64,000 nt of DNA from Pseudomonas sp. NCCP-436 (GTDB lineage: Bacteria > Pseudomonadota > Gammaproteobacteria > Pseudomonadales > Pseudomonadaceae), in NCBI RefSeq assembly GCF_019656335.1, contig NZ_BPLZ01000003.1, positions 62,001 through 126,000 on the forward strand, written 5' to 3'. Made by a program: the position numbers and the translations under genes. Shown one piece after another: positions 1-64,000 of this stretch. Within the stretch, counting starts at the first letter, position 1; each line of letters begins with the position of its first letter. The notes under the pieces are model-generated. The model saw only the letters and a program-made list of their open reading frames with translations. It was not told the origin of the DNA and searched no databases.

Positions 1-297
1 GCCCGGCAAAGCAGTGAAGGTACGCCGCGAGCAATCAACGAGGATATTCTCGATCAGGGCTATACCGTCGAAGGGCATACCCTGGTCAACCATCTGAGCG
101 TGCGCGAAGCTCACGCCGCACAGATGCGCGGCCATCCTGACGCAGTGCGTGCGCAGCTGGCCGCCAGTGTCTGCAGCAACCCGGGCTATCGCAACCTGCT
201 AAGCCAGGGAGCTCAGCTGCGCTACCAGTTCAGCGAATACCGCAGCAACCGCCCGGTCACCGTGGAAGTATTCGAGCGCAGCGACTGCGGCCTCTAA
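1..297 (+). CDS. C-terminal part of a small secreted-type protein (PA3611-like, tentative)
   Basis: The reading frame is open from the first base and ends with TAA at 297, so the 5' end lies outside the window; 98 residues are visible. The visible part has two cysteines (in SVCSNPGYR and SDCGL) that could form a disulfide, and a segment with alternating polar and hydrophobic residues. It resembles small exported Pseudomonas proteins annotated as quorum-sensing-regulated virulence factor family (PA3611 type). I place it there from memory of the Cys-Asn-Pro-x-Tyr pattern and because the next gene resembles PA3613. It converges on the phosphoketolase-like gene with only 19 bases between stops. 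The function is unknown to me. Confidence 0.6.
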   Translation, partial: ARQSSEGTPRAINEDILDQGYTVEGHTLVNHLSVREAHAAQMRGHPDAVRAQLAASVCSNPGYRNLLSQGAQLRYQFSEYRSNRPVTVEVFERSDCGL

Positions 298-316
298 GGT
301 CGCAGCCCCTCCCTCT

Positions 317-2719
317 TCAGCGCAGGACGCGCGGATCGCCCTGCCCTGCCAGGGCAGCACATTCTTCAGCGCTTAACCATGCCTCCACGGCAACGCCCAG
401 CAGCTCGGCGGCATGCTGCAGCACATGCGCCCAACTGCAGCCATTGGCGAACAGCATGCCGGCTTCGTCGAAGGTACCGCCGCGGTTGCGATAGCCCAGT
501 ACACGGCAATTGTCGGCATTGCCCAGCACTGCTGCCAGATGTCCGGCAGCCACTTCCGGACGCATGTGAGTCAGCAGTACACGCTTCGGCCAAGCTTCCG
601 GGAACAGTGCTTCGCACTGCTGGGCGGAGGCCAGGCTGGCTGCCTCCCAGCTGTCGCGCGGCTGGCGGAAGCGCCCGGGCTCCTGCAGGTAGACCAGTCG
701 CCAGGACACCCCCTGCTCAGTCAAACGGGCAGCAGCCCGACACATCTCACTCAACTGGTAGCTGCCACTGGCGACCAGCAGCAACGGCTCGCCCTCGCCA
801 TACCCATCAATCAGCAGCGCGCCATCGCGAGCCAGTTGCCGGGCCTGATCGGCACTGAAGAAGGCCGGCTGCTCACGCTTGGCCACCACCAGACAGGCCA
901 GCCGGCCACGCTCCTCGTAGATGCCGGGCAGCAGCGCCAGCAGCGAGTTATGATCGGCCGGCAGCAGCACCCGCATGACATCGTGCATTTCACCAAGCAG
1001 GGCTTCGCAGAAGGTGGTGTCCTGATGCGACTGCTGATTCTTGCCGTTCTCCCAGGTGTGCGATGTGGCCACCAGCGGCCAGCCCAGCCATCCTGCCGGG
1101 CGTCCCGCCTCTTTCTGCTGGCGGGCGAATATCAGGCTCTGGCGCACCGCACCCAGCATCTTTACGCAGAAAGCCTCATAGCTGGCCACCAGATTCAGGC
1201 CAGCCTGGTTGGCCAGACAGGCAGAGACCACCGCTTCTTCGTTGAGCGCCGTGATCACCGCACCATGCACCGACTCCAGTTCGCTCTCCGGCTCGCAAAC
1301 CCGGTGACGCAGGGCCGCCAGCACACCACTGAGGCGGTTACTGGCCAGTTCGTCCGGATTGCCAACCCGGGGCCGCAACTGCGGGTTGGCCCGCACCAGA
1401 TCGACAAAATAGCGATCCAGCGCGCTCATCGGTGAGCAGCGCAAGTCATGGAAATGCAGCTCCGGCTGTACCGGCAGCGGCGGCTGTCGCACAGCCAACG
1501 GGTTGTCCCGCTCCGGCAAACGAGCCGAGCGAGCGGAAAACATCTGGCAGGCCTCGGCCAAAACCTGCGGCTCCACCCACAGGGCAGCAGCATGCTGGTT
1601 GAACAGCTCCCGCGCCTGCGCATTATTCGCCGGGCTGGCCGGAAGCGGCAGGTTGTGAGCAGCATTACTGCCTGCGCCGTAGAAGCCATAGCCCTTGACC
1701 GTTTCAGCAATGCCGTAGGGTATCGGCAGTGGGTAGCTGAGCAATTGCCGATTCAACTCGTCGACTCTCCGCTCCAGGCGCTGCTCCATTTCCCACAGGG
1801 CACAGACGAACGCGGCCGGGTCGCGCCCATCGAAGGTCAGCGGATCGAAACCGCAGCCACGCAGGTGGCGGCGGAAGCCTTCCACCCCTTCCAGAGTGCC
1901 CAGCTCGGTACGCTGTTCAATACGTCGGCCGTTGGCGATCATTACCGGCAGCGCCACGCCGCAGTCCTCGGCCCGCCACCAGCGGGGCATCCAGTCGCTG
2001 CCCCGCTGCTCCTCTGCAGCTCCATCGGAAAGGAAAGCCACGAGCTTTTCCCCCGGCAACGGCAGATGGGCATACTGCAACTCGGCAAAGCCCAGGTAGC
2101 CGCCTTCGGCAATGCCGCCGGCAGTATGCGGGTTGACATGACTGCCCAGCGGCACGCCGGCGCTGCCGTCAGGCGCCTGAGCGTAGCTGTAGAAGTCCGC
2201 CACCAGGCGACTCATACCGGCCTCGTCACAACTGTAGCGGGCGACCTGCTCCGGATGCTGGTTGGCAGTCAGCAGGTTGAGCGCCTCTATAGCGGCCACG
2301 CAGTGCCCTTGCCCCATCAGCCAGCCACGGGTCTCACCGGTCAGGGCATTGAGCGCCAGGTAGCCGGCATAGGCCGGTACCATGTTCAGCGCCCCGCCAG
2401 TGTGCCCCTCGGGAATCTCCTTGAAGTCTTCGGGCTGTAGTGGCTTGCCGTCGAGGCGAACGCGCTGCGCATAGGTCATGTGCACCACCAGCCAGAGCCC
2501 GGCCGCCGTCAATACATCCAGCGCCCGCAACAGTCGATAGACACTAGGCAGATCCGGCTGCCGGCCTCCCTGCACCAGCTGATGAGCAAGGCGGTAAACC
2601 GCCGCCGCACTCTGCGGACTATGCTGAACGGGGCCATGGCCTCGTTGCCACAAGGCAAACTCGGGACAATCCTGAGCATGACGGGCCAAGGTGGCGACAT
2701 CGGGCAGTAGCTGGGTCAT
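317..2719 (-). CDS. Phosphoketolase-fold enzyme, divergent (XFP-like)
   Basis: An 800-residue thiamine-diphosphate-type protein of the xylulose-5-phosphate/fructose-6-phosphate phosphoketolase family. Visible family landmarks are EGHTGG (104-109), SHVNPH (193-198), EGGYLGF (205-211), an Asp-Gly-x-Ala-Glu segment near 232-236 in the place of the usual GDGEAE, then ASNRL, YEAF and SHQD blocks in the second half. Several positions differ from classical enzymes: the GHGGP motif reads GQGHC (136-140). It may therefore be a related enzyme; some database entries for this clade are called xylulose 5-phosphate 3-epimerase. The chosen ATG at 2719 has GGAGAG five bases upstream; a TTG six codons earlier lacks such support. 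It is divergent from the metallo-hydrolase gene. Confidence 0.8.
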   Translation of the reverse strand: MTQLLPDVATLARHAQDCPEFALWQRGHGPVQHSPQSAAAVYRLAHQLVQGGRQPDLPSVYRLLRALDVLTAAGLWLVVHMTYAQRVRLDGKPLQPEDFKEIPEGHTGGALNMVPAYAGYLALNALTGETRGWLMGQGHCVAAIEALNLLTANQHPEQVARYSCDEAGMSRLVADFYSYAQAPDGSAGVPLGSHVNPHTAGGIAEGGYLGFAELQYAHLPLPGEKLVAFLSDGAAEEQRGSDWMPRWWRAEDCGVALPVMIANGRRIEQRTELGTLEGVEGFRRHLRGCGFDPLTFDGRDPAAFVCALWEMEQRLERRVDELNRQLLSYPLPIPYGIAETVKGYGFYGAGSNAAHNLPLPASPANNAQARELFNQHAAALWVEPQVLAEACQMFSARSARLPERDNPLAVRQPPLPVQPELHFHDLRCSPMSALDRYFVDLVRANPQLRPRVGNPDELASNRLSGVLAALRHRVCEPESELESVHGAVITALNEEAVVSACLANQAGLNLVASYEAFCVKMLGAVRQSLIFARQQKEAGRPAGWLGWPLVATSHTWENGKNQQSHQDTTFCEALLGEMHDVMRVLLPADHNSLLALLPGIYEERGRLACLVVAKREQPAFFSADQARQLARDGALLIDGYGEGEPLLLVASGSYQLSEMCRAAARLTEQGVSWRLVYLQEPGRFRQPRDSWEAASLASAQQCEALFPEAWPKRVLLTHMRPEVAAGHLAAVLGNADNCRVLGYRNRGGTFDEAGMLFANGCSWAHVLQHAAELLGVAVEAWLSAEECAALAGQGDPRVLR

Positions 2720-2843
2720 CGGCACTCTCCTGAACAATCCCTGCTAGTCTAGCCTGCCGAAAAAAGTAGCTCCTGACCTGCATCAAGACCTCCCGGTCCC
2801 TGATGCAGCAGACTCACAGCTTACTCATGACAAGGATACCTAT

Positions 2844-4235
2844 ATGGCCTTGCTTACCTTTATTGGCGCTGTCCAGCAGGTCACTGGTTCCTGCTATCTG
2901 ATCGAAAGCCGCCAGGGTGCCAAGGTGCTGCTGGAGTGCGGCATGCATCAGGGCCGCCGCGAACAGCAGGAACTCAACCGGTCTTCCTTTCCCTTCGCCC
3001 CGCGTGAGTTGGACGCAGTGGTCATCTCCCACGCCCACCTCGACCACAGCGGTCTGCTACCGCGCCTGGCAGCAGAAGGTTATCGCGGGCCGATCCATGC
3101 CACCGAGGCCAGTTGCGAGCTGCTTGAGCTGATGCTGCTCGACTCGGCTTTTCTCCAGGAAAAGGACGCCGAATGGGAGAACCGCTGGCGAGCCCGCCAA
3201 GGCAAACCAGCGATTACCCCACTGTACACTACCGCCCATGCCGAGCAGGCACTCAGCCAGCGGCAGCCCCTGGCTTATGGCAAAACGCAGGAAGTGGCAC
3301 CCGGAGTGCGGCTGACCTTGCACAACGCCGGGCACATTCTCGGCTCGGCCATCGTGGAATTACAGGTAGACGACCGTCGCCTGGTATTCTCCGGTGACCT
3401 TGGCAACACCTGCTCGCCGTTGATGCAGCCCCCGGCACGTCTGAGCGAAGCTGATGTAGTGCTGATGGAGTCCACTTACGGCGACCGCGACCACCGCAGC
3501 AGCGAGGACACACTGGAGCAACTGGCGGCAATCCTGCAGCAGGCGCACGAGGAAGGCGGCAACGTGCTGATCCCCTCGTTCGCAGTGGGGCGCAGCCAGG
3601 ATCTGATCTACTACCTCGGTCGCTTCTACCAGGAAGGCCGACTGCCCCAGCAGGCCGTGTTCCTCGACAGCCCGATGGCCATTCGCGCCAACGCCATCTA
3701 CAGCCATTTCCATCACCAGTTCGCCGAGCAGGATCGAGCGGCCCTTGCGGCCAGGTGCGTTCGGCGGATCGAGGACTGGCTGCCGGTCCTGCGCTGCACA
3801 CCGACCGCCGAGGATTCGATGGCGATCAACCGGATCAGGAGCGGCGCGATCATCATCGCCGGCGCCGGCATGTGCAACGGCGGGCGTATCGTCCACCATT
3901 TCAAGCACAACCTCTGGCGCGAGAACTGCCACCTGATCTTCCCGGGGTTCCAGGCTCGGGGCACCCTGGGCCGGCAGATAGTCGATGGCGCCGACATGGT
4001 CAAGGTGCTGCACCAGCGCATCGCCGTGAAGGCCACGGTTCACACTCTCGGCGGCTTTTCCGCCCATGCCGGCCAGTCGCAACTGCTGGAGTGGGCGGGC
4101 AACTTCGCCCACCGCCCGGAGCTTCATCTGGTGCATGGCGAACTGGAGAAGATGCAGGCTCTGCAGGAAGCGCTGCGCAAACGCTTCGACTGGCACGCAC
4201 ACATTCCCGAGCCGGGCGAACGCATCGCCCTCTAA
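2844..4235 (+). CDS. MBL-fold hydrolase with beta-CASP domain (RNA-processing type)
   Basis: A 463-residue cytosolic protein of the metallo-beta-lactamase/beta-CASP family, whose characterised members are zinc-dependent ribonucleases such as the CPSF73-like enzymes. The metal site is complete: HAHLDH at 63-68, His164 in AGHILGS, Asp185 in SGDLG. The beta-CASP part shows STYGDR (210-215), PSFAVGRSQ, and AGMCNGG, and the C-terminal Zn-dependent RNA-specificity region has GGFSAHAG with the last histidine. The gene starts at an ATG 28 bases after the end of the divergent promoter region. Its real substrate is not evident from the sequence; RNA is inferred from the family. The next gene, a LOG-family protein, lies 113 bases downstream on the same strand. 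Confidence 0.85.
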   Translation: MALLTFIGAVQQVTGSCYLIESRQGAKVLLECGMHQGRREQQELNRSSFPFAPRELDAVVISHAHLDHSGLLPRLAAEGYRGPIHATEASCELLELMLLDSAFLQEKDAEWENRWRARQGKPAITPLYTTAHAEQALSQRQPLAYGKTQEVAPGVRLTLHNAGHILGSAIVELQVDDRRLVFSGDLGNTCSPLMQPPARLSEADVVLMESTYGDRDHRSSEDTLEQLAAILQQAHEEGGNVLIPSFAVGRSQDLIYYLGRFYQEGRLPQQAVFLDSPMAIRANAIYSHFHHQFAEQDRAALAARCVRRIEDWLPVLRCTPTAEDSMAINRIRSGAIIIAGAGMCNGGRIVHHFKHNLWRENCHLIFPGFQARGTLGRQIVDGADMVKVLHQRIAVKATVHTLGGFSAHAGQSQLLEWAGNFAHRPELHLVHGELEKMQALQEALRKRFDWHAHIPEPGERIAL

Positions 4236-4348
4236 AGCAACGCCGGATACGTCCGCAGCTGTCTGACTGTGGCAAGCTCTGCAGATCAACGCCCGGATGC
4301 CGTCATCGCACCGGGCACACCTTGTGTGTTGCGAACAGGAGAGCCTGC

Positions 4349-5422
4349 ATGCCCTACAATGCGGACGACTATCTGAACCGCCATGTCCGGCCCGGCGACA
4401 CTGAGCTGAGTAGCAAGCTTGATGAACTGCTACGGCTGGCGAGCCCTGCTGGCAGCCCCAACCAGCCGCTGTACCGGGAGATGCTCACCACGGTCCTGCA
4501 CATGGCCCAGGCCGACCGCAACCGCTGGGACGCCAAGATCATGCTGCAGACTCTGCGCGAAATGGAGCATTCCTTCAGCCTGCTAGAGCGGCTCAAGCGC
4601 CGACGCAAGGTTACGGTATTCGGCTCGGCACGCACGCCGGTCGACCACCCGCTGTACCACCAGGCCCGCACGCTGGGCGCTCTGCTGGCAAAACGCGAGC
4701 TGATGGTGATCACTGGCGCCGGCGGAGGCATCATGGCTGCCGCACACGAAGGTGCCGGAGTAGAGAACAGCCTGGGCTTCAATATCACCCTGCCCTTCGA
4801 GCAGAACGCCAACCCGGTAGTACGCGGCAGCCATCACCTGCTGTCGTTTCACTTCTTCTTCCTGCGCAAACTGTTCTTCGTCAAGGAAGCCGACGCCCTG
4901 GTGCTCTGCCCGGGTGGTTTCGGCACCCTAGACGAAGCCCTTGAAGTGCTGACACTGATGCAGACGGGCAAAAGCCCGCTGGTCCCCGTGATACTGCTCG
5001 ACGAACCCGGCGGCAGTTACTGGGAAGATGCTCTGGGCTTTATTCGCCGGCAACTGGCCGACAATGCCTACATCCTGTCCAGCGACCTCAACCTGATGCG
5101 CCTGGTCTACAGCGCCGAAGAAGCCGTCGAGGAGATCGCCCGTTTCTATCGCAACGTCCACTCCAGTCGCTGGCTTAACGAATATTTCGTCATTCGCCTC
5201 AACCACCCGCTTAGCGAGGCAGCGCTGACCAGTCTGCACAAGGACTTCGCCAGTCTTTGCAAGAAGGAAGGCTTCATCCAGCGTCCGGCCTTCGAGCAGG
5301 AACAGGACGAGCCGGAACTGCTCGGCCTGCCGCGCCTGGCCTTCGCCTTCAACGGCCGAGATTACGGACGTCTGCGGGGCCTGCTGGACGTGCTTAACGA
5401 GCCGCAGAACTGGGCCGGCTGA
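4349..5422 (+). CDS. LOG-family nucleotide 5'-monophosphate nucleosidase-like protein
   Basis: A 357-residue protein with the Rossmann-like LOG fold. Motifs seen are FGSART (91-96), TGAGGGIM (122-129) and the signature PGGFGTLDE (188-196), whose Glu is needed for phosphoribohydrolase activity in the family. Its length, with extra segments on both sides of the core, exceeds the ~190 residues of plain LOG proteins and places it nearer long forms such as PpnN, although it is shorter than PpnN (about 450). Likely activity is hydrolysis of nucleoside 5'-monophosphates to base and ribose 5-phosphate. I chose ATG 4349 because CAGGAGAG lies seven bases upstream; the frame is open far upstream only as an artefact of overlap with the preceding gene. 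Confidence 0.82.
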   Translation: MPYNADDYLNRHVRPGDTELSSKLDELLRLASPAGSPNQPLYREMLTTVLHMAQADRNRWDAKIMLQTLREMEHSFSLLERLKRRRKVTVFGSARTPVDHPLYHQARTLGALLAKRELMVITGAGGGIMAAAHEGAGVENSLGFNITLPFEQNANPVVRGSHHLLSFHFFFLRKLFFVKEADALVLCPGGFGTLDEALEVLTLMQTGKSPLVPVILLDEPGGSYWEDALGFIRRQLADNAYILSSDLNLMRLVYSAEEAVEEIARFYRNVHSSRWLNEYFVIRLNHPLSEAALTSLHKDFASLCKKEGFIQRPAFEQEQDEPELLGLPRLAFAFNGRDYGRLRGLLDVLNEPQNWAG

Positions 5423-5592
5423 GTTGTTCTCGGGTGAAGTCATTTCCGCAGGATCACGCCGTCTCGCCAGCGGAGGTCTCCATGACCGATACCTGACATA
5501 GAATGACTCTATCGAGCATGACCGGCGGCTGAACTTTCGCCAGACCGGCGAAGTCGGTATGGTCGCGCGCATCCATCTCCCAGGAGCCCCAT

Positions 5593-6339
5593 ATGCCTGC
5601 AGTCCCTGTCCTCTCTGGCCCGCAATACCTGCGAGAAGGTCTGAAACTGGTACTCAGCCCCGGCTTGCGGCTGTTCGTCCTGCTACCTCTGGCGGTCAAC
5701 CTGATCCTCTTCGCCACGCTGATCGGTTTTGCCGTCCAGCAGTTCAGCGGCTGGGTTCACACCTTCATGCCGACTCTGCCGAACTGGCTGGGTTTTCTCG
5801 AATACCTGCTCTGGCCGCTGTTCGTGGCGCTGGTGATCCTGATGGTGTTCTTCACCTTCACCCTGCTGGCCAACCTGATTGCTGCACCTTTCAACGGTTT
5901 TCTTGCCGAAAAGGTAGAGGTGGTGGCGCGTGGCGAGGATCACTTCCCACCATTTAGCTGGGCCGAATTGCTGGCCATGGTGCCACGCACCATGGGCCGA
6001 GAGATGCGCAAGCTGGCCTACTTTCTGCCAAGAGCAATCGGCCTGCTGATCCTCAGCTTTATCCCGGTGGTAAATCTGCTGGCGGCACCGCTATGGCTGC
6101 TGTTCGGCGTGTGGATGATGGCCGTGCAGTACATCGACTATCCAGCGGACAACAACAAGATGAGCTGGCCCGACATGCTCGCCTGGTTGCGCGAAAAACG
6201 CTGGCAGAGCCTGAGCTTCGGCGGCATCACCTACGCCGCCCTGCTGGTACCGGGGCTGAATGTCCTGATGATGCCGGCGGCGGTGGCCGGCGCGACCTTG
6301 TTCTGGGTGCGTGAACGCGGCGAACAACGACTCACCTGA
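5593..6339 (+). CDS. cysZ: Sulfate transporter CysZ
   Basis: A 248-residue inner-membrane protein of the CysZ/EI24 family, which imports sulfate for cysteine synthesis. Hydrophobic segments lie at about residues 28-50, 70-98, 145-175 and 205-235. The family-typical amphipathic stretch with YIDYPADNN around residue 181 is present, as is [16 protein letters not shown] (about residues 93-108). The ATG has CAGGAG nine bases upstream. No other cysteine-biosynthesis gene is adjacent, and I see no recognisable CysB site in the 170-base gap upstream. A glycosyltransferase gene follows after 58 bases on the same strand and could be co-transcribed. Confidence 0.92.
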
Positions 6340-6397
6340 CACGCAAGCGTAACCAGAACATCACACAGACGACACCAACCTACCAGACACTGCGGGG

Positions 6398-7585
6398 ATG
6401 AACAGCTCATCCCTACATCTGGCTCTGGTCAGCGAAACCTTCGCTCCCGAGATAAACGGCGTGGCCAATACCCTCGGCCAGTTGGTTCGCGGCTTGCGTG
6501 CCCGCGGCCACCGGGTGCAACTGATACGCCCCCGGCAAAAGGCTGATCCGGCAGCATCTGAGGACGCGGATCAGTTGCTGACCCGTGGCTGCCCGCTGCC
6601 GGGCTATCCAGGCTTGCAATGGGGGCTTCCAGCTCGACGCAGGCTGCTGCGAGAATGGCGACAACAACCACCGGATCTGCTCTACATCGCCACAGAAGGC
6701 CCGCTTGGCCTGTCCGCACTGCGAGTTGCGAAACACTTGGCAATTCCAGTGGTGAGCGGTTTTCACACCAATTTCCAGCAGTACGCCGGACTCTACGGCA
6801 TCACTGCCCTCACGCGACTGCTGACACACTACCTGCGCCACTTCCACAACCGCACGCAACTGACTCTGGTACCCAGTAGTAGCCAGATGACTGCGTTGGA
6901 GCGGCGCGGCTTCCAGCGATTGGCGCTACTGGCTCGTGGCGTCGACAGTCAGCTGTTTCATCCCGGCCGCCGCTGCGATGCTCTGCGTGCCAGTTGGGGA
7001 CTGCACCCCGACGACCTGGCGCTGCTGTATGTCGGCCGACTGGCAGCGGAGAAAAACCTCGGCCTGCTGGTTCAGACCTTTCATATGCTGCGCCAGCGTT
7101 ACCCCCAGCGCCGTCTGCGCCTGATTCTGGTAGGCGATGGCCCGCTGCGCGCACAGCTTCAGACTCGACTGCCGGACGCCCTGTTCTGCGGCATGCAACA
7201 CGGCGAGGTGCTAGCCCGGCACTACGCCTCAGGAGATCTGTTTCTGTTTCCCAGCCTGTCGGAAACCTTTGGCAACGTGGTGCTGGAAGCCCTGGCCTCC
7301 GGCCTGGCCGTGGTAGCCTTCGATCAGGCCGCTGCAGCCCAGCACATCGCTCACCGACACAACGGCATGCTCGTACGCCCCGGCGATGCACAGGGCTTCG
7401 GCGAGGCAACCGCCGAGCTGCTGAGCGAGGCGGAGCTGCTCCGCCAGGTTCGCCTGAACGCCCGCCGGCACGCCGCACCACTTAGCTGGGAGACCTTCGT
7501 AAGCAGCTTTGAGCGCTGCCTGTTCGATGTTCTGCTGGCGCGGGCAACCCCTATCAACGCAGCGTCTTCAGCGCCTCCCGGCTAA
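6398..7585 (+). CDS. GT4-type glycosyltransferase
   Basis: A 395-residue GT-B fold glycosyltransferase of family GT4. The N-terminal half has the acceptor-side motif ETFAPEINGVANTL (residues 12-25) and HTNF; the donor half has LYVGRLAAEKNL, and FPSLSETFGNVVLEALASGLAV, in which the E-x7-E pair binds the nucleotide sugar. It is closest in pattern to mannosyl-, glucuronosyl- or sulfoquinovosyl-diacylglycerol synthases (MgtA/SQD2-like), which make glycolipids, but the sugar and acceptor cannot be read from the sequence. The 3' end overlaps the convergent oxidoreductase gene by 32 bases, so both stop codons lie inside the other gene. Confidence 0.85.
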   Translation: MNSSSLHLALVSETFAPEINGVANTLGQLVRGLRARGHRVQLIRPRQKADPAASEDADQLLTRGCPLPGYPGLQWGLPARRRLLREWRQQPPDLLYIATEGPLGLSALRVAKHLAIPVVSGFHTNFQQYAGLYGITALTRLLTHYLRHFHNRTQLTLVPSSSQMTALERRGFQRLALLARGVDSQLFHPGRRCDALRASWGLHPDDLALLYVGRLAAEKNLGLLVQTFHMLRQRYPQRRLRLILVGDGPLRAQLQTRLPDALFCGMQHGEVLARHYASGDLFLFPSLSETFGNVVLEALASGLAVVAFDQAAAAQHIAHRHNGMLVRPGDAQGFGEATAELLSEAELLRQVRLNARRHAAPLSWETFVSSFERCLFDVLLARATPINAASSAPPG

Positions 7586-8663
7586 ACGGCAGAATTTCCC
7601 GTTCACGCCCCTCGCGGATCTTCAGAGCCCAGTCCGGATCGACCAGCAGCGCCCGGCCCACCGCCACCAGGTCGAATTCCTCCCTGTTCAGGCGCTCCAG
7701 CAGGTTCTCGATGCTGGCCGGCTCGGCCACCTTGTCGGTATTGACCATGAACTGCAGGAACTCGCCATCCAGCCCGACGCTGCCGACGGTGATGGTCGGT
7801 TTGCCGGTGAGCTTGCGCGTCCAGCCAGCCAGATTGAGGTCGCTGCCTTCGAATTCCGGCTCCCAAAATCGACGGGTCGAGCAATGGAAGATGTCCACAC
7901 CGGCCTCGGACAAAGGCTTGAGGAAGGCCTCCAATTGCTCCGGGGTCTGTACCAGGCGCGCGCTGTAGTCCTGCTGTTTCCACTGCGAGAAGCGAAATAT
8001 GATCGGGAAGTCTGGCCCAACCGCCGCGCGCACAGCCCGGATCAGCTCGATGGCAAAACGCGAACGCGCAGCCAGGTCACCGCCGTATTGGTCGCTACGC
8101 TGGTTGCTGCCTTCCCAGAAGAACTGGTCGATCAGATAGCCGTGCGCACCATGGAGTTCTACGCCATCCATACCGATGGCCTTGGCATCGCGCGCAGCCT
8201 GGGCGAAGGCGGCGATCACCTCATCGATGTCGGCCTGGGTCATACCCTGCACTATTACCTGACCGTCTTTGACCTTCTCCATCGGGCCGTAACCGGGTAC
8301 GGCCGGATCCGGCTCGGTGCCCAGACGGCGCACGTTACCCACGTGCCACAGCTGCGGAACTATCCTGCCGCCCTCGGCGTGCACCGCCTCGACCACCTGC
8401 TTCCAGCCGGCCAGAGCATCCTCGCCATGAAATCGCGGCACGTTCGGGTAGCCATTGGCCGCCTTGTGCCCAACGGTGGTGCCCTCAGTGATGATCAGGC
8501 CCACGCCGGCAGCAGCACGACGGCGGTAGTACTCGACGACCTTGGCGTTGGGCACGCCGCCGGGCGAGAAGGAACGGGTCATCGGTGCCATGACCACACG
8601 GCTCGGCAACTCCAGGCTACCGAGACGAAACGGAACGAACAGGGCTTGTACGGATGCGTTCAT
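7554..8663 (-). CDS. Old Yellow Enzyme family flavin reductase (NemA-like)
   Basis: A 369-residue TIM-barrel FMN oxidoreductase of the Old Yellow Enzyme family, which reduces activated alkenes such as N-ethylmaleimide, and nitrate esters, with NAD(P)H. The active-site pair His171/His174 is in VELHGAHGY, followed by SDQYGGDLAARSRF (190-203), both typical. The C-terminal phosphate-binding part has DLVAVGRALLVDPDW. The start overlaps the stop of the upstream TetR gene by 4 bases (ATGA), so translation is coupled and the pair has the nemR-nemA arrangement of E. coli. Because that repressor gene is interrupted, expression may be constitutive (inference). Natural substrates are unknown. Confidence 0.9.
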   Translation of the reverse strand: MNASVQALFVPFRLGSLELPSRVVMAPMTRSFSPGGVPNAKVVEYYRRRAAAGVGLIITEGTTVGHKAANGYPNVPRFHGEDALAGWKQVVEAVHAEGGRIVPQLWHVGNVRRLGTEPDPAVPGYGPMEKVKDGQVIVQGMTQADIDEVIAAFAQAARDAKAIGMDGVELHGAHGYLIDQFFWEGSNQRSDQYGGDLAARSRFAIELIRAVRAAVGPDFPIIFRFSQWKQQDYSARLVQTPEQLEAFLKPLSEAGVDIFHCSTRRFWEPEFEGSDLNLAGWTRKLTGKPTITVGSVGLDGEFLQFMVNTDKVAEPASIENLLERLNREEFDLVAVGRALLVDPDWALKIREGREREILPFSREALKTLR

Positions 8664-9271
8664 GAAGGATCCTCTGAGTGATCAGCCTGCAGCAAACGCT
8701 CCAGACGGATGATGAAAGCCTCCAGTGGCTGCAGACTACGACTGACTTTGAGCCGTGCCAGCACACCCTGCCAGGCATTGCTGATAAAGATCGCAAGGTT
8801 GTCGCAATCCTCGTCGAGCGGAAGTTCACCGGTGCTCTGTGCCTGATTCAGGCAATCGCGCAGGATATCCACCGCAGCCTGCTGGATGGCCTCGACCTCG
8901 GCACCGATGGCCAGCAGCATCTCGCTCATTTCAAAGCTCAGGCTACCGATAAAACAGTGATACTGCGCTATCTCCTAGCGGGCGAAATACGCCAGCAGGT
9001 CACGGTAATAATCGAGAATGCGCGTCCGTGGACTCAGCGCCGGGTTGTTCAGCGCCTTGGCATAACGTGCCAGGCGCGGCCGATAGATAAAGGCCAGCGC
9101 CTGCAGGGCGAAGTCTTCCTTGCTGGCGAAGTAGTGATAGAAACTGCCCTTGGGAATCCCCGCCGCCCGAACAATCTCCTGTACCCCGGTTCCATGGTAG
9201 CCGTGGCGGATCATCGCCGCCGAGCCCCTACTCAGGATCAGGTCGCGCTTGTCGGATCGAATGCTGTTCAT
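8660..9271 (-). pseudogene. NemR-like TetR repressor gene interrupted by an in-frame amber stop
   Basis: Two same-frame segments together make a full TetR/AcrR regulator. The N-terminal 98 residues contain the helix-turn-helix (VQEIVRAAGIPKGSFYHYFASKE, residues 32-54). Codon 99 is TAG (8975-8977), and the frame then runs on without a shift for 104 codons of a normal ligand-binding domain. Residues just after the stop (YHCFIGSL) align with the segment of E. coli NemR that carries the redox-sensing Cys106. The start is ATG 9271; a TTG further upstream is not supported. The gene overlaps the OYE reductase gene by 4 bases. It may be a recent pseudogene, a suppressed amber, or a sequencing error; no other damage is visible, which favours recent loss or error. 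Confidence 0.82.
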
Positions 9272-9375
9272 GAAGGCAAGGATATGACCGGTCGTCTCAC
9301 CCAACCCAGCACTATTGATAAGGTTGATCAGGCGTCACAGGTCAACACGGACCAACATGACAAGCGCAGAACGCG

Positions 9376-10107
9376 TCAGGGCTGCAGCCAGACCAGCGAG
9401 ACAAAACGCCCGGTGCGGGCGCTGCGGCGATAGGAATAGAAACGCGGATCGCCATATGTGCACAGCCCGCCACCGCTGACCGCGGTCACGCCCACGGCGG
9501 CCAGGCGAATACGTGCCAACTGATAGATGTCTGCCATGAACTTGCCGGGCGCGATACCCGGAACGAATGCGCACTTCGCATCGGCATGACGCCCGACAAA
9601 GGCCTCACGCACTTCGGCACCGACCTCGAAAGCCTGCGGGCCGATGGCCGGACCAAGCCAGACCAATAGCTCCTCTGGTGCAACATCCAGCGCCCTGACG
9701 GTGGCCTCCAGTACGCCGCCGGCTAGCCCGCGCCAGCCGGCATGCGCGGCCGCCACACGGGTTCCGGCACGATCACAGAACAGTGCCGGCAGACAGTCGG
9801 CCGTCATCGCCGTACAGGCGACACCAGGCGTTGCCGTCCAGTTGCCATCAGCCTCGGCAACCTGAGCCGGATTGGCCTCGACCACGCAGATACCATGCAC
9901 CTGGCGCAGCCAGGCCGGACGACAGCCAAACACTTCAAGCAGATGTCCACGGTTGGCGACTACCGCCGCCGGATCATCGCCCACATGATCGCCCAGGTTG
10001 AACGTATCGAAAGGCGCGACGCTGACACCGCCACTGCGCGTAGTGACGCAGGCACGCACATTGGCCGGCGCCGGCCAATCGGGTATCAGCCAGTCATGCG
10101 TCGTCAC
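9376..10107 (-). CDS. pgeF: Peptidoglycan editing factor PgeF (YfiH/laccase-domain family)
   Basis: A 243-residue cytosolic protein of the YfiH/DUF152 family. E. coli YfiH removes wrongly added L-Ser from UDP-MurNAc peptide precursors; older annotation calls the family multicopper polyphenol oxidase. The metal-binding and catalytic residues are visible as the His in RQVHG, the Cys in MTADCLP and the His in AAHAGWRG. The C-terminal GLCTYGDPRFYSYRR is a family hallmark. Translation starts with GTG at 10107, overlapping the rluD stop by 4 bases (GTGA), so the two genes form one coupled unit. Confidence 0.93.
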   Translation of the reverse strand: MTTHDWLIPDWPAPANVRACVTTRSGGVSVAPFDTFNLGDHVGDDPAAVVANRGHLLEVFGCRPAWLRQVHGICVVEANPAQVAEADGNWTATPGVACTAMTADCLPALFCDRAGTRVAAAHAGWRGLAGGVLEATVRALDVAPEELLVWLGPAIGPQAFEVGAEVREAFVGRHADAKCAFVPGIAPGKFMADIYQLARIRLAAVGVTAVSGGGLCTYGDPRFYSYRRSARTGRFVSLVWLQP

Positions 10108-11078
10108 CCGACGAAGGCCTCACGATCCTGACGCAGCAGGGTCAGTAGCCAGACCAGATCCTCCGGCAGCGGCGACTCCCACTTCATACGCTGCCCGCTG
10201 GCAGGGTGCTCAAGCTCGAGGAAACGTGCGTGCAACGCCTGACGAGGAAAGGTCTTGAGACTCTGCACCAGAGTCTGACTGGCGGCCGGCGGAATACGGA
10301 AGCGCCCGGCGTAGAGCGGATCACCCACCAGCGGATAACCCACATGGCTCATATGCACGCGAATCTGGTGGGTACGCCCGGTTTCCAGCTTGACCCGCAC
10401 ATGGGTGTGCGAGCGGTAACGCTCCAACACCCGGTAATGCGTGACGGCCGGCTTGCCGCCGTCGGTAACGGCCATGCGCTGACGCTGGCTGGAACTACGC
10501 CCGATGGGTGCATCGATGGTACCGCCGGCAGTGATCACGCCGATGCAGACGCATTCGTAGATACGACTGACGCTGCGTTTTTGCAGTTGCTCGACCAGAG
10601 CGGTCTGCGCCTGCAGGGTCTTGGCTACCACCATCAGCCCGGTGGTGTCCTTATCCAGACGGTGCACGATGCCGGCACGCGGCACGTTGACGATATCCGG
10701 CACATGGTGCAGCAGCGCATTGAGCAAAGTACCGTCGGCATGCCCGGCAGCAGGATGTACCACCAGGCCGGCCGGTTTGTCGATGACCAGCAGGTGCTCA
10801 TCCTCATAGACAATATTCAGCGCAATGTTCTGCGCCACCCACTCGCCCTGAGCCTCCTGCTCGGCTTCAAGCACCAGCAGCGAACCGGCATGCACGATGT
10901 CACGCGGGCGCGCCACGGCGCCATCGACCGTCAGCCGGCCATCCTTGATCCAGCCGGACAGGCGCGAGCGCGAATAGTCACCGAACAGCTGCGCTGCGAC
11001 CTGGTCGAGGCGTTGCCCGCCCTGTTCGAACGGCACTTCGGCCCGGAGTTGGATCAGCTGTTTGTCTATAGAAGTCAT
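10104..11078 (-). CDS. rluD: 23S rRNA pseudouridine synthase RluD
   Basis: A 324-residue enzyme that makes pseudouridines 1911, 1915 and 1917 in helix 69 of 23S rRNA. It has an N-terminal S4 RNA-binding domain (about residues 15-75, with QRLDQVAAQL and GWIKDGRLTVDG) and the RluA-type catalytic core with HRLDKDTTGLMVVA, where the Asp is the nucleophile. Later motifs GRTHQIRVHMSHVGYPLVGDPLY also match. It is transcribed away from bamD across a 138-base shared regulatory region, the usual bacterial arrangement for these two genes in Pseudomonas. Confidence 0.96.
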   Translation of the reverse strand: MTSIDKQLIQLRAEVPFEQGGQRLDQVAAQLFGDYSRSRLSGWIKDGRLTVDGAVARPRDIVHAGSLLVLEAEQEAQGEWVAQNIALNIVYEDEHLLVIDKPAGLVVHPAAGHADGTLLNALLHHVPDIVNVPRAGIVHRLDKDTTGLMVVAKTLQAQTALVEQLQKRSVSRIYECVCIGVITAGGTIDAPIGRSSSQRQRMAVTDGGKPAVTHYRVLERYRSHTHVRVKLETGRTHQIRVHMSHVGYPLVGDPLYAGRFRIPPAASQTLVQSLKTFPRQALHARFLELEHPASGQRMKWESPLPEDLVWLLTLLRQDREAFVG

Positions 11079-11180
11079 CGTCGGCAGCGGCGGGCGCCTG
11101 GCCTTTGGTTTCGGCGACAGGCTTGTGGTTAAATACGGCGTCTTTGCCCCAGGGTTTGCCAGGGGCGCCCATCATAACAG

Positions 11181-11198
11181 GACGGCTGCGCAGCCGTC
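11181..11198. repeat. Perfect 18-bp palindrome in the bamD leader
   Basis: GACGGCTGCGCAGCCGTC reads identically on both strands. It lies 18 bases before the bamD start codon in the rluD-bamD divergent region, and is preceded at 11149-11166 by a second imperfect inverted repeat (GCCCC/GGGGC). Symmetry without a loop suits either a dimeric regulator site or a tight hairpin in the bamD mRNA leader near the ribosome-binding region. Confidence 0.6.
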
Positions 11199-11216
11199 AC
11201 AGGGACGCAAGCCGCC

Positions 11217-12209
11217 ATGCAAGTGAAACACCTGCTGCTGATCGCCATCCTCGCCCTTACCGCCGCCTGCTCCTCGAAGCAGCCGGAGGTCGACGAAAAC
11301 CTCAGCGAGGCGGAGCTGTACCAGCAGGCCCAGGCCGATCTGGACAACCGCAGCTATACCCAGGCCATCTCCAAGCTCAAGGCGCTGGAATCGCGCTACC
11401 CGTTCGGCCGCTACGCCGAGCAGGCGCAGCTGGAGCTGATCTACGCCTACTACAAGAACTCCGAGCCGGAGGCCACCAAATCCTCTGCCGAGCGTTTTAT
11501 CCGCCTGCACCCGCAACACGCCAACGTCGACTATGCCTACTACCTCAAGGGGCTGGCTTCCTTCGACCAGGATCGCGGCCTGCTGGCGCGCTTTCTGCCG
11601 CTGGACATGACCAAGCGCGACCCCGGGGCCGCCCGCGACTCCTACAACGAATTCGCCCAGCTCACCAGCCGCTTTCCGAACAGCCGCTACGCGCCAGATG
11701 CCAAACAGCGCATGATCTACCTGCGCAATCTGCTGGCTGCCTACGAAGTTCACGTTGGCCACTACTACCTCAAGCGTCAGGCCTACGTGGCCGCCGCCAA
11801 CCGCGGCCGCTATGTGGTGGAAAACTTCCAGGAAACTCCGTCCGTTGCCGATGGCCTGGCGATCATGACCGAGGCTTATCAGCGCCTGTCATTGGATGAC
11901 CTGGCTGCCAACAGCCTGGAAACCCTGAAGCTCAACTACCCCGATCACCCGACCTTGGAAAGCGGCCAGTTCGTACCCCGCGAAAAAGAGGCAGACAACC
12001 GCTCCTGGCTGGCCAAGGCCACCCTCGGCCTGATCGAAACCGACACGCCCCTGCCACCGGGTGAAACCCGTGCCAGCCAAGACGTGATCCGCCAATACGA
12101 GGACGCCGAGCAGCAGATCCCGGCAGAACTACAGCAGGACGCCAAAACCGGCGAAACCGCGAAGAAGCGCTCGATCTGGAGCTATCTGACCTTCGGCCTA
12201 TTCGACTGA
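11217..12209 (+). CDS. bamD: Outer membrane assembly lipoprotein BamD
   Basis: A 330-residue lipoprotein of the beta-barrel assembly machinery, anchored to the inner face of the outer membrane, where it contacts BamA and substrate barrels. The signal peptide ends in a lipobox with Cys18 (LTAACSS). The rest is built of tetratricopeptide repeats, recognisable in [40 protein letters not shown] and [15 protein letters not shown]. It is the former ComL. The C-terminus beyond residue 245 is a polar extension longer than in E. coli (245 residues), as is usual for Pseudomonas. A rho-independent terminator follows directly. Confidence 0.96.
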
Positions 12210-12227
12210 CCGGCACAGCAGTACATC

Positions 12228-12250
12228 AGGGAGGCTACGGCCTCCCTTTT
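12228..12250 (+). terminator. Rho-independent terminator after bamD
   Basis: GGGAGGC (12229-12235) pairs with GCCTCCC (12240-12246) across a TACG loop, followed by TTTT. Confidence 0.85.
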
Positions 12251-12367
12251 CGTAGCTGCGCCCGGCAAAGGTACGGGAATCAGCGCACAGCCTGTCCGCA
12301 CACTACTGTGCCGGCCGCACCAGCTTGGCTAAACTGACGACCTTTCACCAACCATCAAGAGTGCATC

Positions 12368-12610
12368 ATGGGTCTGTTCCGCCTGCTGTTCTGGGTCGCT
12401 GTGATCTTCGCCGCGATCTGGATCTGGCGCCGCTACATCCGCGGCCCCAAGCGCCCAAGCCGAGCCACATCCGGCGAGGAAGCATCACCAATGGTTCGCT
12501 GCGCCCATTGCGGTGTGCATGTACCGCAGCATCAGGCGCTGGAACTGGATCAACGCTGGTACTGCAGCCGGCAGCATCTTGAGCAGGGTCCACAAACTGG
12601 TGATCGCTGA
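12368..12610 (+). CDS. PP0621-family small membrane protein with Cys cluster
   Basis: An 80-residue protein of the Pseudomonas PP0621 family. One N-terminal transmembrane helix (residues 4-20) is followed by a basic stretch (RRYIRGPKRP) and a short zinc-ribbon-like part with CAHC (45-48) and a further Cys66 plus His (YCSRQH). The function is unknown. It lies between bamD and pilS and its last 11 bases overlap the probable GTG start of pilS, which suggests coupled translation with the sensor kinase. Metal binding is inference from the Cys/His spacing. Confidence 0.8.
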   Translation: MGLFRLLFWVAVIFAAIWIWRRYIRGPKRPSRATSGEEASPMVRCAHCGVHVPQHQALELDQRWYCSRQHLEQGPQTGDR

Positions 12611-14192
12611 CGGCAACCTGCGCAACCGAGCCCAGGGCTTGCGCATCCTCAGGCTCTATCACTTCTATCGCCTGAGCATCGGACTGGCGCTGATCCTGCT
12701 GATTTCCAGCAACCTGGACGAGCAACTGCTGGATGTCGCACATATCCAGCTGTTTCGCGCCGGAAGCTGGATCTACCTGATCCTTAACATCCTGATTGCC
12801 GTACTGGTGCAACAGCCCAGGCACCTGATGCAACTATTCAGCCTGGCGCTGGTCGACATCATCTTTCTTTCAGCGCTGTTCTACGCAGCAGGTGGCACAC
12901 CCAGCGGCATCGGCAACCTGCTGGTGGTAGCAGTGGCCATCGCCAACATCCTGCTGCGCGGCCGCATTGGCCTGCTGATCGCCGCGATCGCCGCCATTGC
13001 ACTGATCTACCTGACCTTCTACCTCAGCCTCAGCCGCCCTGAAGCTACCGCTCAATACGTACAAGCCGGGGCATTGGGCGCCCTGTGCTTTGCCGGCGCA
13101 CTGTTCATCCAGGGCATCACCCGCCGCCTGCAACTGAGCGAAAGCCTGGCCGAACAACGGGCTGCCGTCGTGGCAAATCTGGAAGAGCTCAACGAGCAGA
13201 TCATCCAGCGCATGCGTACCGGCATTCTGGTGCTGGATAGCCAGCATCGCGTGCTGCTGGCTAACCAGGGCGCCAAGCAGTTACTCGGACATCAGGAGCT
13301 GACCGGCAAGATCATCGACCCGCTGAGTCCCGATCTGGTCAAGCGCCTGCACCAGTGGCAGCACAACCCTATCCTGCGCCCGGACAACCTGCAGGGCCGG
13401 GCCGACGGCCCCGTGCTGCAACCCAGCTTCATTGCCCTGCAGCGCGGCAAACAGCAACACACGCTGGTATTCCTCGACGACATCTCACAGATTGCCCAGC
13501 AGGCCCAGCAACTCAAACTCGCCTCGCTCGGTCGCCTGACTGCCGGCATCGCCCATGAAATCCGCAATCCACTAGGTGCGATCAGCCATGCAGCACAACT
13601 GCTGCAGGAGTCCGAGGAGTTGCAAGGACCGGATCTACGCCTGGCACAGATCATCCAGGATCACTCCAAGCGCATGAATCTGGTGATTGAGAACGTCCTG
13701 CAGCTATCTCGAAGGCGCCATGCCGAACCCCAGCTACTGGATCTGAAATACTGGCTGCACCGCTTTGCCAGTGACTTTCGCAATTCGGCCCCGAACGATC
13801 GGCAAATCCACCTGGAAACCCAGGGCGGCAGCCTGCAGACCCGTATGGATCCACACCAGCTGACCCAGGTGCTGACTAACCTGGTACAGAACGGCCTGCG
13901 CTACAGTGCCCAAAAACACCGGACCGGCCAGGTTTGGTTGCGCCTGTTCCGCGACCCGGACAACGATCTGCCAGTACTGGAAATCACCGACGACGGTCCA
14001 GGCGTACCGCCAGAACTTGAACAGCACCTATTCGAACCCTTCTACACCACCGAGAACAAGGGCACTGGTCTGGGCCTGTACATTTCCCGGGAGCTTTGTG
14101 AAAGCAACCAGGCCCGTTTGGACTACAAACCCCGCGAAGAGGGCGGCAGTTGCTTCCGCATCACCTTCGCTCATCCGCGAAAACTGAGCTGA
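12600..14192 (+). CDS. pilS: Sensor histidine kinase PilS
   Basis: A 530-residue inner-membrane kinase controlling pilin transcription through PilR. About six transmembrane helices fill residues 20-175, then a coiled linker, a PAS domain (about 195-300), the HisKA motif AHEIRNPLGAISH with His319, and an ATPase domain with N-box LVQNGLRYSAQ, G1 DDGPGVPP and G2 GTGLGLY. The GTG start at 12600 gives exactly the 530 residues and His319 numbering I recall for P. aeruginosa PilS; an earlier ATG at 12513 lies inside the preceding gene in another frame. The pilR gene follows after two bases. In P. aeruginosa the membrane domain senses unassembled PilA. Confidence 0.93.
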   Translation: MIADGNLRNRAQGLRILRLYHFYRLSIGLALILLISSNLDEQLLDVAHIQLFRAGSWIYLILNILIAVLVQQPRHLMQLFSLALVDIIFLSALFYAAGGTPSGIGNLLVVAVAIANILLRGRIGLLIAAIAAIALIYLTFYLSLSRPEATAQYVQAGALGALCFAGALFIQGITRRLQLSESLAEQRAAVVANLEELNEQIIQRMRTGILVLDSQHRVLLANQGAKQLLGHQELTGKIIDPLSPDLVKRLHQWQHNPILRPDNLQGRADGPVLQPSFIALQRGKQQHTLVFLDDISQIAQQAQQLKLASLGRLTAGIAHEIRNPLGAISHAAQLLQESEELQGPDLRLAQIIQDHSKRMNLVIENVLQLSRRRHAEPQLLDLKYWLHRFASDFRNSAPNDRQIHLETQGGSLQTRMDPHQLTQVLTNLVQNGLRYSAQKHRTGQVWLRLFRDPDNDLPVLEITDDGPGVPPELEQHLFEPFYTTENKGTGLGLYISRELCESNQARLDYKPREEGGSCFRITFAHPRKLS

Positions 14193-14194
14193 CC

Positions 14195-15535
14195 ATGACA
14201 CGCCAGAGAGCCCTGATCGTCGACGACGAACCCGATATCCGCGAGCTGCTGGAGATCACCCTAGGACGGATGAAGCTGGATACTCGTAGCGCCCGTAACG
14301 TCAAGGAAGCCCGTGAGTGGCTGTCGCGCGAACCCTTCGACCTGTGCCTTACCGACATGCGCCTGCCCGACGGCACCGGTCTGGAGCTGGTGCAATACAT
14401 TCAACAGCGTCATCCGCAAGTTCCGGTGGCCATGATTACCGCCTATGGCAGCCTGGATACTGCGATCCACGCACTCAAGGCTGGTGCTTTCGACTTCGTC
14501 ACCAAGCCAGTCGACCTCGCCCGCCTGCGCGAGCTGGTGACCGCCGCACTGCGCATTCGCTCCCCGGAGGGCGAAGAAGAACCGATCAACAGTCGCCTGC
14601 TGGGCGACTCGCCACCGATGAGGGCTCTGCGCAAGCAGATCCAGAAACTGGCACGCAGCCAGGCACCTGTATACATCAGTGGCGAATCAGGCAGTGGCAA
14701 GGAGCTGGTGGCCCGGCTTATCCATGAACAGGGCCCGCGCGCTGAGCAGCCCTTCGTGCCGGTGAACTGCGGTGCGATTCCGTCGGAACTGATGGAAAGT
14801 GAGTTCTTCGGCCACAAGAAAGGCAGCTTTACCGGCGCCATCGAGGACAAACAGGGGCTGTTTCAGGTCGCTCATGGCGGCACCCTGTTCCTCGACGAAG
14901 TGGCCGATTTGCCACTACCGATGCAGGTCAAACTGCTACGCGCGATCCAGGAAAAGGCCGTGCGCGCCGTCGGCGGCCAGCAGGAAGTGGTGGTAGACGT
15001 ACGCCTTCTCTGCGCCACCCATAAGGATCTGGCCGCCGAGGTAGCCGCCGGCCGCTTCCGCCAGGATCTGTACTACCGCCTCAACGTGATCGAGCTGCGC
15101 GTGCCACCGCTTCGTGAACGCCGCGAAGACATAGCCCACCTGGCCAGCGTCATGCTCGCTCGCCTGGCTGAGTCCTGCGGCCAGCCCCCTGCCCGGCTGC
15201 ACCCTGACGCCCTGGAAAAACTGAAGAACTATCGCTTTCCGGGCAACGTACGGGAGCTGGAAAATATGCTAGAGCGCGCCTACACCCTGTGCGAGGACGA
15301 CCAGATCACTGCCAGCGATCTGCGCCTGGCCGACGCCTATGCAACTGCCAGTGACAGCAATGAGGCCAGCCTGGCACAGATCGACAACCTCGAGGACTAC
15401 CTTGAGGACATCGAACGCAAGCTGATCATGCAGGCTCTGGAGGAAACCCGCTGGAACCGCACCGCCGCCGCCCAACGCCTGGGCCTTACTTTTCGTTCGA
15501 TGCGCTACCGTCTGAAAAAGCTCGGAATCGACTGA
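14195..15535 (+). CDS. pilR: Sigma-54-dependent response regulator PilR
   Basis: A 446-residue NtrC-type activator of pilA transcription. The receiver domain has Asp54 as phosphoacceptor (CLTDMRLPDG), with DDE at 10-12 and Lys in VTKP. The AAA+ domain has Walker A GESGSGKE, the GAFTGA-class loop (here GSFTGAIED), Walker B TLFLDEV, and the arginine-finger region FRQDLYYRLNV. A C-terminal Fis-type helix-turn-helix (RTAAAQRLGLTFRSMRYRLKK) binds DNA. It begins two bases after pilS, so the two-component pair is one operon. The pilin target gene is not in this window. Confidence 0.96.
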   Translation: MTRQRALIVDDEPDIRELLEITLGRMKLDTRSARNVKEAREWLSREPFDLCLTDMRLPDGTGLELVQYIQQRHPQVPVAMITAYGSLDTAIHALKAGAFDFVTKPVDLARLRELVTAALRIRSPEGEEEPINSRLLGDSPPMRALRKQIQKLARSQAPVYISGESGSGKELVARLIHEQGPRAEQPFVPVNCGAIPSELMESEFFGHKKGSFTGAIEDKQGLFQVAHGGTLFLDEVADLPLPMQVKLLRAIQEKAVRAVGGQQEVVVDVRLLCATHKDLAAEVAAGRFRQDLYYRLNVIELRVPPLRERREDIAHLASVMLARLAESCGQPPARLHPDALEKLKNYRFPGNVRELENMLERAYTLCEDDQITASDLRLADAYATASDSNEASLAQIDNLEDYLEDIERKLIMQALEETRWNRTAAAQRLGLTFRSMRYRLKKLGID

Positions 15536-15578
15536 GCCAGCCGGAGTGGCAACGCACCGACAGTAGCCGTACAGATAC

Positions 15579-16679
15579 CTAGCCGACTGCCAGACGTCGA
15601 CTCGGTACGTAAGGACTCGGATCCACGACAGGCTCACGTCCCAGCATCAGGTCAGCCAGCAGTCGGCAGGACGCCGGAGCCAGCACCAGTCCATTGCGAA
15701 AGTGCCCGCAGTTGAGCCACAAACCGGGATGCGAGGCCAGCTCACCGACAAAAGGTATACCCTCCGGAGAGCCTGGCCGAAGGCCCGCCCAGTGCCCTAC
15801 CACCTCGGCCGTGGCGAGCGCCGGCAACAAGGTTTCGGCCGATGCCTTCAGGCTCGCCAGCGCTTCCTCCGTCGGCGTTTTGTCGAACCCAGCATACTCC
15901 AGGGTACTGCCAACCAGTACATGCCCGTCACGCCGCGGAATCGCATAGCGTCCGCCGGCCAGCACCATGCTTGGCAAAAAACTCTCGGCGCAGCGGTAGA
16001 GGATCATCTGCCCCTTGACCGGCTCGACCGGCAGCATCAGACCCAACTGCTGCAGCAACTCGCCACTCCATGCTCCTGTGGCCAGCACCACGCGCTCAGC
16101 CAGCAGATCACCATCCGCCGTCTGCACGCCGCAAATCCGCCCTCCCCTGTTGACAAACCCGGTTAGCGCGCAGTGCTCACGCAACTCGACACCAGGCATG
16201 ACGGTCAGAGCCGCCTTCAGTGCCTTGACCAGACGCGGGTTGCGTACATTGGCCACATCCGGCATATGGATGGCTCGGGCAAAGCCATCCCCCAGAACCG
16301 GCACCTGACGGCGCACCTCGGCGATATCCACCCGCCGTAGCAAACGCCCTTCGCGCTCGGCCCAAGTCAACGCCTGGCACTCGTCATCCAGATCCAGCCA
16401 GTACAAGCCAGTGACATGCACCTCCGGATCGCAGCCGGTTTCATCCAGCAACTGCCGTCCAAGGTCTGGGTAAAAATCCTGCGACCAGTGCGCCAATGCC
16501 GTCACGGCCGGACTATAGCGCCAGGGATAGAGCGGCGAAACAATCCCTCCTCCGGCCCAGGAGGACTCGCGTCCGCTGCCCTGTCGTTCCAGCAGCAGAA
16601 CCTCCTCACCTGCCTGCGCCAGCAACCTAGCCGAGAGCAGCCCCAACGCGCCCCCTCCCACAACAATGGTACGACTCAC
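15579..16679 (-). CDS. thiO: Glycine oxidase ThiO
   Basis: A 366-residue FAD-dependent oxidase of the DAO family; ThiO oxidises glycine to iminoglycine for the thiazole half of thiamine. The dinucleotide-binding motif VVGGGALGLLSARLLA opens the protein, followed by SSWAGGGIVSPLYPWRY and, near the C-terminus, GLRPGSPEGIPFVG and NCGHFRNGLVLAP, typical of the family. I chose GTG 16679 with GGGGG five bases upstream; a TTG six codons earlier is less likely. It converges on pilR and diverges from fimT. No TPP riboswitch was seen upstream and no other thiamine gene is adjacent; the pilR-thiO-fimT order is standard in Pseudomonas. Confidence 0.92.
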   Translation of the reverse strand: MSRTIVVGGGALGLLSARLLAQAGEEVLLLERQGSGRESSWAGGGIVSPLYPWRYSPAVTALAHWSQDFYPDLGRQLLDETGCDPEVHVTGLYWLDLDDECQALTWAEREGRLLRRVDIAEVRRQVPVLGDGFARAIHMPDVANVRNPRLVKALKAALTVMPGVELREHCALTGFVNRGGRICGVQTADGDLLAERVVLATGAWSGELLQQLGLMLPVEPVKGQMILYRCAESFLPSMVLAGGRYAIPRRDGHVLVGSTLEYAGFDKTPTEEALASLKASAETLLPALATAEVVGHWAGLRPGSPEGIPFVGELASHPGLWLNCGHFRNGLVLAPASCRLLADLMLGREPVVDPSPYVPSRRLAVG

Positions 16680-16770
16680 CTGACCCCCGATTTGCAAAGA
16701 CCTAGAACAGCGACTACATCCTTAAGGCTGGCGCCAGGAAGGCACCAGTAGCACATAAGGGACTATACCG

Positions 16771-17280
16771 ATGAAAGGACGCTTTCAGGATGCTCTCAGC
16801 CTGACCGAACTGCTCGTAACCCTGGCTATTTTCAGTGCAGGGTTGGCGATAGCCGTTCCGGCTTACTCCACACTGAAGCTGCAGAGCCAGCACAACGCTC
16901 TGCGCGAACAGTTGCATGCCTCACTCAACCACGCCCGGCTCCAGGCCGTGCTACGCCGCACCAACGTCAGACTCTGCGGATCGGCTGACGGCCTGACCTG
17001 CGACAACAACTGGAGCCGGGGCTGGCGCATATACCTGCCCGGCAAAACCGAACAAACATTACAGATCCAGCGCTTCGAAACCTCTTCGACACTGCGCTGG
17101 AGTGGCTTCGAAAGCAGCCTGAATTTTTACAGCAATGGCACAACACCTACGGGCAATGGACGCTTCTTTCAGTGCCGGGATTCGGAAATTTCCTGGCAAC
17201 TGATCATCAACCGTCAGGGCCGTGTAAGACAAGCCAGACATGCCGAGAACAAGGCCGAGGCTCATCGCTGCTCGTCCTGA
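16771..17280 (+). CDS. fimT: Type IV pilus minor pilin FimT (GspH/FimT family)
   Basis: A 169-residue prepilin-like protein. The N-terminus has a short charged leader and a hydrophobic helix (residues 9-30) with Glu at +5 of the mature protein, as in pilins. The cleavage region reads DALSLTELL, so the residue before the cut is Ala8 rather than the usual Gly, and +1 is Leu rather than Phe. The C-terminal globular part has the GspH-like NxxW/GWRIY pattern and a Cys pair (C70/C76 region) plus C-terminal Cys. FimT-type pilins in some species bind DNA for natural uptake. It is separated from fimU by 135 bases, unlike the rest of the operon. Confidence 0.85.
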   Translation: MKGRFQDALSLTELLVTLAIFSAGLAIAVPAYSTLKLQSQHNALREQLHASLNHARLQAVLRRTNVRLCGSADGLTCDNNWSRGWRIYLPGKTEQTLQIQRFETSSTLRWSGFESSLNFYSNGTTPTGNGRFFQCRDSEISWQLIINRQGRVRQARHAENKAEAHRCSS

Positions 17281-17288
17281 AGATCATT

Positions 17289-17308
17289 GCACCAAACTGA
17301 CATGGTGC
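17289..17308. repeat. Inverted repeat upstream of fimU
   Basis: GCACCA (17289-17294) and TGGTGC (17303-17308) form a 6-bp inverted repeat with an 8-base spacer in the 135-base fimT-fimU gap. It may be a regulator site or an mRNA hairpin. I looked for the AlgR site known upstream of P. aeruginosa fimU (CCGTTCGTC) and found no exact copy. Confidence 0.35.
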
Positions 17309-17415
17309 CAGTGAACCTGCAGCTCATCGCCCCCAGGCGACCAACCGTCCCGCTACGGCAGACATCCCAAATGACCTGCAGCAGTATTTGCTCGGATTTC
17401 CACAAGGAGCAAATC

Positions 17416-17964
17416 ATGTCACGGCCTCATGGCATGCACGGATTCAGCCTTATCGAGCTGCTGATCGTAGTGGCCTTGCTGTCGATCGCTGCCGGAGTCG
17501 CGCTTCCAGGCTTTACCCGCATGATCGAAAACAACCGGATTGAAGCGCAGGCGCAGACTCTCAACAGCCTTCTGCAATACGCACGTTCCCAGGCGATTGT
17601 CCGCCGATCCTCGGTGCAATTGAGTAGAGATGCAGCGACCTCTTCCACTCCCAGCCCGGAATGGGTAGTGACCAATCTTTCCGACAACAGCGTGTTGCGC
17701 CGGGAACAGCTGAACGCCGGGCACGCCCGGGTGCTCAGTGCAGGCAACCCGAACGATGCGTCTGTCGAAGTGAAGGTCATCTACACCAGCAGTGGCTCTG
17801 TGGAAACTGCCGACAATCTGGTCATCTGCCAGGGTGACAAGCTCGCTTTCGCCTACCTTATCGCCATCCAGCCAAGCGGCAGTACTCGACTAATGCCACG
17901 CGGCAAGAGCGACATGAAGGAGACCCCCCTTGATCCGGCAACATGGAAAGGCTGCGCACTATGA
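17416..17964 (+). CDS. fimU: Type IV pilus minor pilin FimU
   Basis: A 182-residue GspH-type minor pilin, a core part of the pilus tip-priming complex with PilV, PilW, PilX and PilY1. It has a nine-residue leader, then the canonical prepilin peptidase site MHG/FSLIELL with Glu at +5, a hydrophobic helix and the typical NNRIEAQAQTLNSLLQYARSQAI segment. The ATG at 17416 has AAGGAG eight bases upstream. Its stop overlaps the pilV start by 4 bases (ATGA). In P. aeruginosa this operon is activated by AlgR. Confidence 0.92.
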   Translation: MSRPHGMHGFSLIELLIVVALLSIAAGVALPGFTRMIENNRIEAQAQTLNSLLQYARSQAIVRRSSVQLSRDAATSSTPSPEWVVTNLSDNSVLRREQLNAGHARVLSAGNPNDASVEVKVIYTSSGSVETADNLVICQGDKLAFAYLIAIQPSGSTRLMPRGKSDMKETPLDPATWKGCAL

Positions 17965-18494
17965 AACAGATGAATTGCAACAGCCGGGGCTTCAGCTTCA
18001 TCGAGGTGCTGGTCACTCTGGTACTGCTGACCATCGGAGTACTTGGCATGGTGGCCATGCAGGGTCGGGGTATCCAGCTCACCTCAGACTCGGTAGCCCG
18101 CAACAACGCAGTCATGCTAGCCACGGATCTGCTGGAAAAAATGCGCGCCAACCCGGCTCGTATGACGCAGTTTGTTCTGGATGAACTCCCGGACGCAGGA
18201 GCCTGCGAAGGCGAAGAACCCAATACCCCGATCCAGGCCGATGATGTCAAGCGGCAACTGGCCTGCTGGAGTCAGCAGGTACGCACCCTCCTGCCCGGCA
18301 CGGACGGCAATGGGGAAGACGCCAAAGCCGTACGCCAGGCGTTCCGGGTCTGTCGCTCGAAAAAGCCAGGTGAATGCAGTGACGGCTCAGCAGTCGAGAT
18401 CCAGGTCGCCTGGCGCTCAAATGGCGAGGCCTGCGGCACCGAAAACAACGATGCTCGCTTCATTTGTCGCTTCACTTTGCGCGGGGAGCTTTGA
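17961..18494 (+). CDS. pilV: Type IV pilus minor pilin PilV
   Basis: A 177-residue minor pilin with a ten-residue leader and cleavage site SRG/FSFIEVLVTLVLLTIGVLGM, the signature of the PilV family. The globular domain contains several cysteines (for example in GACEG, ACWSQ, FRVCRSKKPGECSDG, FICRF) that can form disulfides. ATG 17961 overlaps the fimU stop; an in-frame ATG at 17943 would extend into fimU and is less likely. It is part of the pilus-initiation complex. Confidence 0.9.
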   Translation: MKQMNCNSRGFSFIEVLVTLVLLTIGVLGMVAMQGRGIQLTSDSVARNNAVMLATDLLEKMRANPARMTQFVLDELPDAGACEGEEPNTPIQADDVKRQLACWSQQVRTLLPGTDGNGEDAKAVRQAFRVCRSKKPGECSDGSAVEIQVAWRSNGEACGTENNDARFICRFTLRGEL

Positions 18495-18496
18495 AC

Positions 18497-19216
18497 ATGC
18501 ACAAGCAACACGGCATTTCCATCATCGAAATGATGGTCGCCCTGCTCATCAGCAGTTTTCTGATCCTGGGTATCACCCAAGTCTATCTGGACAACCGGCA
18601 AAACACCCTGTTCCAGCAAAGCCAGGGCAGCAATATCGAGAATACGCGATATTCCATTCTGATTCTGGAGCAAACCCTGGCCAAGACAGGCTATCGTCGG
18701 CGCCCCGATGATTCCATGGAATCTGCATTTCCCCAAATCAGCACCCCCTGCGCAATGGAAGCGGGTCAAACAGCCAAAAAACTGAGTGCAACATCCTTCT
18801 GTGTCCGGTACCAGCCAGCTTTTCCTTCGACACGCAGCTGCGACGGCAACATTCCGGATGCGGCCAATGCAAGTAAAAGCCCCTATCAGCCTCGTGAGGC
18901 TTTCGTCGAAGTATTTGATCTGCAAACAGGGGAACTTCGGTGCAATGGGCAGACCATTGCCAGCGGCATCACTGCTATCAACTTTCTTTACGGCTACAAC
19001 CAGAACGAAGAAAAGGAAATCCGCCAGTACAACGACGAGCCGGGAACAGGAAACATTCGTGCCGTGCAGTTTTCCATCATGGCCGCCAGTGATGCGGAAG
19101 TCGGCAAGACTGCAGGCAGCGTCGTCTACAAGCACTGGTTCGGAGAAGAGCCGGATGACAAGCGCCTCTACACCATGCTCTCCAGCAGCACCAGCATGAG
19201 GAACCTGATGCCATGA
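18497..19216 (+). CDS. pilW: Type IV pilus minor pilin PilW
   Basis: A 239-residue minor pilin with a short six-residue leader and cleavage site QHG/ISIIEMMVALLISSF, Glu at +5. The first mature residue is Ile, which is tolerated by prepilin peptidase. The globular domain is larger than that of FimU or PilV and has scattered cysteines. It starts two bases after pilV and its stop overlaps pilX by 4 bases. With PilX and PilY1 it forms the tip subcomplex that primes pilus assembly and, in P. aeruginosa, passes surface-contact signals. Confidence 0.88.
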   Translation: MHKQHGISIIEMMVALLISSFLILGITQVYLDNRQNTLFQQSQGSNIENTRYSILILEQTLAKTGYRRRPDDSMESAFPQISTPCAMEAGQTAKKLSATSFCVRYQPAFPSTRSCDGNIPDAANASKSPYQPREAFVEVFDLQTGELRCNGQTIASGITAINFLYGYNQNEEKEIRQYNDEPGTGNIRAVQFSIMAASDAEVGKTAGSVVYKHWFGEEPDDKRLYTMLSSSTSMRNLMP

Positions 19217-19776
19217 ACAACTTTCAGTACCTTGGCCGGCGCGCCAGCCAGAGGGGAGTCAGCCTCCTGGTAGCTCTGGTCTTTCTTCTGGTAATTACCG
19301 TTATTGCCATTGCCAACATGCGTGAGGTCAGCCTGGAAGCACGTATTACCGGCAATATGATCGAGCAAAAACAACTGCTCAATATCGCTGAAGCCAGCGT
19401 TCGGGACGGAGAGCGGCGCACCCTGTTCCTTGGTCCACACGAACCTGCGGAGGATTGCAAGGATCTGGAGCCGGGCGAGTTATGCCTGCTGCATCGCACC
19501 CCGGATTATGCCGTCAACACCGATGATGGCGCCCAAAAGTACTCCCCTGGTGATGACACGGTTCTTTCCGATTACGCCTCTGCCAATTGGTATGCGCAGA
19601 TAGCCCCTGGTGGAGAGTTGCAGGGCGAGTCGGAAAATCCGGAATACGGCAACATGCTTCTGGGTATCGGCGTATTCCGTTATGAGATTACCGGAGCAGC
19701 CAGTAGCAACGGCCTCAACAGTGCCGTTCGCTCGACTGTGGCACTGAATGCCAAGGGTCGGATTGAACGAGAGTAA
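19213..19776 (+). CDS. pilX: Type IV pilus minor pilin PilX
   Basis: A 187-residue minor pilin. A fifteen-residue leader is followed by QRG/VSLLVALVFLLVITVIAIANM. Position +5 is Val rather than Glu, which is normal for PilX/GspK-type pilins at the very tip. The segment LEARITGNMIEQKQLLNIAEASVRDGE is diagnostic of PilX. It overlaps pilW at its start and the last base of its TAA is the first base of the pilY1 ATG. Confidence 0.9.
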   Translation: MNNFQYLGRRASQRGVSLLVALVFLLVITVIAIANMREVSLEARITGNMIEQKQLLNIAEASVRDGERRTLFLGPHEPAEDCKDLEPGELCLLHRTPDYAVNTDDGAQKYSPGDDTVLSDYASANWYAQIAPGGELQGESENPEYGNMLLGIGVFRYEITGAASSNGLNSAVRSTVALNAKGRIERE

Positions 19777-22700
19777 TGATCATGCCCGTCATGTTATATA
19801 CACGGAACACTGCCATGAGCGTATCCCCAGCTTTCACAAAAAGCCTTCTGAGCACACTAGGCTTCTTTATTTATTTTTCTGGTGTCATGCAAGCCAGCGC
19901 TGCAGCGCTTAACGTCAGCCAGAAGCCGCTGATGCTGACGGAAACCGTTCCGCCAAACCTGATTGTGACGCTGGACGACTCCGGCAGTATGCGCGAGGCT
20001 TTTACTCCCGAATCGATCGATGGAAACAGAGACACGCGTCGGGCCAAGTCATCCACCTTCAACTCGATGTACTACAACCCGGCGGTCACGTACCAGATCC
20101 CGAGAAAATACGATGCCAACGGCACTGAGAACGGTACCTACAGCACCTCGTTTACGAATGCCTACTATAACGGGTACAAGTCGAATCTAGGCGGTCTCGA
20201 CCTGCGCACCGGCTATCGCGTGTCCTGGTGGTACAAACCCACTGTGGCTCATAGCAACACGTTCACGGCAAACGATCCCGACTATAGCTACCGTCAGTTC
20301 GCCGATAACCCCACGACTGACTTCAATTTCGATAGCGGAAACTTCGACGGCCCCGCCACAAATGGCCAATCGCATACACGAACCTCCGGAGGACACACGT
20401 ACACCGTAACCCGCACAAGCAGCGGTTGTACGGTTAGTTTCGCCCACACTACGCCCTACAACGTCAGCTGTACCCGAACGAACAATACCTATAGGGTAAG
20501 AAGGGCAAGTAACTCGACGCAGACAGGCGTCCCCGCCTACTACTACACCTTCAATCCTGCACAATGCACCTCAAAGCTGACCACGGACGACGCCTGCTAC
20601 AGACTGGTGTTCGTCTCGGAGACCTCCGGCATAGGAGGCACCGACGAGCGCCAGAACTTCGCCATCTGGTACTCGTTCTATCGCAACCGTGCCCTCGCCA
20701 CCATGACGGCCGCGCGTATCGCCTTTGCCAACATGTCACCGTCGGCTCGACTAACCTGGCAGAGCCTGAACAAGTGCACCACTCTGGACAGCTCCAGCAA
20801 CTGCAACGACAACCGCTTCCGGGAGTTTTCGGCAGCTCAGCGCGGTCGTTTTTTCTCTTGGCTTGACACTCTGGACTTCAACTCCGGTACGCCGCTACGT
20901 ACAGCAATGGGACGTGCGGGCGAGTTTCTGAAGAAGCCTGTAGCCTGGCACAAGTACCCGAATGACAACAGCAAGACCAATACCACCGCGAACACTTACA
21001 GCTGCCGTCCGAGCTATCACGTCATGATGACCGACGGCATATGGAACGGTAATGACGGCTCTCCGTCAGACCCGCGGAAAAGCGATGGTGCGTCTTTCAC
21101 CCTGCCCAACAACAGGACTTATACCACCTCGATAACGCCCTATGCGGATAGCACCAACAACACGCTTGCCGACCTCGCCATGCACTACTGGGCTACCGAC
21201 CTGAATACCAACCTCAAGAACGACCTGAATCCTTATATCCAGTTCAAGAACGAGGACGCCACCACACAGTTCTGGGACCCGCGGAACAACCCCGCGACCT
21301 GGCAGCACATGGTCAACTTCACCATGGGCCTGGGCCTGACCCGCAGCCTTAGCGAAGCGGGAATCGAATGGCAGGGCAGTACCTTCGCCAGTGCTTCGAA
21401 TGGCAATGGCTACGAGAATCTCAAGAACGGAACCGTCCCGTGGCCGAGCATCAATACGGGCACCGATGACCCCAAAAAGGTTTATGACCTCTGGCACGCG
21501 GCAATCAACTCCCGCGGCGAGTTCTTCAGCGTTGACAGTCCCGACGATATGGTCAAGGCATTCAAGGACATTCTGAACCGGATTGCCGACCGTACCACCA
21601 CCTCGGCACGCCCTGCGGTCTCAGCGGCCTTTGTGGCCGACGGTGCTGGCGGCAGCCTGCACAGCAACGTCTACGCCACCCAGTTTTCCAGCGAGGACTG
21701 GAGTGGCGAGCTCAGTAAAACACTGGTAACCCAAGATAAGCTGACCACTTTGTGGAACACTCGAACGGCCAACCAGGGAGTCAATCCCGATAGCCGAAAC
21801 ATTCTTATGGCCAATCCAGGTCTGAGCGACAGCAAACTGAAGGCCTTTACCTGGAAAAACCTTTCCAGCGAGCAGCAGACAGCTCTCAATACGGATCCGG
21901 AAAGCTTGGTGAACAAACTGGACGGACGAGGCGAGCAACGGCTTGCCTATATCCGCGGAAGCCGGGCTCAGGAAGGCGAGAGCGCTAGCAGCTTCCGCAA
22001 ACGCAATGCCAACACAGTTATCGGCGATATCGTCAACTCCAGCCCCGTGGTGGTGGGAACCCCTGCCTACCTGGCCTATCTGGCCGACTCGATAGAGCAA
22101 CCGGATCGTAGCAACTACCAGAGTTATGCGACTTTCCGCGAGCAAAACCGCAAGGCATATACCAATAAGGACGGGCAGACTGCTGGCCGCAAGGAGATGA
22201 TCTACGTCGGCTCCAATGACGGCATGCTGCACGGTTTCAATGCTGAGACGGGGGTCGAGGAGTTTGCCTTTATCCCCAGCGAAGTGTTCAAAAACCTTCA
22301 TCGCCTTACCGGCAAGAACTACATCGGGGGTGAGCACCGCTTCTTTGTCGACGGAACCCCGATTGTCCGGGATGTCTACCTGAGCGATACCGACGGCTGG
22401 CGAACCGTGCTGGTCGGCACGCTGCGTGCAGGTGGCAAGGCACTCTTTGCTCTGGATATCACGGATCCGAACGCCATCAAGCTGCTCTGGGAATTCGACA
22501 GCACTGCCGAGGGTGGTGACGAGGATCTCGGTTATACCTTTGCCCAGCCGGAAATCGTGCGACTGCATACCGGTCAGTGGGCGGTATTGCAGGGTAATGG
22601 CTATGACAGCGCAAAAGACAAAGCAGCGCTGCTGATCATCGATATCAAGACTGGAGATCTGATCAAGAAGATCACTATCCCGGAAATTACCGAAGACAAC

Positions 22701-23813
22701 ATTACCCTGCCCAACGGGCTCTCCAGCGTACGTGGTGCCGATAACAACGGCGACGGCCTGGTGGACTACGCCTACGCAGGCGACCTGCTCGGCAACCTCT
22801 GGCGCTTCGACCTGGTAAAAACCACCAGCTCTGACCCAAACGAGTTGGAATATCTTGATGAGAAGGGCGTTCCAGTCAAAACCAACGACCCATTCAGCCG
22901 TTACCTGGAAGATGTCAAATCCACCAAAGTGTCCGATTTCACCCTGGCTTACGGTGGCAAGCCACTGTTCACTGCCAGGGATGAGAACGATAACTCCAAG
23001 CGCCGACAGCCGATCACCATTCAGCCGTCGCTGGTGCGTCATCCGACTCGTCATGGCTATCTCGTGCTGGTAGGCACTGGAAAGTACTTCGAAAACAGTG
23101 ACGCCAACGTCGATACCAGCCGGGCCATGACGCTCTATGGCATCTGGGATCGCAATACCAAAAGGCAAAAGACTACGGCAAACCATCTGGTAGCCGAAAA
23201 CCGCACCAAGCTGCTTGAACAGTCTTTCGCGTCTCAACACGACGGAGCCCAGTTCACCAACGAGGAAAATACAGCTACAACTAGCCGGGATATTCGTTTG
23301 CTCAGCGAGAACAAACCGAAGTGGTACAAGACCCTCAAGGACGAAGGGGTCTATCTGACAGCAACTGGCCAGGTCGACATGCAGGACGACCGAAACGTCA
23401 TCGACTGGGGCTGGAAACTCGACATGACCGTGGAAGCCAAGCTGACTGGCGAGATGATCGTCAGCAACATGACCGCCAGCGGCTCCATTCTGTTCCTCAG
23501 CAGCCTGACCCCCAATCAGGATCCCTGCCAGGCAGGAGCAGATACCTGGCTCTATGCCGTCGATGCTTACAGTGGTGGCCGTACTCGCTTCAATGTCCTG
23601 GATCTCAACGCCGACAAGATGATCAGCTCACGCGACGAATATGGCGGCAAAACAATATCAGGCATGCGTTTCCCTGCCGTGGGTGGCTTTACCCTGGCCC
23701 CGGGCAACACGCTTTTCGGCAGCACCGGAGCGGCGGATCCCACGCTGGTAGGCGACGATCCCAACAGTCGCGGCCGTCAGAGCTGGCATATCATTCCCGA
23801 GGAGTACCAATGA
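19776..23813 (+). CDS. pilY1: Pilus tip adhesin/mechanosensor PilY1
   Basis: A protein of up to 1345 residues (1332 if ATG 19815 is used, which places the signal peptide [12 protein letters not shown]...ASAAA at the N-terminus). A von Willebrand A-like domain has a MIDAS motif DDSGSM (67-72) and the downstream TDGIWNG; a Ser/Thr/Cys-rich stretch lies around 190-265. The C-terminal half is a PilY1 beta-propeller with a calcium loop DNNGDGLVD (989-997) followed by [16 protein letters not shown]. The protein sits at the pilus tip, and calcium binding controls extension and retraction in P. aeruginosa. It is longer than PAO1 PilY1 (about 1160). Its stop overlaps the pilE start. No RGD integrin motif was seen. 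Confidence 0.93.
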
Positions 23814-24265
23814 AAAGGCAACAGCAGGCTTTCAGCCTGATCGAACTGATGCTGGCAGTAGCCATCGTCGGCATTCTGGCGGCGATCGCCATTCCCAACT
23901 ATCAGGACTACATCACCCGGAGCAAACGCGCCGAAGGCATGGCGCTGCTTCAGGAAATGGCCGCCCTTCAGGAGCGTTTCTATGCCCAGAACGGTCGCTA
24001 TGTAACCAGCAATAACGATATCGGTCGTCTGGCCAGCAGTACCAGCCAGGTTACAGGCAGCGGAAGCAGTCAGCGGATCCGCTCGGAGAACGGCTACTAC
24101 CATGTTGCGGTTTCCAGTCAGGCTGGAGATGGCGGTTACACGCTTACAGCAGAACAGCAGATCGGTGATAGCCCCTGTGGCAACCTTACACTCAACGCGA
24201 TTGGAGTGAAGGGACGAAGTGCCACTGGCTCAGATGCCAAAACCGTGGAGCAATGCTGGAAATAA
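23810..24265 (+). CDS. pilE: Type IV pilus minor pilin PilE
   Basis: A 151-residue pilin with a seven-residue leader MKRQQQA, then [33 protein letters not shown], a textbook pilin helix except that the residue before the cut is Ala rather than Gly. The globular part has the PilE-typical Cys pair ([15 protein letters not shown] and EQCWK at the C-terminus) forming the D-loop. The ATG overlaps the pilY1 stop by 4 bases; the small pilY2 gene that P. aeruginosa has between them is absent. A strong terminator follows. Confidence 0.92.
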
Positions 24266-24273
24266 CCCTCTGC

Positions 24274-24312
24274 AAAAAAGAAAACCGGCTTAAATGGCCG
24301 GTTTTCTTTTTT
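24274..24312. terminator. Bidirectional terminator between pilE and ispH
   Basis: A perfect 16-bp stem (24274-24289 with 24297-24312) has a GC-rich core CCGGC/GCCGG and A-rich/T-rich outer arms on both sides, with loop TTAAATG. It can stop transcription from pilE and, in reverse, from ispH. Confidence 0.9.
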
Positions 24313-24362
24313 GCTTGATTCACTATCTCTGCTTTCTTGATTCAGCCCCTGGATCACAGCAG

Positions 24363-25307
24363 TCAAAGCTGGCGAACACGCAACTCCTTTGGCATCGAGA
24401 AGGTTATGTTCTCTTCACGGCCATCCAGCTCGGTCTCAGCCTCTGCGCCCCAGGCGCGCAACTGTTCCAGGACGCCACGCACCAGAATCTCCGGCGCGGA
24501 AGCACCCGCCGTGATACCGACCTGGCCGACCCCTTCGAACCATTCACGACGCAGATCCTCGGCACCATCGATCAGATAGGCCGGCGTACCCATACGCTCG
24601 GCAAGCTCACGCAAGCGGTTGGAGTTGGAACTGTTGGGACTGCCGACCACCAGTAGCACATCACAGACACTGGCCAACTGCTTGACTGCATCCTGACGGT
24701 TCTGTGTGGCATAGCAGATATCGTCCTTACGCGGGCCGCCGATGGCGGGAAAGCGGCTGCGCAGCGCATCGATCACCTTGCTGGTATCGTCCATGGACAA
24801 GGTCGTCTGGGTGACAAAGGCCAGATGCTCAGGGTCACGCACCTGTAGCTCGGCCACATCGTCCTCGTTCTCGACCAGATAGATGGCGCCACCGTTGCTG
24901 GCGTCGTATTGGCCCATGGTGCCCTCGACTTCCGGGTGCCCTTCATGGCCGATCAGAATGCACTCGCGCCCTTCGCGACTGTAGCGGACCACTTCCATAT
25001 GCACCTTGGTAACCAGCGGACAGGTGGCATCGAACACCTTCAGCCCGCGTCGTGCGGCTTCGTCGCGCACCGCCTTGGACACACCATGGGCGCTGAAAAT
25101 GACAATGACGTCATCCGGCACCTGATCCAGCTCCTCGACGAACACCGCCCCACGGGCACGCAGATCCTCGACCACGAACTTGTTATGCACGACTTCATGG
25201 CGCACGTAGATGGGCGGGCCGAATACCTCCAGAGCACGGTTGACGATCTCGATGGCCCGGTCGACCCCGGCGCAGAAGCCGCGTGGATTGGCAAGTTTGA
25301 TATGCAT
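24363..25307 (-). CDS. ispH: 4-hydroxy-3-methylbut-2-enyl diphosphate reductase IspH
   Basis: A 314-residue iron-sulfur enzyme for the last step of the MEP isoprenoid pathway, giving IPP and DMAPP. The three cluster-binding cysteines are in GFCAGV (Cys12), DATCPLVTK and VVGSPNSSN-flanked [16 protein letters not shown] and [14 protein letters not shown] are also conserved. ATG 25307 gives the usual length; an upstream in-frame ATG would add 22 unrelated residues. It is the last gene of the minus-strand run ribF-ileS-lspA-fkpB-ispH. Confidence 0.96.
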
Positions 25308-25421
25308 ACTGGCTGTCCCGCTACTGATAGGAATCGGCCTGAACGATTCCGGAAGGCTGCAGCCGGCAATCAAGGATGCCGGCTGTCAGAGATGAAGGTT
25401 CGAACTGTCCAGGTCTTTCGG

Positions 25422-25859
25422 CTAGAGCGCCCGCACCGCGATGATTTCCACCTCGAAGTCCAGCTCCTTGCCAGCCAACGGATGATTGAAATCCACGGTT
25501 ACCCGGGTCTCATCGAAGGCCTTCACCACACCTGGCAGCTCAGCATTGGCGGCATCGTTGAAGATCACCAGCAAACCTTCGGAAAGCTCCATACCCTCGA
25601 ACTGACTACGCGGCATAACCTGCACGTTCTGCGGGTTGGGCTGGCCGAAGCCCTGCTCCGGCTGAATCCGGATCGTCCGCCGGTCACCGGCCTTGAAGCC
25701 GTAGAGCGCCTGCTCGAATCCCGGCAACAGATTGCCGTCGCCGACCTGGAAGGTGGCGGGTTGCTTATCGAAGGTACTATCGACTACTTCGCCACTTTCC
25801 AGTCTGAGGGCGAAATGCAGGGTTACTTCCCGATCCGGGCCGATACGCAGGTCTGTCAT
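25422..25859 (-). CDS. fkpB: FKBP-type peptidyl-prolyl isomerase (SlpA/FkpB-like)
   Basis: A 145-residue isomerase of the SlyD/SlpA class. Residues 10-70 and 125-145 form the FKBP core (LESGEVVDSTFD, GDGNLLPGFEQALYGFKAGD), and the inserted flap region (FGQPNPQNVQVMPRSQFEG) is the IF domain with chaperone activity. It lacks the His-rich tail of SlyD. It overlaps lspA by 4 bases (ATGA). The lspA-fkpB-ispH order is conserved in many gammaproteobacteria, though why these genes are linked is unknown. Confidence 0.93.
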   Translation of the reverse strand: MTDLRIGPDREVTLHFALRLESGEVVDSTFDKQPATFQVGDGNLLPGFEQALYGFKAGDRRTIRIQPEQGFGQPNPQNVQVMPRSQFEGMELSEGLLVIFNDAANAELPGVVKAFDETRVTVDFNHPLAGKELDFEVEIIAVRAL

Positions 25860-26365
25860 CGTGCTGCCTCCTTCGCAGACTTGTCACCCCTGAACATATC
25901 CAACGCCAGCAGGATGGCTCCGAGAGTGATAAAGGTGTCTGCCAGGTTAAAGGCCGGGAACAACCAGCGATCCTGCCAGTGCACCAGGATGAAGTCGACT
26001 ACATGTCCCAGCACTACCCGGTCGTACAGATTGCCCAGCGCCCCGCCAAGCACCATGGCCAGTGCCACGGCCAGCAGAGTTTCCTGCGGTTTCAGACGCT
26101 TCAGCCAGACCACTAGCACAGCGCTGACAATGACGGCTATGGCAGCGAAGAACCAGCGCTGCCAGCCGGCCGCATCGGCCAGAAAGCTGAAGGCGGCTCC
26201 GGTGTTGTAGGCCAGAGTCCAGTCAAAATAGCCCGGAATCACCTGAACCCGCTGATACATGGCCAGACTGCCTTCGGCGATCACCTTTGTCAGGCGATCG
26301 CCGATCAGGATCAGGAGGCTCAGCAGCAACCAGGGCAAATGACCGAAACGAGCCGCATTAGGCAT
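25856..26365 (-). CDS. lspA: Signal peptidase II (prolipoprotein signal peptidase) LspA
   Basis: A 169-residue inner-membrane aspartyl protease that cuts the signal peptide off diacylglyceryl-prolipoproteins such as BamD and Pal in this window. Four transmembrane helices are apparent. The catalytic aspartates are in [14 protein letters not shown] and [11 protein letters not shown], and YNTGAAFSF is also conserved. ATG 26365 starts inside the end of ileS (8-base overlap); a longer upstream frame would only add ileS-overlapping sequence. Confidence 0.95.
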
Positions 26366-29204
26366 GCTTGCGCACCTCACCTTCGCCTTCGATGTTGCTG
26401 ACGCAGCGTCCGCACAGCTCCGGATGTGCGGCATGACTGCCGACATCGGCGCGGAAGTGCCAGCAACGTCCGCACTTGGCGTGGGTCGACTTGACGATCT
26501 TCAGCTTCAGCCCTTCCACCTCGGTAACCACCGCATCAGCCGGAGCCTCGGCCAGCGGCGCAGCCTGCGCCGCCGAGGTGATCAGGGCAAAGCGCAGTTC
26601 GTCGCCGAGCTTGGCCAGATCCGCCTGCTTGGCCTCGTCGCAGAACAGGGTGACTTCCGCCTGCAGGCTGGCACCGATGGCCTTGGTCGCACGGAGATTT
26701 TCCAACTCCTTGTTCACCGCTGCCTTGACCGCCATGATGCGATCCCAGTAGGCGCGATCCAGCTCGAAGCCTTCCGGCAGACGACTCAGACCTTCGTACC
26801 AGATGTTGAGCATCACCGATTCATTGCGCTCGCCCGGCAGGTACTGCCAGATTTCCTCGGCGGTGAACACCAGAATCGGCGCAATCCAGCGTACCAGCGC
26901 CTCACTGATGTGATACAGCGCGCTCTGACAGGAGCGACGGGCAATGCTGTCAGCCGCGGTGGTGTACTGACGATCCTTGATGATGTCCAGATAGAAGCCA
27001 CCCAGCTCCTGCACGCAGAAATTGTGTACCTTGGAATAGACGTTCCAGAAGCGATATTCGGCGTAAGCCTCAACGATCTCGTCCTGCAGGCGGGCGGTAG
27101 CATCCAGCGCCCAGCGATCCAGATCGAGCATCTGCGCAGGCTGCAGCAGGTCGCGTGCCGGGTCGAAACCGTTGAGGTTGGCCAGCATGAAACGCGCGGT
27201 ATTGCGGATGCGTCGATAAGCATCGGCGCTGCGCTGGAGGATCACCTTGGATACCGCCATTTCACCGGAGTAATCGGTAGAAGCCACCCACAGGCGCAGA
27301 ATGTCGGCGCCCAGGCTATCGTTGACCTCCTGCGGCGCAACCACATTGCCGAGGGACTTGGACATCTTGCGACCGTTCTCGTCGACTACAAAACCGTGGG
27401 TCAACAGCGCCTTGTAGGGAGCATGGCCATCAATCGCGCTGCCTGTCAGCAGCGAGGAATGGAACCAGCCACGGTGCTGATCCGAACCTTCCAGATACAG
27501 ATCGGCGCGCGGACCACTGGTGTGCCCCAGCGGGTGCGAACCACGCAACACGTGCCAGTGGGTGGTGCCGGAATCGAACCAGACATCCAGGGTATCGTTG
27601 ATCTTCTCGTAGTCAGCCGCCTCGGCACCAAGCAGTTCGGCAGCATCCAGCTTGAACCAGGCCTCGATGCCTTCCTTCTCGACACGCTTGGCCACTTCCT
27701 CCATAAGTTCAACGGTACGTGGGTGCAGTTCACCGCTGACCCTGTGCAGGAAGAACGGAATCGGTACGCCCCAGTTGCGCTGGCGTGAGATGCACCAGTC
27801 CGGGCGACCGGCAATCATGTTGTGCAAGCGCGCCTGGCCCCAGGCCGGAACGAACTGGGTTTGCTCGATGGCAGCCAAAGCCCGCTCACGCAGGGTGGCA
27901 CTATCACCGTCCTCGACAGCTTTTCCGGCGCGATCCATACCGACGAACCACTGCGCAGTAGCACGGTAGATCAGCGGAGTCTTGTGGCGCCAGCAGTGCA
28001 TGTAGCTGTGCTGGATCGGCTGGTGCTTGAGCAGCGCGCCGACCTCACTCAGCTTGTCGACGATGGCCGCGTTGGCCTTCCAGATGAACTGGCCGCCGAA
28101 GAACGGCAGATCCGCCACGTAGACACCGTTACTCTGCACCGGACTGAGAATCTCGTCATTGCTCATGCCGTACGCCTTGCAGGTACGGAAGTCATCCTCA
28201 CCGTAGGCCGGAGCCGAGTGGACGATGCCGGTACCGGCCCCTAGCTCGACGTATTCGGCAAGGTAGACCGGCGAAAAGCGCTCGTAGAATGGATGGCGGA
28301 AGCGGATCAGCTCCAGTGCCGCACCGGCGGCAGTGGCAATCACCTGCCCTTCAAGGCCGTAGCGCTGCAGGCACGATTCCACCAGCTCCTCAGCCAGTAC
28401 CAGCAGGCGCTCACCGGTATCGACCAGGGCGTAGCTGAACTCCGGATGGACGTTGAGCGCCTGGTTGGCCGGAATGGTCCACGGCGTGGTGGTCCAGATG
28501 ACGATGGCAGCAGGTTTGCTCAAGCTGCTCAGGCCAAAGGCGGCCGCCAGTTTCTCGGCATCCTCGACCGGGAAGGCAACGTCGATGGCGTCGGATTTCT
28601 TGTCCTGATACTCCACCTCGGCTTCAGCCAGCGCCGAGCCGCAATCGAAGCACCAGTTCACCGGTTTCAGCCCCTTGAACACGAAACCCTGACGAACCAT
28701 CTCGGCCAACGCGCGGATCTCGCCGGCCTCGTTGGCAAAGTCCATGGTCTTATAAGGATTTTCCCAGTCACCCAGTACACCGAGACGAATGAAATCGGCC
28801 ATCTGCCCGGCAATCTGCTCACTGGCATAGGCGCGGCAACGCTCACGGGTCAAATCCGCCGGCTGATTCTTGCCGAAGGTGGTCTCGACCTTGTGCTCAA
28901 TGGGCAGACCGTGGCAGTCCCAGCCTGGCACGTAGGGGGCATCAAAGCCGGCCAGAGTCTTGGAGCGGGTGATGATGTCCTTGAGGATCTTGTTAACCGC
29001 ATGACCGATATGAATGCTGCCGTTGGCGTAGGGAGGGCCGTCGTGCAGAACAAACTTCGGACGTCCCTCACCAGCCTTGCGCAGCTTGCTATACAGGCCA
29101 ATCTCGTTCCAATGCTGGATGGTCAGCGGCTCGCGTTGCGGCAGGCCAGCCTTCATCGGGAACTGGGTATCAGGCAGGTTCAGCGTGGCTTTGTAGTCGG
29201 TCAT
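26358..29204 (-). CDS. ileS: Isoleucyl-tRNA synthetase
   Basis: A 948-residue class I synthetase. The HIGH motif is in [10 protein letters not shown], the KMSKS loop in [10 protein letters not shown], and the CP1 editing domain has the usual [13 protein letters not shown]. The C-terminus carries the zinc site [12 protein letters not shown]...CGRCV. The form is the ordinary bacterial (mupirocin-sensitive class) type by length and zinc finger. Its start overlaps the ribF stop by 4 bases (ATGA), linking tRNA charging and flavin synthesis in one operon, as in E. coli and other pseudomonads. Confidence 0.97.
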
Positions 29205-30151
29205 GTCGGGCTCTTCATCAGCGGGTGGCTCTGCCAGTAATCACGGGCAGCGGCAATATCGGCAGCAATGGCCGCCTTCAAGGCCTCCAGCGAGGCGAAA
29301 CGCTGCTCATCACGCAGCTTGTGGTGGAAAGCCACCGAAAGACGCCGGCCATACAGGTCGCCGGCAAAATCCAGCAGGTGTACCTCCAAATGGGCGCTGC
29401 CATTGCCGGCAACGCTGGGGCGCACACCAATATTGGCAACGCCCGGTTGAATCACTCCGGCCACCTCACAGCTCACCAAGTAAACGCCAATAAGCGGTAC
29501 CTTGCAGCGCTTGAGCTGAATGTTGGCGGTCGGCGCAGCAAGCTGGCGACCGAGCTTCTGTCCGTGCAGCACGCGCCCGGCAATGCGGAACGGCCGTCCG
29601 AGCAGCGCTTCGGCCAGTTCGAAATCGGCATCGGCCAGCGCCTGACGGATCCGCGTACTGCTGACCCGCGCACCGCGTACCTCGACCGTGGTGGAGGCAT
29701 CGACGCTGAAACCGTAGCGCTGCCCTGCGGCCTTGAGAAATTCAAAATCCCCGGCGCGGTCACAGCCGAAGCGGAAATCGTCACCGATCTCCAGATCTCT
29801 CACCGCCAGGCCATCCACCAGTACGCGCTGGACAAATTCGGCTGCCGACAGCTCTCGCAGGCGGCGGTTAAAGGCCAGGCACAACACCTGATCAATACCT
29901 TCGGCGGCCAGCAGTGCAAGCTTGTCACGCAGACGGGTCAGGCGCGCCGGCGCATGGGTCGGATCGAAGAACTCGCGTGGCTGTGGCTCGAAGATCACCA
30001 CGCAACTGGGCACGCCCAGTTCCGCAGCCCGTTCGCGCAGGCGCGCCAGGATTGCCTGGTGCCCACGGTGAACGCCGTCGAAATTACCGATGGTGGCCAC
30101 GCAGCCCCGCGTCTGGGGCTGCAGGTTATGAATACCTCGAACCAGCTGCAT
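29201..30151 (-). CDS. ribF: Bifunctional riboflavin kinase/FAD synthetase RibF
   Basis: A 316-residue enzyme that phosphorylates riboflavin to FMN and adenylates it to FAD. The N-terminal nucleotidyltransferase domain begins with [12 protein letters not shown] and has the later SSTRIR motif. The C-terminal kinase domain contains PTANI and [11 protein letters not shown]...[11 protein letters not shown] 30151 is chosen; an ATG 13 codons upstream would add the odd segment MRIIGHFVNKKRA, but AAGAAG before 30151 fits better. No FMN riboswitch is visible upstream. Confidence 0.95.
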
Positions 30152-30250
30152 AGCACGCTTCTTGTTCACAAAGTGGCCGATTATACGCACAGCAGGCCAC
30201 GCACAACAGGCGTTACAACATCCGGATACCGGCCGTTATCCCCATCCGCA

Positions 30251-31786
30251 TTACAGTGCCCGGCGGGCAAAGTCGCGCAGGCGAAACCCAAGCAGCAACA
30301 ACATGGCGAAGTAGGCGAACAGACCGGCACCTACCAGCGCCGTCAGTCGCAGCAGACGCTCAGCCATATTGCCTTCGGCCCAGGCCGGCATATATGCCAT
30401 CAGACCAAGCAGTACTGCCACCATCAACGCGACTGCTACCCCAACCTTAAACAGGAACAGCCCCCAACCCGGCAGCGGACAGAAGATTCCACGCCGGCGC
30501 AACTGCCAGTACAGCAGAACGGCATTCAGACAGGCCGCCAGGCTGATTGCCAGCGCCAGGCCGGCATGGGCCAGGGGGCCGATCAGCAACAGGTTCATCA
30601 ACTGGGTGAACAGCAGCGTTACAACGGCAATCTTCACCGGTGTACGGATGTCCTGCCGGGCATAGAAGCCGGGCGCCAGAATCTTCACCAGGATGATGCC
30701 CAAAAGCCCCACGGAATACGCGATCAACGCCTGCTGGGTCATCGCCGCGTCAGTGGCGCTAAATCTGCCGTATTGGAACAGCGACACCGTCAGCGGCTCA
30801 GCCAGAACTGCCAGCGCCAACGCGGCCGGCAACACCAGCAGGACACACAGACGCAGCCCCCAGTCGAGCAGGCGGCGGTACTGTTCGACATCGTCACTGG
30901 CGTAAGTCTTGGAAAGCGCCGGCAGCAGGATTGTCCCCAGCGCTACCCCCAACACCCCCGAAGGCAGCTCCATCAGACGGTCGGCGTAGTACATCCAGGA
31001 TACCGAACCAGCCACAAGAAAAGAGGCGAAGATGGTGTTGATGATCAGCGAAACCTGACTCACCGAAACCCCGAAGATCGCCGGCCCCATCTGTCGGAGC
31101 ACCCGCCACACACCGCTGTCACGCAGGTTCAGACGCGGCAGAACCAGCATGCCGATCTTCTTCAGGTGCGGCAGCTGCCAGAGCAGTTGCAACAGTCCGC
31201 CAACCAGCACCGCCCAGCCCAGTGCCTTGATCGGTGGATCGAAATACGGCGTCAGCCACAAAGAGAAGACGATCATGCTGAGATTCAGCAGGGTCGGCAC
31301 GAAGGCCGGCACTGAAAAACGGTTCCAGGTATTGAGAATGGCTCCGGCCAATGACGATAGCGAGATCAGCAATATATAAGGGAAGGTGATCCGCAGCAGA
31401 TCCACGGTCAGCTCGAAGCGCTCAGCCTCCACAGCGAAGCCTGGCGCGGTGGCCCAGACAATCCAGGGTGCCACCAGTACGCCGGTCGCCGTAACCAGTG
31501 CCAGCACCAGGGTAAGCAGACCTGATACGAAGGCGACAAAGGTGCGTGTGGCTTCCTCGCCCTGCTGCATCTTGTACTCGGCAAGAATCGGCACGAATGC
31601 TTGGGAAAAGGCGCCCTCGGCAAAGATGCGACGCAACAGGTTGGGTAGCTTGAAGGCCACCACAAAGGCATCGGATGCCGCGCCGGCACCAAAGGTGCGG
31701 GCGATGATGGTGTCGCGCACGAAACCCAGCACACGAGACACCATGGTCAGGGAGCTGACGGCAGCCAGGGATTTGAGCAAATTCAT
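30251..31786 (-). CDS. murJ: Lipid II flippase MurJ
   Basis: A 511-residue inner-membrane protein of the MOP superfamily that flips lipid II for peptidoglycan synthesis. About fourteen hydrophobic segments are visible. The start [25 protein letters not shown] and the segment [34 protein letters not shown] match MurJ closely, including the central-cavity arginines. The frame is open upstream but the ATG at 31786 gives the family length. It is separated from ribF by 99 bases and diverges from rpsT, as in other pseudomonads. Confidence 0.95.
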
Positions 31787-31895
31787 AAATGGCGGCTTCT
31801 CGGCGGGACGGGCTGAGGACAATTCGCAGCGAGCGAAGGGAACGAGTTTAACCAGCCACCCGCGTCCAGACCAGCCGGACAACACGCGATCAGAC

Positions 31896-31924
31896 TTGAC
31901 AGCCGCTCGGGGGATCGGCATGAT
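31896..31924 (+). promoter_or_regulatory. Probable sigma-70 promoter of rpsT
   Basis: TTGACA at 31896-31901 and CATGAT at 31919-31924 are 17 bases apart, 48 bases upstream of the rpsT start. The -35 is a perfect match; the -10 matches the consensus at four of six positions. Confidence 0.6.
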
Positions 31925-31971
31925 TCGCGACCTTATTTGTCGTAACCCCCCAGTTTTCGAGGAGCTTGACG

Positions 31972-32250
31972 GTGGCCAACTCACCTTCTGCCAAAAAACG
32001 CGCCAAACAGGCTGAGAAGCGCCGTAGCCATAACGCCAGCCTGCGCTCCATGGTTCGTACCTACATCAAGAACGTGGTCAAGGCTATTGCAGCCAAGGAT
32101 CTCGAGCTTGCCAAGAGCGCCTACAGCGCAGCCGTACCGGTCATCGACCGCATGGCTGACAAAGGCATCATCCACAAGAACAAGGCCGCTCGTCACAAGA
32201 GCCGTCTGAATGCGCATATCAAGGCACTCGGCGAAGCCGCTGCTGCCTGA
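31972..32250 (+). CDS. rpsT: 30S ribosomal protein S20
   Basis: A 92-residue, lysine/arginine-rich helical protein of the small subunit (binds 16S rRNA early in assembly). The sequence [17 protein letters not shown]... with [16 protein letters not shown] and [12 protein letters not shown] is diagnostic. Translation starts with GTG at 31972, with GAGGAG eight bases upstream; a TTG two codons earlier would add Met-Thr and is not typical of S20. A rare start codon is also known for E. coli rpsT (UUG) and serves in autoregulation there. Confidence 0.96.
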
Positions 32251-32269
32251 TTGCCACAAGGTTCTTGCC

Positions 32270-32301
32270 AAAAAGCCCGCATCGATTGATGCGGGCTTTT
32301 T
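32270..32301 (+). terminator. Terminator after rpsT
   Basis: AAAAAGCCCGCATC pairs with GATGCGGGCTTTTT across a GATT loop, with the 3' arm ending in five T. Confidence 0.9.
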
Positions 32302-32359
32302 ATTCGTGTCTGTTTTTCCTGTTTCACCGACCGGCCGAAGCCGGCCAGCGCCCCGCCTC

Positions 32360-32944
32360 TTACTCCCCGAGTATCTGGCCGATTGCCGGATCCTTGAAGG
32401 CACGGGTCAGCGCATCGCTTAACACCTCGCTCACCAGCCGGGTATTGGTCTGCTGGTTCGGCGCCGTACCGAAACGCTGATTCAGCGACGCCCCATAACG
32501 TCCGGTGTAACGGCGACTAGCACCTTTCACTTCGGCACGGATAGAGGCCGAAATATCCGCCTCGGTCACGTATACGCCTTCCTTAGGCGACTGATACTTC
32601 AGCTCCGCCAGCGTGATGGTCAGTTGCGGCGCGTTATAGGCACCGGCACTTGGCGTAAAGCCCAGCAGACGTACCGCGGCCTCCGCCTCCGCCTGCAGTT
32701 TCGGCAACAGGCTCTCGCCATTAACACTGATGGAGCTGGTTTCCGGATAAAGTCCGCCACGCGTACCAAGAATCGGCGAGGAGCGGCCATCAACCACCCG
32801 CACGACCACCGGCTGCCCCTGACCGACCGGAGTCAGCGAGCTGGTCAGCTTGGGTTGCGGATCCAGTTGCTGGGGACTATGGGCACAACCGGCCAGAGTC
32901 AGGCTTGCCGCGGCAAGCAAGGCGAACAACGCACGATGCAGCAT
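32360..32944 (-). CDS. YajG-family lipoprotein
   Basis: A 194-residue lipoprotein. The signal peptide ends in a lipobox LTLAGC, with Ala-His after Cys, so outer-membrane sorting is likely. The mature part matches the YajG/DUF-type family (segments VVDGRSSPILGTRGG and the C-terminal SDALTRAFKDPAIGQIL). E. coli YajG is of unknown function. I chose ATG 32944, which gives a standard signal peptide; five more codons are possible upstream. It diverges from the small gene at 33119. Confidence 0.82.
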   Translation of the reverse strand: MLHRALFALLAAASLTLAGCAHSPQQLDPQPKLTSSLTPVGQGQPVVVRVVDGRSSPILGTRGGLYPETSSISVNGESLLPKLQAEAEAAVRLLGFTPSAGAYNAPQLTITLAELKYQSPKEGVYVTEADISASIRAEVKGASRRYTGRYGASLNQRFGTAPNQQTNTRLVSEVLSDALTRAFKDPAIGQILGE

Positions 32945-33118
32945 GCTCGATCTCTCCAAGAAAGGGGGAATGAAAAGTGCCCGGCAGTATACCCAGCAGC
33001 AGCGGGCGCCAACAGCACTCCAGCATGAGACTGACAGGGCAATCCGGCGGTTCCTGTCATACGGATGTCACCTGAACAGTGCATAAGGGAAACTCTCTTT
33101 TCAGCATTGAGGCCGAAC

Positions 33119-33352
33119 ATGATGAACCGACTGCAACGCCTGTTCCGCCGCCCTCTCAAGCGCCATTTTGTCCTGCTTGACGAACAGGGTCTGTGCCGCG
33201 CCCTGCGCCAGTGCAGCGAACCACCACTGGAAACCCACTGGGTCGAGGTCAGCAGCACCAGCCCCGCCTGGCTGGGTCAATCGCTCCCTGCTGACGCACG
33301 GATCTCTCGAGTCAGCCAGTCATCGACAACGACACAGGCATTTGCACCCTGA
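33119..33352 (+). CDS. Small conserved-type hypothetical protein (PA4564-like position)
   Basis: A 77-residue basic protein starting MMNRLQRLFRRP, with GAGG eight bases before the ATG. It holds the pattern FVLLDEQGLCRALRQ and WVEVSSTSPAWLGQSLPADARI, which looks like a real folded domain rather than random sequence, and has two cysteines. The N-terminal Arg-rich stretch is amphipathic. No function is known to me. It sits at the place of PA4564 between rpsT and proB in P. aeruginosa (from memory), and its 3' side borders the structured mqo leader. Confidence 0.6.
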   Translation: MMNRLQRLFRRPLKRHFVLLDEQGLCRALRQCSEPPLETHWVEVSSTSPAWLGQSLPADARISRVSQSSTTTQAFAP

Positions 33353-33797
33353 CTGTCACAGCAAGAAAAGTCACGCAAGGCAACAATTTCGCCCGATTCC
33401 CGCTATAATCGCGCCCCGATTATAAGGACGCCTCCTGATCGGGTCGCACCACCTCAGCGATGCTCCGGCATCGGTCCCGCCTCAGAGAGTCGCCCACTTC
33501 GCGCTGCCACCTGCAGCTCGCCTCCTCACTCGGCACTAATAGATGCCGCCTTATGTCGAATGGTCAGAGGACGCGAAGCAGGCCAAGGTAGCCGAATCTT
33601 TGAGGTTCACCGCTCCAAAAGAGCGTGAAAAAACGGGTTTAACAACTTCACAAGAGTGTGGCGAACAGATGAAGAACATTGCGTCCGTGAATCGGAGCCC
33701 CGACCCCTCCACACATTTAGCCCGGCGTACAGCCTGAACCCAACGGTAAGGCCCTGTCGGTCGGTTATCTGGTGCAGTATTTCTTGGAGAAAGGTTA
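33353..33797 (+). promoter_or_regulatory. 445-base region with mqo promoter and structured leader
   Basis: No convincing gene lies here. A perfect TATAAT is at 33404-33409 (the -35 region is weak). The predicted transcript would begin at a hairpin: CCCGAT (33415-33420) pairs with ATCGGG (33438-33443), with AGGA/TCCT stacked inside around a CGCC loop. A second hairpin CGATGC-TCCG-GCATCG spans 33458-33473, and a third CGGCA/TGCCG spans 33531-33548. The rest up to mqo is unremarkable; GAGAAAGG precedes the mqo ATG. A 65-codon frame at 33543 has no ribosome-binding site and is not called. Confidence 0.55.
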
Positions 33798-35297
33798 ATG
33801 GCGCAAAACGATTCCCAAAGCGTAGACGTGGTGCTGGTTGGCGCCGGCATCATGAGCGCGACCTTGGGCGTGCTGCTCAAGGAACTCAACCCCGGCATCA
33901 CGCTGGAAGTGCTTGAAATGCGCGAATCCGGCGCAGTGGAAAGCTCCAACCCCTGGAACAACGCCGGCACCGGCCACGCCGCGCTGTGCGAGCTGAATTA
34001 CACGCCCGAAGGCTCCGACGGCAGTATTGATATCAAGAAGTCGGTGAGCATCAACGCCCAGTTCGAGGAATCCAAGCAGTTCTGGGCCTATCTGGTCGAC
34101 AAGGGCGCGATCCATTCCCCCAAATCCTTCATCAACCCCGTGCCGCATATGAGCTTCGTGCGCGGCAACAGCGGCATCGCGTTTCTGAAGAAACGCTTCG
34201 AGGCCCTGCGCCAGCACCATGCCTTCGAAAGCATGGAGTACACCGAGGATCGCGCCACCATCGGCGAATGGGCTCCGCTACTGATTCCCGGCCGGGACAG
34301 CAACGAGCCTCTGGCCATGACCCGCGTACAGGCCGGCACCGATGTCAACTTTGGCGCCGTCACCCGGCAGATGCTGGATTACCTGACTAACCAGCCGGGC
34401 GCCAAGGTCACCTGCAACCAGAAAGTGACCAACCTCAAGCGCGACGGCAAGGGCTGGCAAGTCAGCGCGCGCGACACCCGCTCCGGTGCTACCCGCCAAA
34501 TCAGCAGCCGTTTCGTCTTCCTCGGCGCCGGTGGCGGTGCCCTGCCCCTGCTGCAGCTCTCCGGCATCCCGGAGGGCAAGGGCTTCGGCGGCTTCCCGGT
34601 CAGCGGTCAGTGGCTGCGCTGCGACAACCCGGAAGTAGTCGCCAGACACCAGGCCAAGGTCTACAGCCAGGCTGAAGTAGGCTCGCCGCCCATGTCGGTA
34701 CCGCACCTGGACACCCGCGTGGTGGATGGCAAGAAATCCCTGCTGTTCGGTCCGTACGCCGGATTCACCACCAAGTTCCTCAAGCACGGCTCATTCCTTG
34801 ACCTGCCACTGTCGGTACGCCCCAACAACCTGGGCCCCATGCTGGCGGTGGCGCGCGACAACATGGATCTGACCCGCTACCTGATCAAGGAAGTACTGCA
34901 ATCCCAGGAACAGCGCCTGCAGACCCTGCGTGGCTTCTACCCGGAAGCCCGGGCCGAAGACTGGCGCCTGGAGATTGCCGGGCAACGCGTACAGATCATC
35001 AAGAAGGATCCGAAAAAAGGCGGCATCCTGCAGTTCGGTACCGAGCTGGTCGCAGCTGCCGACGGCAGCATCGCCGCACTGCTGGGCGCCTCCCCCGGCG
35101 CCTCGGTGACCGTCTCGATCATGCTCGACCTGATCCGTCGCTGCTTCCCCGAGCAGGCCGCCAGCGATGCCTGGCGCAGCAAACTGGACGAGATTTTCCC
35201 TGCCATGGCCGACGTCCTGTCCAAGGATGCCGAACGCTACCGCGCCGTGCAGGAGCAGTCGAACAAACGACTGCAACTGGATACTCCCAGCGCCTGA
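33798..35297 (+). CDS. mqo: Malate:quinone oxidoreductase
   Basis: A 499-residue peripheral membrane FAD enzyme that oxidises malate to oxaloacetate and passes electrons to the quinone pool, acting in the TCA cycle in place of or beside malate dehydrogenase. The FAD motif [20 protein letters not shown] starts the protein, and [17 protein letters not shown] and the C-terminal [19 protein letters not shown] are hallmarks of Mqo. GAGAAAGG lies close upstream of the ATG. The gene is monocistronic: a structured leader precedes it and a strong terminator follows. In P. aeruginosa (from memory) no mqo sits at this place between rpsT and proB. Confidence 0.96.
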
Positions 35298-35302
35298 CGA
35301 AA

Positions 35303-35340
35303 AGCATAAAAAACCGCCCTTCGGGGCGGTTTTTTATGCT
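35303..35340. terminator. Bidirectional terminator between mqo and creA
   Basis: A perfect 17-bp stem, AGCATAAAAAACCGCCC with its complement, closes on a TTCG tetraloop; A- and T-tracts on either side let it serve both convergent genes. The creA stop codon abuts it. Confidence 0.92.
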
Positions 35341-35802
35341 TCAGGGTTTCCCCCAGGACAGGATTGGAATCGCCGTCACCGCATTCTGCGGGCTGCCTTC
35401 AATAACCCGATCACTGTAGACGAGATACACCAGCGCGTTACGCTTGCGATCGAAGAAGCGCACCACCTGCATGGTCTTGAACACCAACGAAGTGCGCTCG
35501 CGGAACACTTCCTCGCCGTCACGCAGTTCGCCACGAAAGCTGATCGGACCGACCTGCCGACAGGCAATGGAAGCCTCGGCACGATCTTCGGCCAGCCCGA
35601 GACCGCCCTTGACACCTCCGGTCTTGGCTCGCGACAGGTAACAGGTAACGCCTTCAACCTTGGGATCATCGAACGCCTCGACGACGATTCGATCATTTGG
35701 CCCGATCCACTTGAATACCGTCGAAACCTCGCCAATGGTCTCGGCCAGCAGCAGCCCGGGCAACATCAACAACCCTGCCACACACGCCCTGAATGACTGC
35801 AT
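35341..35802 (-). CDS. creA: CreA family periplasmic protein
   Basis: A 153-residue exported protein with signal peptide [21 protein letters not shown]. The mature part matches Cre[42 protein letters not shown]..., with two cysteines (CYLS and ACRQVGP). Its function is unknown; in E. coli it lies beside the creBC two-component system, which is absent here. It follows proB on the same strand after 24 bases and may be co-transcribed with it. Confidence 0.9.
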
Positions 35803-35826
35803 GCTCCGCCCCCGGCCCGCTATGGG

Positions 35827-36945
35827 CTATACCACAATGAGATTGTCCCGATGCACCAGTTCATGCTCGTCCACATACCCTAACAGCCGTTCAATGGCAT
35901 CTGAAGGCTGGCCGATGATCTTCTGCGCCTCCGCGGCACTGTAATTGACCAACCCTCGAGCCACCTCGCGCCCGTCCGGCGCAACGCAGACCACCATCTC
36001 GCCACGACGGAAGTTACCCTGCACAGCCTTGACACCCACCGGCAACAGGCTCTTGTGATCCTGACGCAACGCCTTGACCGCACCGTCATCCAGGATCAGG
36101 GTACCACGCGTCTGCAGATGGCCAGCGAGCCACTGCTTGCGTGCCGCCAGCAAGCCACGTTCCGGAGCCAGCAACGTACCAAGTCGCTCACCGCCCCTCA
36201 GTCGCGTCAGCACCTGATCAATGGCGCCGCCGACAATCACCGTATGCGCTCCAGAACGCGCAGCCAGACGCGCCGCACGCAGCTTGGTCTGCATCCCGCC
36301 ACGCCCCAGAGCACCTCCGACACCGCCAGCGACCGCGTCCAGAGCCGGATCGTCAGCGCGTGCCTCATGAATCAGCCGGGCATCCGGATTATGTCGCGGA
36401 TCAGCGTCATACATACCGTCGCGATCAGTGAGGATCACCAGCAGATCCGCCTCCACCAGGTTGGCCACCAGCGCTGCCAGGGTGTCGTTATCACCGAAGC
36501 GGATCTCGTCGGTCACCACAGTGTCGTTCTCGTTGATTACCGGCACCACGTCCAGGTCAACGAGCGTACGCAATGTACTGCGCGCATTGAGGTATCGCTT
36601 ACGATCCGACAGGTCGTCGTGAGTCAGGAGAATCTGCGCAGTGCGCCGCCCATGCTCGGCAAAGCTCGATTCCCAGGCCTGCACCAGGACCATCTGACCA
36701 ATGGCGGCGGCAGCCTGCAGCTCGTGCATTGCGCTAGGTCGACTACTCCAGCCCAGTCGGCTCATACCGGCTGCAACAGCCCCGGAGGACACCAGCACCA
36801 ACTCGACACCCTGCTCGCGCAAGGCGACCATTTGCCGAACCCACACCGCCATGGCCGCACGATCCAGGCCACGCCCGTCGGCAGTCAACAGCGCACTGCC
36901 GATCTTCACCACCCAGCGCCGTGCACTGGTCACCTTGTCACGCAT
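35827..36945 (-). CDS. proB: Glutamate 5-kinase
   Basis: A 372-residue cytosolic kinase for the first step of proline synthesis (glutamate to glutamyl-5-phosphate). The amino-acid kinase domain starts [17 protein letters not shown] and includes [26 protein letters not shown] and [13 protein letters not shown]. The last ~100 residues are a PUA domain ([14 protein letters not shown]..., [20 protein letters not shown]). Proline feedback inhibition is expected. GGGAG lies just upstream of ATG. The next pathway gene, proA, is not nearby. Confidence 0.96.
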
Positions 36946-36991
36946 GATCTCCCAACCTTAGTCAGAAAACGATGGGTTCCACCCCACCTAC

Positions 36992-37016
36992 AAAAACGCC
37001 GCAATTAAGCGGCGTT
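36992..37016 (-). terminator. Terminator after obgE
   Basis: AACGCCGC and GCGGCGTT form an 8-bp stem with a six-base AT loop; on the minus strand it is followed by five T. It separates obgE from proB. Confidence 0.85.
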
Positions 37017-37027
37017 GGAAATTTTGC

Positions 37028-38275
<1,248 letters not shown>

Positions 38276-38416
38276 TCAACAGTACAACACACAGGCCCTT
38301 GCCGGATGACCCCACGCCGAAGGCATGGAGAGCTGGGTAATCGGGCAAGAACCCAAGGATACAGAAATGGCCAACGCCTTCCAGCACTCCGCTGATTGCG
38401 GAATAAACGGTGGCCC

Positions 38417-38450
38417 AATAAAAAAGCCCCGTCCTACGGACAGGGCTTTT
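38417..38450 (-). terminator. Terminator after rpmA
   Basis: On the minus strand GCCCTGTCC pairs with GGACGGGGC (one mismatch) around CGTA, followed by six T. It lies between rpmA and obgE, so obgE transcription needs read-through or its own promoter. Confidence 0.82.
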
Positions 38451-38465
38451 CCAGCGTGCAGGCGA

Positions 38466-38723
38466 TTAGGCCTGGACAACGCTCACGTAGCGACGGCCGA
38501 AAGCGCCCTTCACTTCGAATTTGACCACGCCCTCAACCTTGGCGAAGAGAGTGTGATCCTTGCCGATGCCCACGCCTACACCCGGGTGGAATTGGGTGCC
38601 ACGCTGACGGACGATGATGTTGCCGGCCTTGATGGCCTGGCCGCCATACATCTTCACGCCAAGGCGTTTACTTTCGGAATCGCGGCCGTTACGGGTAGAA
38701 CCGCCAGCTTTTTTGTGTGCCAT
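38466..38723 (-). CDS. rpmA: 50S ribosomal protein L27
   Basis: An 85-residue protein near the peptidyl-transferase centre. It opens with [24 protein letters not shown], the uncleaved form usual in Gram-negative bacteria, whose N-terminal tail reaches the tRNA acceptor ends. [15 protein letters not shown] is conserved. It follows rplU after 36 bases on the minus strand. Confidence 0.97.
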
Positions 38724-38759
38724 GAGTCAATACTCCAAATAAGTGGTCGGGCCGACGAA

Positions 38760-39071
38760 TCAGGCCTGGATACCGGTGATTTTGATCTCGGTGAACCACT
38801 GACGGTGGCCCTGACGCTTCATGTGGTGCTTACGACGGCGGAACTTGATGATGCGCACCTTGTCGTGACGGCCTTGCGAAACGACTTCTGCGACAACCCT
38901 GGCACCGTCCACGACCGGAGCACCGACTTTGACGTCATCACCGTTGCCGACCAGCAGAACGCGGTCGAAGGTGATGGATTCACCGGTGGCAACTTCGAGC
39001 TTCTCGACTTTCAGGTATTCGCCTTCGGCAACCTTGTATTGCTTGCCACCGGTAACAATTACTGCGTACAT
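38760..39071 (-). CDS. rplU: 50S ribosomal protein L21
   Basis: A 103-residue protein that binds 23S rRNA domain [27 protein letters not shown] at the N-terminus and the C-terminal [16 protein letters not shown] block (basic, RNA-contacting) identify it. First gene of rplU-rpmA-obgE; divergent from ispB. Confidence 0.97.
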
Positions 39072-39396
39072 GTTTAATCTCCGTTAATCCTGCTCACCCA
39101 GCGCTTTGGAAGAATAGTTATGGGCTGGCATGGCTGCTCGGGGCCGGAAGTGACACCCTTGCAATTGCGTAAGGCAGGGAAATTGCCCAGGAAAAGTTCA
39201 GGGTGCGCGATTGTACGCAACGCCTTGAGCCTGTGCAAGGCCCGCTGCACCTTGCCTTGACAGGCCCTGGCCCGCCACCTAGCATGCCGCGCAGCCCTAG
39301 GCATGCACCTTTTCGTCCGCCAGGCCAGGTCGGCGCTTGCGCCATGGTCGCAGGCGAAACGACAGCAACCGCTAACCACTGGAGCTCCCTTCGTTG
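39072..39396. promoter_or_regulatory. Divergent rplU-ispB intergenic region
   Basis: A 325-base gap without a supported gene. On the minus strand TACAAT (39210-39215) and TTGCAC (39233-39238) are spaced 17 bases, a plausible rplU promoter giving a leader of about 130 bases. Nothing distinctive was seen on the ispB side other than GC-rich sequence. Confidence 0.45.
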
Positions 39397-40365
39397 ATGC
39401 AACCCCAGGCTTTCTACCGCGTGGTGGCGGACGACTTCACCGCCGTCGACGGCATCATCCGCCAGCAAGTGGTTTCCCGCGTACCACTGGTAGAGAAGAT
39501 CGGCGACTATATCATCTCTGCCGGCGGCAAACGCCTACGCCCACTGCTGGTACTACTCAGCGGCAAGGCACTGGGCTACCAGGGCAGTGATCTGCGCCTA
39601 CTGGCGGCCACCATCGAATTTCTACACACCGCCACCCTGCTGCACGACGACGTGGTCGACATGTCCGACATGCGCCGCGGCCGCAGTACCGCCAACGCCC
39701 AATGGGGTAACGGCCCGAGCGTCTTGGTAGGCGACTTCCTCTATTCCCGCTCATTCGAAATGATGGTGGAGCTGGGCTCCATGCCAGTGATGCGCATCCT
39801 TTCGCATGCTACCCGGGTAATCGCCGAGGGCGAGGTACTGCAGCTGTCCAAGGTACGCGATGCCAGCACCACCGAAGACACATACATGGAAGTCATTCGC
39901 GCCAAGACTGCCATGCTGTTCGAGGCTTCCACACATAGCGCCGCGGCTCTGGCCGGAGCCAGCGAGGCTCAGCGGGAAGCACTGCGCACCTTTGGCGACC
40001 ACCTGGGCATTGCCTTCCAACTGGTCGACGACCTGCTCGACTACAGGGGCGACGCCGCCACTTTGGGCAAGAACGTTGGTGACGACCTGGCCGAGGGAAA
40101 ACCGACCCTGCCACTGATCTACACCATGCGCGAAGGCAGCCCCGAGCAGGCTGCCCTGGTGCGCCAGGCCATCCAGAAGGGCGGCATCGAAGATCTGGAA
40201 AGCATCCGCAATGCCGTGGAGACTGCCGGCGCCCTAGACTATACCGCCCGGCGAGCCCGCGAGTTCGCCGAACAGGCCATTGCCAGCCTCGACGCCTTGC
40301 CGCCCAGCCAATACCGGGACGCTCTCGTAGAGCTGAGCCGCTTTGCCGTAGCCCGCACACACTGA
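39397..40365 (+). CDS. ispB: Polyprenyl diphosphate synthase (IspB-type)
   Basis: A 322-residue trans-prenyltransferase that builds the long isoprenoid tail of ubiquinone (nonaprenyl in pseudomonads, from family knowledge). The two aspartate-rich motifs are LLHDDVVD and LVDDLLDY, with GGKRLRP and GKPTLPL as further marks. I took ATG 39397; the TTG directly before it is an in-frame extension of one codon. Terminator directly downstream. Confidence 0.95.
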   Translation: MQPQAFYRVVADDFTAVDGIIRQQVVSRVPLVEKIGDYIISAGGKRLRPLLVLLSGKALGYQGSDLRLLAATIEFLHTATLLHDDVVDMSDMRRGRSTANAQWGNGPSVLVGDFLYSRSFEMMVELGSMPVMRILSHATRVIAEGEVLQLSKVRDASTTEDTYMEVIRAKTAMLFEASTHSAAALAGASEAQREALRTFGDHLGIAFQLVDDLLDYRGDAATLGKNVGDDLAEGKPTLPLIYTMREGSPEQAALVRQAIQKGGIEDLESIRNAVETAGALDYTARRAREFAEQAIASLDALPPSQYRDALVELSRFAVARTH

Positions 40366-40382
40366 CAGGCAGCCTGAAAAAT

Positions 40383-40412
40383 AAAACGCCCCGAACCAGT
40401 CGGGGCGTTTTT
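40383..40412. terminator. Bidirectional terminator between ispB and the SDR gene
   Basis: AAAACGCCCCGA pairs with TCGGGGCGTTTT around ACCAG, with a T-tract on each strand. Confidence 0.9.
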
Positions 40413-40423
40413 GTCTGGATCAG

Positions 40424-41182
40424 TTACAGACGCAGACCACCATCAAGTTCTAGGATACGACCGGTAAAGTAGTCGTTCTCCAGAATATAGGCCACCGAGT
40501 GGGCAATTTCCTGCGGCCGCCCCAGGCGCTTGAGCGGAATGCCGGAAGTCATTTTCTCCAGAGCCTCCGGCTTCATGCTGGCAACCATGTCGGTCTCGAT
40601 AAAGCCCGGTGCAACACCTGCCACACGAATGCCGTAACGCGCCAGCTCCTTGGCCCAGACCACGGTATCGGCCGCCACACCGGCCTTGGCTGCGGAGTAG
40701 TTGGCCTGCCCCATGTTGCCGGCCCGAGAAATGGAGGAGATGTTGATGATCGCTCCTTCGTTCTTCAGCTCGATCATCTTCGCCGCAACCTCACGGGTGC
40801 AGAGGAACACACCTGTCAGGTTGACGTCGATCACCGCCTGCCACTGAGCCAGGCTCATCTTGCTCATCTCGCCATCCTTGACCTTGATGGTCAGACCATC
40901 GCGCAGGATGCCGGCGTTGTTGACCAGGCCGTTGATAGCGCCGAAGTCCTCGGCTACCTGAGAAACCAGATGGGTCACCTGCTCTTCACTGGCCACGTTG
41001 CAGATATAGGCCCGAGCGTCACCACCGGCCACCTTGCAGGCAGCCACAGCCTCATCGAGCTTCTCTTGGTTCAGGTCCACCAGCGCCAGCTTCGCCCCCC
41101 TGGCCGCCAGGTACTCGCCCATGGCACGCCCCAGGCCCTGCCCGCCGCCAGTGATGATGATGACTTTGTCTTTCAGTTGCAT
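40424..41182 (-). CDS. FabG-like short-chain dehydrogenase/reductase
   Basis: A 252-residue Rossmann-fold reductase close to 3-oxoacyl-ACP reductases. The cofactor motif is [11 protein letters not shown] (residues 11-21), NNAG follows, and the catalytic tetrad Ser-Tyr-x-x-x-Lys is in SSISRAG...NYSAAKAG. The C-terminal PGFIETDM and LELDGGLRL are typical. It carries an insertion ([16 protein letters not shown]) seen in this Pseudomonas paralogue. It stands alone, away from fab genes, so its true substrate is uncertain. ATG 41182 is preferred over an ATG five codons upstream. Confidence 0.85.
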
Positions 41183-41287
41183 TGTCAATGCCCTCAAGAT
41201 ACAGCTTTTCTGGCCCCGCGATGCCCGTCAACCGCTATGCTAGGGCGTCTGTCCGTTTTTGACGGATCTTCTGCGAGGATTCACAAG

Positions 41288-42022
41288 GTGAGCGTGAAGG
41301 CCGGCAAGCATGCACGAGAATTGCTGCTCAAGGAATACCACGGCGTGCTCAGCACCCACTCCCGGGCCATGCCGGGATATCCCTTTGGCTCCGTGGCGCC
41401 CTACTGTCTGGATGCCGCCGGCAGACCACTCATACTGATCAGCCGTCTCGCCCAGCACACTCACAACCTGCTACAGGATCCCAAGTGCTCGCTACTGGTA
41501 GGCGAGCGCGGCGCCGAGGACATCCAGGCTGCCGGGCGCCTGACATTACTCGCCCAGGCTCGGCAACTGCACGAGAGCACAGAGATCGAGGCAGCCGCCC
41601 GGCGCTACTACCGCTTTTTTCCGCAATCGCATGACTACCACCAGACTCATGACTTCGATTTCTGGTGCCTGGAGCCGGTACGCTGGCGCTTCATCGGCGG
41701 CTTCGGTGCAATCCACTGGCTCGACAGTATCGGTCTGGACAACCCCTTTGCCGCCGACGACAGCGAAACCGGCATGATCGAACACATGAACGCCGACCAC
41801 GCCACAGCTATCGCTCACTATGTAGAACTGGCCGATCTGCCGCGCCACAAACCGGCACAACTGGTTAGCATCGACAGCGAGGGGTTCCACCTGCGCATCG
41901 GCCACAGCCTGCACTGGCTGGCCTTTCCCGAGCCATGCCGTAACCCCGGACAGGTTCGCGCCGCACTGGTCGCACTGGCCCGGGCCGACCGATGGCCGCA
42001 AGCAACCGCTGCTTCAGCTTGA
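41288..42022 (+). CDS. HugZ-like pyridoxamine-phosphate-oxidase-fold protein
   Basis: A 244-residue protein with a split-barrel flavin-binding domain (HSRAMPGYPFGSVAPY, LILISRLAQHTHNL) and a C-terminal DUF2470 region (TGMIEHMNADHATAIAHY), the architecture of HugZ/HutZ heme-utilisation proteins. In HugZ the C-terminal part supplies a heme-binding His. No heme uptake gene is nearby, so heme oxygenase activity is only a possibility. The start is GTG 41288 with GAGGA eight bases upstream; the frame is open further 5' only across the divergent SDR gene. Confidence 0.82.
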   Translation: MSVKAGKHARELLLKEYHGVLSTHSRAMPGYPFGSVAPYCLDAAGRPLILISRLAQHTHNLLQDPKCSLLVGERGAEDIQAAGRLTLLAQARQLHESTEIEAAARRYYRFFPQSHDYHQTHDFDFWCLEPVRWRFIGGFGAIHWLDSIGLDNPFAADDSETGMIEHMNADHATAIAHYVELADLPRHKPAQLVSIDSEGFHLRIGHSLHWLAFPEPCRNPGQVRAALVALARADRWPQATAASA

Positions 42023-42088
42023 ATTCAGTCCCGGAGCCCATACTTAATCCCTACTGGAAGCCTGCTTCCGTCAAGGATATTTCCCACC

Positions 42089-42541
42089 ATGCGTGCATTC
42101 CTGTTTCTTCTGCTGCTCTTCCCCGTCATTGAGCTGGCTGTGCTGATCAAGGTCGGCAGTGCCATTGGCGTCCTTCCTACCCTGCTGCTGGTGATCGGCA
42201 CCGCAGTAATCGGCAGCTTCCTGCTACGCATCGCAGGCATTACCACTGCCTGGCGCGCCCGTGAACGCTTGGCTCGCGGCGAACTGCCCGAACAGGAGAT
42301 GCTCGAAGGACTGCTGATCGCCGTCGGTGGCGGCCTGCTGATTCTGCCTGGCTTTATCAGCGACCTATTCGGCCTGCTTTGCCTGGTACCCTTTAGCCGC
42401 CGCCTGCTACTGGGCAAGATCCGTCAGCGGGTCGAGGAGCAAGCCATGCGTCAACGCGCCTTCTTCGACGATGTCTCGGTACGCCGGCCCGGCACCTCGC
42501 AACCCAACGTGCTCGAAGGCGAGTATGAGCGCCGAGACTGA
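42089..42541 (+). CDS. fxsA: FxsA family inner-membrane protein
   Basis: A 150-residue membrane protein of the FxsA family, known in E. coli for overcoming exclusion of phage T7 by the F plasmid. Hydrophobic segments lie at about 2-45 and 75-105. Conserved features are PVIELAVLIKVG and the later ILPGFISDLFGLLCLVP. It precedes groES as in many gammaproteobacteria. Its cellular role is unknown. Confidence 0.9.
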   Translation: MRAFLFLLLLFPVIELAVLIKVGSAIGVLPTLLLVIGTAVIGSFLLRIAGITTAWRARERLARGELPEQEMLEGLLIAVGGGLLILPGFISDLFGLLCLVPFSRRLLLGKIRQRVEEQAMRQRAFFDDVSVRRPGTSQPNVLEGEYERRD

Positions 42542-42590
42542 AGCAGAGTCATTACCTGACAAAGGCGGCGTAAAAATTTTCAATCGCCCC

Positions 42591-42618
42591 CTTGAAATGC
42601 ATTTCCCCGCCCACATGT
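42591..42618 (+). promoter_or_regulatory. Sigma-32 heat-shock promoter of groESL
   Basis: CTTGAAA (42591-42597) and CCACATGT (42611-42618) are separated by 13 bases and match the sigma-32 consensus (CTTGAAA / CCCCATnT) at all seven -35 positions and seven of eight -10 positions. Transcription would start near 42625. Confidence 0.82.
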
Positions 42619-42624
42619 AGCAGT

Positions 42625-42757
42625 CACCGCAAGGTGCCTGCCCCCAAGGCAGTCCGACTTTCGCGGTACGCCCAGCGTACCGCTTCCGGCTACGCCGGAT
42701 TTTTCAAACCCGCCGACCGCGTAGGCGTCGGCAAGTTGGCCATAAATTGTTAGGAGA
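42625..42757 (+). promoter_or_regulatory. Multi-hairpin 5' leader of groESL
   Basis: The leader of about 140 bases holds five hairpins in a row: CACC-GCAA-GGTG (42625-42636, GNRA loop), CTGCC/GGCAG (42638-42652), a 9-bp stem GCGGTACGC-CCA-GCGTACCGC (42663-42683), TCCGGC-TAC-GCCGGA followed by five T (42685-42704, terminator-like), and GCCGAC/GTCGGC (42712-42732). The ribosome-binding site TAGGAGAG is at 42751-42758. The fourth hairpin could end upstream fxsA transcripts or attenuate groESL; the overall structure could also protect or regulate the mRNA (inference). Confidence 0.65.
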
Positions 42758-42765
42758 GATCGACA

Positions 42766-43059
42766 ATGAAGCTTCGTCCTCTGCATGACCGCGTCGTGAT
42801 CCGTCGCAGCGAAGAAGAGACCAAAACCGCTGGCGGTATCGTGCTGCCGGGCTCGGCCGCCGAAAAGCCGAACCAGGGTGAGGTCGTTGCCGTCGGTACC
42901 GGTAAGGTCCTGGACAACGGCGAAGTTCGCCCTCTGGCGGTGAAAGTCGGTGACAAGGTGGTCTTCGGCCCCTACTCCGGCAGCAATACCGTCAAGGTCG
43001 ACGGTGAAGACCTGCTGGTCATGGGCGAACACGAAATCCTCGCAGTCATCGAAGCCTGA
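42766..43059 (+). CDS. groES: Co-chaperonin GroES
   Basis: A 97-residue subunit of the heptameric lid for Gro[15 protein letters not shown] starts it; the mobile loop ([20 protein letters not shown]) and [15 protein letters not shown] end match. AGGAGAG precedes the ATG. It forms a two-gene operon with groEL, 49 bases apart, under the sigma-32 promoter upstream. Confidence 0.98.
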
Positions 43060-43096
43060 TCACCCACGATTTCCCTTTAAATCGTCAAAGAATTGA

Positions 43097-44746
<1,650 letters not shown>

Positions 44747-44755
44747 GCCAGCGCC

Positions 44756-44839
44756 TGGCGGCAATGCCCAATAAAGGCATTGCCGCCAAGCCAACCCATT
44801 TGAAAAATCCGATGTTCGGGCAACCGACATCGGATTTTT
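44756..44839. terminator. Two tandem hairpins/terminator after groEL
   Basis: A 13-bp stem TGGCGGCAATGCC/GGCATTGCCGCCA (44756-44788) lacks a T-tract; the second, AAAAATCCGATGT/ACATCGGATTTTT (44803-44839), has A- and T-tracts and works in both directions. The first may protect the mRNA 3' end. The rest of the 44747-44977 gap shows no gene. Confidence 0.85.
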
Positions 44840-44977
44840 CATGCCTATTCAAAATTACGCCTGCAGCCGGATTGCTAGCTGCCACCAGCACGCAGTGCCG
44901 TATCAGAAATGCCCGTGCTTTGGCGAAGCCGGCCGCATAGCTGCGCAAGCCGGCTTTGCAAAGACGGCAATCGCCAT

Positions 44978-46036
44978 TCAGGCGTTTCCGGCAGCCTTCA
45001 GGCGTGCTGCCTGGGTAAAGTCGAGCATACGCTTGAGCGGCCTGACTGCCTTGGGTATCAGCGCCGGATCCACCTGAATCTCGCCAGCTCCCTCACGCAA
45101 CCCCTGGAGCACACGCTCCAGCGTATTCATCGCCATCCACGGGCAATGCGCGCAACTGCGGCAGGCCGCACCATTGCCAGCGGTAGGAGCCTCAATGAAG
45201 GTCTTTTCCGGACACAACTGCTGCATCTTGTAGAAGATGCCGCGGTCGGTAGCGACGATAAAACAGCTGTTGGGCAACGTCTGCGCTGCCTTGATCAACT
45301 GACTGGTGGAGCCTACAGCATCCGCCAGCTCTACCACATTCTGCGGTGACTCAGGGTGCACCAACACCGCCGCATCCGGGTACAGAGCCTTCATATCCAG
45401 CAACTGCTTGGCCTTGAACTCCTCATGGACGATGCAGGCACCATCCCAAAGCAGCATGTCCGCACCGGTTTCACGCTGGATATAGTTACCCAGGTGCTTG
45501 TCCGGTGCCCAGATCAACTTCTCGCCGTTGTCCATCAGGCTTTCGACGATCTCCAGCGCACAGCTTGAAGTCACGACCCAGTCGGCCCGCGCCTTCACTG
45601 CCGCCGAGGTATTGGCGTAAACCACCACAGTGCGCTCCGGATGCTGGTCGCAGAACGCCGAGAACTCCTCCACGGGGCAACCAAGATCGAGCGAGCAGGT
45701 GGCCTCCAGTGTCGGCATCAGCACGCGCTTTTCCGGATTGAGGATCTTTGCCGTCTCTCCCATAAAACGCACACCGGCAACAACCACGGTCTGCGCCGGA
45801 TGCTGAGTACCGAAACGAGCCATCTCCAGCGAGTCAGCCACACAGCCACCGGTTTCCTCCGCCAGCGCCTGAATCACCGGATCGCAATAGTAGTGTGCCA
45901 CCAGTACGGCATTCTGCCGCTTCAACTCAATGGCGATCTCTCGCCGATGGAAGGCTTCTTCTTCTGCCGTCAACCGTCTAGGCTGCTTGGCATCGAGATG
46001 GGCTTGAACGAGGAGACGTTCGGAGATTTGCGTCAT
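44978..46036 (-). CDS. nadA: Quinolinate synthase NadA
   Basis: A 352-residue [4Fe-4S] enzyme that condenses iminoaspartate with dihydroxyacetone phosphate in NAD synthesis. The three cluster cysteines are in GGCVADS, SSCALE and [33 protein letters not shown] and [13 protein letters not shown] are conserved. It is transcribed toward groEL and diverges from nothing closer than the tRNA-Lys gene. The nadB and nadC genes are elsewhere. Confidence 0.96.
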
Positions 46037-46149
46037 GTCTTCAGGCTCTGATTATTGTCCGGCGCATCGATTATACCTCCCCGAGAAACCGGGAAGTCAG
46101 GAGGGATACGGGAATCAGGGGGAGAGGTGACGCTGCGGGAGGGAAAGAG

Positions 46150-46225
46150 TGGTGGGTCGTGAAGGACTCGAACCTTCGACCAATTGGTTAAAAGCCAACT
46201 GCTCTACCAACTGAGCTAACGACCC
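46150..46225 (-). tRNA. tRNA-Lys (anticodon TTT)
   Basis: The minus strand folds as a full 76-base cloverleaf: acceptor GGGTCGT/ACGACCC, D-arm with AGCTCAGTTGGTAGAGC, anticodon loop CTTTTAA giving TTT, T-arm with GGTTCGAATCC, and an encoded CCA end at 46150-46152. It lies between nadA and queC. In P. aeruginosa the tRNA-Lys beside queC is an integration site for PAPI-1/pKLC102-type islands; here no island or 3'-end duplication is next to it. Confidence 0.97.
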
Positions 46226-46253
46226 AACGCGAGGCGAATTCTACCGATTTATT

Positions 46254-46958
46254 TCAGCAAATCAACACTTTGCGAGATTTTTTATAAAAATAACGAGTCA
46301 CATCTGCCACTCCGGCTGCAGCAAATCCCATAGCACGCAAGCGGCAGCTGTCACATCGGCCACAGGCCCGGCCATCGGCATCGGCCTGGTAGCAGGAAAC
46401 GGTCAGCGCATAATCCACTCCCAGGCGCATACCGGTGCGAATGATTTCCCCCTTGCTCATGTACTGCAGTGGTGCCCGGATGGTAAAGCCCTGCCCTTCG
46501 ATACCAGCCCTGGTAGCCAGATTAGCCATATGCTCGAAGGCAGCAACGAACTCGGGTCGGCAGTCAGGGTAACCCGAATAATCCACGGCATTGACTCCGA
46601 TGAAAATGTCCCACGCTCCAAGCACCTCTGCCCAGCCCAGGGCCAGTGCAAGAAATACGGTGTTACGTGCCGGCACGTAGGTGACAGGAATACCTTCTGC
46701 CGGCGCCTCGGGCACCGCGATGCGGCTATCGGTCAGCGCCGACCCACCAATACCATTAAGGCTAAGGCCAATCACCTTATGCTCGACCACACCCAACTGG
46801 CGAGCCACGCGTTCAGCCGCCTGTAACTCAGCACGGTGACGCTGACCATAGTCGAAGCTCATGCTGTAGCAACTAAATCCTTCGGCTTTGGCCATAGCCA
46901 CCACCGTAGCCGAATCCAGTCCTCCGGAAAGGAGAATTACCGCTTTCTTTTCGTTCAT
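46254..46958 (-). CDS. queC: 7-cyano-7-deazaguanine synthase QueC
   Basis: A 234-residue ATP-dependent enzyme converting 7-carboxy-7-deazaguanine to preQ0 in queuosine synthesis. The PP-loop is LSGGLDSAT (residues 10-18), with FDYGQRH and [15 protein letters not shown] as family marks, and a zinc site Cys-x8-Cys-x2-Cys-x2-Cys (SCYQ...CGRCDSC). ATG 46958 begins two bases after the queE stop; the TTG start two codons earlier is unlikely. Confidence 0.96.
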
Positions 46959-46960
46959 GC

Positions 46961-47608
46961 TCAATGCCCCGGTTCGTCGTTCCAGAGAAGCTTGTGCAGC
47001 TGTAACTGCAACCTTACAGGCAGGTTGTCAGCAACAATCCAATCGGCCAGGACACGCGCATCCAACTGCCTGTGAGAAGGGGAAAACAGTACCTCGCCAA
47101 CCCGTTCAATCAGGTCGTGACGAATTAGCTGGGAAACCGCCCAGTCATAGTCCTCGCGAGAGCAGAGGACAAACTTCACCTGATCATTGGAGGTGAGCCA
47201 GGAAATGTTCTCGTACCGATTGCGCCGCAGCTCGCCGGAGCCCGGAGTCTTCAGGTCGAGCACCTTACTGACTCGCGGATCTACGGCCGACACATCCAGG
47301 GCACCACTGGTTTCCAGAGAAACTTCATAGCCTGCATCACAAAGGTGACCAAGCAAGGGAATGCAGTTGGGCTGGGCCAGCGGCTCACCACCGGTGACGC
47401 ACACGTAGCGCGGGCGGTAGGCGGCTACACGCCGGAGAATACCGCTCAGATCAAGGAGTTCCCCGCCACTGAAGGCGTAGGCCGTATCACAGTACTGACA
47501 GCGCAGGGGACAGCCGGTCAGGCGTACGAACACCGTCGGCAAGCCAACGGTACGCGTCTCCCCCTGCAACGAGTGGAATATCTCGGTAATGCGCAGGGTA
47601 TCTTGCAT
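46961..47608 (-). CDS. queE: 7-carboxy-7-deazaguanine synthase QueE
   Basis: A 215-residue radical-SAM enzyme that converts carboxytetrahydropterin to CDG. The cluster motif is CPLRCQYC (Cys-x3-Cys-x2-Cys), preceded by [24 protein letters not shown] and followed by [10 protein letters not shown] took ATG 47608, which starts [13 protein letters not shown], the family's usual N-terminus; an upstream ATG adds 11 residues. It forms an operon with queC. Confidence 0.95.
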
Positions 47609-47779
47609 GGTAGCCACGGGCGTGATGACGAAACAGGCCATCCGCCTCCGTTGCGTTAATCGGACGAATGCCGAGGTAAACCCGCATTCGGGAAATGCGT
47701 GCCGGCAAGGACATCAGCCGAGCTGAAACCCTGCCATGAGCAGACGTGCATTCTAATCGGGATAGCACTGACGTAAAGA

Positions 47780-47805
47780 CAAAAAACCCGCGCCAGGCGC
47801 GGGTT
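47780..47805 (-). terminator. Terminator after cpoB
   Basis: AACCCGCG/CGCGGGTT with a five-base loop, followed on the minus strand by six T; it closes the tol-pal run before queE. Confidence 0.88.
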
Positions 47806-47821
47806 CATGTTCCGAAGAAAC

Positions 47822-48634
47822 CTACAGGCGCTGCAGATCCCGTTGTGCCAGCTGGGCAGCCGAACTCCCCGGGTACTGCGCGATAACCTGCTGCAGGATG
47901 CCGCGAGCCTTGTCCAGATTACCCAGGCGGCGCTCGACATCGGCCAGCTTGAACAGAGAATCCGGCACCTTGGAATGCTGCGGATAACTCTGGCTAACTC
48001 GGGCAAAGGCCTGACCGGCTCCCTGGAGATCACCTTTGGCCAGATTCACCTCACCCAGCCAGTACTGCGCATTGCCGGCGTACTGGCTATTGGGATAGCG
48101 ATTCAGGAAGGCCGTGAAAGCCTGTGACGCCTTGTCGAAATCCTTCTTCTTGATCAGATCGAAGGCTGCATCGTAGTAGAGCTTTTCCTTGGCCGGATCC
48201 CCCGGCTCGGCACCTGCCTGCGACTGATTGCCCGCTGGCGGCGTAGGAACGGCATTGGCATTGATGGTGCCATCTGCCTGATTCTGAGCGGAAGCACCGG
48301 CAGCAGCGCCGGATGCGATACGTTGATCCAGTTCCTGGTAACGCTCCAGCCCTTCCCGCTTGAGGCGCTGGATTTCATTCTGCTGTTCCTCGAGCATGCC
48401 ACGCAGCTGGGCGATTTCCTGCTGCATCTGCTCAAGCTGATTAAACAGCAAGCCCTGCGCGGTAGCGGGAGCCGCAGCTCCCGCACCGGCATAGGTGCCA
48501 GCCGTACCATAACCCGCCGGCGGATAGCTGCTGCCCTGTTGCATGGCACTGCTCTCCAGTACGGGAACCTCCGCCATTGCCACTAGCGGCAGGGCGAGTG
48601 TCAAAAGGGTCAGAGTACGACGGCAATCACGCAT
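47822..48634 (-). CDS. cpoB: Tol-Pal system protein CpoB (YbgF)
   Basis: A 270-residue periplasmic protein with signal peptide MRDCRRTLTLLTLALPLVAMA. Residues 60-105 form a coiled coil for trimerisation (LLFNQLEQMQQEIAQLRGMLEEQQNEIQRLK); the linker is Ala/Gln-rich; the C-terminal 120 residues are TPR repeats (YYDAAFDLIKKKDFDKASQAF, YPNSQYAGNAQYWLGE). It links TolA and PBP1B activity to outer-membrane constriction in E. coli. Last gene of the tol-pal cluster, six bases after pal. Confidence 0.94.
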   Translation of the reverse strand: MRDCRRTLTLLTLALPLVAMAEVPVLESSAMQQGSSYPPAGYGTAGTYAGAGAAAPATAQGLLFNQLEQMQQEIAQLRGMLEEQQNEIQRLKREGLERYQELDQRIASGAAAGASAQNQADGTINANAVPTPPAGNQSQAGAEPGDPAKEKLYYDAAFDLIKKKDFDKASQAFTAFLNRYPNSQYAGNAQYWLGEVNLAKGDLQGAGQAFARVSQSYPQHSKVPDSLFKLADVERRLGNLDKARGILQQVIAQYPGSSAAQLAQRDLQRL

Positions 48635-48640
48635 GGCAGC

Positions 48641-49138
48641 TTACTTGCGCAGCTCTACGCGACGGTTCTGGGCCCAGGACTGCTCGTCGTGGCCGGTAAC
48701 AACCGGACGCTCTTCACCGTAGGAAACCAGTTCCAGCTGAGCCGGGGAGACACCCTGCAGAACCAGGTAGCGCTGAACGGCCTTGGCACGACGCTCGCCC
48801 AGAGCCATGTTGTACTCACGGGTACCGCGCTCGTCGGCGTGACCTTCCAGAACCACGCGAGCACCATTGGCCTTCAGATCCTTGGCATGAACGTCCAGAG
48901 CGCGCATGGCTTCGGCTTTCAGATCGGAGCTGTCGTACTCGAAGTAGAAGGTGGTGATAGCACGCAGAGCAGCTTCTTCGCTCAGGCTGCCGTCGACAGC
49001 ACCAGTGTTGGCACCGTAGCCAGCGTTCGGGTCAACAGCACCTTCACCAGCAGCGTCGCCGCCTTTGGAGGAACAGCCTACGGCAACGGCGAGAGCCAGG
49101 GACAGTGCAGCAAACTTACCGAATTTCAGCATTTCCAT
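48641..49138 (-). CDS. pal: Peptidoglycan-associated lipoprotein Pal (OprL)
   Basis: A 165-residue outer-membrane lipoprotein. The lipobox ends at Cys22 ([11 protein letters not shown]). The OmpA-like domain that binds meso-DAP has [33 protein letters not shown] and the C-terminal NRRVELRK. It is almost identical to P. aeruginosa OprL as I recall it, which starts MEMLKFGKF, hence ATG 49138 rather than 49141; AGGAG lies seven bases upstream. Confidence 0.96.
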
Positions 49139-49196
49139 CATATAACTCCTAATGAACCCCAGTTGTGTCAAGCAATGTTAAACAGAAAGCACCGCA

Positions 49197-50504
49197 TCAT
49201 TTCAGGAATGGGGACCAAGAAGGCTCTCGAACTTCGCCTTGAGCGGTAGGAAGAGGGAGCCTCACGCGGCCGTTGGTGGACGCTAACATCAAGACTCCCC
49301 GCCCCTGATGGCGGGTTGCATAGATTAGCATGGCGCCATTGGGCGCAACAGTGGGCGACTCATCCAAACTTGTGTCGGAAAGTATGCGCAGGCGATTGGT
49401 TTCCAGATCCTGCGCAGCCACCTTGAACACGGTAAAACCATCTTGCCGATGGATCATTACCAGAGTCTTCTCGTCTGCCGACAGTTTCGGGTTGGCATTG
49501 TAGTTGCCAACGAAGGTTACCCGCTCAACAGCGCCACTGTTGATGTTGGTCTTGTAGATCTGCGGCTTGCCCGCACGATCCGAGGTGAAGTATAGCGTCT
49601 GGCCATCCTTGCCCCAGAAAGGCTCGGTATCGATTGCATAATGGTTGGTAACGCGGCGCAGCTGACGACTGGCCATGTCCATCACATAGATTTCCGGGTT
49701 TCCGTCACGTGACAGAACGAAGGCCAGACGACTGCCATCCGGCGACCAGGCCGGCGCACCGTTGAGCCCCTCGAAGTTGGTGATCTGCTCGCGGCGACCG
49801 GTATCGATATGCTGCACGAAAATGCGTGGTCGGCGCTGTTCAAAGGATACATAGGCAATGCGGCGACCATCGGGCGCGAAGGACGGCGACAGGATCGGCT
49901 CACGGGACTGCAGCAACGTCACCGCACGAGCACCGTCGTAGTCGGAACGCTGCAGGGTATAACGGGTGTTGTTGACGCCCATGCGCTCGGCAGTGACATA
50001 CAGCAGACGGGTGGAGAATGCCCCCTTGACGCCGGTGAGTTTCTCGAAGGTCTGATCGGCGATGTAGTGAGCCATGTCACGCAACTGGTCGGTTCCGCCA
50101 CCAACGTTGCCGGTCAATACCTGCTGCTCGGTGCTGACGTTGAACAGCGCGTACTGCACCTGCAGACGCCCACCATTGGGAACCATGCTGCCCACCAATA
50201 CGTACTGAGCGCCAATGGCTTTCCAGTCGCGATAGATCACTTCGCCAGCCTGGGTCGGCAGGCTGATCATGTTTTGCCGCGGAATGGGCTCGAAATAGCC
50301 GGAATTACGCAGATCGTTGCCGATGATCTCGGCCATGTCCTCCGGCAGCACGGTGCTGCCCTGCCAGCCGAACGGCACTACTGCAATCGGCGTAGCACGG
50401 TCGGCGCCATGGGAGATCACCAGCGGGTCGGCCGCCTGGACACGACCAACTAGCAAGACCAGCCCCAGCAGGGCAAGACGAATCAGAGTATTCACAGAGT
50501 TCAA
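49197..50504 (-). CDS. tolB: Tol-Pal periplasmic protein TolB
   Basis: A 435-residue periplasmic protein with signal peptide [24 protein letters not shown]. The N-terminal domain (25-160) contacts TolA; the rest is a six-bladed WD40-like propeller with repeats such as [47 protein letters not shown] and [25 protein letters not shown], which bind Pal. The ATG overlaps the tolA stop by 4 bases. Confidence 0.97.
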
Positions 50505-51475
50505 TCCTCCGGTTTGAAAATAACGCGACGCTGCCTGTACATACGGTCGAAGGTAGCGCGATCCAATTCTTGTAACTCAGAAATACGACCGACATTGCGC
50601 ACCGCAGCCACCGCCGAGGTATCGAACGGCGCATCACCGCTGGAGCGAACCACGCTGGCGTTGGTGATGGTGCCATCGGGCAACATCTGGATCAGCAACT
50701 CGACGCTCATGCCACGACGCGCCGACATCGGCCGCTGCCAGTTCTCGGTAATCAGCTTGATGATCAAATGGTCATAGTTACCCGCCACCTGATCGCCATG
50801 GGTCTGTGCTAAATCCTGCTGATTCTGCACGTTGTCCGAAAGCAACTCGGCCAGCGCTGCAGCCTTCTGCTCCTCGGCGGCCTTGCGCCGTGCATCTTCA
50901 GCCTTGCGTTTGGCATCCTCGGCGGCCTTCTTCTTCGCTGCCTCGGCAGCTGCCGCCTTCTTCTTCGCCTCTTCTGCAGCGGCCTTTTTCTTGGCCTCTT
51001 CAGCGGCTTTCTTCTTCGCTTCTTCCTCAGCGCGTTTTTTCGCGATCTCCGCCTGGCGTTTCTGCTGCGCAGCCTTTTCAGCTTCTGCCCTCTTCGCTGC
51101 TTCCGCCTTGGCCTGCTCGGCCTTTCGAGCCTCTTGCGCCTTCCTTTGTTCCTCGGCTTTTCTAGCCTCTGCCAGCTTCTTTGCTTCAGCCTGCTTCTGC
51201 TCCTCGGCTTTTTTCTGTTCAAGCCGCTCGGTCTCAAACTGCGGTGCCGACGTTTTTTGAGCCTCCCCTGCCACTTTCTGTGTGGTCTGAGTGGTAGCCT
51301 GGCTCTGCGACTTGAGCTGATACAGAGTAGCCTGCACCACCGGACGCGCCGGCGGTAGCTCTGGCGTAAAGGCGAAGCTGACGAACAGCATCGCGAACAT
51401 CAGCACGTGCAGCCCAACAGCCCAGACGACAGGCCAGAAGTAGCTTTCCGATTGCGAGCGCTCGGTGTGCTGCAT
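50501..51475 (-). CDS. tolA: Tol-Pal inner-membrane protein TolA
   Basis: A 324-residue protein with one N-terminal transmembrane helix (residues 13-35, with [17 protein letters not shown]), a long Lys/Glu/Ala helix at about residues 80-210 built of KKAAEEAK-type repeats, and a compact C-terminal domain (about 215-324) with LITENWQRP...[26 protein letters not shown]. It spans the periplasm to Pal/TolB and receives force from TolQR. It is a phage and colicin/pyocin import factor. Start overlaps the tolR stop by one base. Confidence 0.96.
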
Positions 51476-51927
51476 CAGGGCGCCTCGGTAATCAATCCGA
51501 CGTTGCCCACATCGGCCTGCTGCAGACCACCCATGGCCGCCATCACCGTACCGTAGTCCACCGACTTGTCGCCGCGCACGAACACCTGCACCTTCTTACC
51601 CTGACGGCGGTTCTCGGCCACGATTGCCGTCACTGCCTGGGTCATCTGCTCAAGCGTGGAGGCTCGTTCCTGCTCGGTATCGACGTCAACCTCGCTACCC
51701 ATGTTCCAATAGTAGGTCTTGTCGGCCTTGATGGAGATGGTCAGTACCTGCGCATCGTTATCCTGCGGCAGCACATCGCTGCTGACCTGCGGCAGATCCA
51801 CTTTGACGCCCTGGTTGAGCATCGGCGCGGTGACCATGAAGATGACCAGCAGCACCAGCATCACATCGATGTAAGGCACCACGTTCATCTCGGCGACCGG
51901 CTTGCGTCTATTGCGAATTCTCGCCAT
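51475..51927 (-). CDS. tolR: Tol-Pal proton-channel protein TolR
   Basis: A 150-residue ExbD/TolR protein. One transmembrane helix (about 18-40) carries the proton-site Asp in NVVPYIDVMLVLLVIFM; the periplasmic domain follows. The ATG at 51927 (MARIRNRRKPVAEMN) is supported by family length, while the longer frame overlaps tolQ. It lies 25 bases after tolQ and overlaps tolA by one base. Confidence 0.95.
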   Translation of the reverse strand: MARIRNRRKPVAEMNVVPYIDVMLVLLVIFMVTAPMLNQGVKVDLPQVSSDVLPQDNDAQVLTISIKADKTYYWNMGSEVDVDTEQERASTLEQMTQAVTAIVAENRRQGKKVQVFVRGDKSVDYGTVMAAMGGLQQADVGNVGLITEAP

Positions 51928-51952
51928 GGCTGAACCTATTCTCTCGCGCGCC

Positions 51953-52648
51953 TTAGTCTTCCGAGGTATGCACCTTGCGGTGCAGAATCGCCTGGAACTC
52001 GTCGGCAAATGTGTAGTAACGGCCGATCAGCATCTCGCCACGGGCGGAGAAGCGGTTGTAGGCAATGACCGCCGGAATCGCCGCAAACAGACCGATAGCA
52101 GTGGCAATCAGCGCCTCGGCAATACCCGGGGCCACGGTGGCCAGGGTAGCCTGCTGAACCTGGGCCAGACCGCGGAAGGAATTCATGATGCCCCATACGG
52201 TGCCGAATAGACCGATATACGGGCTGGTGGAGCCGACGGTGGCCAGGAACGGCAATGCCGTTTCCAGCCTCTCTTCCTCGCGCGAGATGGCTACGCGCAT
52301 GGCACGCGCCACGCCGTCCATCACGGCGTCCGGATCGACGCCCTGTTGCTGGCGCAGGCGGGAGAACTCCTTGAAGCCGGCGCGAAAAATCTGCTCCAGG
52401 CCGGAATCCGGATCCGGGTTGCTGCCGGCCTGACGGTACAGCTTGGATAGGTCGATGCCGGACCAGAAACGATCCTCGAAACTGTCCAGCGCACGCTTGG
52501 CGGCACGCAGTGCATTGCTGCGCTGAAAGATCAGCACCCAGGAAATGACCGAGGCAGCCACCAGGGTCAGCATCACCAGTTGCACCAGCAAGCTGGCGTT
52601 ACTGATCAGACTCCACATCGACATATGGTCAACGGCGTTAGCTTCCAC
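51953..52648 (-). CDS. tolQ: Tol-Pal proton-channel protein TolQ
   Basis: A 231-residue inner-membrane protein of the MotA/ExbB/TolQ family with three transmembrane helices; TVGSTSPYIGLFGTVWGIMNSF and ATVAPGIAEALIATAIGLFAAIPAVIAYN are diagnostic. The GTG at 52648 has GGAGAG six bases upstream and gives the length I recall for P. aeruginosa TolQ; the frame is open further 5' inside ybgC. It starts two bases after the ybgC stop. Confidence 0.95.
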   Translation of the reverse strand: MEANAVDHMSMWSLISNASLLVQLVMLTLVAASVISWVLIFQRSNALRAAKRALDSFEDRFWSGIDLSKLYRQAGSNPDPDSGLEQIFRAGFKEFSRLRQQQGVDPDAVMDGVARAMRVAISREEERLETALPFLATVGSTSPYIGLFGTVWGIMNSFRGLAQVQQATLATVAPGIAEALIATAIGLFAAIPAVIAYNRFSARGEMLIGRYYTFADEFQAILHRKVHTSED

Positions 52649-52650
52649 GC

Positions 52651-53103
52651 TTACTCTCCTGCTGCAATTGGACCCGGCACCTGCGCCCCTGCGAACGCCT
52701 GTCGCAGTGAGTCGGGAATGGCCCGGGGTTTCAAGTTGTCGGCGCACACACAGGCCACCAGAAACTGCCCCTCGCAGAGCAGCACATCATCCGCAGCCCG
52801 CCTGACCTGTTGACGGAAACACAGGCTGGCACGGTTCAATTCGATTACATCGGCGCTAATCACCAGTTCGTCGTCAAGTCGTGCCGGCGCGTGGTAACGG
52901 GCCTGCGCGGAATGGACGACGAACAACAGGCCCTCACCGGCCAGCGTCGACTGGGCATAACCCAACTCGCGCAGGCGCTCGGTGCGAGCCCGCTCCATAA
53001 ATTTGAGGTAATTGACGTAGTAGACGATGCCGCCTGCATCGGTGTCTTCATAGTAGACCCGACAGCGGTGGCTGAACGGCTGATCTCCGTTGTGCGCGCG
53101 CAT
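52651..53103 (-). CDS. ybgC: Acyl-CoA thioesterase YbgC (tol-pal associated)
   Basis: A 150-residue hot-dog-fold thioesterase. The 4HBT motif is in [27 protein letters not shown], with the catalytic Asp at YEDTDAGG. In E. coli it hydrolyses short acyl-CoA esters and associates with ACP; its role beside Tol-Pal is unclear. First gene of the tol-pal run here, 53 bases downstream of ruvB. Confidence 0.93.
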
Positions 53104-53156
53104 ACTCTAGTCCCCGGCCTGCCGCTTGCCAATCCGGCCCGCCAACAATTTTTCGG

Positions 53157-54209
53157 TCATTCGTCACCTGCGGAAAAAAGGTCGCCGATCGGCTGCTCGG
53201 CCACACGTCCGGGAGCATTCAAACCAAAGTGCAGGTAGGCATGGCGGGTGACCACGCGTCCACGCGGCGTACGCATCATGTAGCCCTGCTGGATCAGGTA
53301 AGGCTCCAGAACGTCCTCGATGGTATGTCTCTCCTCGCTGATGGCTGCAGCCAGGCTGTCGATGCCCACCGGCCCGCCGTCGAACTTCTCGATCATGGCC
53401 AACAATAGACGTCGATCAGAGTGGTCGAAGCCACGCTCATCGACATCCAGCAGGTTCAAGGCCTGATCGGCAATCTCCCGGGTAATATGACCGCGACCGC
53501 GCACCTCGGCGAAATCCCGCACACGACGCAGCAGTCGGTTGGCGATACGCGGCGTACCGCGCGCACGCCGCGCAATCTCGTAGGCGCCTTGCGCCTCGAT
53601 CGGCAGACCAAGAATGCCGGCCGAGCGGGTGACGATGGTCGCCAGGTCGTCGATGCCGTAGAACTCCAGCCGCTGCACAATACCGAAGCGGTCGCGCAGC
53701 GGGTTGGTCAGCATCCCGGCGCGCGTGGTGGCGCCGACCAGAGTGAAGGGCGGCAGATCCAGCTTGATGGAGCGAGCCGCCGGCCCCTCACCAATCATGA
53801 TGTCGAGCTGGAAGTCCTCCATCGCCGGGTACAGCACTTCTTCGACAATAGGCGAAAGGCGATGGATCTCATCGACGAAAAGTACGTCGCCTGCCTCCAG
53901 GTTGGTCAACAGTGCAGCCAGGTCACCGGGACGCTCCAGCACCGGGCCGGACGTGCTTTTTATCGACACGCCCATTTCCTGGGCGATGATGTTGGCCAGC
54001 GTGGTCTTGCCCAAGCCGGGCGGACCGAATATCAGGGTGTGATCGAGCGACTCCTTGCGCCCCCGGGCAGCCTGGATAAACAGATCCATCTGCTCGCGCA
54101 CACCTGCCTGACCGATGTAGTCGGCCAGGCGTAGCGGTCTGATGGCACGATCCTGCTGCTCTTCACGTTCGCGCGGGCTGGCGGTAATCAGTCGATCGGC
54201 TTCGATCAT
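53157..54209 (-). CDS. ruvB: Holliday junction helicase subunit RuvB
   Basis: A 350-residue AAA+ hexameric motor that drives branch migration with RuvA. Walker A is GPPGLGKTT, Walker [10 protein letters not shown], sensor 1 GATTRAG, and the C-terminal winged helix includes [22 protein letters not shown] 54209 ([11 protein letters not shown]) matches the P. aeruginosa start; GGAAAG lies nine bases upstream. It follows ruvA after 100 bases. Confidence 0.97.
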
Positions 54210-54309
54210 CACAATCTTTCCATCGGCAGGGTATTGAAGAATGCCTTTTGGATCGGCGGTCCAGGGTGATCCACAGGGCGCACAGGCACCTTCCCCAACG
54301 GGCCGCCTG

Positions 54310-54915
54310 TCACAACATGCCACGCAACGCGCGACGTATTAGATCCTCGCTGCTCAGACCGTCCTGCTTGACGGCAGCGACCGCACGACTGGCCTCCTGC
54401 GGCTTGTAGCCCAGCGAAATCAGAGCACTGACGGCATCATTCTCCGCGCTTGAGACTGCCGGAGCCCCTTGAGGTTCAACCACCAGTGGCGCAATGGCCG
54501 GCATCGCCGCCCAAGCCTTGAAGCGATCCTTCAACTCGACCAGCAGGCGCTCCGCCGTCTTCTTACCCACCCCCGGCACCTTCACCAACGCACTTGCGTC
54601 CTGAGCCTGAACACAGCGAACCAACTCATCCGCCTCCAGCCCGGACATCAGCGCCAAAGCCAGCTTCGGCCCGACGCCATTAAGCCGGATCAGCTCGCGA
54701 AACAACTCGCGCTCGCGCTTCTCGGCAAAGCCGTAGAGCAGCTGCGCATCCTCACGCACCACCAGGTGGGTGTGCAGAGTCACTGACTCGCCCAGGGCAG
54801 GCAGACGATAAAGGGTAGTCATCGGCACTTCCAGCTCATAACCGACGCCATTCACATCCAGAAGCAAATGCGGCGGCTGTTTCTCCGCCAGAGTACCGCG
54901 CAAACGTCCGATCAC
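54310..54915 (-). CDS. ruvA: Holliday junction DNA-binding subunit RuvA
   Basis: A 201-residue tetrameric junction-binding protein. The OB-fold N-terminus begins [12 protein letters not shown]; two helix-hairpin-helix motifs ([14 protein letters not shown] and [13 protein letters not shown]) contact DNA; the flexible C-terminal domain ([12 protein letters not shown]) binds RuvB. The GTG start at 54915 has AAGGAA six bases upstream and gives the known P. aeruginosa length. It starts 22 bases after ruvC. Confidence 0.96.
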
Positions 54916-54937
54916 GGATAGTTCCTTCCACTGTTCT

Positions 54938-55462
54938 CTAGAGCCGCAGACGACCACCACGGCGCCTGGCGCCGGCCAGTCCATGCGGAATCAGGCTCTG
55001 CCGGTGATGTGCATGGCAGAGAGCGATACCCAGAGCATCGGAGGCATCGATCTGCGGTTTTTGCACCAGTTTGAGCAGGTGCATAACCATCATCTGCACC
55101 TGCTGTTTGTCCGCAGAGCCGGTACCGACCACTGCCTGCTTGACCTGGGTGGCGGTGTACTCATTAACCTCCAGCCCGGCCTCTACCGCCGCAACAATGG
55201 CCGCACCACGCGCCTGCCCCAGCTTCAGCGCCGAGTCGGCATTGCGCGCCATAAACACCTGCTCGATCCCCATGGTGACCGGCCCATAGATGCGAATCAC
55301 CTCGCTGACACCACGAAAGACGAGCTGCAGGCGCTCAGCAAGCGGTCCATCACCGGTGCGAATACAGCCGGAAGCCACGTATTCGCAACCACGTCCGGTA
55401 TCGCGCACCACGCCGTAACCGGTAATGCGCGACCCAGGGTCGATTCCCAGGATCAGAGTCAT
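54938..55462 (-). CDS. ruvC: Holliday junction endonuclease RuvC
   Basis: A 174-residue dimeric resolvase. The RNase H-like catalytic acidic residues are at Asp7 ([15 protein letters not shown]), Glu in MGIEQVF, and Asp in [14 protein letters not shown]. First gene of ruvC-ruvA-ruvB, in the usual order. No LexA-type box was recognised in the 150-base gap upstream, as expected for Pseudomonas ruv. Confidence 0.96.
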
Positions 55463-55551
55463 ACCACCAACTGTCTATTTATCCAGTTGACGAGTATACG
55501 GGGCGCTGCGCATGCCGTCATCCGCGCCGAGGCACGACAGATCCGCATATG

Positions 55552-55585
55552 AAAAAGGCCGAAAGCCCTCTGCGCGCTTCCGGCC
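55552..55585 (-). terminator. Terminator after yebC
   Basis: GGCCGGAAGC pairs with GCTTTCGGCC (one mismatch) on the minus strand, followed by five T. Confidence 0.85.
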
Positions 55586-55611
55586 TATAAGACACGCCAT
55601 GCAAGCCGGTC

Positions 55612-56361
55612 TCAGCCAAGCTGCTCCATGATCTCGTCAGGCACTTCGGCGTTGTGGTAGACATTCTGCACGTCGTCCAGATCTTCCAGCATGTCGATCA
55701 GCTTGAAGACCTTCTGCGCGGTTTCCAGATCAGTGATCGGCGCACTGATCGACGGGATCATGGCAATTTCCGCCTCCTCACCCTTGAATCCGGCGGCCGT
55801 CAGCGCCTCGTTGACCGCATGAAACTCGGCGAAGCTGGTCGATACCACGGCCGAACCGTCATCGCCCATCTCCACGTCGTCGGCACCAGCTTCCAGCGCC
55901 GCCTCCATCAGAGCCTCCTCGTCTACACCGGGAGCAAAGCTGATCTGCCCCTTGCGCTCGAACATGTAGGCCACCGAGCCGTCGGTGCCGAGGTTGCCGC
56001 CACACTTGGTAAAGGCATGGCGCACTTCGGCGGCAGTACGATTGCGGTTATCGGTCATCGCTTCGACGATGATGGCCACGCCACTGGGTGCGTAGCCCTC
56101 GTAGCTCAGTTCGATGACGTTGTCCGCCTCATTGGTGCCGGCGCCCCGGGCGATGGCGCGGTCGATCACCTCGCGCGACATGTTGGCGGTCAACGCCTTG
56201 TCCACAGCCAGACGCAGACGCGGATTGTCCGCCGGAATCGGGCCGCCATGCTTGGCTGCCACGGTCAGTTCACGAATCAGCTTGGTGAAGATCTTGCCCC
56301 GCTTGGCGTCCTGGCGCCCCTTGCGGTGCTTGATATTGGCCCATTTGGAATGACCAGCCAT
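55612..56361 (-). CDS. yebC: YebC/PmpR family transcription/translation regulator
   Basis: A 249-residue protein with the invariant start [27 protein letters not shown]. Family members act as transcription regulators (PmpR in P. aeruginosa represses the pqs receptor gene) and, more recently, as factors that rescue ribosomes at polyproline stretches. Three-domain fold; acidic middle part. It lies between aspS and ruvC, the usual neighbourhood. Confidence 0.95.
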
Positions 56362-56418
56362 AACTCACTCCATTTTTTCCAATGAGAATTGCAGGAGCGC
56401 AAACAACGCGCCCCATAA

Positions 56419-56446
56419 CGAAGAAGCCTGGAAAACCAGGCTTCTT
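56419..56446 (-). terminator. Hairpin terminator after aspS
   Basis: AAGAAGCCTGG and CCAGGCTTCTT form an 11-bp stem with a four-base loop. The T-tract on the minus strand is short and broken, so efficiency is uncertain. Confidence 0.7.
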
Positions 56447-56453
56447 GGGCGGC

Positions 56454-58229
56454 TTATTCAGCCTTGACTTGCTCGCGCAGGCGAATATGCAGCTCGCGCA
56501 GCGACTTGCTGTCCACGATACCCGGCGCCTGGGTCATGACGCAGGCCGCACTCTGAGTTTTCGGGAAAGCGATCACTTCACGGATCGAGCTGGCACCGGT
56601 CATCAGCATGACCAGACGATCCAGACCGAAGGCCAGACCGCCATGAGGCGGAGCACCGAACTTCAGCGCATCGAGCAGGAAGCCGAACTTCTCCTGCTGC
56701 TCCTCCTCGCTGATGCCAAGTACACGGAACACCGCCTGCTGCATCGCCTTGTCGTGGATACGAATGGAGCCGCCACCCAGCTCGGTGCCATTGAGCACCA
56801 TGTCGTAGGCGCGTGACAGGGCAGCGGCCGGATTGGCCTCCAGCTCCTCGGGTGTACACTTCGGCGCGGTGAAGGGATGGTGCATGGCAGTCAGGCTACC
56901 ATCGTCGTTTTCCTCGAACATCGGGAAGTCGACTACCCACAGCGGCGCCCATTCGCAGGTGAGCAGATTGAGGTCGTGACCCAGTTTGACACGCAGCGCG
57001 CCCAGGGCGTCGCTGACGATCTTGGCCTTGTCGGCGCCGAAGAATACGATGTCGCCGTCGACCGCACCGACACGATCGAGGATGACCTTGAGGTTATCCT
57101 CTGGAATGAACTTGACGATCGGCGACTGCAGGCCCTCGACGCCCTTGGCGCGCTCGTTGACCTTGATGTAGGCCAGCCCCTTGGCACCGTAGTTGCCGAC
57201 GAACCTGGTGTAGTCGTCGATCTGGCTACGCGGCATGGAGGCGGCACCTGGCACGCGCAGGGCGGCGACACGACCTTTCGGGTCGTTGGCCGGGCCGGAG
57301 AACACCTTGAACTCCACGTCCTTGAGCTGATCGGCAACGTCCACCAGCTCCAGCGGGATGCGCAGGTCCGGCTTGTCCGAACCAAAACGACGCATGGCTT
57401 CGGCCAGGGTCATATGCGGCAACTCACCGAGTTCGACGCCCAGCACCTCCTTGAACAGGTTGCGGATCATGGTCTCGGTAATACCCATGATGTCCGCCTC
57501 GTCGAGGAAACTGGTCTCGATATCGATCTGGGTGAACTCTGGCTGACGATCAGCGCGCAGGTCTTCATCACGGAAGCACTTGGCGATCTGGTAGTAGCGG
57601 TCAAAGCCGGCCACCATCAACAGTTGTTTGAACAGCTGCGGCGACTGCGGCAGAGCAAAGAAGCTGCCGGCATGAGTACGGCTCGGCACCAGATAGTCTC
57701 GCGCACCTTCCGGAGTGGCGCGGGTCAGAATCGGCGTTTCGACATCAAGGAAGCCATTGTCGTCGAGATAACGGCGGATGCTCGACGTGATGCGCGAGCG
57801 CAACTTGAGTTTCTCGGCCATTTCCGGACGGCGCAGATCGACAAAACGGTAACGCAGGCGGGTCTCCTCACCCACGTCGGTGTACTCATTAAGCGGAAAC
57901 GGCGGAGTTTCGGCTTCATTGAGCACTTCCAACTCATAGCCCAGCACCTCGATGGCACCACTGGCCATGTTCGGATTGACCGCACCGGCCGGGCGCAGGC
58001 GCACCTTACCGGTAATACGAACCACATATTCGCTGCGCACACGATCGGCCTTGGCAAAGGTTTCCGCACGATCCGGATCGAAGACCACCTGGGCCAGACC
58101 TTCACGGTCACGGATGTCGAGGAAGATCACCCCGCCATGGTCGCGGCGACGGTGAACCCAGCCGCAAAGAGTGACTTCCTGGCCATCTAGGCTCTCGTTC
58201 AGTTGGCCGCAATAGTGGCTGCGCATCAT
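56454..58229 (-). CDS. aspS: Aspartyl-tRNA synthetase
   Basis: A 591-residue class II synthetase. It has the OB-fold anticodon domain (1-105, with [20 protein letters not shown]), class II motifs 2 and 3 ([30 protein letters not shown]) and the bacterial GAD insertion. The start MMRSHYCGQ matches the P. aeruginosa protein. Pseudomonads lack AsnRS or use GatCAB in some species, so it may also charge tRNA-Asn; this cannot be told from the sequence here. Confidence 0.96.
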
Positions 58230-58605
58230 GATCGTGTTTCGCTTCTCTATAAAGGTCGTGGACAGGTCAGGCGGCCCGCTGCACATTCAGCAGATACCTC
58301 GCCGCGGCGGGCACTCCGACGCGCGCCCCGCTTTGATAAAGAGCGGGATTATATAGCGTAAATCGGCACAACGCAGCCGCCCGACGGTCGCAACGCGAAA
58401 CATGAACCACTGCATCGAGGCAGCAAGCACACAGAGAACAGCCCGCCCTCACAACAATAGACCTAGCGAAGCCCCCCGGAACCCCGCCCACATTATAGTG
58501 TCCTAGCATCCTCCCCCATTGACTCAAGCCAATTCTGCCCGGGCAGCATCGTGCTAGTCTTGCCCTATTCCCAGGATTCGAAGCTCACCAAAGAGGAGAA
58601 TAATC
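58230..58605. promoter_or_regulatory. Divergent aspS-dps intergenic region
   Basis: A 376-base gap with no supported gene. On the minus strand a perfect TATAAT lies at 58348-58353 (weak -35), about 120 bases upstream of aspS. On the dps side AAGAGGAG is 8 bases before the ATG. I recognised no OxyR site with confidence. Confidence 0.5.
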
Positions 58606-59076
58606 ATGGAAATCAACATCGGCATCGCCGAACAGGATCGCGCTGCCATCGCCGAAGGGCTGTCGCGCCTGCTGGCTGACACCTACACCCTTTACCTGAA
58701 AACCCACAACTTCCACTGGAACGTCACCGGCCCGATGTTCAACACTTTGCACCTGATGTTTGAGGAGCAGTACACCGAACTGGCTCTGGCGGTAGATGCC
58801 ATCGCCGAGCGCATCCGCGCTCTGGGCTTCCCGGCGCCGGGCACCTATGCCGCCTACGCACGCCTTTCCTCGATCAAGGAAGAAGAAGGCGTCCCAAGCG
58901 CCGAAGACATGATCAAGCAATTGGTACAAGGCCAGGAAGCCGTGGTGCGCACTGCACGCGGCATCTTCCCGCTACTGGACAAGGTCAGTGACGAGCCCAC
59001 TGCCGACCTGCTGACGCAGCGCATGCAGGTCCATGAAAAAACCGCCTGGATGCTGCGCAGCCTACTCACTGCCTGA
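58606..59076 (+). CDS. dps: Dps family ferritin-like DNA-protection protein
   Basis: A 156-residue ferritin-like protein forming a dodecamer that oxidises and stores iron and protects DNA. The intersubunit ferroxidase ligands His37, His49, Asp64 and Glu68 are all present with the canonical spacing ([29 protein letters not shown]). The N-terminal tail is short and not Lys-rich, so DNA binding may be weak. AAGAGGAG precedes the ATG. It is the PA0962 equivalent by position and type. Confidence 0.93.
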
Positions 59077-59370
59077 CGACGACCTGACTCTGCCGACCTG
59101 CCTGACAGACAATGTCGGCAGAGTCAGAAACCACTCAATTTCCAACCCAATCAACACTCACCATCACGACACGCCTACCCACCTAAGCGCACCAAGCACC
59201 TGATTTGAGTACACACTCCCTTTGCTGTTAAATACGCAGGCGCCCCGCTTTCCACCCGAGGGTCGCCAGGTACGTCAACGCAGCGCATCGTCGTTTTTAC
59301 CCAACTACCGACAGCCAGCGCCTGCTCCGCAAAGCCCCGAGTCACCATTCAATCAGTGAGTTCATTGAAG

Positions 59371-59976
59371 ATGTTGAGAATTGCCCATCTTGTCGCGGGT
59401 TTCACCGCCCTGCTGCTCTCCGCCGTACCGAGTTTTTCTTCTGCCTTTCTGACCACGCCTGACGCCGTCTACCTGACCTTCATCGGCCTGCTCAACCTAC
59501 TGGCAGCACAGCTTGAAAACAAACGCCTGACACTGGACAAACTGGCCTCGGCACTACTGATACTCGCGGCAGTCGTCCAAAGCTTGATTCTGCTTGCCCC
59601 ACTCCCCGTGTTCGCCGGCCAGCCAGCCGTCTGGCTGAGCCTGCTGGTCAGCGTCGCAGCCATCGCAGCACTACTCGGCAGCAGGACATGGCCACAAACC
59701 AGCAGCAAGACATCTCGCACAATAGCAACACCTCCTTCGACAGGTAGCGCACAGGACAAGCGTGAGACCGGCACCGTCAAGTGGTTCAACACCTCCAAAG
59801 GATTCGGCTTCATTTCCCGCGACTCCGGCGAAGATATCTTCGTGCACTTTCGCGCCATTCGTGGCGAGGGGCACCGCATCCTGATCGAAGGCCAGCGTGT
59901 GGAGTTTTCGGTAATGCAGCGCGACAAGGGCCTGCAGGCCGAGGACGTCACCCCCCTGACCTCGGCACGTTACTGA
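59371..59976 (+). CDS. Membrane-anchored cold-shock-domain protein
   Basis: A 201-residue protein with two parts. Residues 4-104 hold about four hydrophobic helices; after a Ser/Thr-rich linker (105-130), residues 131-201 are a cold-shock domain with RNP1 KGFGFISR (143-150) and RNP2 DIFVHF (155-160), so it should bind single-stranded nucleic acid in the cytoplasm at the inner membrane. P. aeruginosa has a counterpart in the same place, annotated as a probable cold-shock protein. The start could be GTG 59356 (five more codons); no clear ribosome-binding site decides. The 294-base gap upstream, after dps, shows no other gene. Confidence 0.8.
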
Positions 59977-59987
59977 AACAGCCCCGA

Positions 59988-60018
59988 AGCCGGCCCAAGC
60001 CTCAGAGCGGGGCCGGCT
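59988..60018. terminator. Possible hairpin between csd gene and slyX
   Basis: AGCCGGCCC (59988-59996) and GGGCCGGCT (60010-60018) form a 9-bp stem with a 13-base loop between the convergent stops; no T-tract, so termination is doubtful. Confidence 0.4.
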
Positions 60019-60224
60019 CAGTAATGGGGCGGGGGCGCTTCGTCCTGCGCCTGCCCCAGCGTTCCCTGGGCCTCTTCGAGACGGCGCGCCAAATGGGCAA
60101 GCTGCAACTGCAAACGCTCGATACGGCGCTGCTGCTCGACCAACTCGTCGTTCAGCGCCTGTATGGTGTCGTCCTGAAAGGCCAAACGACTTTCCAGCTC
60201 CGTAATGCGGCTTTCCAGGCTCAC
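60018..60224 (-). CDS. slyX: SlyX family protein
   Basis: A 68-residue coiled-coil protein: [40 protein letters not shown] has clear heptads, and the C-terminus PPPHY is the SlyX hallmark. Its function is unknown. It overlaps the HIT-family gene by 4 bases and follows it on the minus strand. Confidence 0.92.
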
Positions 60225-60652
60225 GCGCCCTCCTCCACAAACACGACATCCCTAGTCAGCACCAAGCGAAGACGCTCCTTGAGCTGCCGCACCTGCTCTT
60301 CAGCATATGGCAGAGCTGGATGTCGCCCCCAAACCGGCGCTGGCCAGGCTGCGTCATCACGCTTACGGACTATCACATGCATGTGCAGCTGGCTGACAAC
60401 ATTGCCCAAGGCGGCGACATTCATCTTGTCAGCGACGAAGGTATCCTTGAGGGTCTCGGCCAGCAGCGTGGTTTCATGCCATAACTGACGCTGATCTGCA
60501 GCATCAAGCTGGAACACCTCAGTCACCTCTTCACGCCGCGGAACCAGAACAAACCAAGGATAGCGGGCATCGTTCATCAGCAGCAGGTGGCACAAGGGGA
60601 AATCCCCAATCGGCAGGCAGTCCTGCTGCAAACGCGAATCCAGGATAAACAT
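60221..60652 (-). CDS. HIT domain protein
   Basis: A 143-residue histidine-triad family protein. The motif reads QLHMHVIVR, in which the first His of the usual His-x-His-x-His is Gln, a variant common in this subfamily; the catalytic middle His is kept. Nucleotide hydrolase or transferase activity is likely, substrate unknown. ATG 60652 follows a strong GGAGGAGG. It overlaps slyX by 4 bases (ATGA). Confidence 0.9.
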
Positions 60653-61301
60653 GAGGGCCTCCTCCACTCCAGTCACATCAAGCACGCCAGGCGATACGCA
60701 CAGCACATAAAAGGGTGAAGCATACGTGGCCGCCAAGCACAATTCACCTCATTCCAAACCGCACCAGCACACATCAGCCACCACCCTGGCGCACCACAAG
60801 CGTGCACAAAGTGTTTCTTCTGGTAATGCCTGACTTCTGGCCCCATCCATTCTGTAGCACCTGCCACAATGAAAAGCACCCGCCAATAACAGAAGCCCCC
60901 ACTTGTCCCACCAGGCGCCTTGGCATGCAGAACGGAAAGAAAAACACGGAAAAGCAAGGACGGTGTGTAGCCGCACATTGCCTGCAATCAATTTTGAGCA
61001 CGCTTCTTGCTTTAATCCGACCAATGCACGGCACCCCGCACAGTCACCTCCCGACGACGCCAGCAGAACTCGAAAGCGACGAAAACCTTAGAGGATCGAA
61101 AGGCAAGCAGCCACCTATAGATTTGCGACATTCTTCATAGTCACGTGCGACATACCCCTAAACCATGTCGTAAGGAATAGATAGCAACTATCGCCAATAG
61201 TGGTGACATGCTATAAGTTACCGCCGACACAAAAAGAAAGAGCCGCCCATACAACAAAAAAGTGGGCAGCGCAACTCTTCTAAACCAAAGGAGCAATCAC
61301 G
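60653..61301 (+). promoter_or_regulatory. 649-base region upstream of the OprD-type porin
   Basis: No gene is supported here; several frames exist but lack ribosome-binding sites and look random. An extended -10 promoter (TG-C-TATAAG, TATAAG at 61212-61217) lies about 90 bases before the porin ATG. The predicted leader has a hairpin GCCGCCCA/TGGGCAGC (61242-61270, one mismatch) and AAAGGAGC as ribosome-binding site. The part from 60653 to about 61140 is lower in GC than its surroundings. Confidence 0.5.
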
Positions 61302-62543
61302 ATGCAAGTGATGAAGTGGAGCGTAATCGCCCTGGCAGTAGCCGCGGGCACCAGCCAAATGGCCGTGGCGTCCAGCCAGTCCGAGTCGAACGGCTTTATC
61401 GAAGACAGCAGCTTCAACATCTTCAACCGCGTTCTGTACATGAACCGCGACTTCCGTAATGGTCCGAACACTGCCGGCACTGGCGACAAGGGCTACCGTG
61501 AAGAGACCGGCCTGGGCATTCGCCTGCTGTTCGAATCCGGCTTCACCCAAGGTACTGTAGGCGTAGGCTTCGACGCTCACTCGCTGACCAGCATCAAGAT
61601 CGACAGCGGCCGCGGCCGCTACGGCACTGGCCAGTTCGCCCGGACCGACGACGGCCGCGGTGACGACACCCAGACCGAAGTAGGCGGCGCCATCAAGTTC
61701 CGTGTTTCCGACACCGTTCTGAAGTACGGCAACCAGTTCGTGGCCAACCCGGTGTTCTCCACCGACGACAGCCGCATCCTGCCGGAAGTTGCTACCGGTA
61801 CCCTGCTGACCAGCAATGAAATCGAAGGCCTGGAGCTGACCGCTGGTCGCTTCACCGCCCTGAACGCCCAGGAATACACTGGTCGTGACAGCCTCGAGCT
61901 GAAAGAAATCAACTTCGCTGGCGCCAGCTACAGCTTCACCGACGACTTCAGCGGCGCTCTGTTTGCTTCCGACGTCGACGATGTCTGGAAGAAGTATTAC
62001 GGCAACCTGAACTACAACCTGGCACTGGCTGAAGAGCAGGCGCTGAACTTCGACTTCAACATCTACAAGACCGACTACGACAAGAAGTACACCGGTACTG
62101 GCAAGAGCGAAGACAACACCATCTGGAGCCTGGCAGCTGCCTACTCCCTGGGCGCTCACACCTTCACCCTGGCTCACCAGCGTGCCAGCGGCGACCGTGG
62201 CTACGACTACGGCGTAGACGGCGGCGGCACCATCTGGCTGGCCAACTCCGTTCAGTACTCCGACTTCAACCAGAAAGACGAGAAGTCCTGGCAGGCTCGT
62301 TACGACCTGAACATGGCTTCCTACGGCGTACCGGGCCTGAGCTTCATGACCCGTTACATCCGCGGTACTGCTGCCGACAACTACACTGAGCGCGAACTGG
62401 ACATCGAAGCCAAGTACGTGATCCAGGAAGGTGCTGCGAAGGATCTGTCCTTCCGTATCCGCAACGCCTTCTACCGCGACAACGCTCAAGGCGACGTGAA
62501 CGACTTCCGCCTGATCGTCGAATACCCGCTGAGCGTTCTGTAA
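61302..62543 (+). CDS. OprD family outer-membrane porin
   Basis: A 413-residue outer-membrane protein with signal peptide MQVMKWSVIALAVAAGTSQMAVA. It has the OprD-family N-terminus SNGFIEDSSFNIFNRVLYMNRDFRNG, repeated amphipathic beta strands ending in aromatic residues, and a C-terminal strand ending VEYPLSVL. Family members form narrow channels for basic amino acids or carboxylates, and OprD itself admits carbapenems. By position it corresponds to the P. aeruginosa oprD locus (between proS and dps, from memory), but substrate is not certain. Codon use is that of a highly expressed gene. Confidence 0.92.
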   Translation: MQVMKWSVIALAVAAGTSQMAVASSQSESNGFIEDSSFNIFNRVLYMNRDFRNGPNTAGTGDKGYREETGLGIRLLFESGFTQGTVGVGFDAHSLTSIKIDSGRGRYGTGQFARTDDGRGDDTQTEVGGAIKFRVSDTVLKYGNQFVANPVFSTDDSRILPEVATGTLLTSNEIEGLELTAGRFTALNAQEYTGRDSLELKEINFAGASYSFTDDFSGALFASDVDDVWKKYYGNLNYNLALAEEQALNFDFNIYKTDYDKKYTGTGKSEDNTIWSLAAAYSLGAHTFTLAHQRASGDRGYDYGVDGGGTIWLANSVQYSDFNQKDEKSWQARYDLNMASYGVPGLSFMTRYIRGTAADNYTERELDIEAKYVIQEGAAKDLSFRIRNAFYRDNAQGDVNDFRLIVEYPLSVL

Positions 62544-62569
62544 CTTCAGCGAAGTTCGATAGCGGTAAT

Positions 62570-62604
62570 AAAAAGAAACCCGGCCTCGGCCGGGTTTCTT
62601 TATT
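62570..62604 (+). terminator. Terminator after the OprD-type porin
   Basis: AAAGAAACCCGG (62572-62583) pairs with CCGGGTTTCTTT (62590-62601), with a GC-rich loop and T-rich 3' side. Confidence 0.9.
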
Positions 62605-62614
62605 TAGAGCCCAC

Positions 62615-63031
62615 TCAAAGAGGTAGCGCATAAGTTCCGGTTACATGCGCAACCAGCTCACTCTCATTCCCATACGAATACAGCGTAACTTCACAGACGG
62701 CCTGCCGCCGACTCAGCCTCAATATGCTCGCCTCGGCCAGCAGGTCAACTGGCCCGGGCTTGACCAGGAAGTTGATGTTGAGATTAGAGGTCACCGCCAT
62801 TTCCACCCGCCCGAGCCGTCCCAACACTACCGCGTACATTGCCGCGTCAGCCAGTGCCATGATGGTCGGCCCGGAAAGCGTACCGCCCGGGCGAACCAGC
62901 TTACCTTGAAAGGGCACCCGTGCCAGCACGCCGCTTTCGTCAAGACGATCGATGCGCAGGTCAAGGTCTTCAGCCATCGGTAGGCCTGCACGAATCAGCG
63001 TCTGAACCTCCAGTGCGGTCAATTCCCCCAT
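62615..63031 (-). CDS. PaaI-type hot-dog thioesterase
   Basis: A 138-residue hot-dog-fold protein of the PaaI thioesterase family. RPGGTLSGPTIMALADAAMYAVV is the core helix region, where the usual GG-x-HGG is RPGGTLSG; the catalytic Asp is in ALADAAMY. TSNLNINFLVKPG is also typical. It likely hydrolyses an acyl-CoA, substrate unknown. ATG 63031 has GGAG 9 bases upstream. It diverges from proS. Confidence 0.85.
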   Translation of the reverse strand: MGELTALEVQTLIRAGLPMAEDLDLRIDRLDESGVLARVPFQGKLVRPGGTLSGPTIMALADAAMYAVVLGRLGRVEMAVTSNLNINFLVKPGPVDLLAEASILRLSRRQAVCEVTLYSYGNESELVAHVTGTYALPL

Positions 63032-63161
63032 CCTGCGTCTCCAGTCTTCACAATGATCCGGCGTGTGCCCAAGGCGCAACGCCCCATCCTGTACGCCACT
63101 GTACAGGCACCGTACAATGCCTACCTATTTCACGCCCTAGCAACCGACAGAACGGCCAAAC

Positions 63162-64000
63162 ATGCGTACCAGTCAGTTCCTGCTCTCGACCCTCAAAGAA
63201 ACCCCCTCCGATGCCGTGGTGATCAGCCACCAGCTGATGCTTCGTGCCGGTATGATCCGCAAGGTGGCTTCCGGCCTGTACACCTGGCTGCCGATGGGCC
63301 TGCGCGTACTGCGCAAGGTCGAGAAGGTGGTACGCGAGGAAATGAACGCCGCTGGCGCTCTGGAGGTGCTGATGCCGGCCATCCAGCCGGCCGAGCTGTG
63401 GCAGGAGTCCGGCCGCTGGGTGCAATACGGCCCGGAGCTGCTACGCCTGAAAGATCGCCATGACCGCGAGTTCTGCGTCGGCCCGACCCACGAAGAAGTA
63501 ATCACCGAGCTGGCGCGCAACGAACTCAACAGCTACAAGCAGCTGCCTATCAACATGTACCAGATCCAGACCAAGTTCCGTGACGAGATTCGTCCACGCT
63601 TCGGTCTGATGCGCGGCCGCGAGTTCATCATGAAGGACGCCTACTCCTTCCACGCCGACCAGGCCTCACTGCAGGAAACCTACGACCGCATGCACCAGGC
63701 CTACTGCAACGTGTTCAGCCGCCTGGGTCTGAACTTCCGGCCAGTACAGGCCGATACCGGCTCCATCGGCGGCACCGGCTCGCACGAGTTCCATGTACTG
63801 GCCGAGTCCGGCGAAGACAATATCGCCTTCAGCAACGGTTCCGACTACGCGGCCAACATTGAAAAGGCCGAGGCAATCCCTCGCGAGAAGGAGCGCAGCG
63901 CGGCAACGGAAGAGATGCGCCTGGTCGACACCCCGGATACCAAGACCATCGACGCTCTGGTCAAGGGTTTTGGCCTGCCCATTGAGAAGACCATCAAGAC
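63162..64000 (+). CDS. proS: Prolyl-tRNA synthetase, N-terminal part
   Basis: The first 279 residues of a bacterial-type (long) ProRS; the gene runs past the window. Class II motif 1 and 2 are seen in [34 protein letters not shown] and [26 protein letters not shown]. The region after residue 225 begins the inserted editing (INS/YbaK-like) domain that clears Ala-tRNA-Pro. It diverges from the thioesterase gene with 130 bases between starts. Confidence 0.97.

Follow-up and report, generated by a model that had tools for sequence, protein, structure and literature searches.

Does the gene that stands directly ahead of an old-yellow-enzyme-type reductase in Pseudomonas sp. NCCP-436 still encode a repressor, or has a single codon put an end to it? 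The question is raised by a stretch of 64,000 nucleotides of this genome (the window: positions 62,001 to 126,000 of contig NZ_BPLZ01000003.1), in which a TetR-family reading frame on the minus strand, running from 9271 to 8660, consists of 98 codons, a TAG (8977-8975), 104 further codons and a TGA. It is likely, in our view, that a nonsense mutation has recently destroyed the function of a local NemR-like TetR repressor, one that probably regulated its own gene. The features on which the argument turns are collected in Table 1.

Table 1. Features of the repressor-reductase locus, in window coordinates.
Feature	Position	Strand	Basis
Interrupted TetR-family repressor gene (probable recent pseudogene)	8660..9271	-	Translation, domain matches, alignment of relatives
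In-frame TAG, codon 99	8975..8977	-	Translation; sense in 45/45 distinct relatives
N-terminal 98 codons, TetR_N DNA-binding part	8978..9271	-	Domain match
C-terminal part, TetR_C_13 with Cys106 and Lys175 (full-frame numbering)	8663..8974	-	Domain match, alignments
Operator-like site AGACGACCGGTC (putative), 26 nt ahead of the repressor start	9286..9297	-	Position, relatives
Conserved upstream element CAATAGTGCTG	9307..9317	-	Relatives, repressor-less loci
Old-yellow-enzyme-type flavin reductase (Oxidored_FMN), intact, 369 aa	7554..8663	-	Frame, domain match
Frame-shifted repressor 3′ end, seven added codons to a new 4-nt reductase overlap	8660..8686	-	1-nt deletion against nearest relatives

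Translation of the assembly confirms the amber codon that, according to the initial annotation, splits the repressor gene. The piece before it contains the DNA-binding domain of TetR/AcrR proteins, TetR_N (55.2 bits against a Pfam cut-off of 24), and the piece after it contains TetR_C_13 (40.7 bits against a cut-off of 27), so that in this genome the C-terminal domain, sitting behind the TAG, is not on the same chain as the DNA-binding domain, while in all 30 aligned relatives the repressor is a single uninterrupted chain. The view that the two parts add up to a complete TetR protein is right insofar as both domains lie in one frame, but it fails for the last seven codons, which are not ancestral. 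The stop does stand just ahead of the segment expected to carry the redox-sensing cysteine, as had been claimed, with Cys106 seven codons past the TAG and aligned with the cysteine of NemR. The codon itself was compared across 46 distinct loci of at least 50% identity, the window's included, in which loci sharing one and the same 540-nt core entered as a single locus and from which 52 loci (L049-L100) of the 80 from one search, all below 50% identity, were left out. Only the window has TAG at this position; the close relatives, whose codon had been proposed as a check, have a sense codon in all 45 other distinct loci, and in 40 of them it is glutamine. Likewise, among the 22 genomes of the genus sample that have the gene, a TAG inside the repressor match occurs in the window's genome only; the TGA noted in the matches of ten others proved to be the genes' own ends in the loci read, and the genome-match listing shows no stop inside the gene of G133 and G139, which lie outside the locus set. 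A conserved or programmed stop is ruled out, none of the 45 distinct relatives having a stop at codon 99. That the repressor is broken by a single codon, which is our main inference, is well supported.

A cell that read TAG as an amino acid often enough, by means of a suppressor tRNA or programmed read-through, could still make the repressor, and the frame past the stop is indeed well conserved, with a dN/dS of 0.09-0.12 for the C-terminal part on the window's branch. Some near-cognate read-through, too, is always present at a low level, but natural read-through of this kind should be small. ARAGORN, run on the loci that cover all 58 tRNA hits of the genome, gave no hit with a CUA anticodon, which is the outcome of the check for suppressor tRNAs that the initial annotation had suggested; moreover, the genome has an unbroken gene for release factor 1. 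For these two reasons decoding of the TAG is unlikely. The absence of a stop at this place in all 45 relatives read also speaks against it, as does the use of TAG as the terminator of 9 of 55 ORFs in the window, a count from a rough GC-based choice of ORFs in which antisense ones are included. Taken together, we regard amber decoding as highly improbable, and the suggestion of amber suppression is not borne out.

It may be asked instead whether the stop exists in the cell at all, because an error of sequencing or assembly would mean that the true genome has a sense codon here and that its repressor works. Such an error would fit a repressor gene that is as a whole under purifying selection and that retains its operator-like site. 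One genome represents the species, and the 1-nt deletion at the 3′ end of the gene could likewise be an error. The assembly, on the other hand, is listed as 99.99% complete, and a comparison with G077 over roughly 5.6-32 kb of the window speaks against an error. The crude GC rule gave 61 ORFs in this comparison, of which 21 were matched and 20 had at least 50% identity, at least two being antisense. Eighteen of the 20 are without a stop, and the other two are the repressor and an antisense ORF, which lies opposite genes that we take, from their translations, to be ispH- and fkpB-like. A second interrupted gene near 24678-26084, once a candidate, is rejected as being this antisense ORF. No other real gene was found interrupted in the stretch compared with G077, and there is accordingly no general excess of errors between 5.6 and 32 kb. 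An error is in our judgement rather unlikely. The same comparison shows five plus-strand ORFs at window positions 16771-23813 with 52-69% amino-acid identity to G077, amid surrounding sense ORFs at 72-95%; presumably they encode minor pilins of a type IV pilus together with a large protein resembling PilY1.

How old is the break? The dN/dS of a long-dead gene would approach 1. Three-point estimates on the window's branch gave 0.12-0.16 for the whole repressor gene, beside 0.13-0.18 for the upstream neighbour, which we take to be pgeF-like, and 0.06-0.09 for the reductase. No relaxation of selection is visible across the whole gene at these values, and the break therefore looks recent; over the full length of the gene we reject a long-dead pseudogene, with a reservation concerning the N-terminal part. 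There the estimate is 0.18-0.22, with 90% bootstrap bounds up to 0.72, against about 0.02-0.06 on the sister branches, the latter being ratios taken from dN and dS. The window's repressor has also changed at four positions of 93% conservation or more, at which L021-L024 show no substitution, and its branch is longer than the sister branches. The higher ratio in the N-terminal part could come from selection that slackened somewhat, either before the stop arose or after it, or from the longer branch.

The control region ahead of the gene seems to have survived. The site AGACGACCGGTC, whose core GACCGGTC is palindromic, is found at most 60 nt upstream of the repressor start in 43 of the 45 relatives and at -25 or -26 in 42 of them, the window having it at -26; in L163 the start is misplaced in the reading, which makes its value of -52 unsuitable for comparison, and the exact site is missing upstream of the gene in L047 and L048. 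Within the window's genome there is one exact copy, at the repressor-reductase locus. Another 20 nt further upstream lies CAATAGTGCTG, which is exact in the window and in 29 of the 45 relatives and is probably part of the promoter; a consensus scan of the control region gave no match to a sigma-70 promoter. A second copy of AGACGACCGGTC is present in the gap between repressor and reductase in 24 of the 45 relatives; neither the window nor any of the six relatives nearest to it has one. In G146 (L183) the repressor is missing, and CAATAGTGCTG and a degenerate second operator-like site still stand before the reductase.

In 17 of the 20 genomes searched, AGACGACCGGTC is no commoner than a reversed control motif, and the case for an operator is thus one of position. 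Four of the 20, the repressor-less G126, G012, G008 and G084, have no copy at all. The repressor-less G002, G005, G010 and G074 have one to three copies elsewhere and no site within 1 kb before the reductase, a search made with a looser motif than the exact one of the genome-wide and locus counts. From its position, AGACGACCGGTC is likely to be the operator of the repressor. A literature search with its letters returned one unrelated paper among the matches listed.

Putting these elements together with what is known of the family, we propose that a dimer of the intact repressor would bind AGACGACCGGTC, between CAATAGTGCTG and its own start codon, and so keep the repressor-reductase operon low, until electrophiles or oxidants modify Cys106 and the repressor leaves the DNA. 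The amber codon would leave as product only the 98 residues of the DNA-binding part, cut off from the domain for dimerisation and sensing, and since the C-terminal domain is missing, this product should not repress. With CAATAGTGCTG, the operator-like site and the reductase all intact, the strain probably makes this enzyme constitutively, and derepression is likely. The roughly 311 nt of untranslated message between the TAG and the reductase start may cost part of the gain, and such polarity could offset derepression; by a crude test, five of the six sub-windows of this stretch have a C/G ratio under 1, and a strong Rho site is not suggested by its composition.

Could the two pieces still work although split, the N-terminal fragment binding DNA on its own, or in association with a C-terminal fragment started internally? 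A frame of 89 amino acids does open with an ATG at 8929, with only a short GAG upstream. This start, however, lies past codon 106, so that Cys106 would be in neither piece, and TetR proteins bind DNA as dimers through their C-terminal domain. We consider it very unlikely that the pieces retain function, and prefer the reading of a repressor lost outright.

The reductase itself is unharmed, as had been claimed, its frame running uninterrupted from 8663 to 7554. It belongs to the old yellow enzyme superfamily by its Oxidored_FMN match (235.4 bits against a cut-off of 27), and scores 174.8 bits with the N-ethylmaleimide reductase (NemA) model NF007899, under the cut-off of 403. The end of the repressor frame and the start of the reductase share the four nucleotides ATGA. 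This overlap, described earlier as intact, is present, but it is not an ancestral feature, because the six nearest relatives (L021, L022, L024 and L150-L152) have a gap of 27 nt in its place. Elsewhere among the 45 relatives the gap is 43-197 nt in 35. Overlaps of 4 nt of their own occur in L037, L038, L039 and L044 (4 of 45), all titled Stutzerimonas. The 3′ end of the window's repressor lacks one nucleotide that its nearest relatives have, which shifts the frame and carries it on for seven codons to the ATGA, so that the final seven of the 203 codons fall outside the 196-residue protein of those relatives. Judged by these alignments the overlap is derived in the window, and ancestral 4-nt coupling in this group is rejected. 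A Shine-Dalgarno-like AGAGG lies seven bases ahead of the window's reductase start, and the same motif precedes the reductase in three nearest relatives, those with the junction printed. With an overlap that is new in this group and a reductase that has a Shine-Dalgarno-like signal to itself, the idea that the stop changed translational coupling finds no support where coupling is meant as an inherited feature.

Whether this is an isolated accident can be judged from the wider genus. In a draw of 149 genomes, with thresholds of E 1e-150 for the reductase and E 1e-30 for the repressor, the reductase was found in 127 and repressor matches in 23; the one in G064, which has 37% identity and does not lie near that genome's reductase, belongs to another protein, which leaves 22. 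The repressor adjoins the reductase by coordinates in 22 of these 22 genomes, as it does in NemR-type loci, and also in the named relatives L021-L048. At E 1e-30 and this identity, 105 of the 127 reductase genomes are without it. A reductase tree of 72 rows, of which 45 have the repressor and 27 lack it, places G126, G012 and G008 in a repressor-less clade (support 82) within an 11-row group (support 95, starred) that holds the window. The tree calls for at least five changes of repressor state, only two of them forced by starred branches; being a quick tree with 27 of its 69 forks open, it cannot alone tell gain from loss. The direction is given instead by remnants upstream in repressor-less loci and by the presence of the repressor-reductase pair in Stutzerimonas and Halopseudomonas, which together argue for loss. 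In G126, G012 and G008, the interval that separates the reductase from the upstream neighbour gene still has CAATAGTGCTG but no longer the operator-like site.

We tentatively suggest, rating it at less than an even chance, that pseudomonads have repeatedly lost the local repressor of this ene-reductase, itself under strong purifying selection, by a path that leads from inactivation, as in the window, to deletion and then to decay of the operator with the upstream element kept, as in G126, G012 and G008. For repressor-less genomes other than those with remnants, original absence is possible. Repeated loss, if it did take place, would imply that constitutive expression of the ene-reductase has been selected for, or tolerated, time and again.

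The loss of a local repressor beside a retained target is a well-known route to constitutive expression, and a lone stop codon is ordinary. With several relatives lacking the repressor, the window looks like ordinary gene loss caught early, and its interest is raised somewhat by that absence and by the operator evidence. The case is useful because several stages of loss can be compared within one group of species: the intact pair, the broken repressor with its site kept, and the loci from which both repressor and site have gone. It also gives a NemR-like family of Pseudomonas and Stutzerimonas, as yet without a name, a likely operator, and thereby a testable putative site beside an ene-reductase of possible biocatalytic interest. 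By their titles and the openings of their abstracts, none of the literature matches listed deals with this gene pair or its loss, nor are these described in the available parts of PMC9407559 and PMC7119367.

Several known regulators invite comparison. Aligned with X in place of the stop, the read-through frame matches solved TetR proteins over most of its length, the best being chains 3rd3 (E 4e-22) and 4l62 (E 7.1e-22), followed in third place by E. coli NemR (residues 5-193, E 2.2e-20). We take the first two to be PA2196/CurR of P. aeruginosa, which the structure listing calls transcriptional regulators only. Against this resemblance stands the NCBIfam CurR model NF058643, with which the window protein scores 95.6 bits, under the cut-off of 300 (intact relatives: L022 100.2, L021 100.8). 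Its top NCBIfam score across the whole protein, 112.7 bits, is with the AcuR acrylate regulator (NF051457), yet this is far below the cut-off of 247 (L022 110.6, L021 112.6).

The likeness to the nemRA-gloA locus of E. coli begins with gene order, a TetR-type repressor gene directly ahead of an old-yellow-enzyme-type reductase, and ends beyond the reductase, where the next gene here is not gloA but a convergent ORF (6398-7585), presumably glycosyltransferase-like. In the protein, Cys106 and Lys175 of the read-through frame align with Cys106 and Lys175 of NemR, residues counted along the printed alignment with an inferred two-residue chain offset, and both are retained in 30 of 30 aligned relatives; in NemR they form the reactive-chlorine switch, according to the part of PMC7464077 available to us. 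Cys21 and Cys116 of NemR, described in the same part of that paper as forming an electrophile disulfide, have no cysteine at the aligned places in the window frame under this numbering, and the only columns with cysteine in more than 5 of the 31 aligned rows are 106, 140 and 156. The NemR-type assignment of the initial annotation accordingly holds for the Cys106 and Lys175 pair and not for Cys21 and Cys116; NemR-like is a fair label, although the curated cut-offs for AcuR and CurR, the two nearest NCBIfam families, are missed as well. A further difference from E. coli is that in the window's genome the repressor gene is broken, and in this respect the locus resembles nfxB of P. aeruginosa, where, as far as the available part of PMC3676378 goes, a negative regulator is inactivated and its target kept. 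Both have a local repressor inactivated beside an intact target; the target of nfxB is an operon for drug efflux, selected by drugs, whereas here it is an ene-reductase for which no selecting agent is known.
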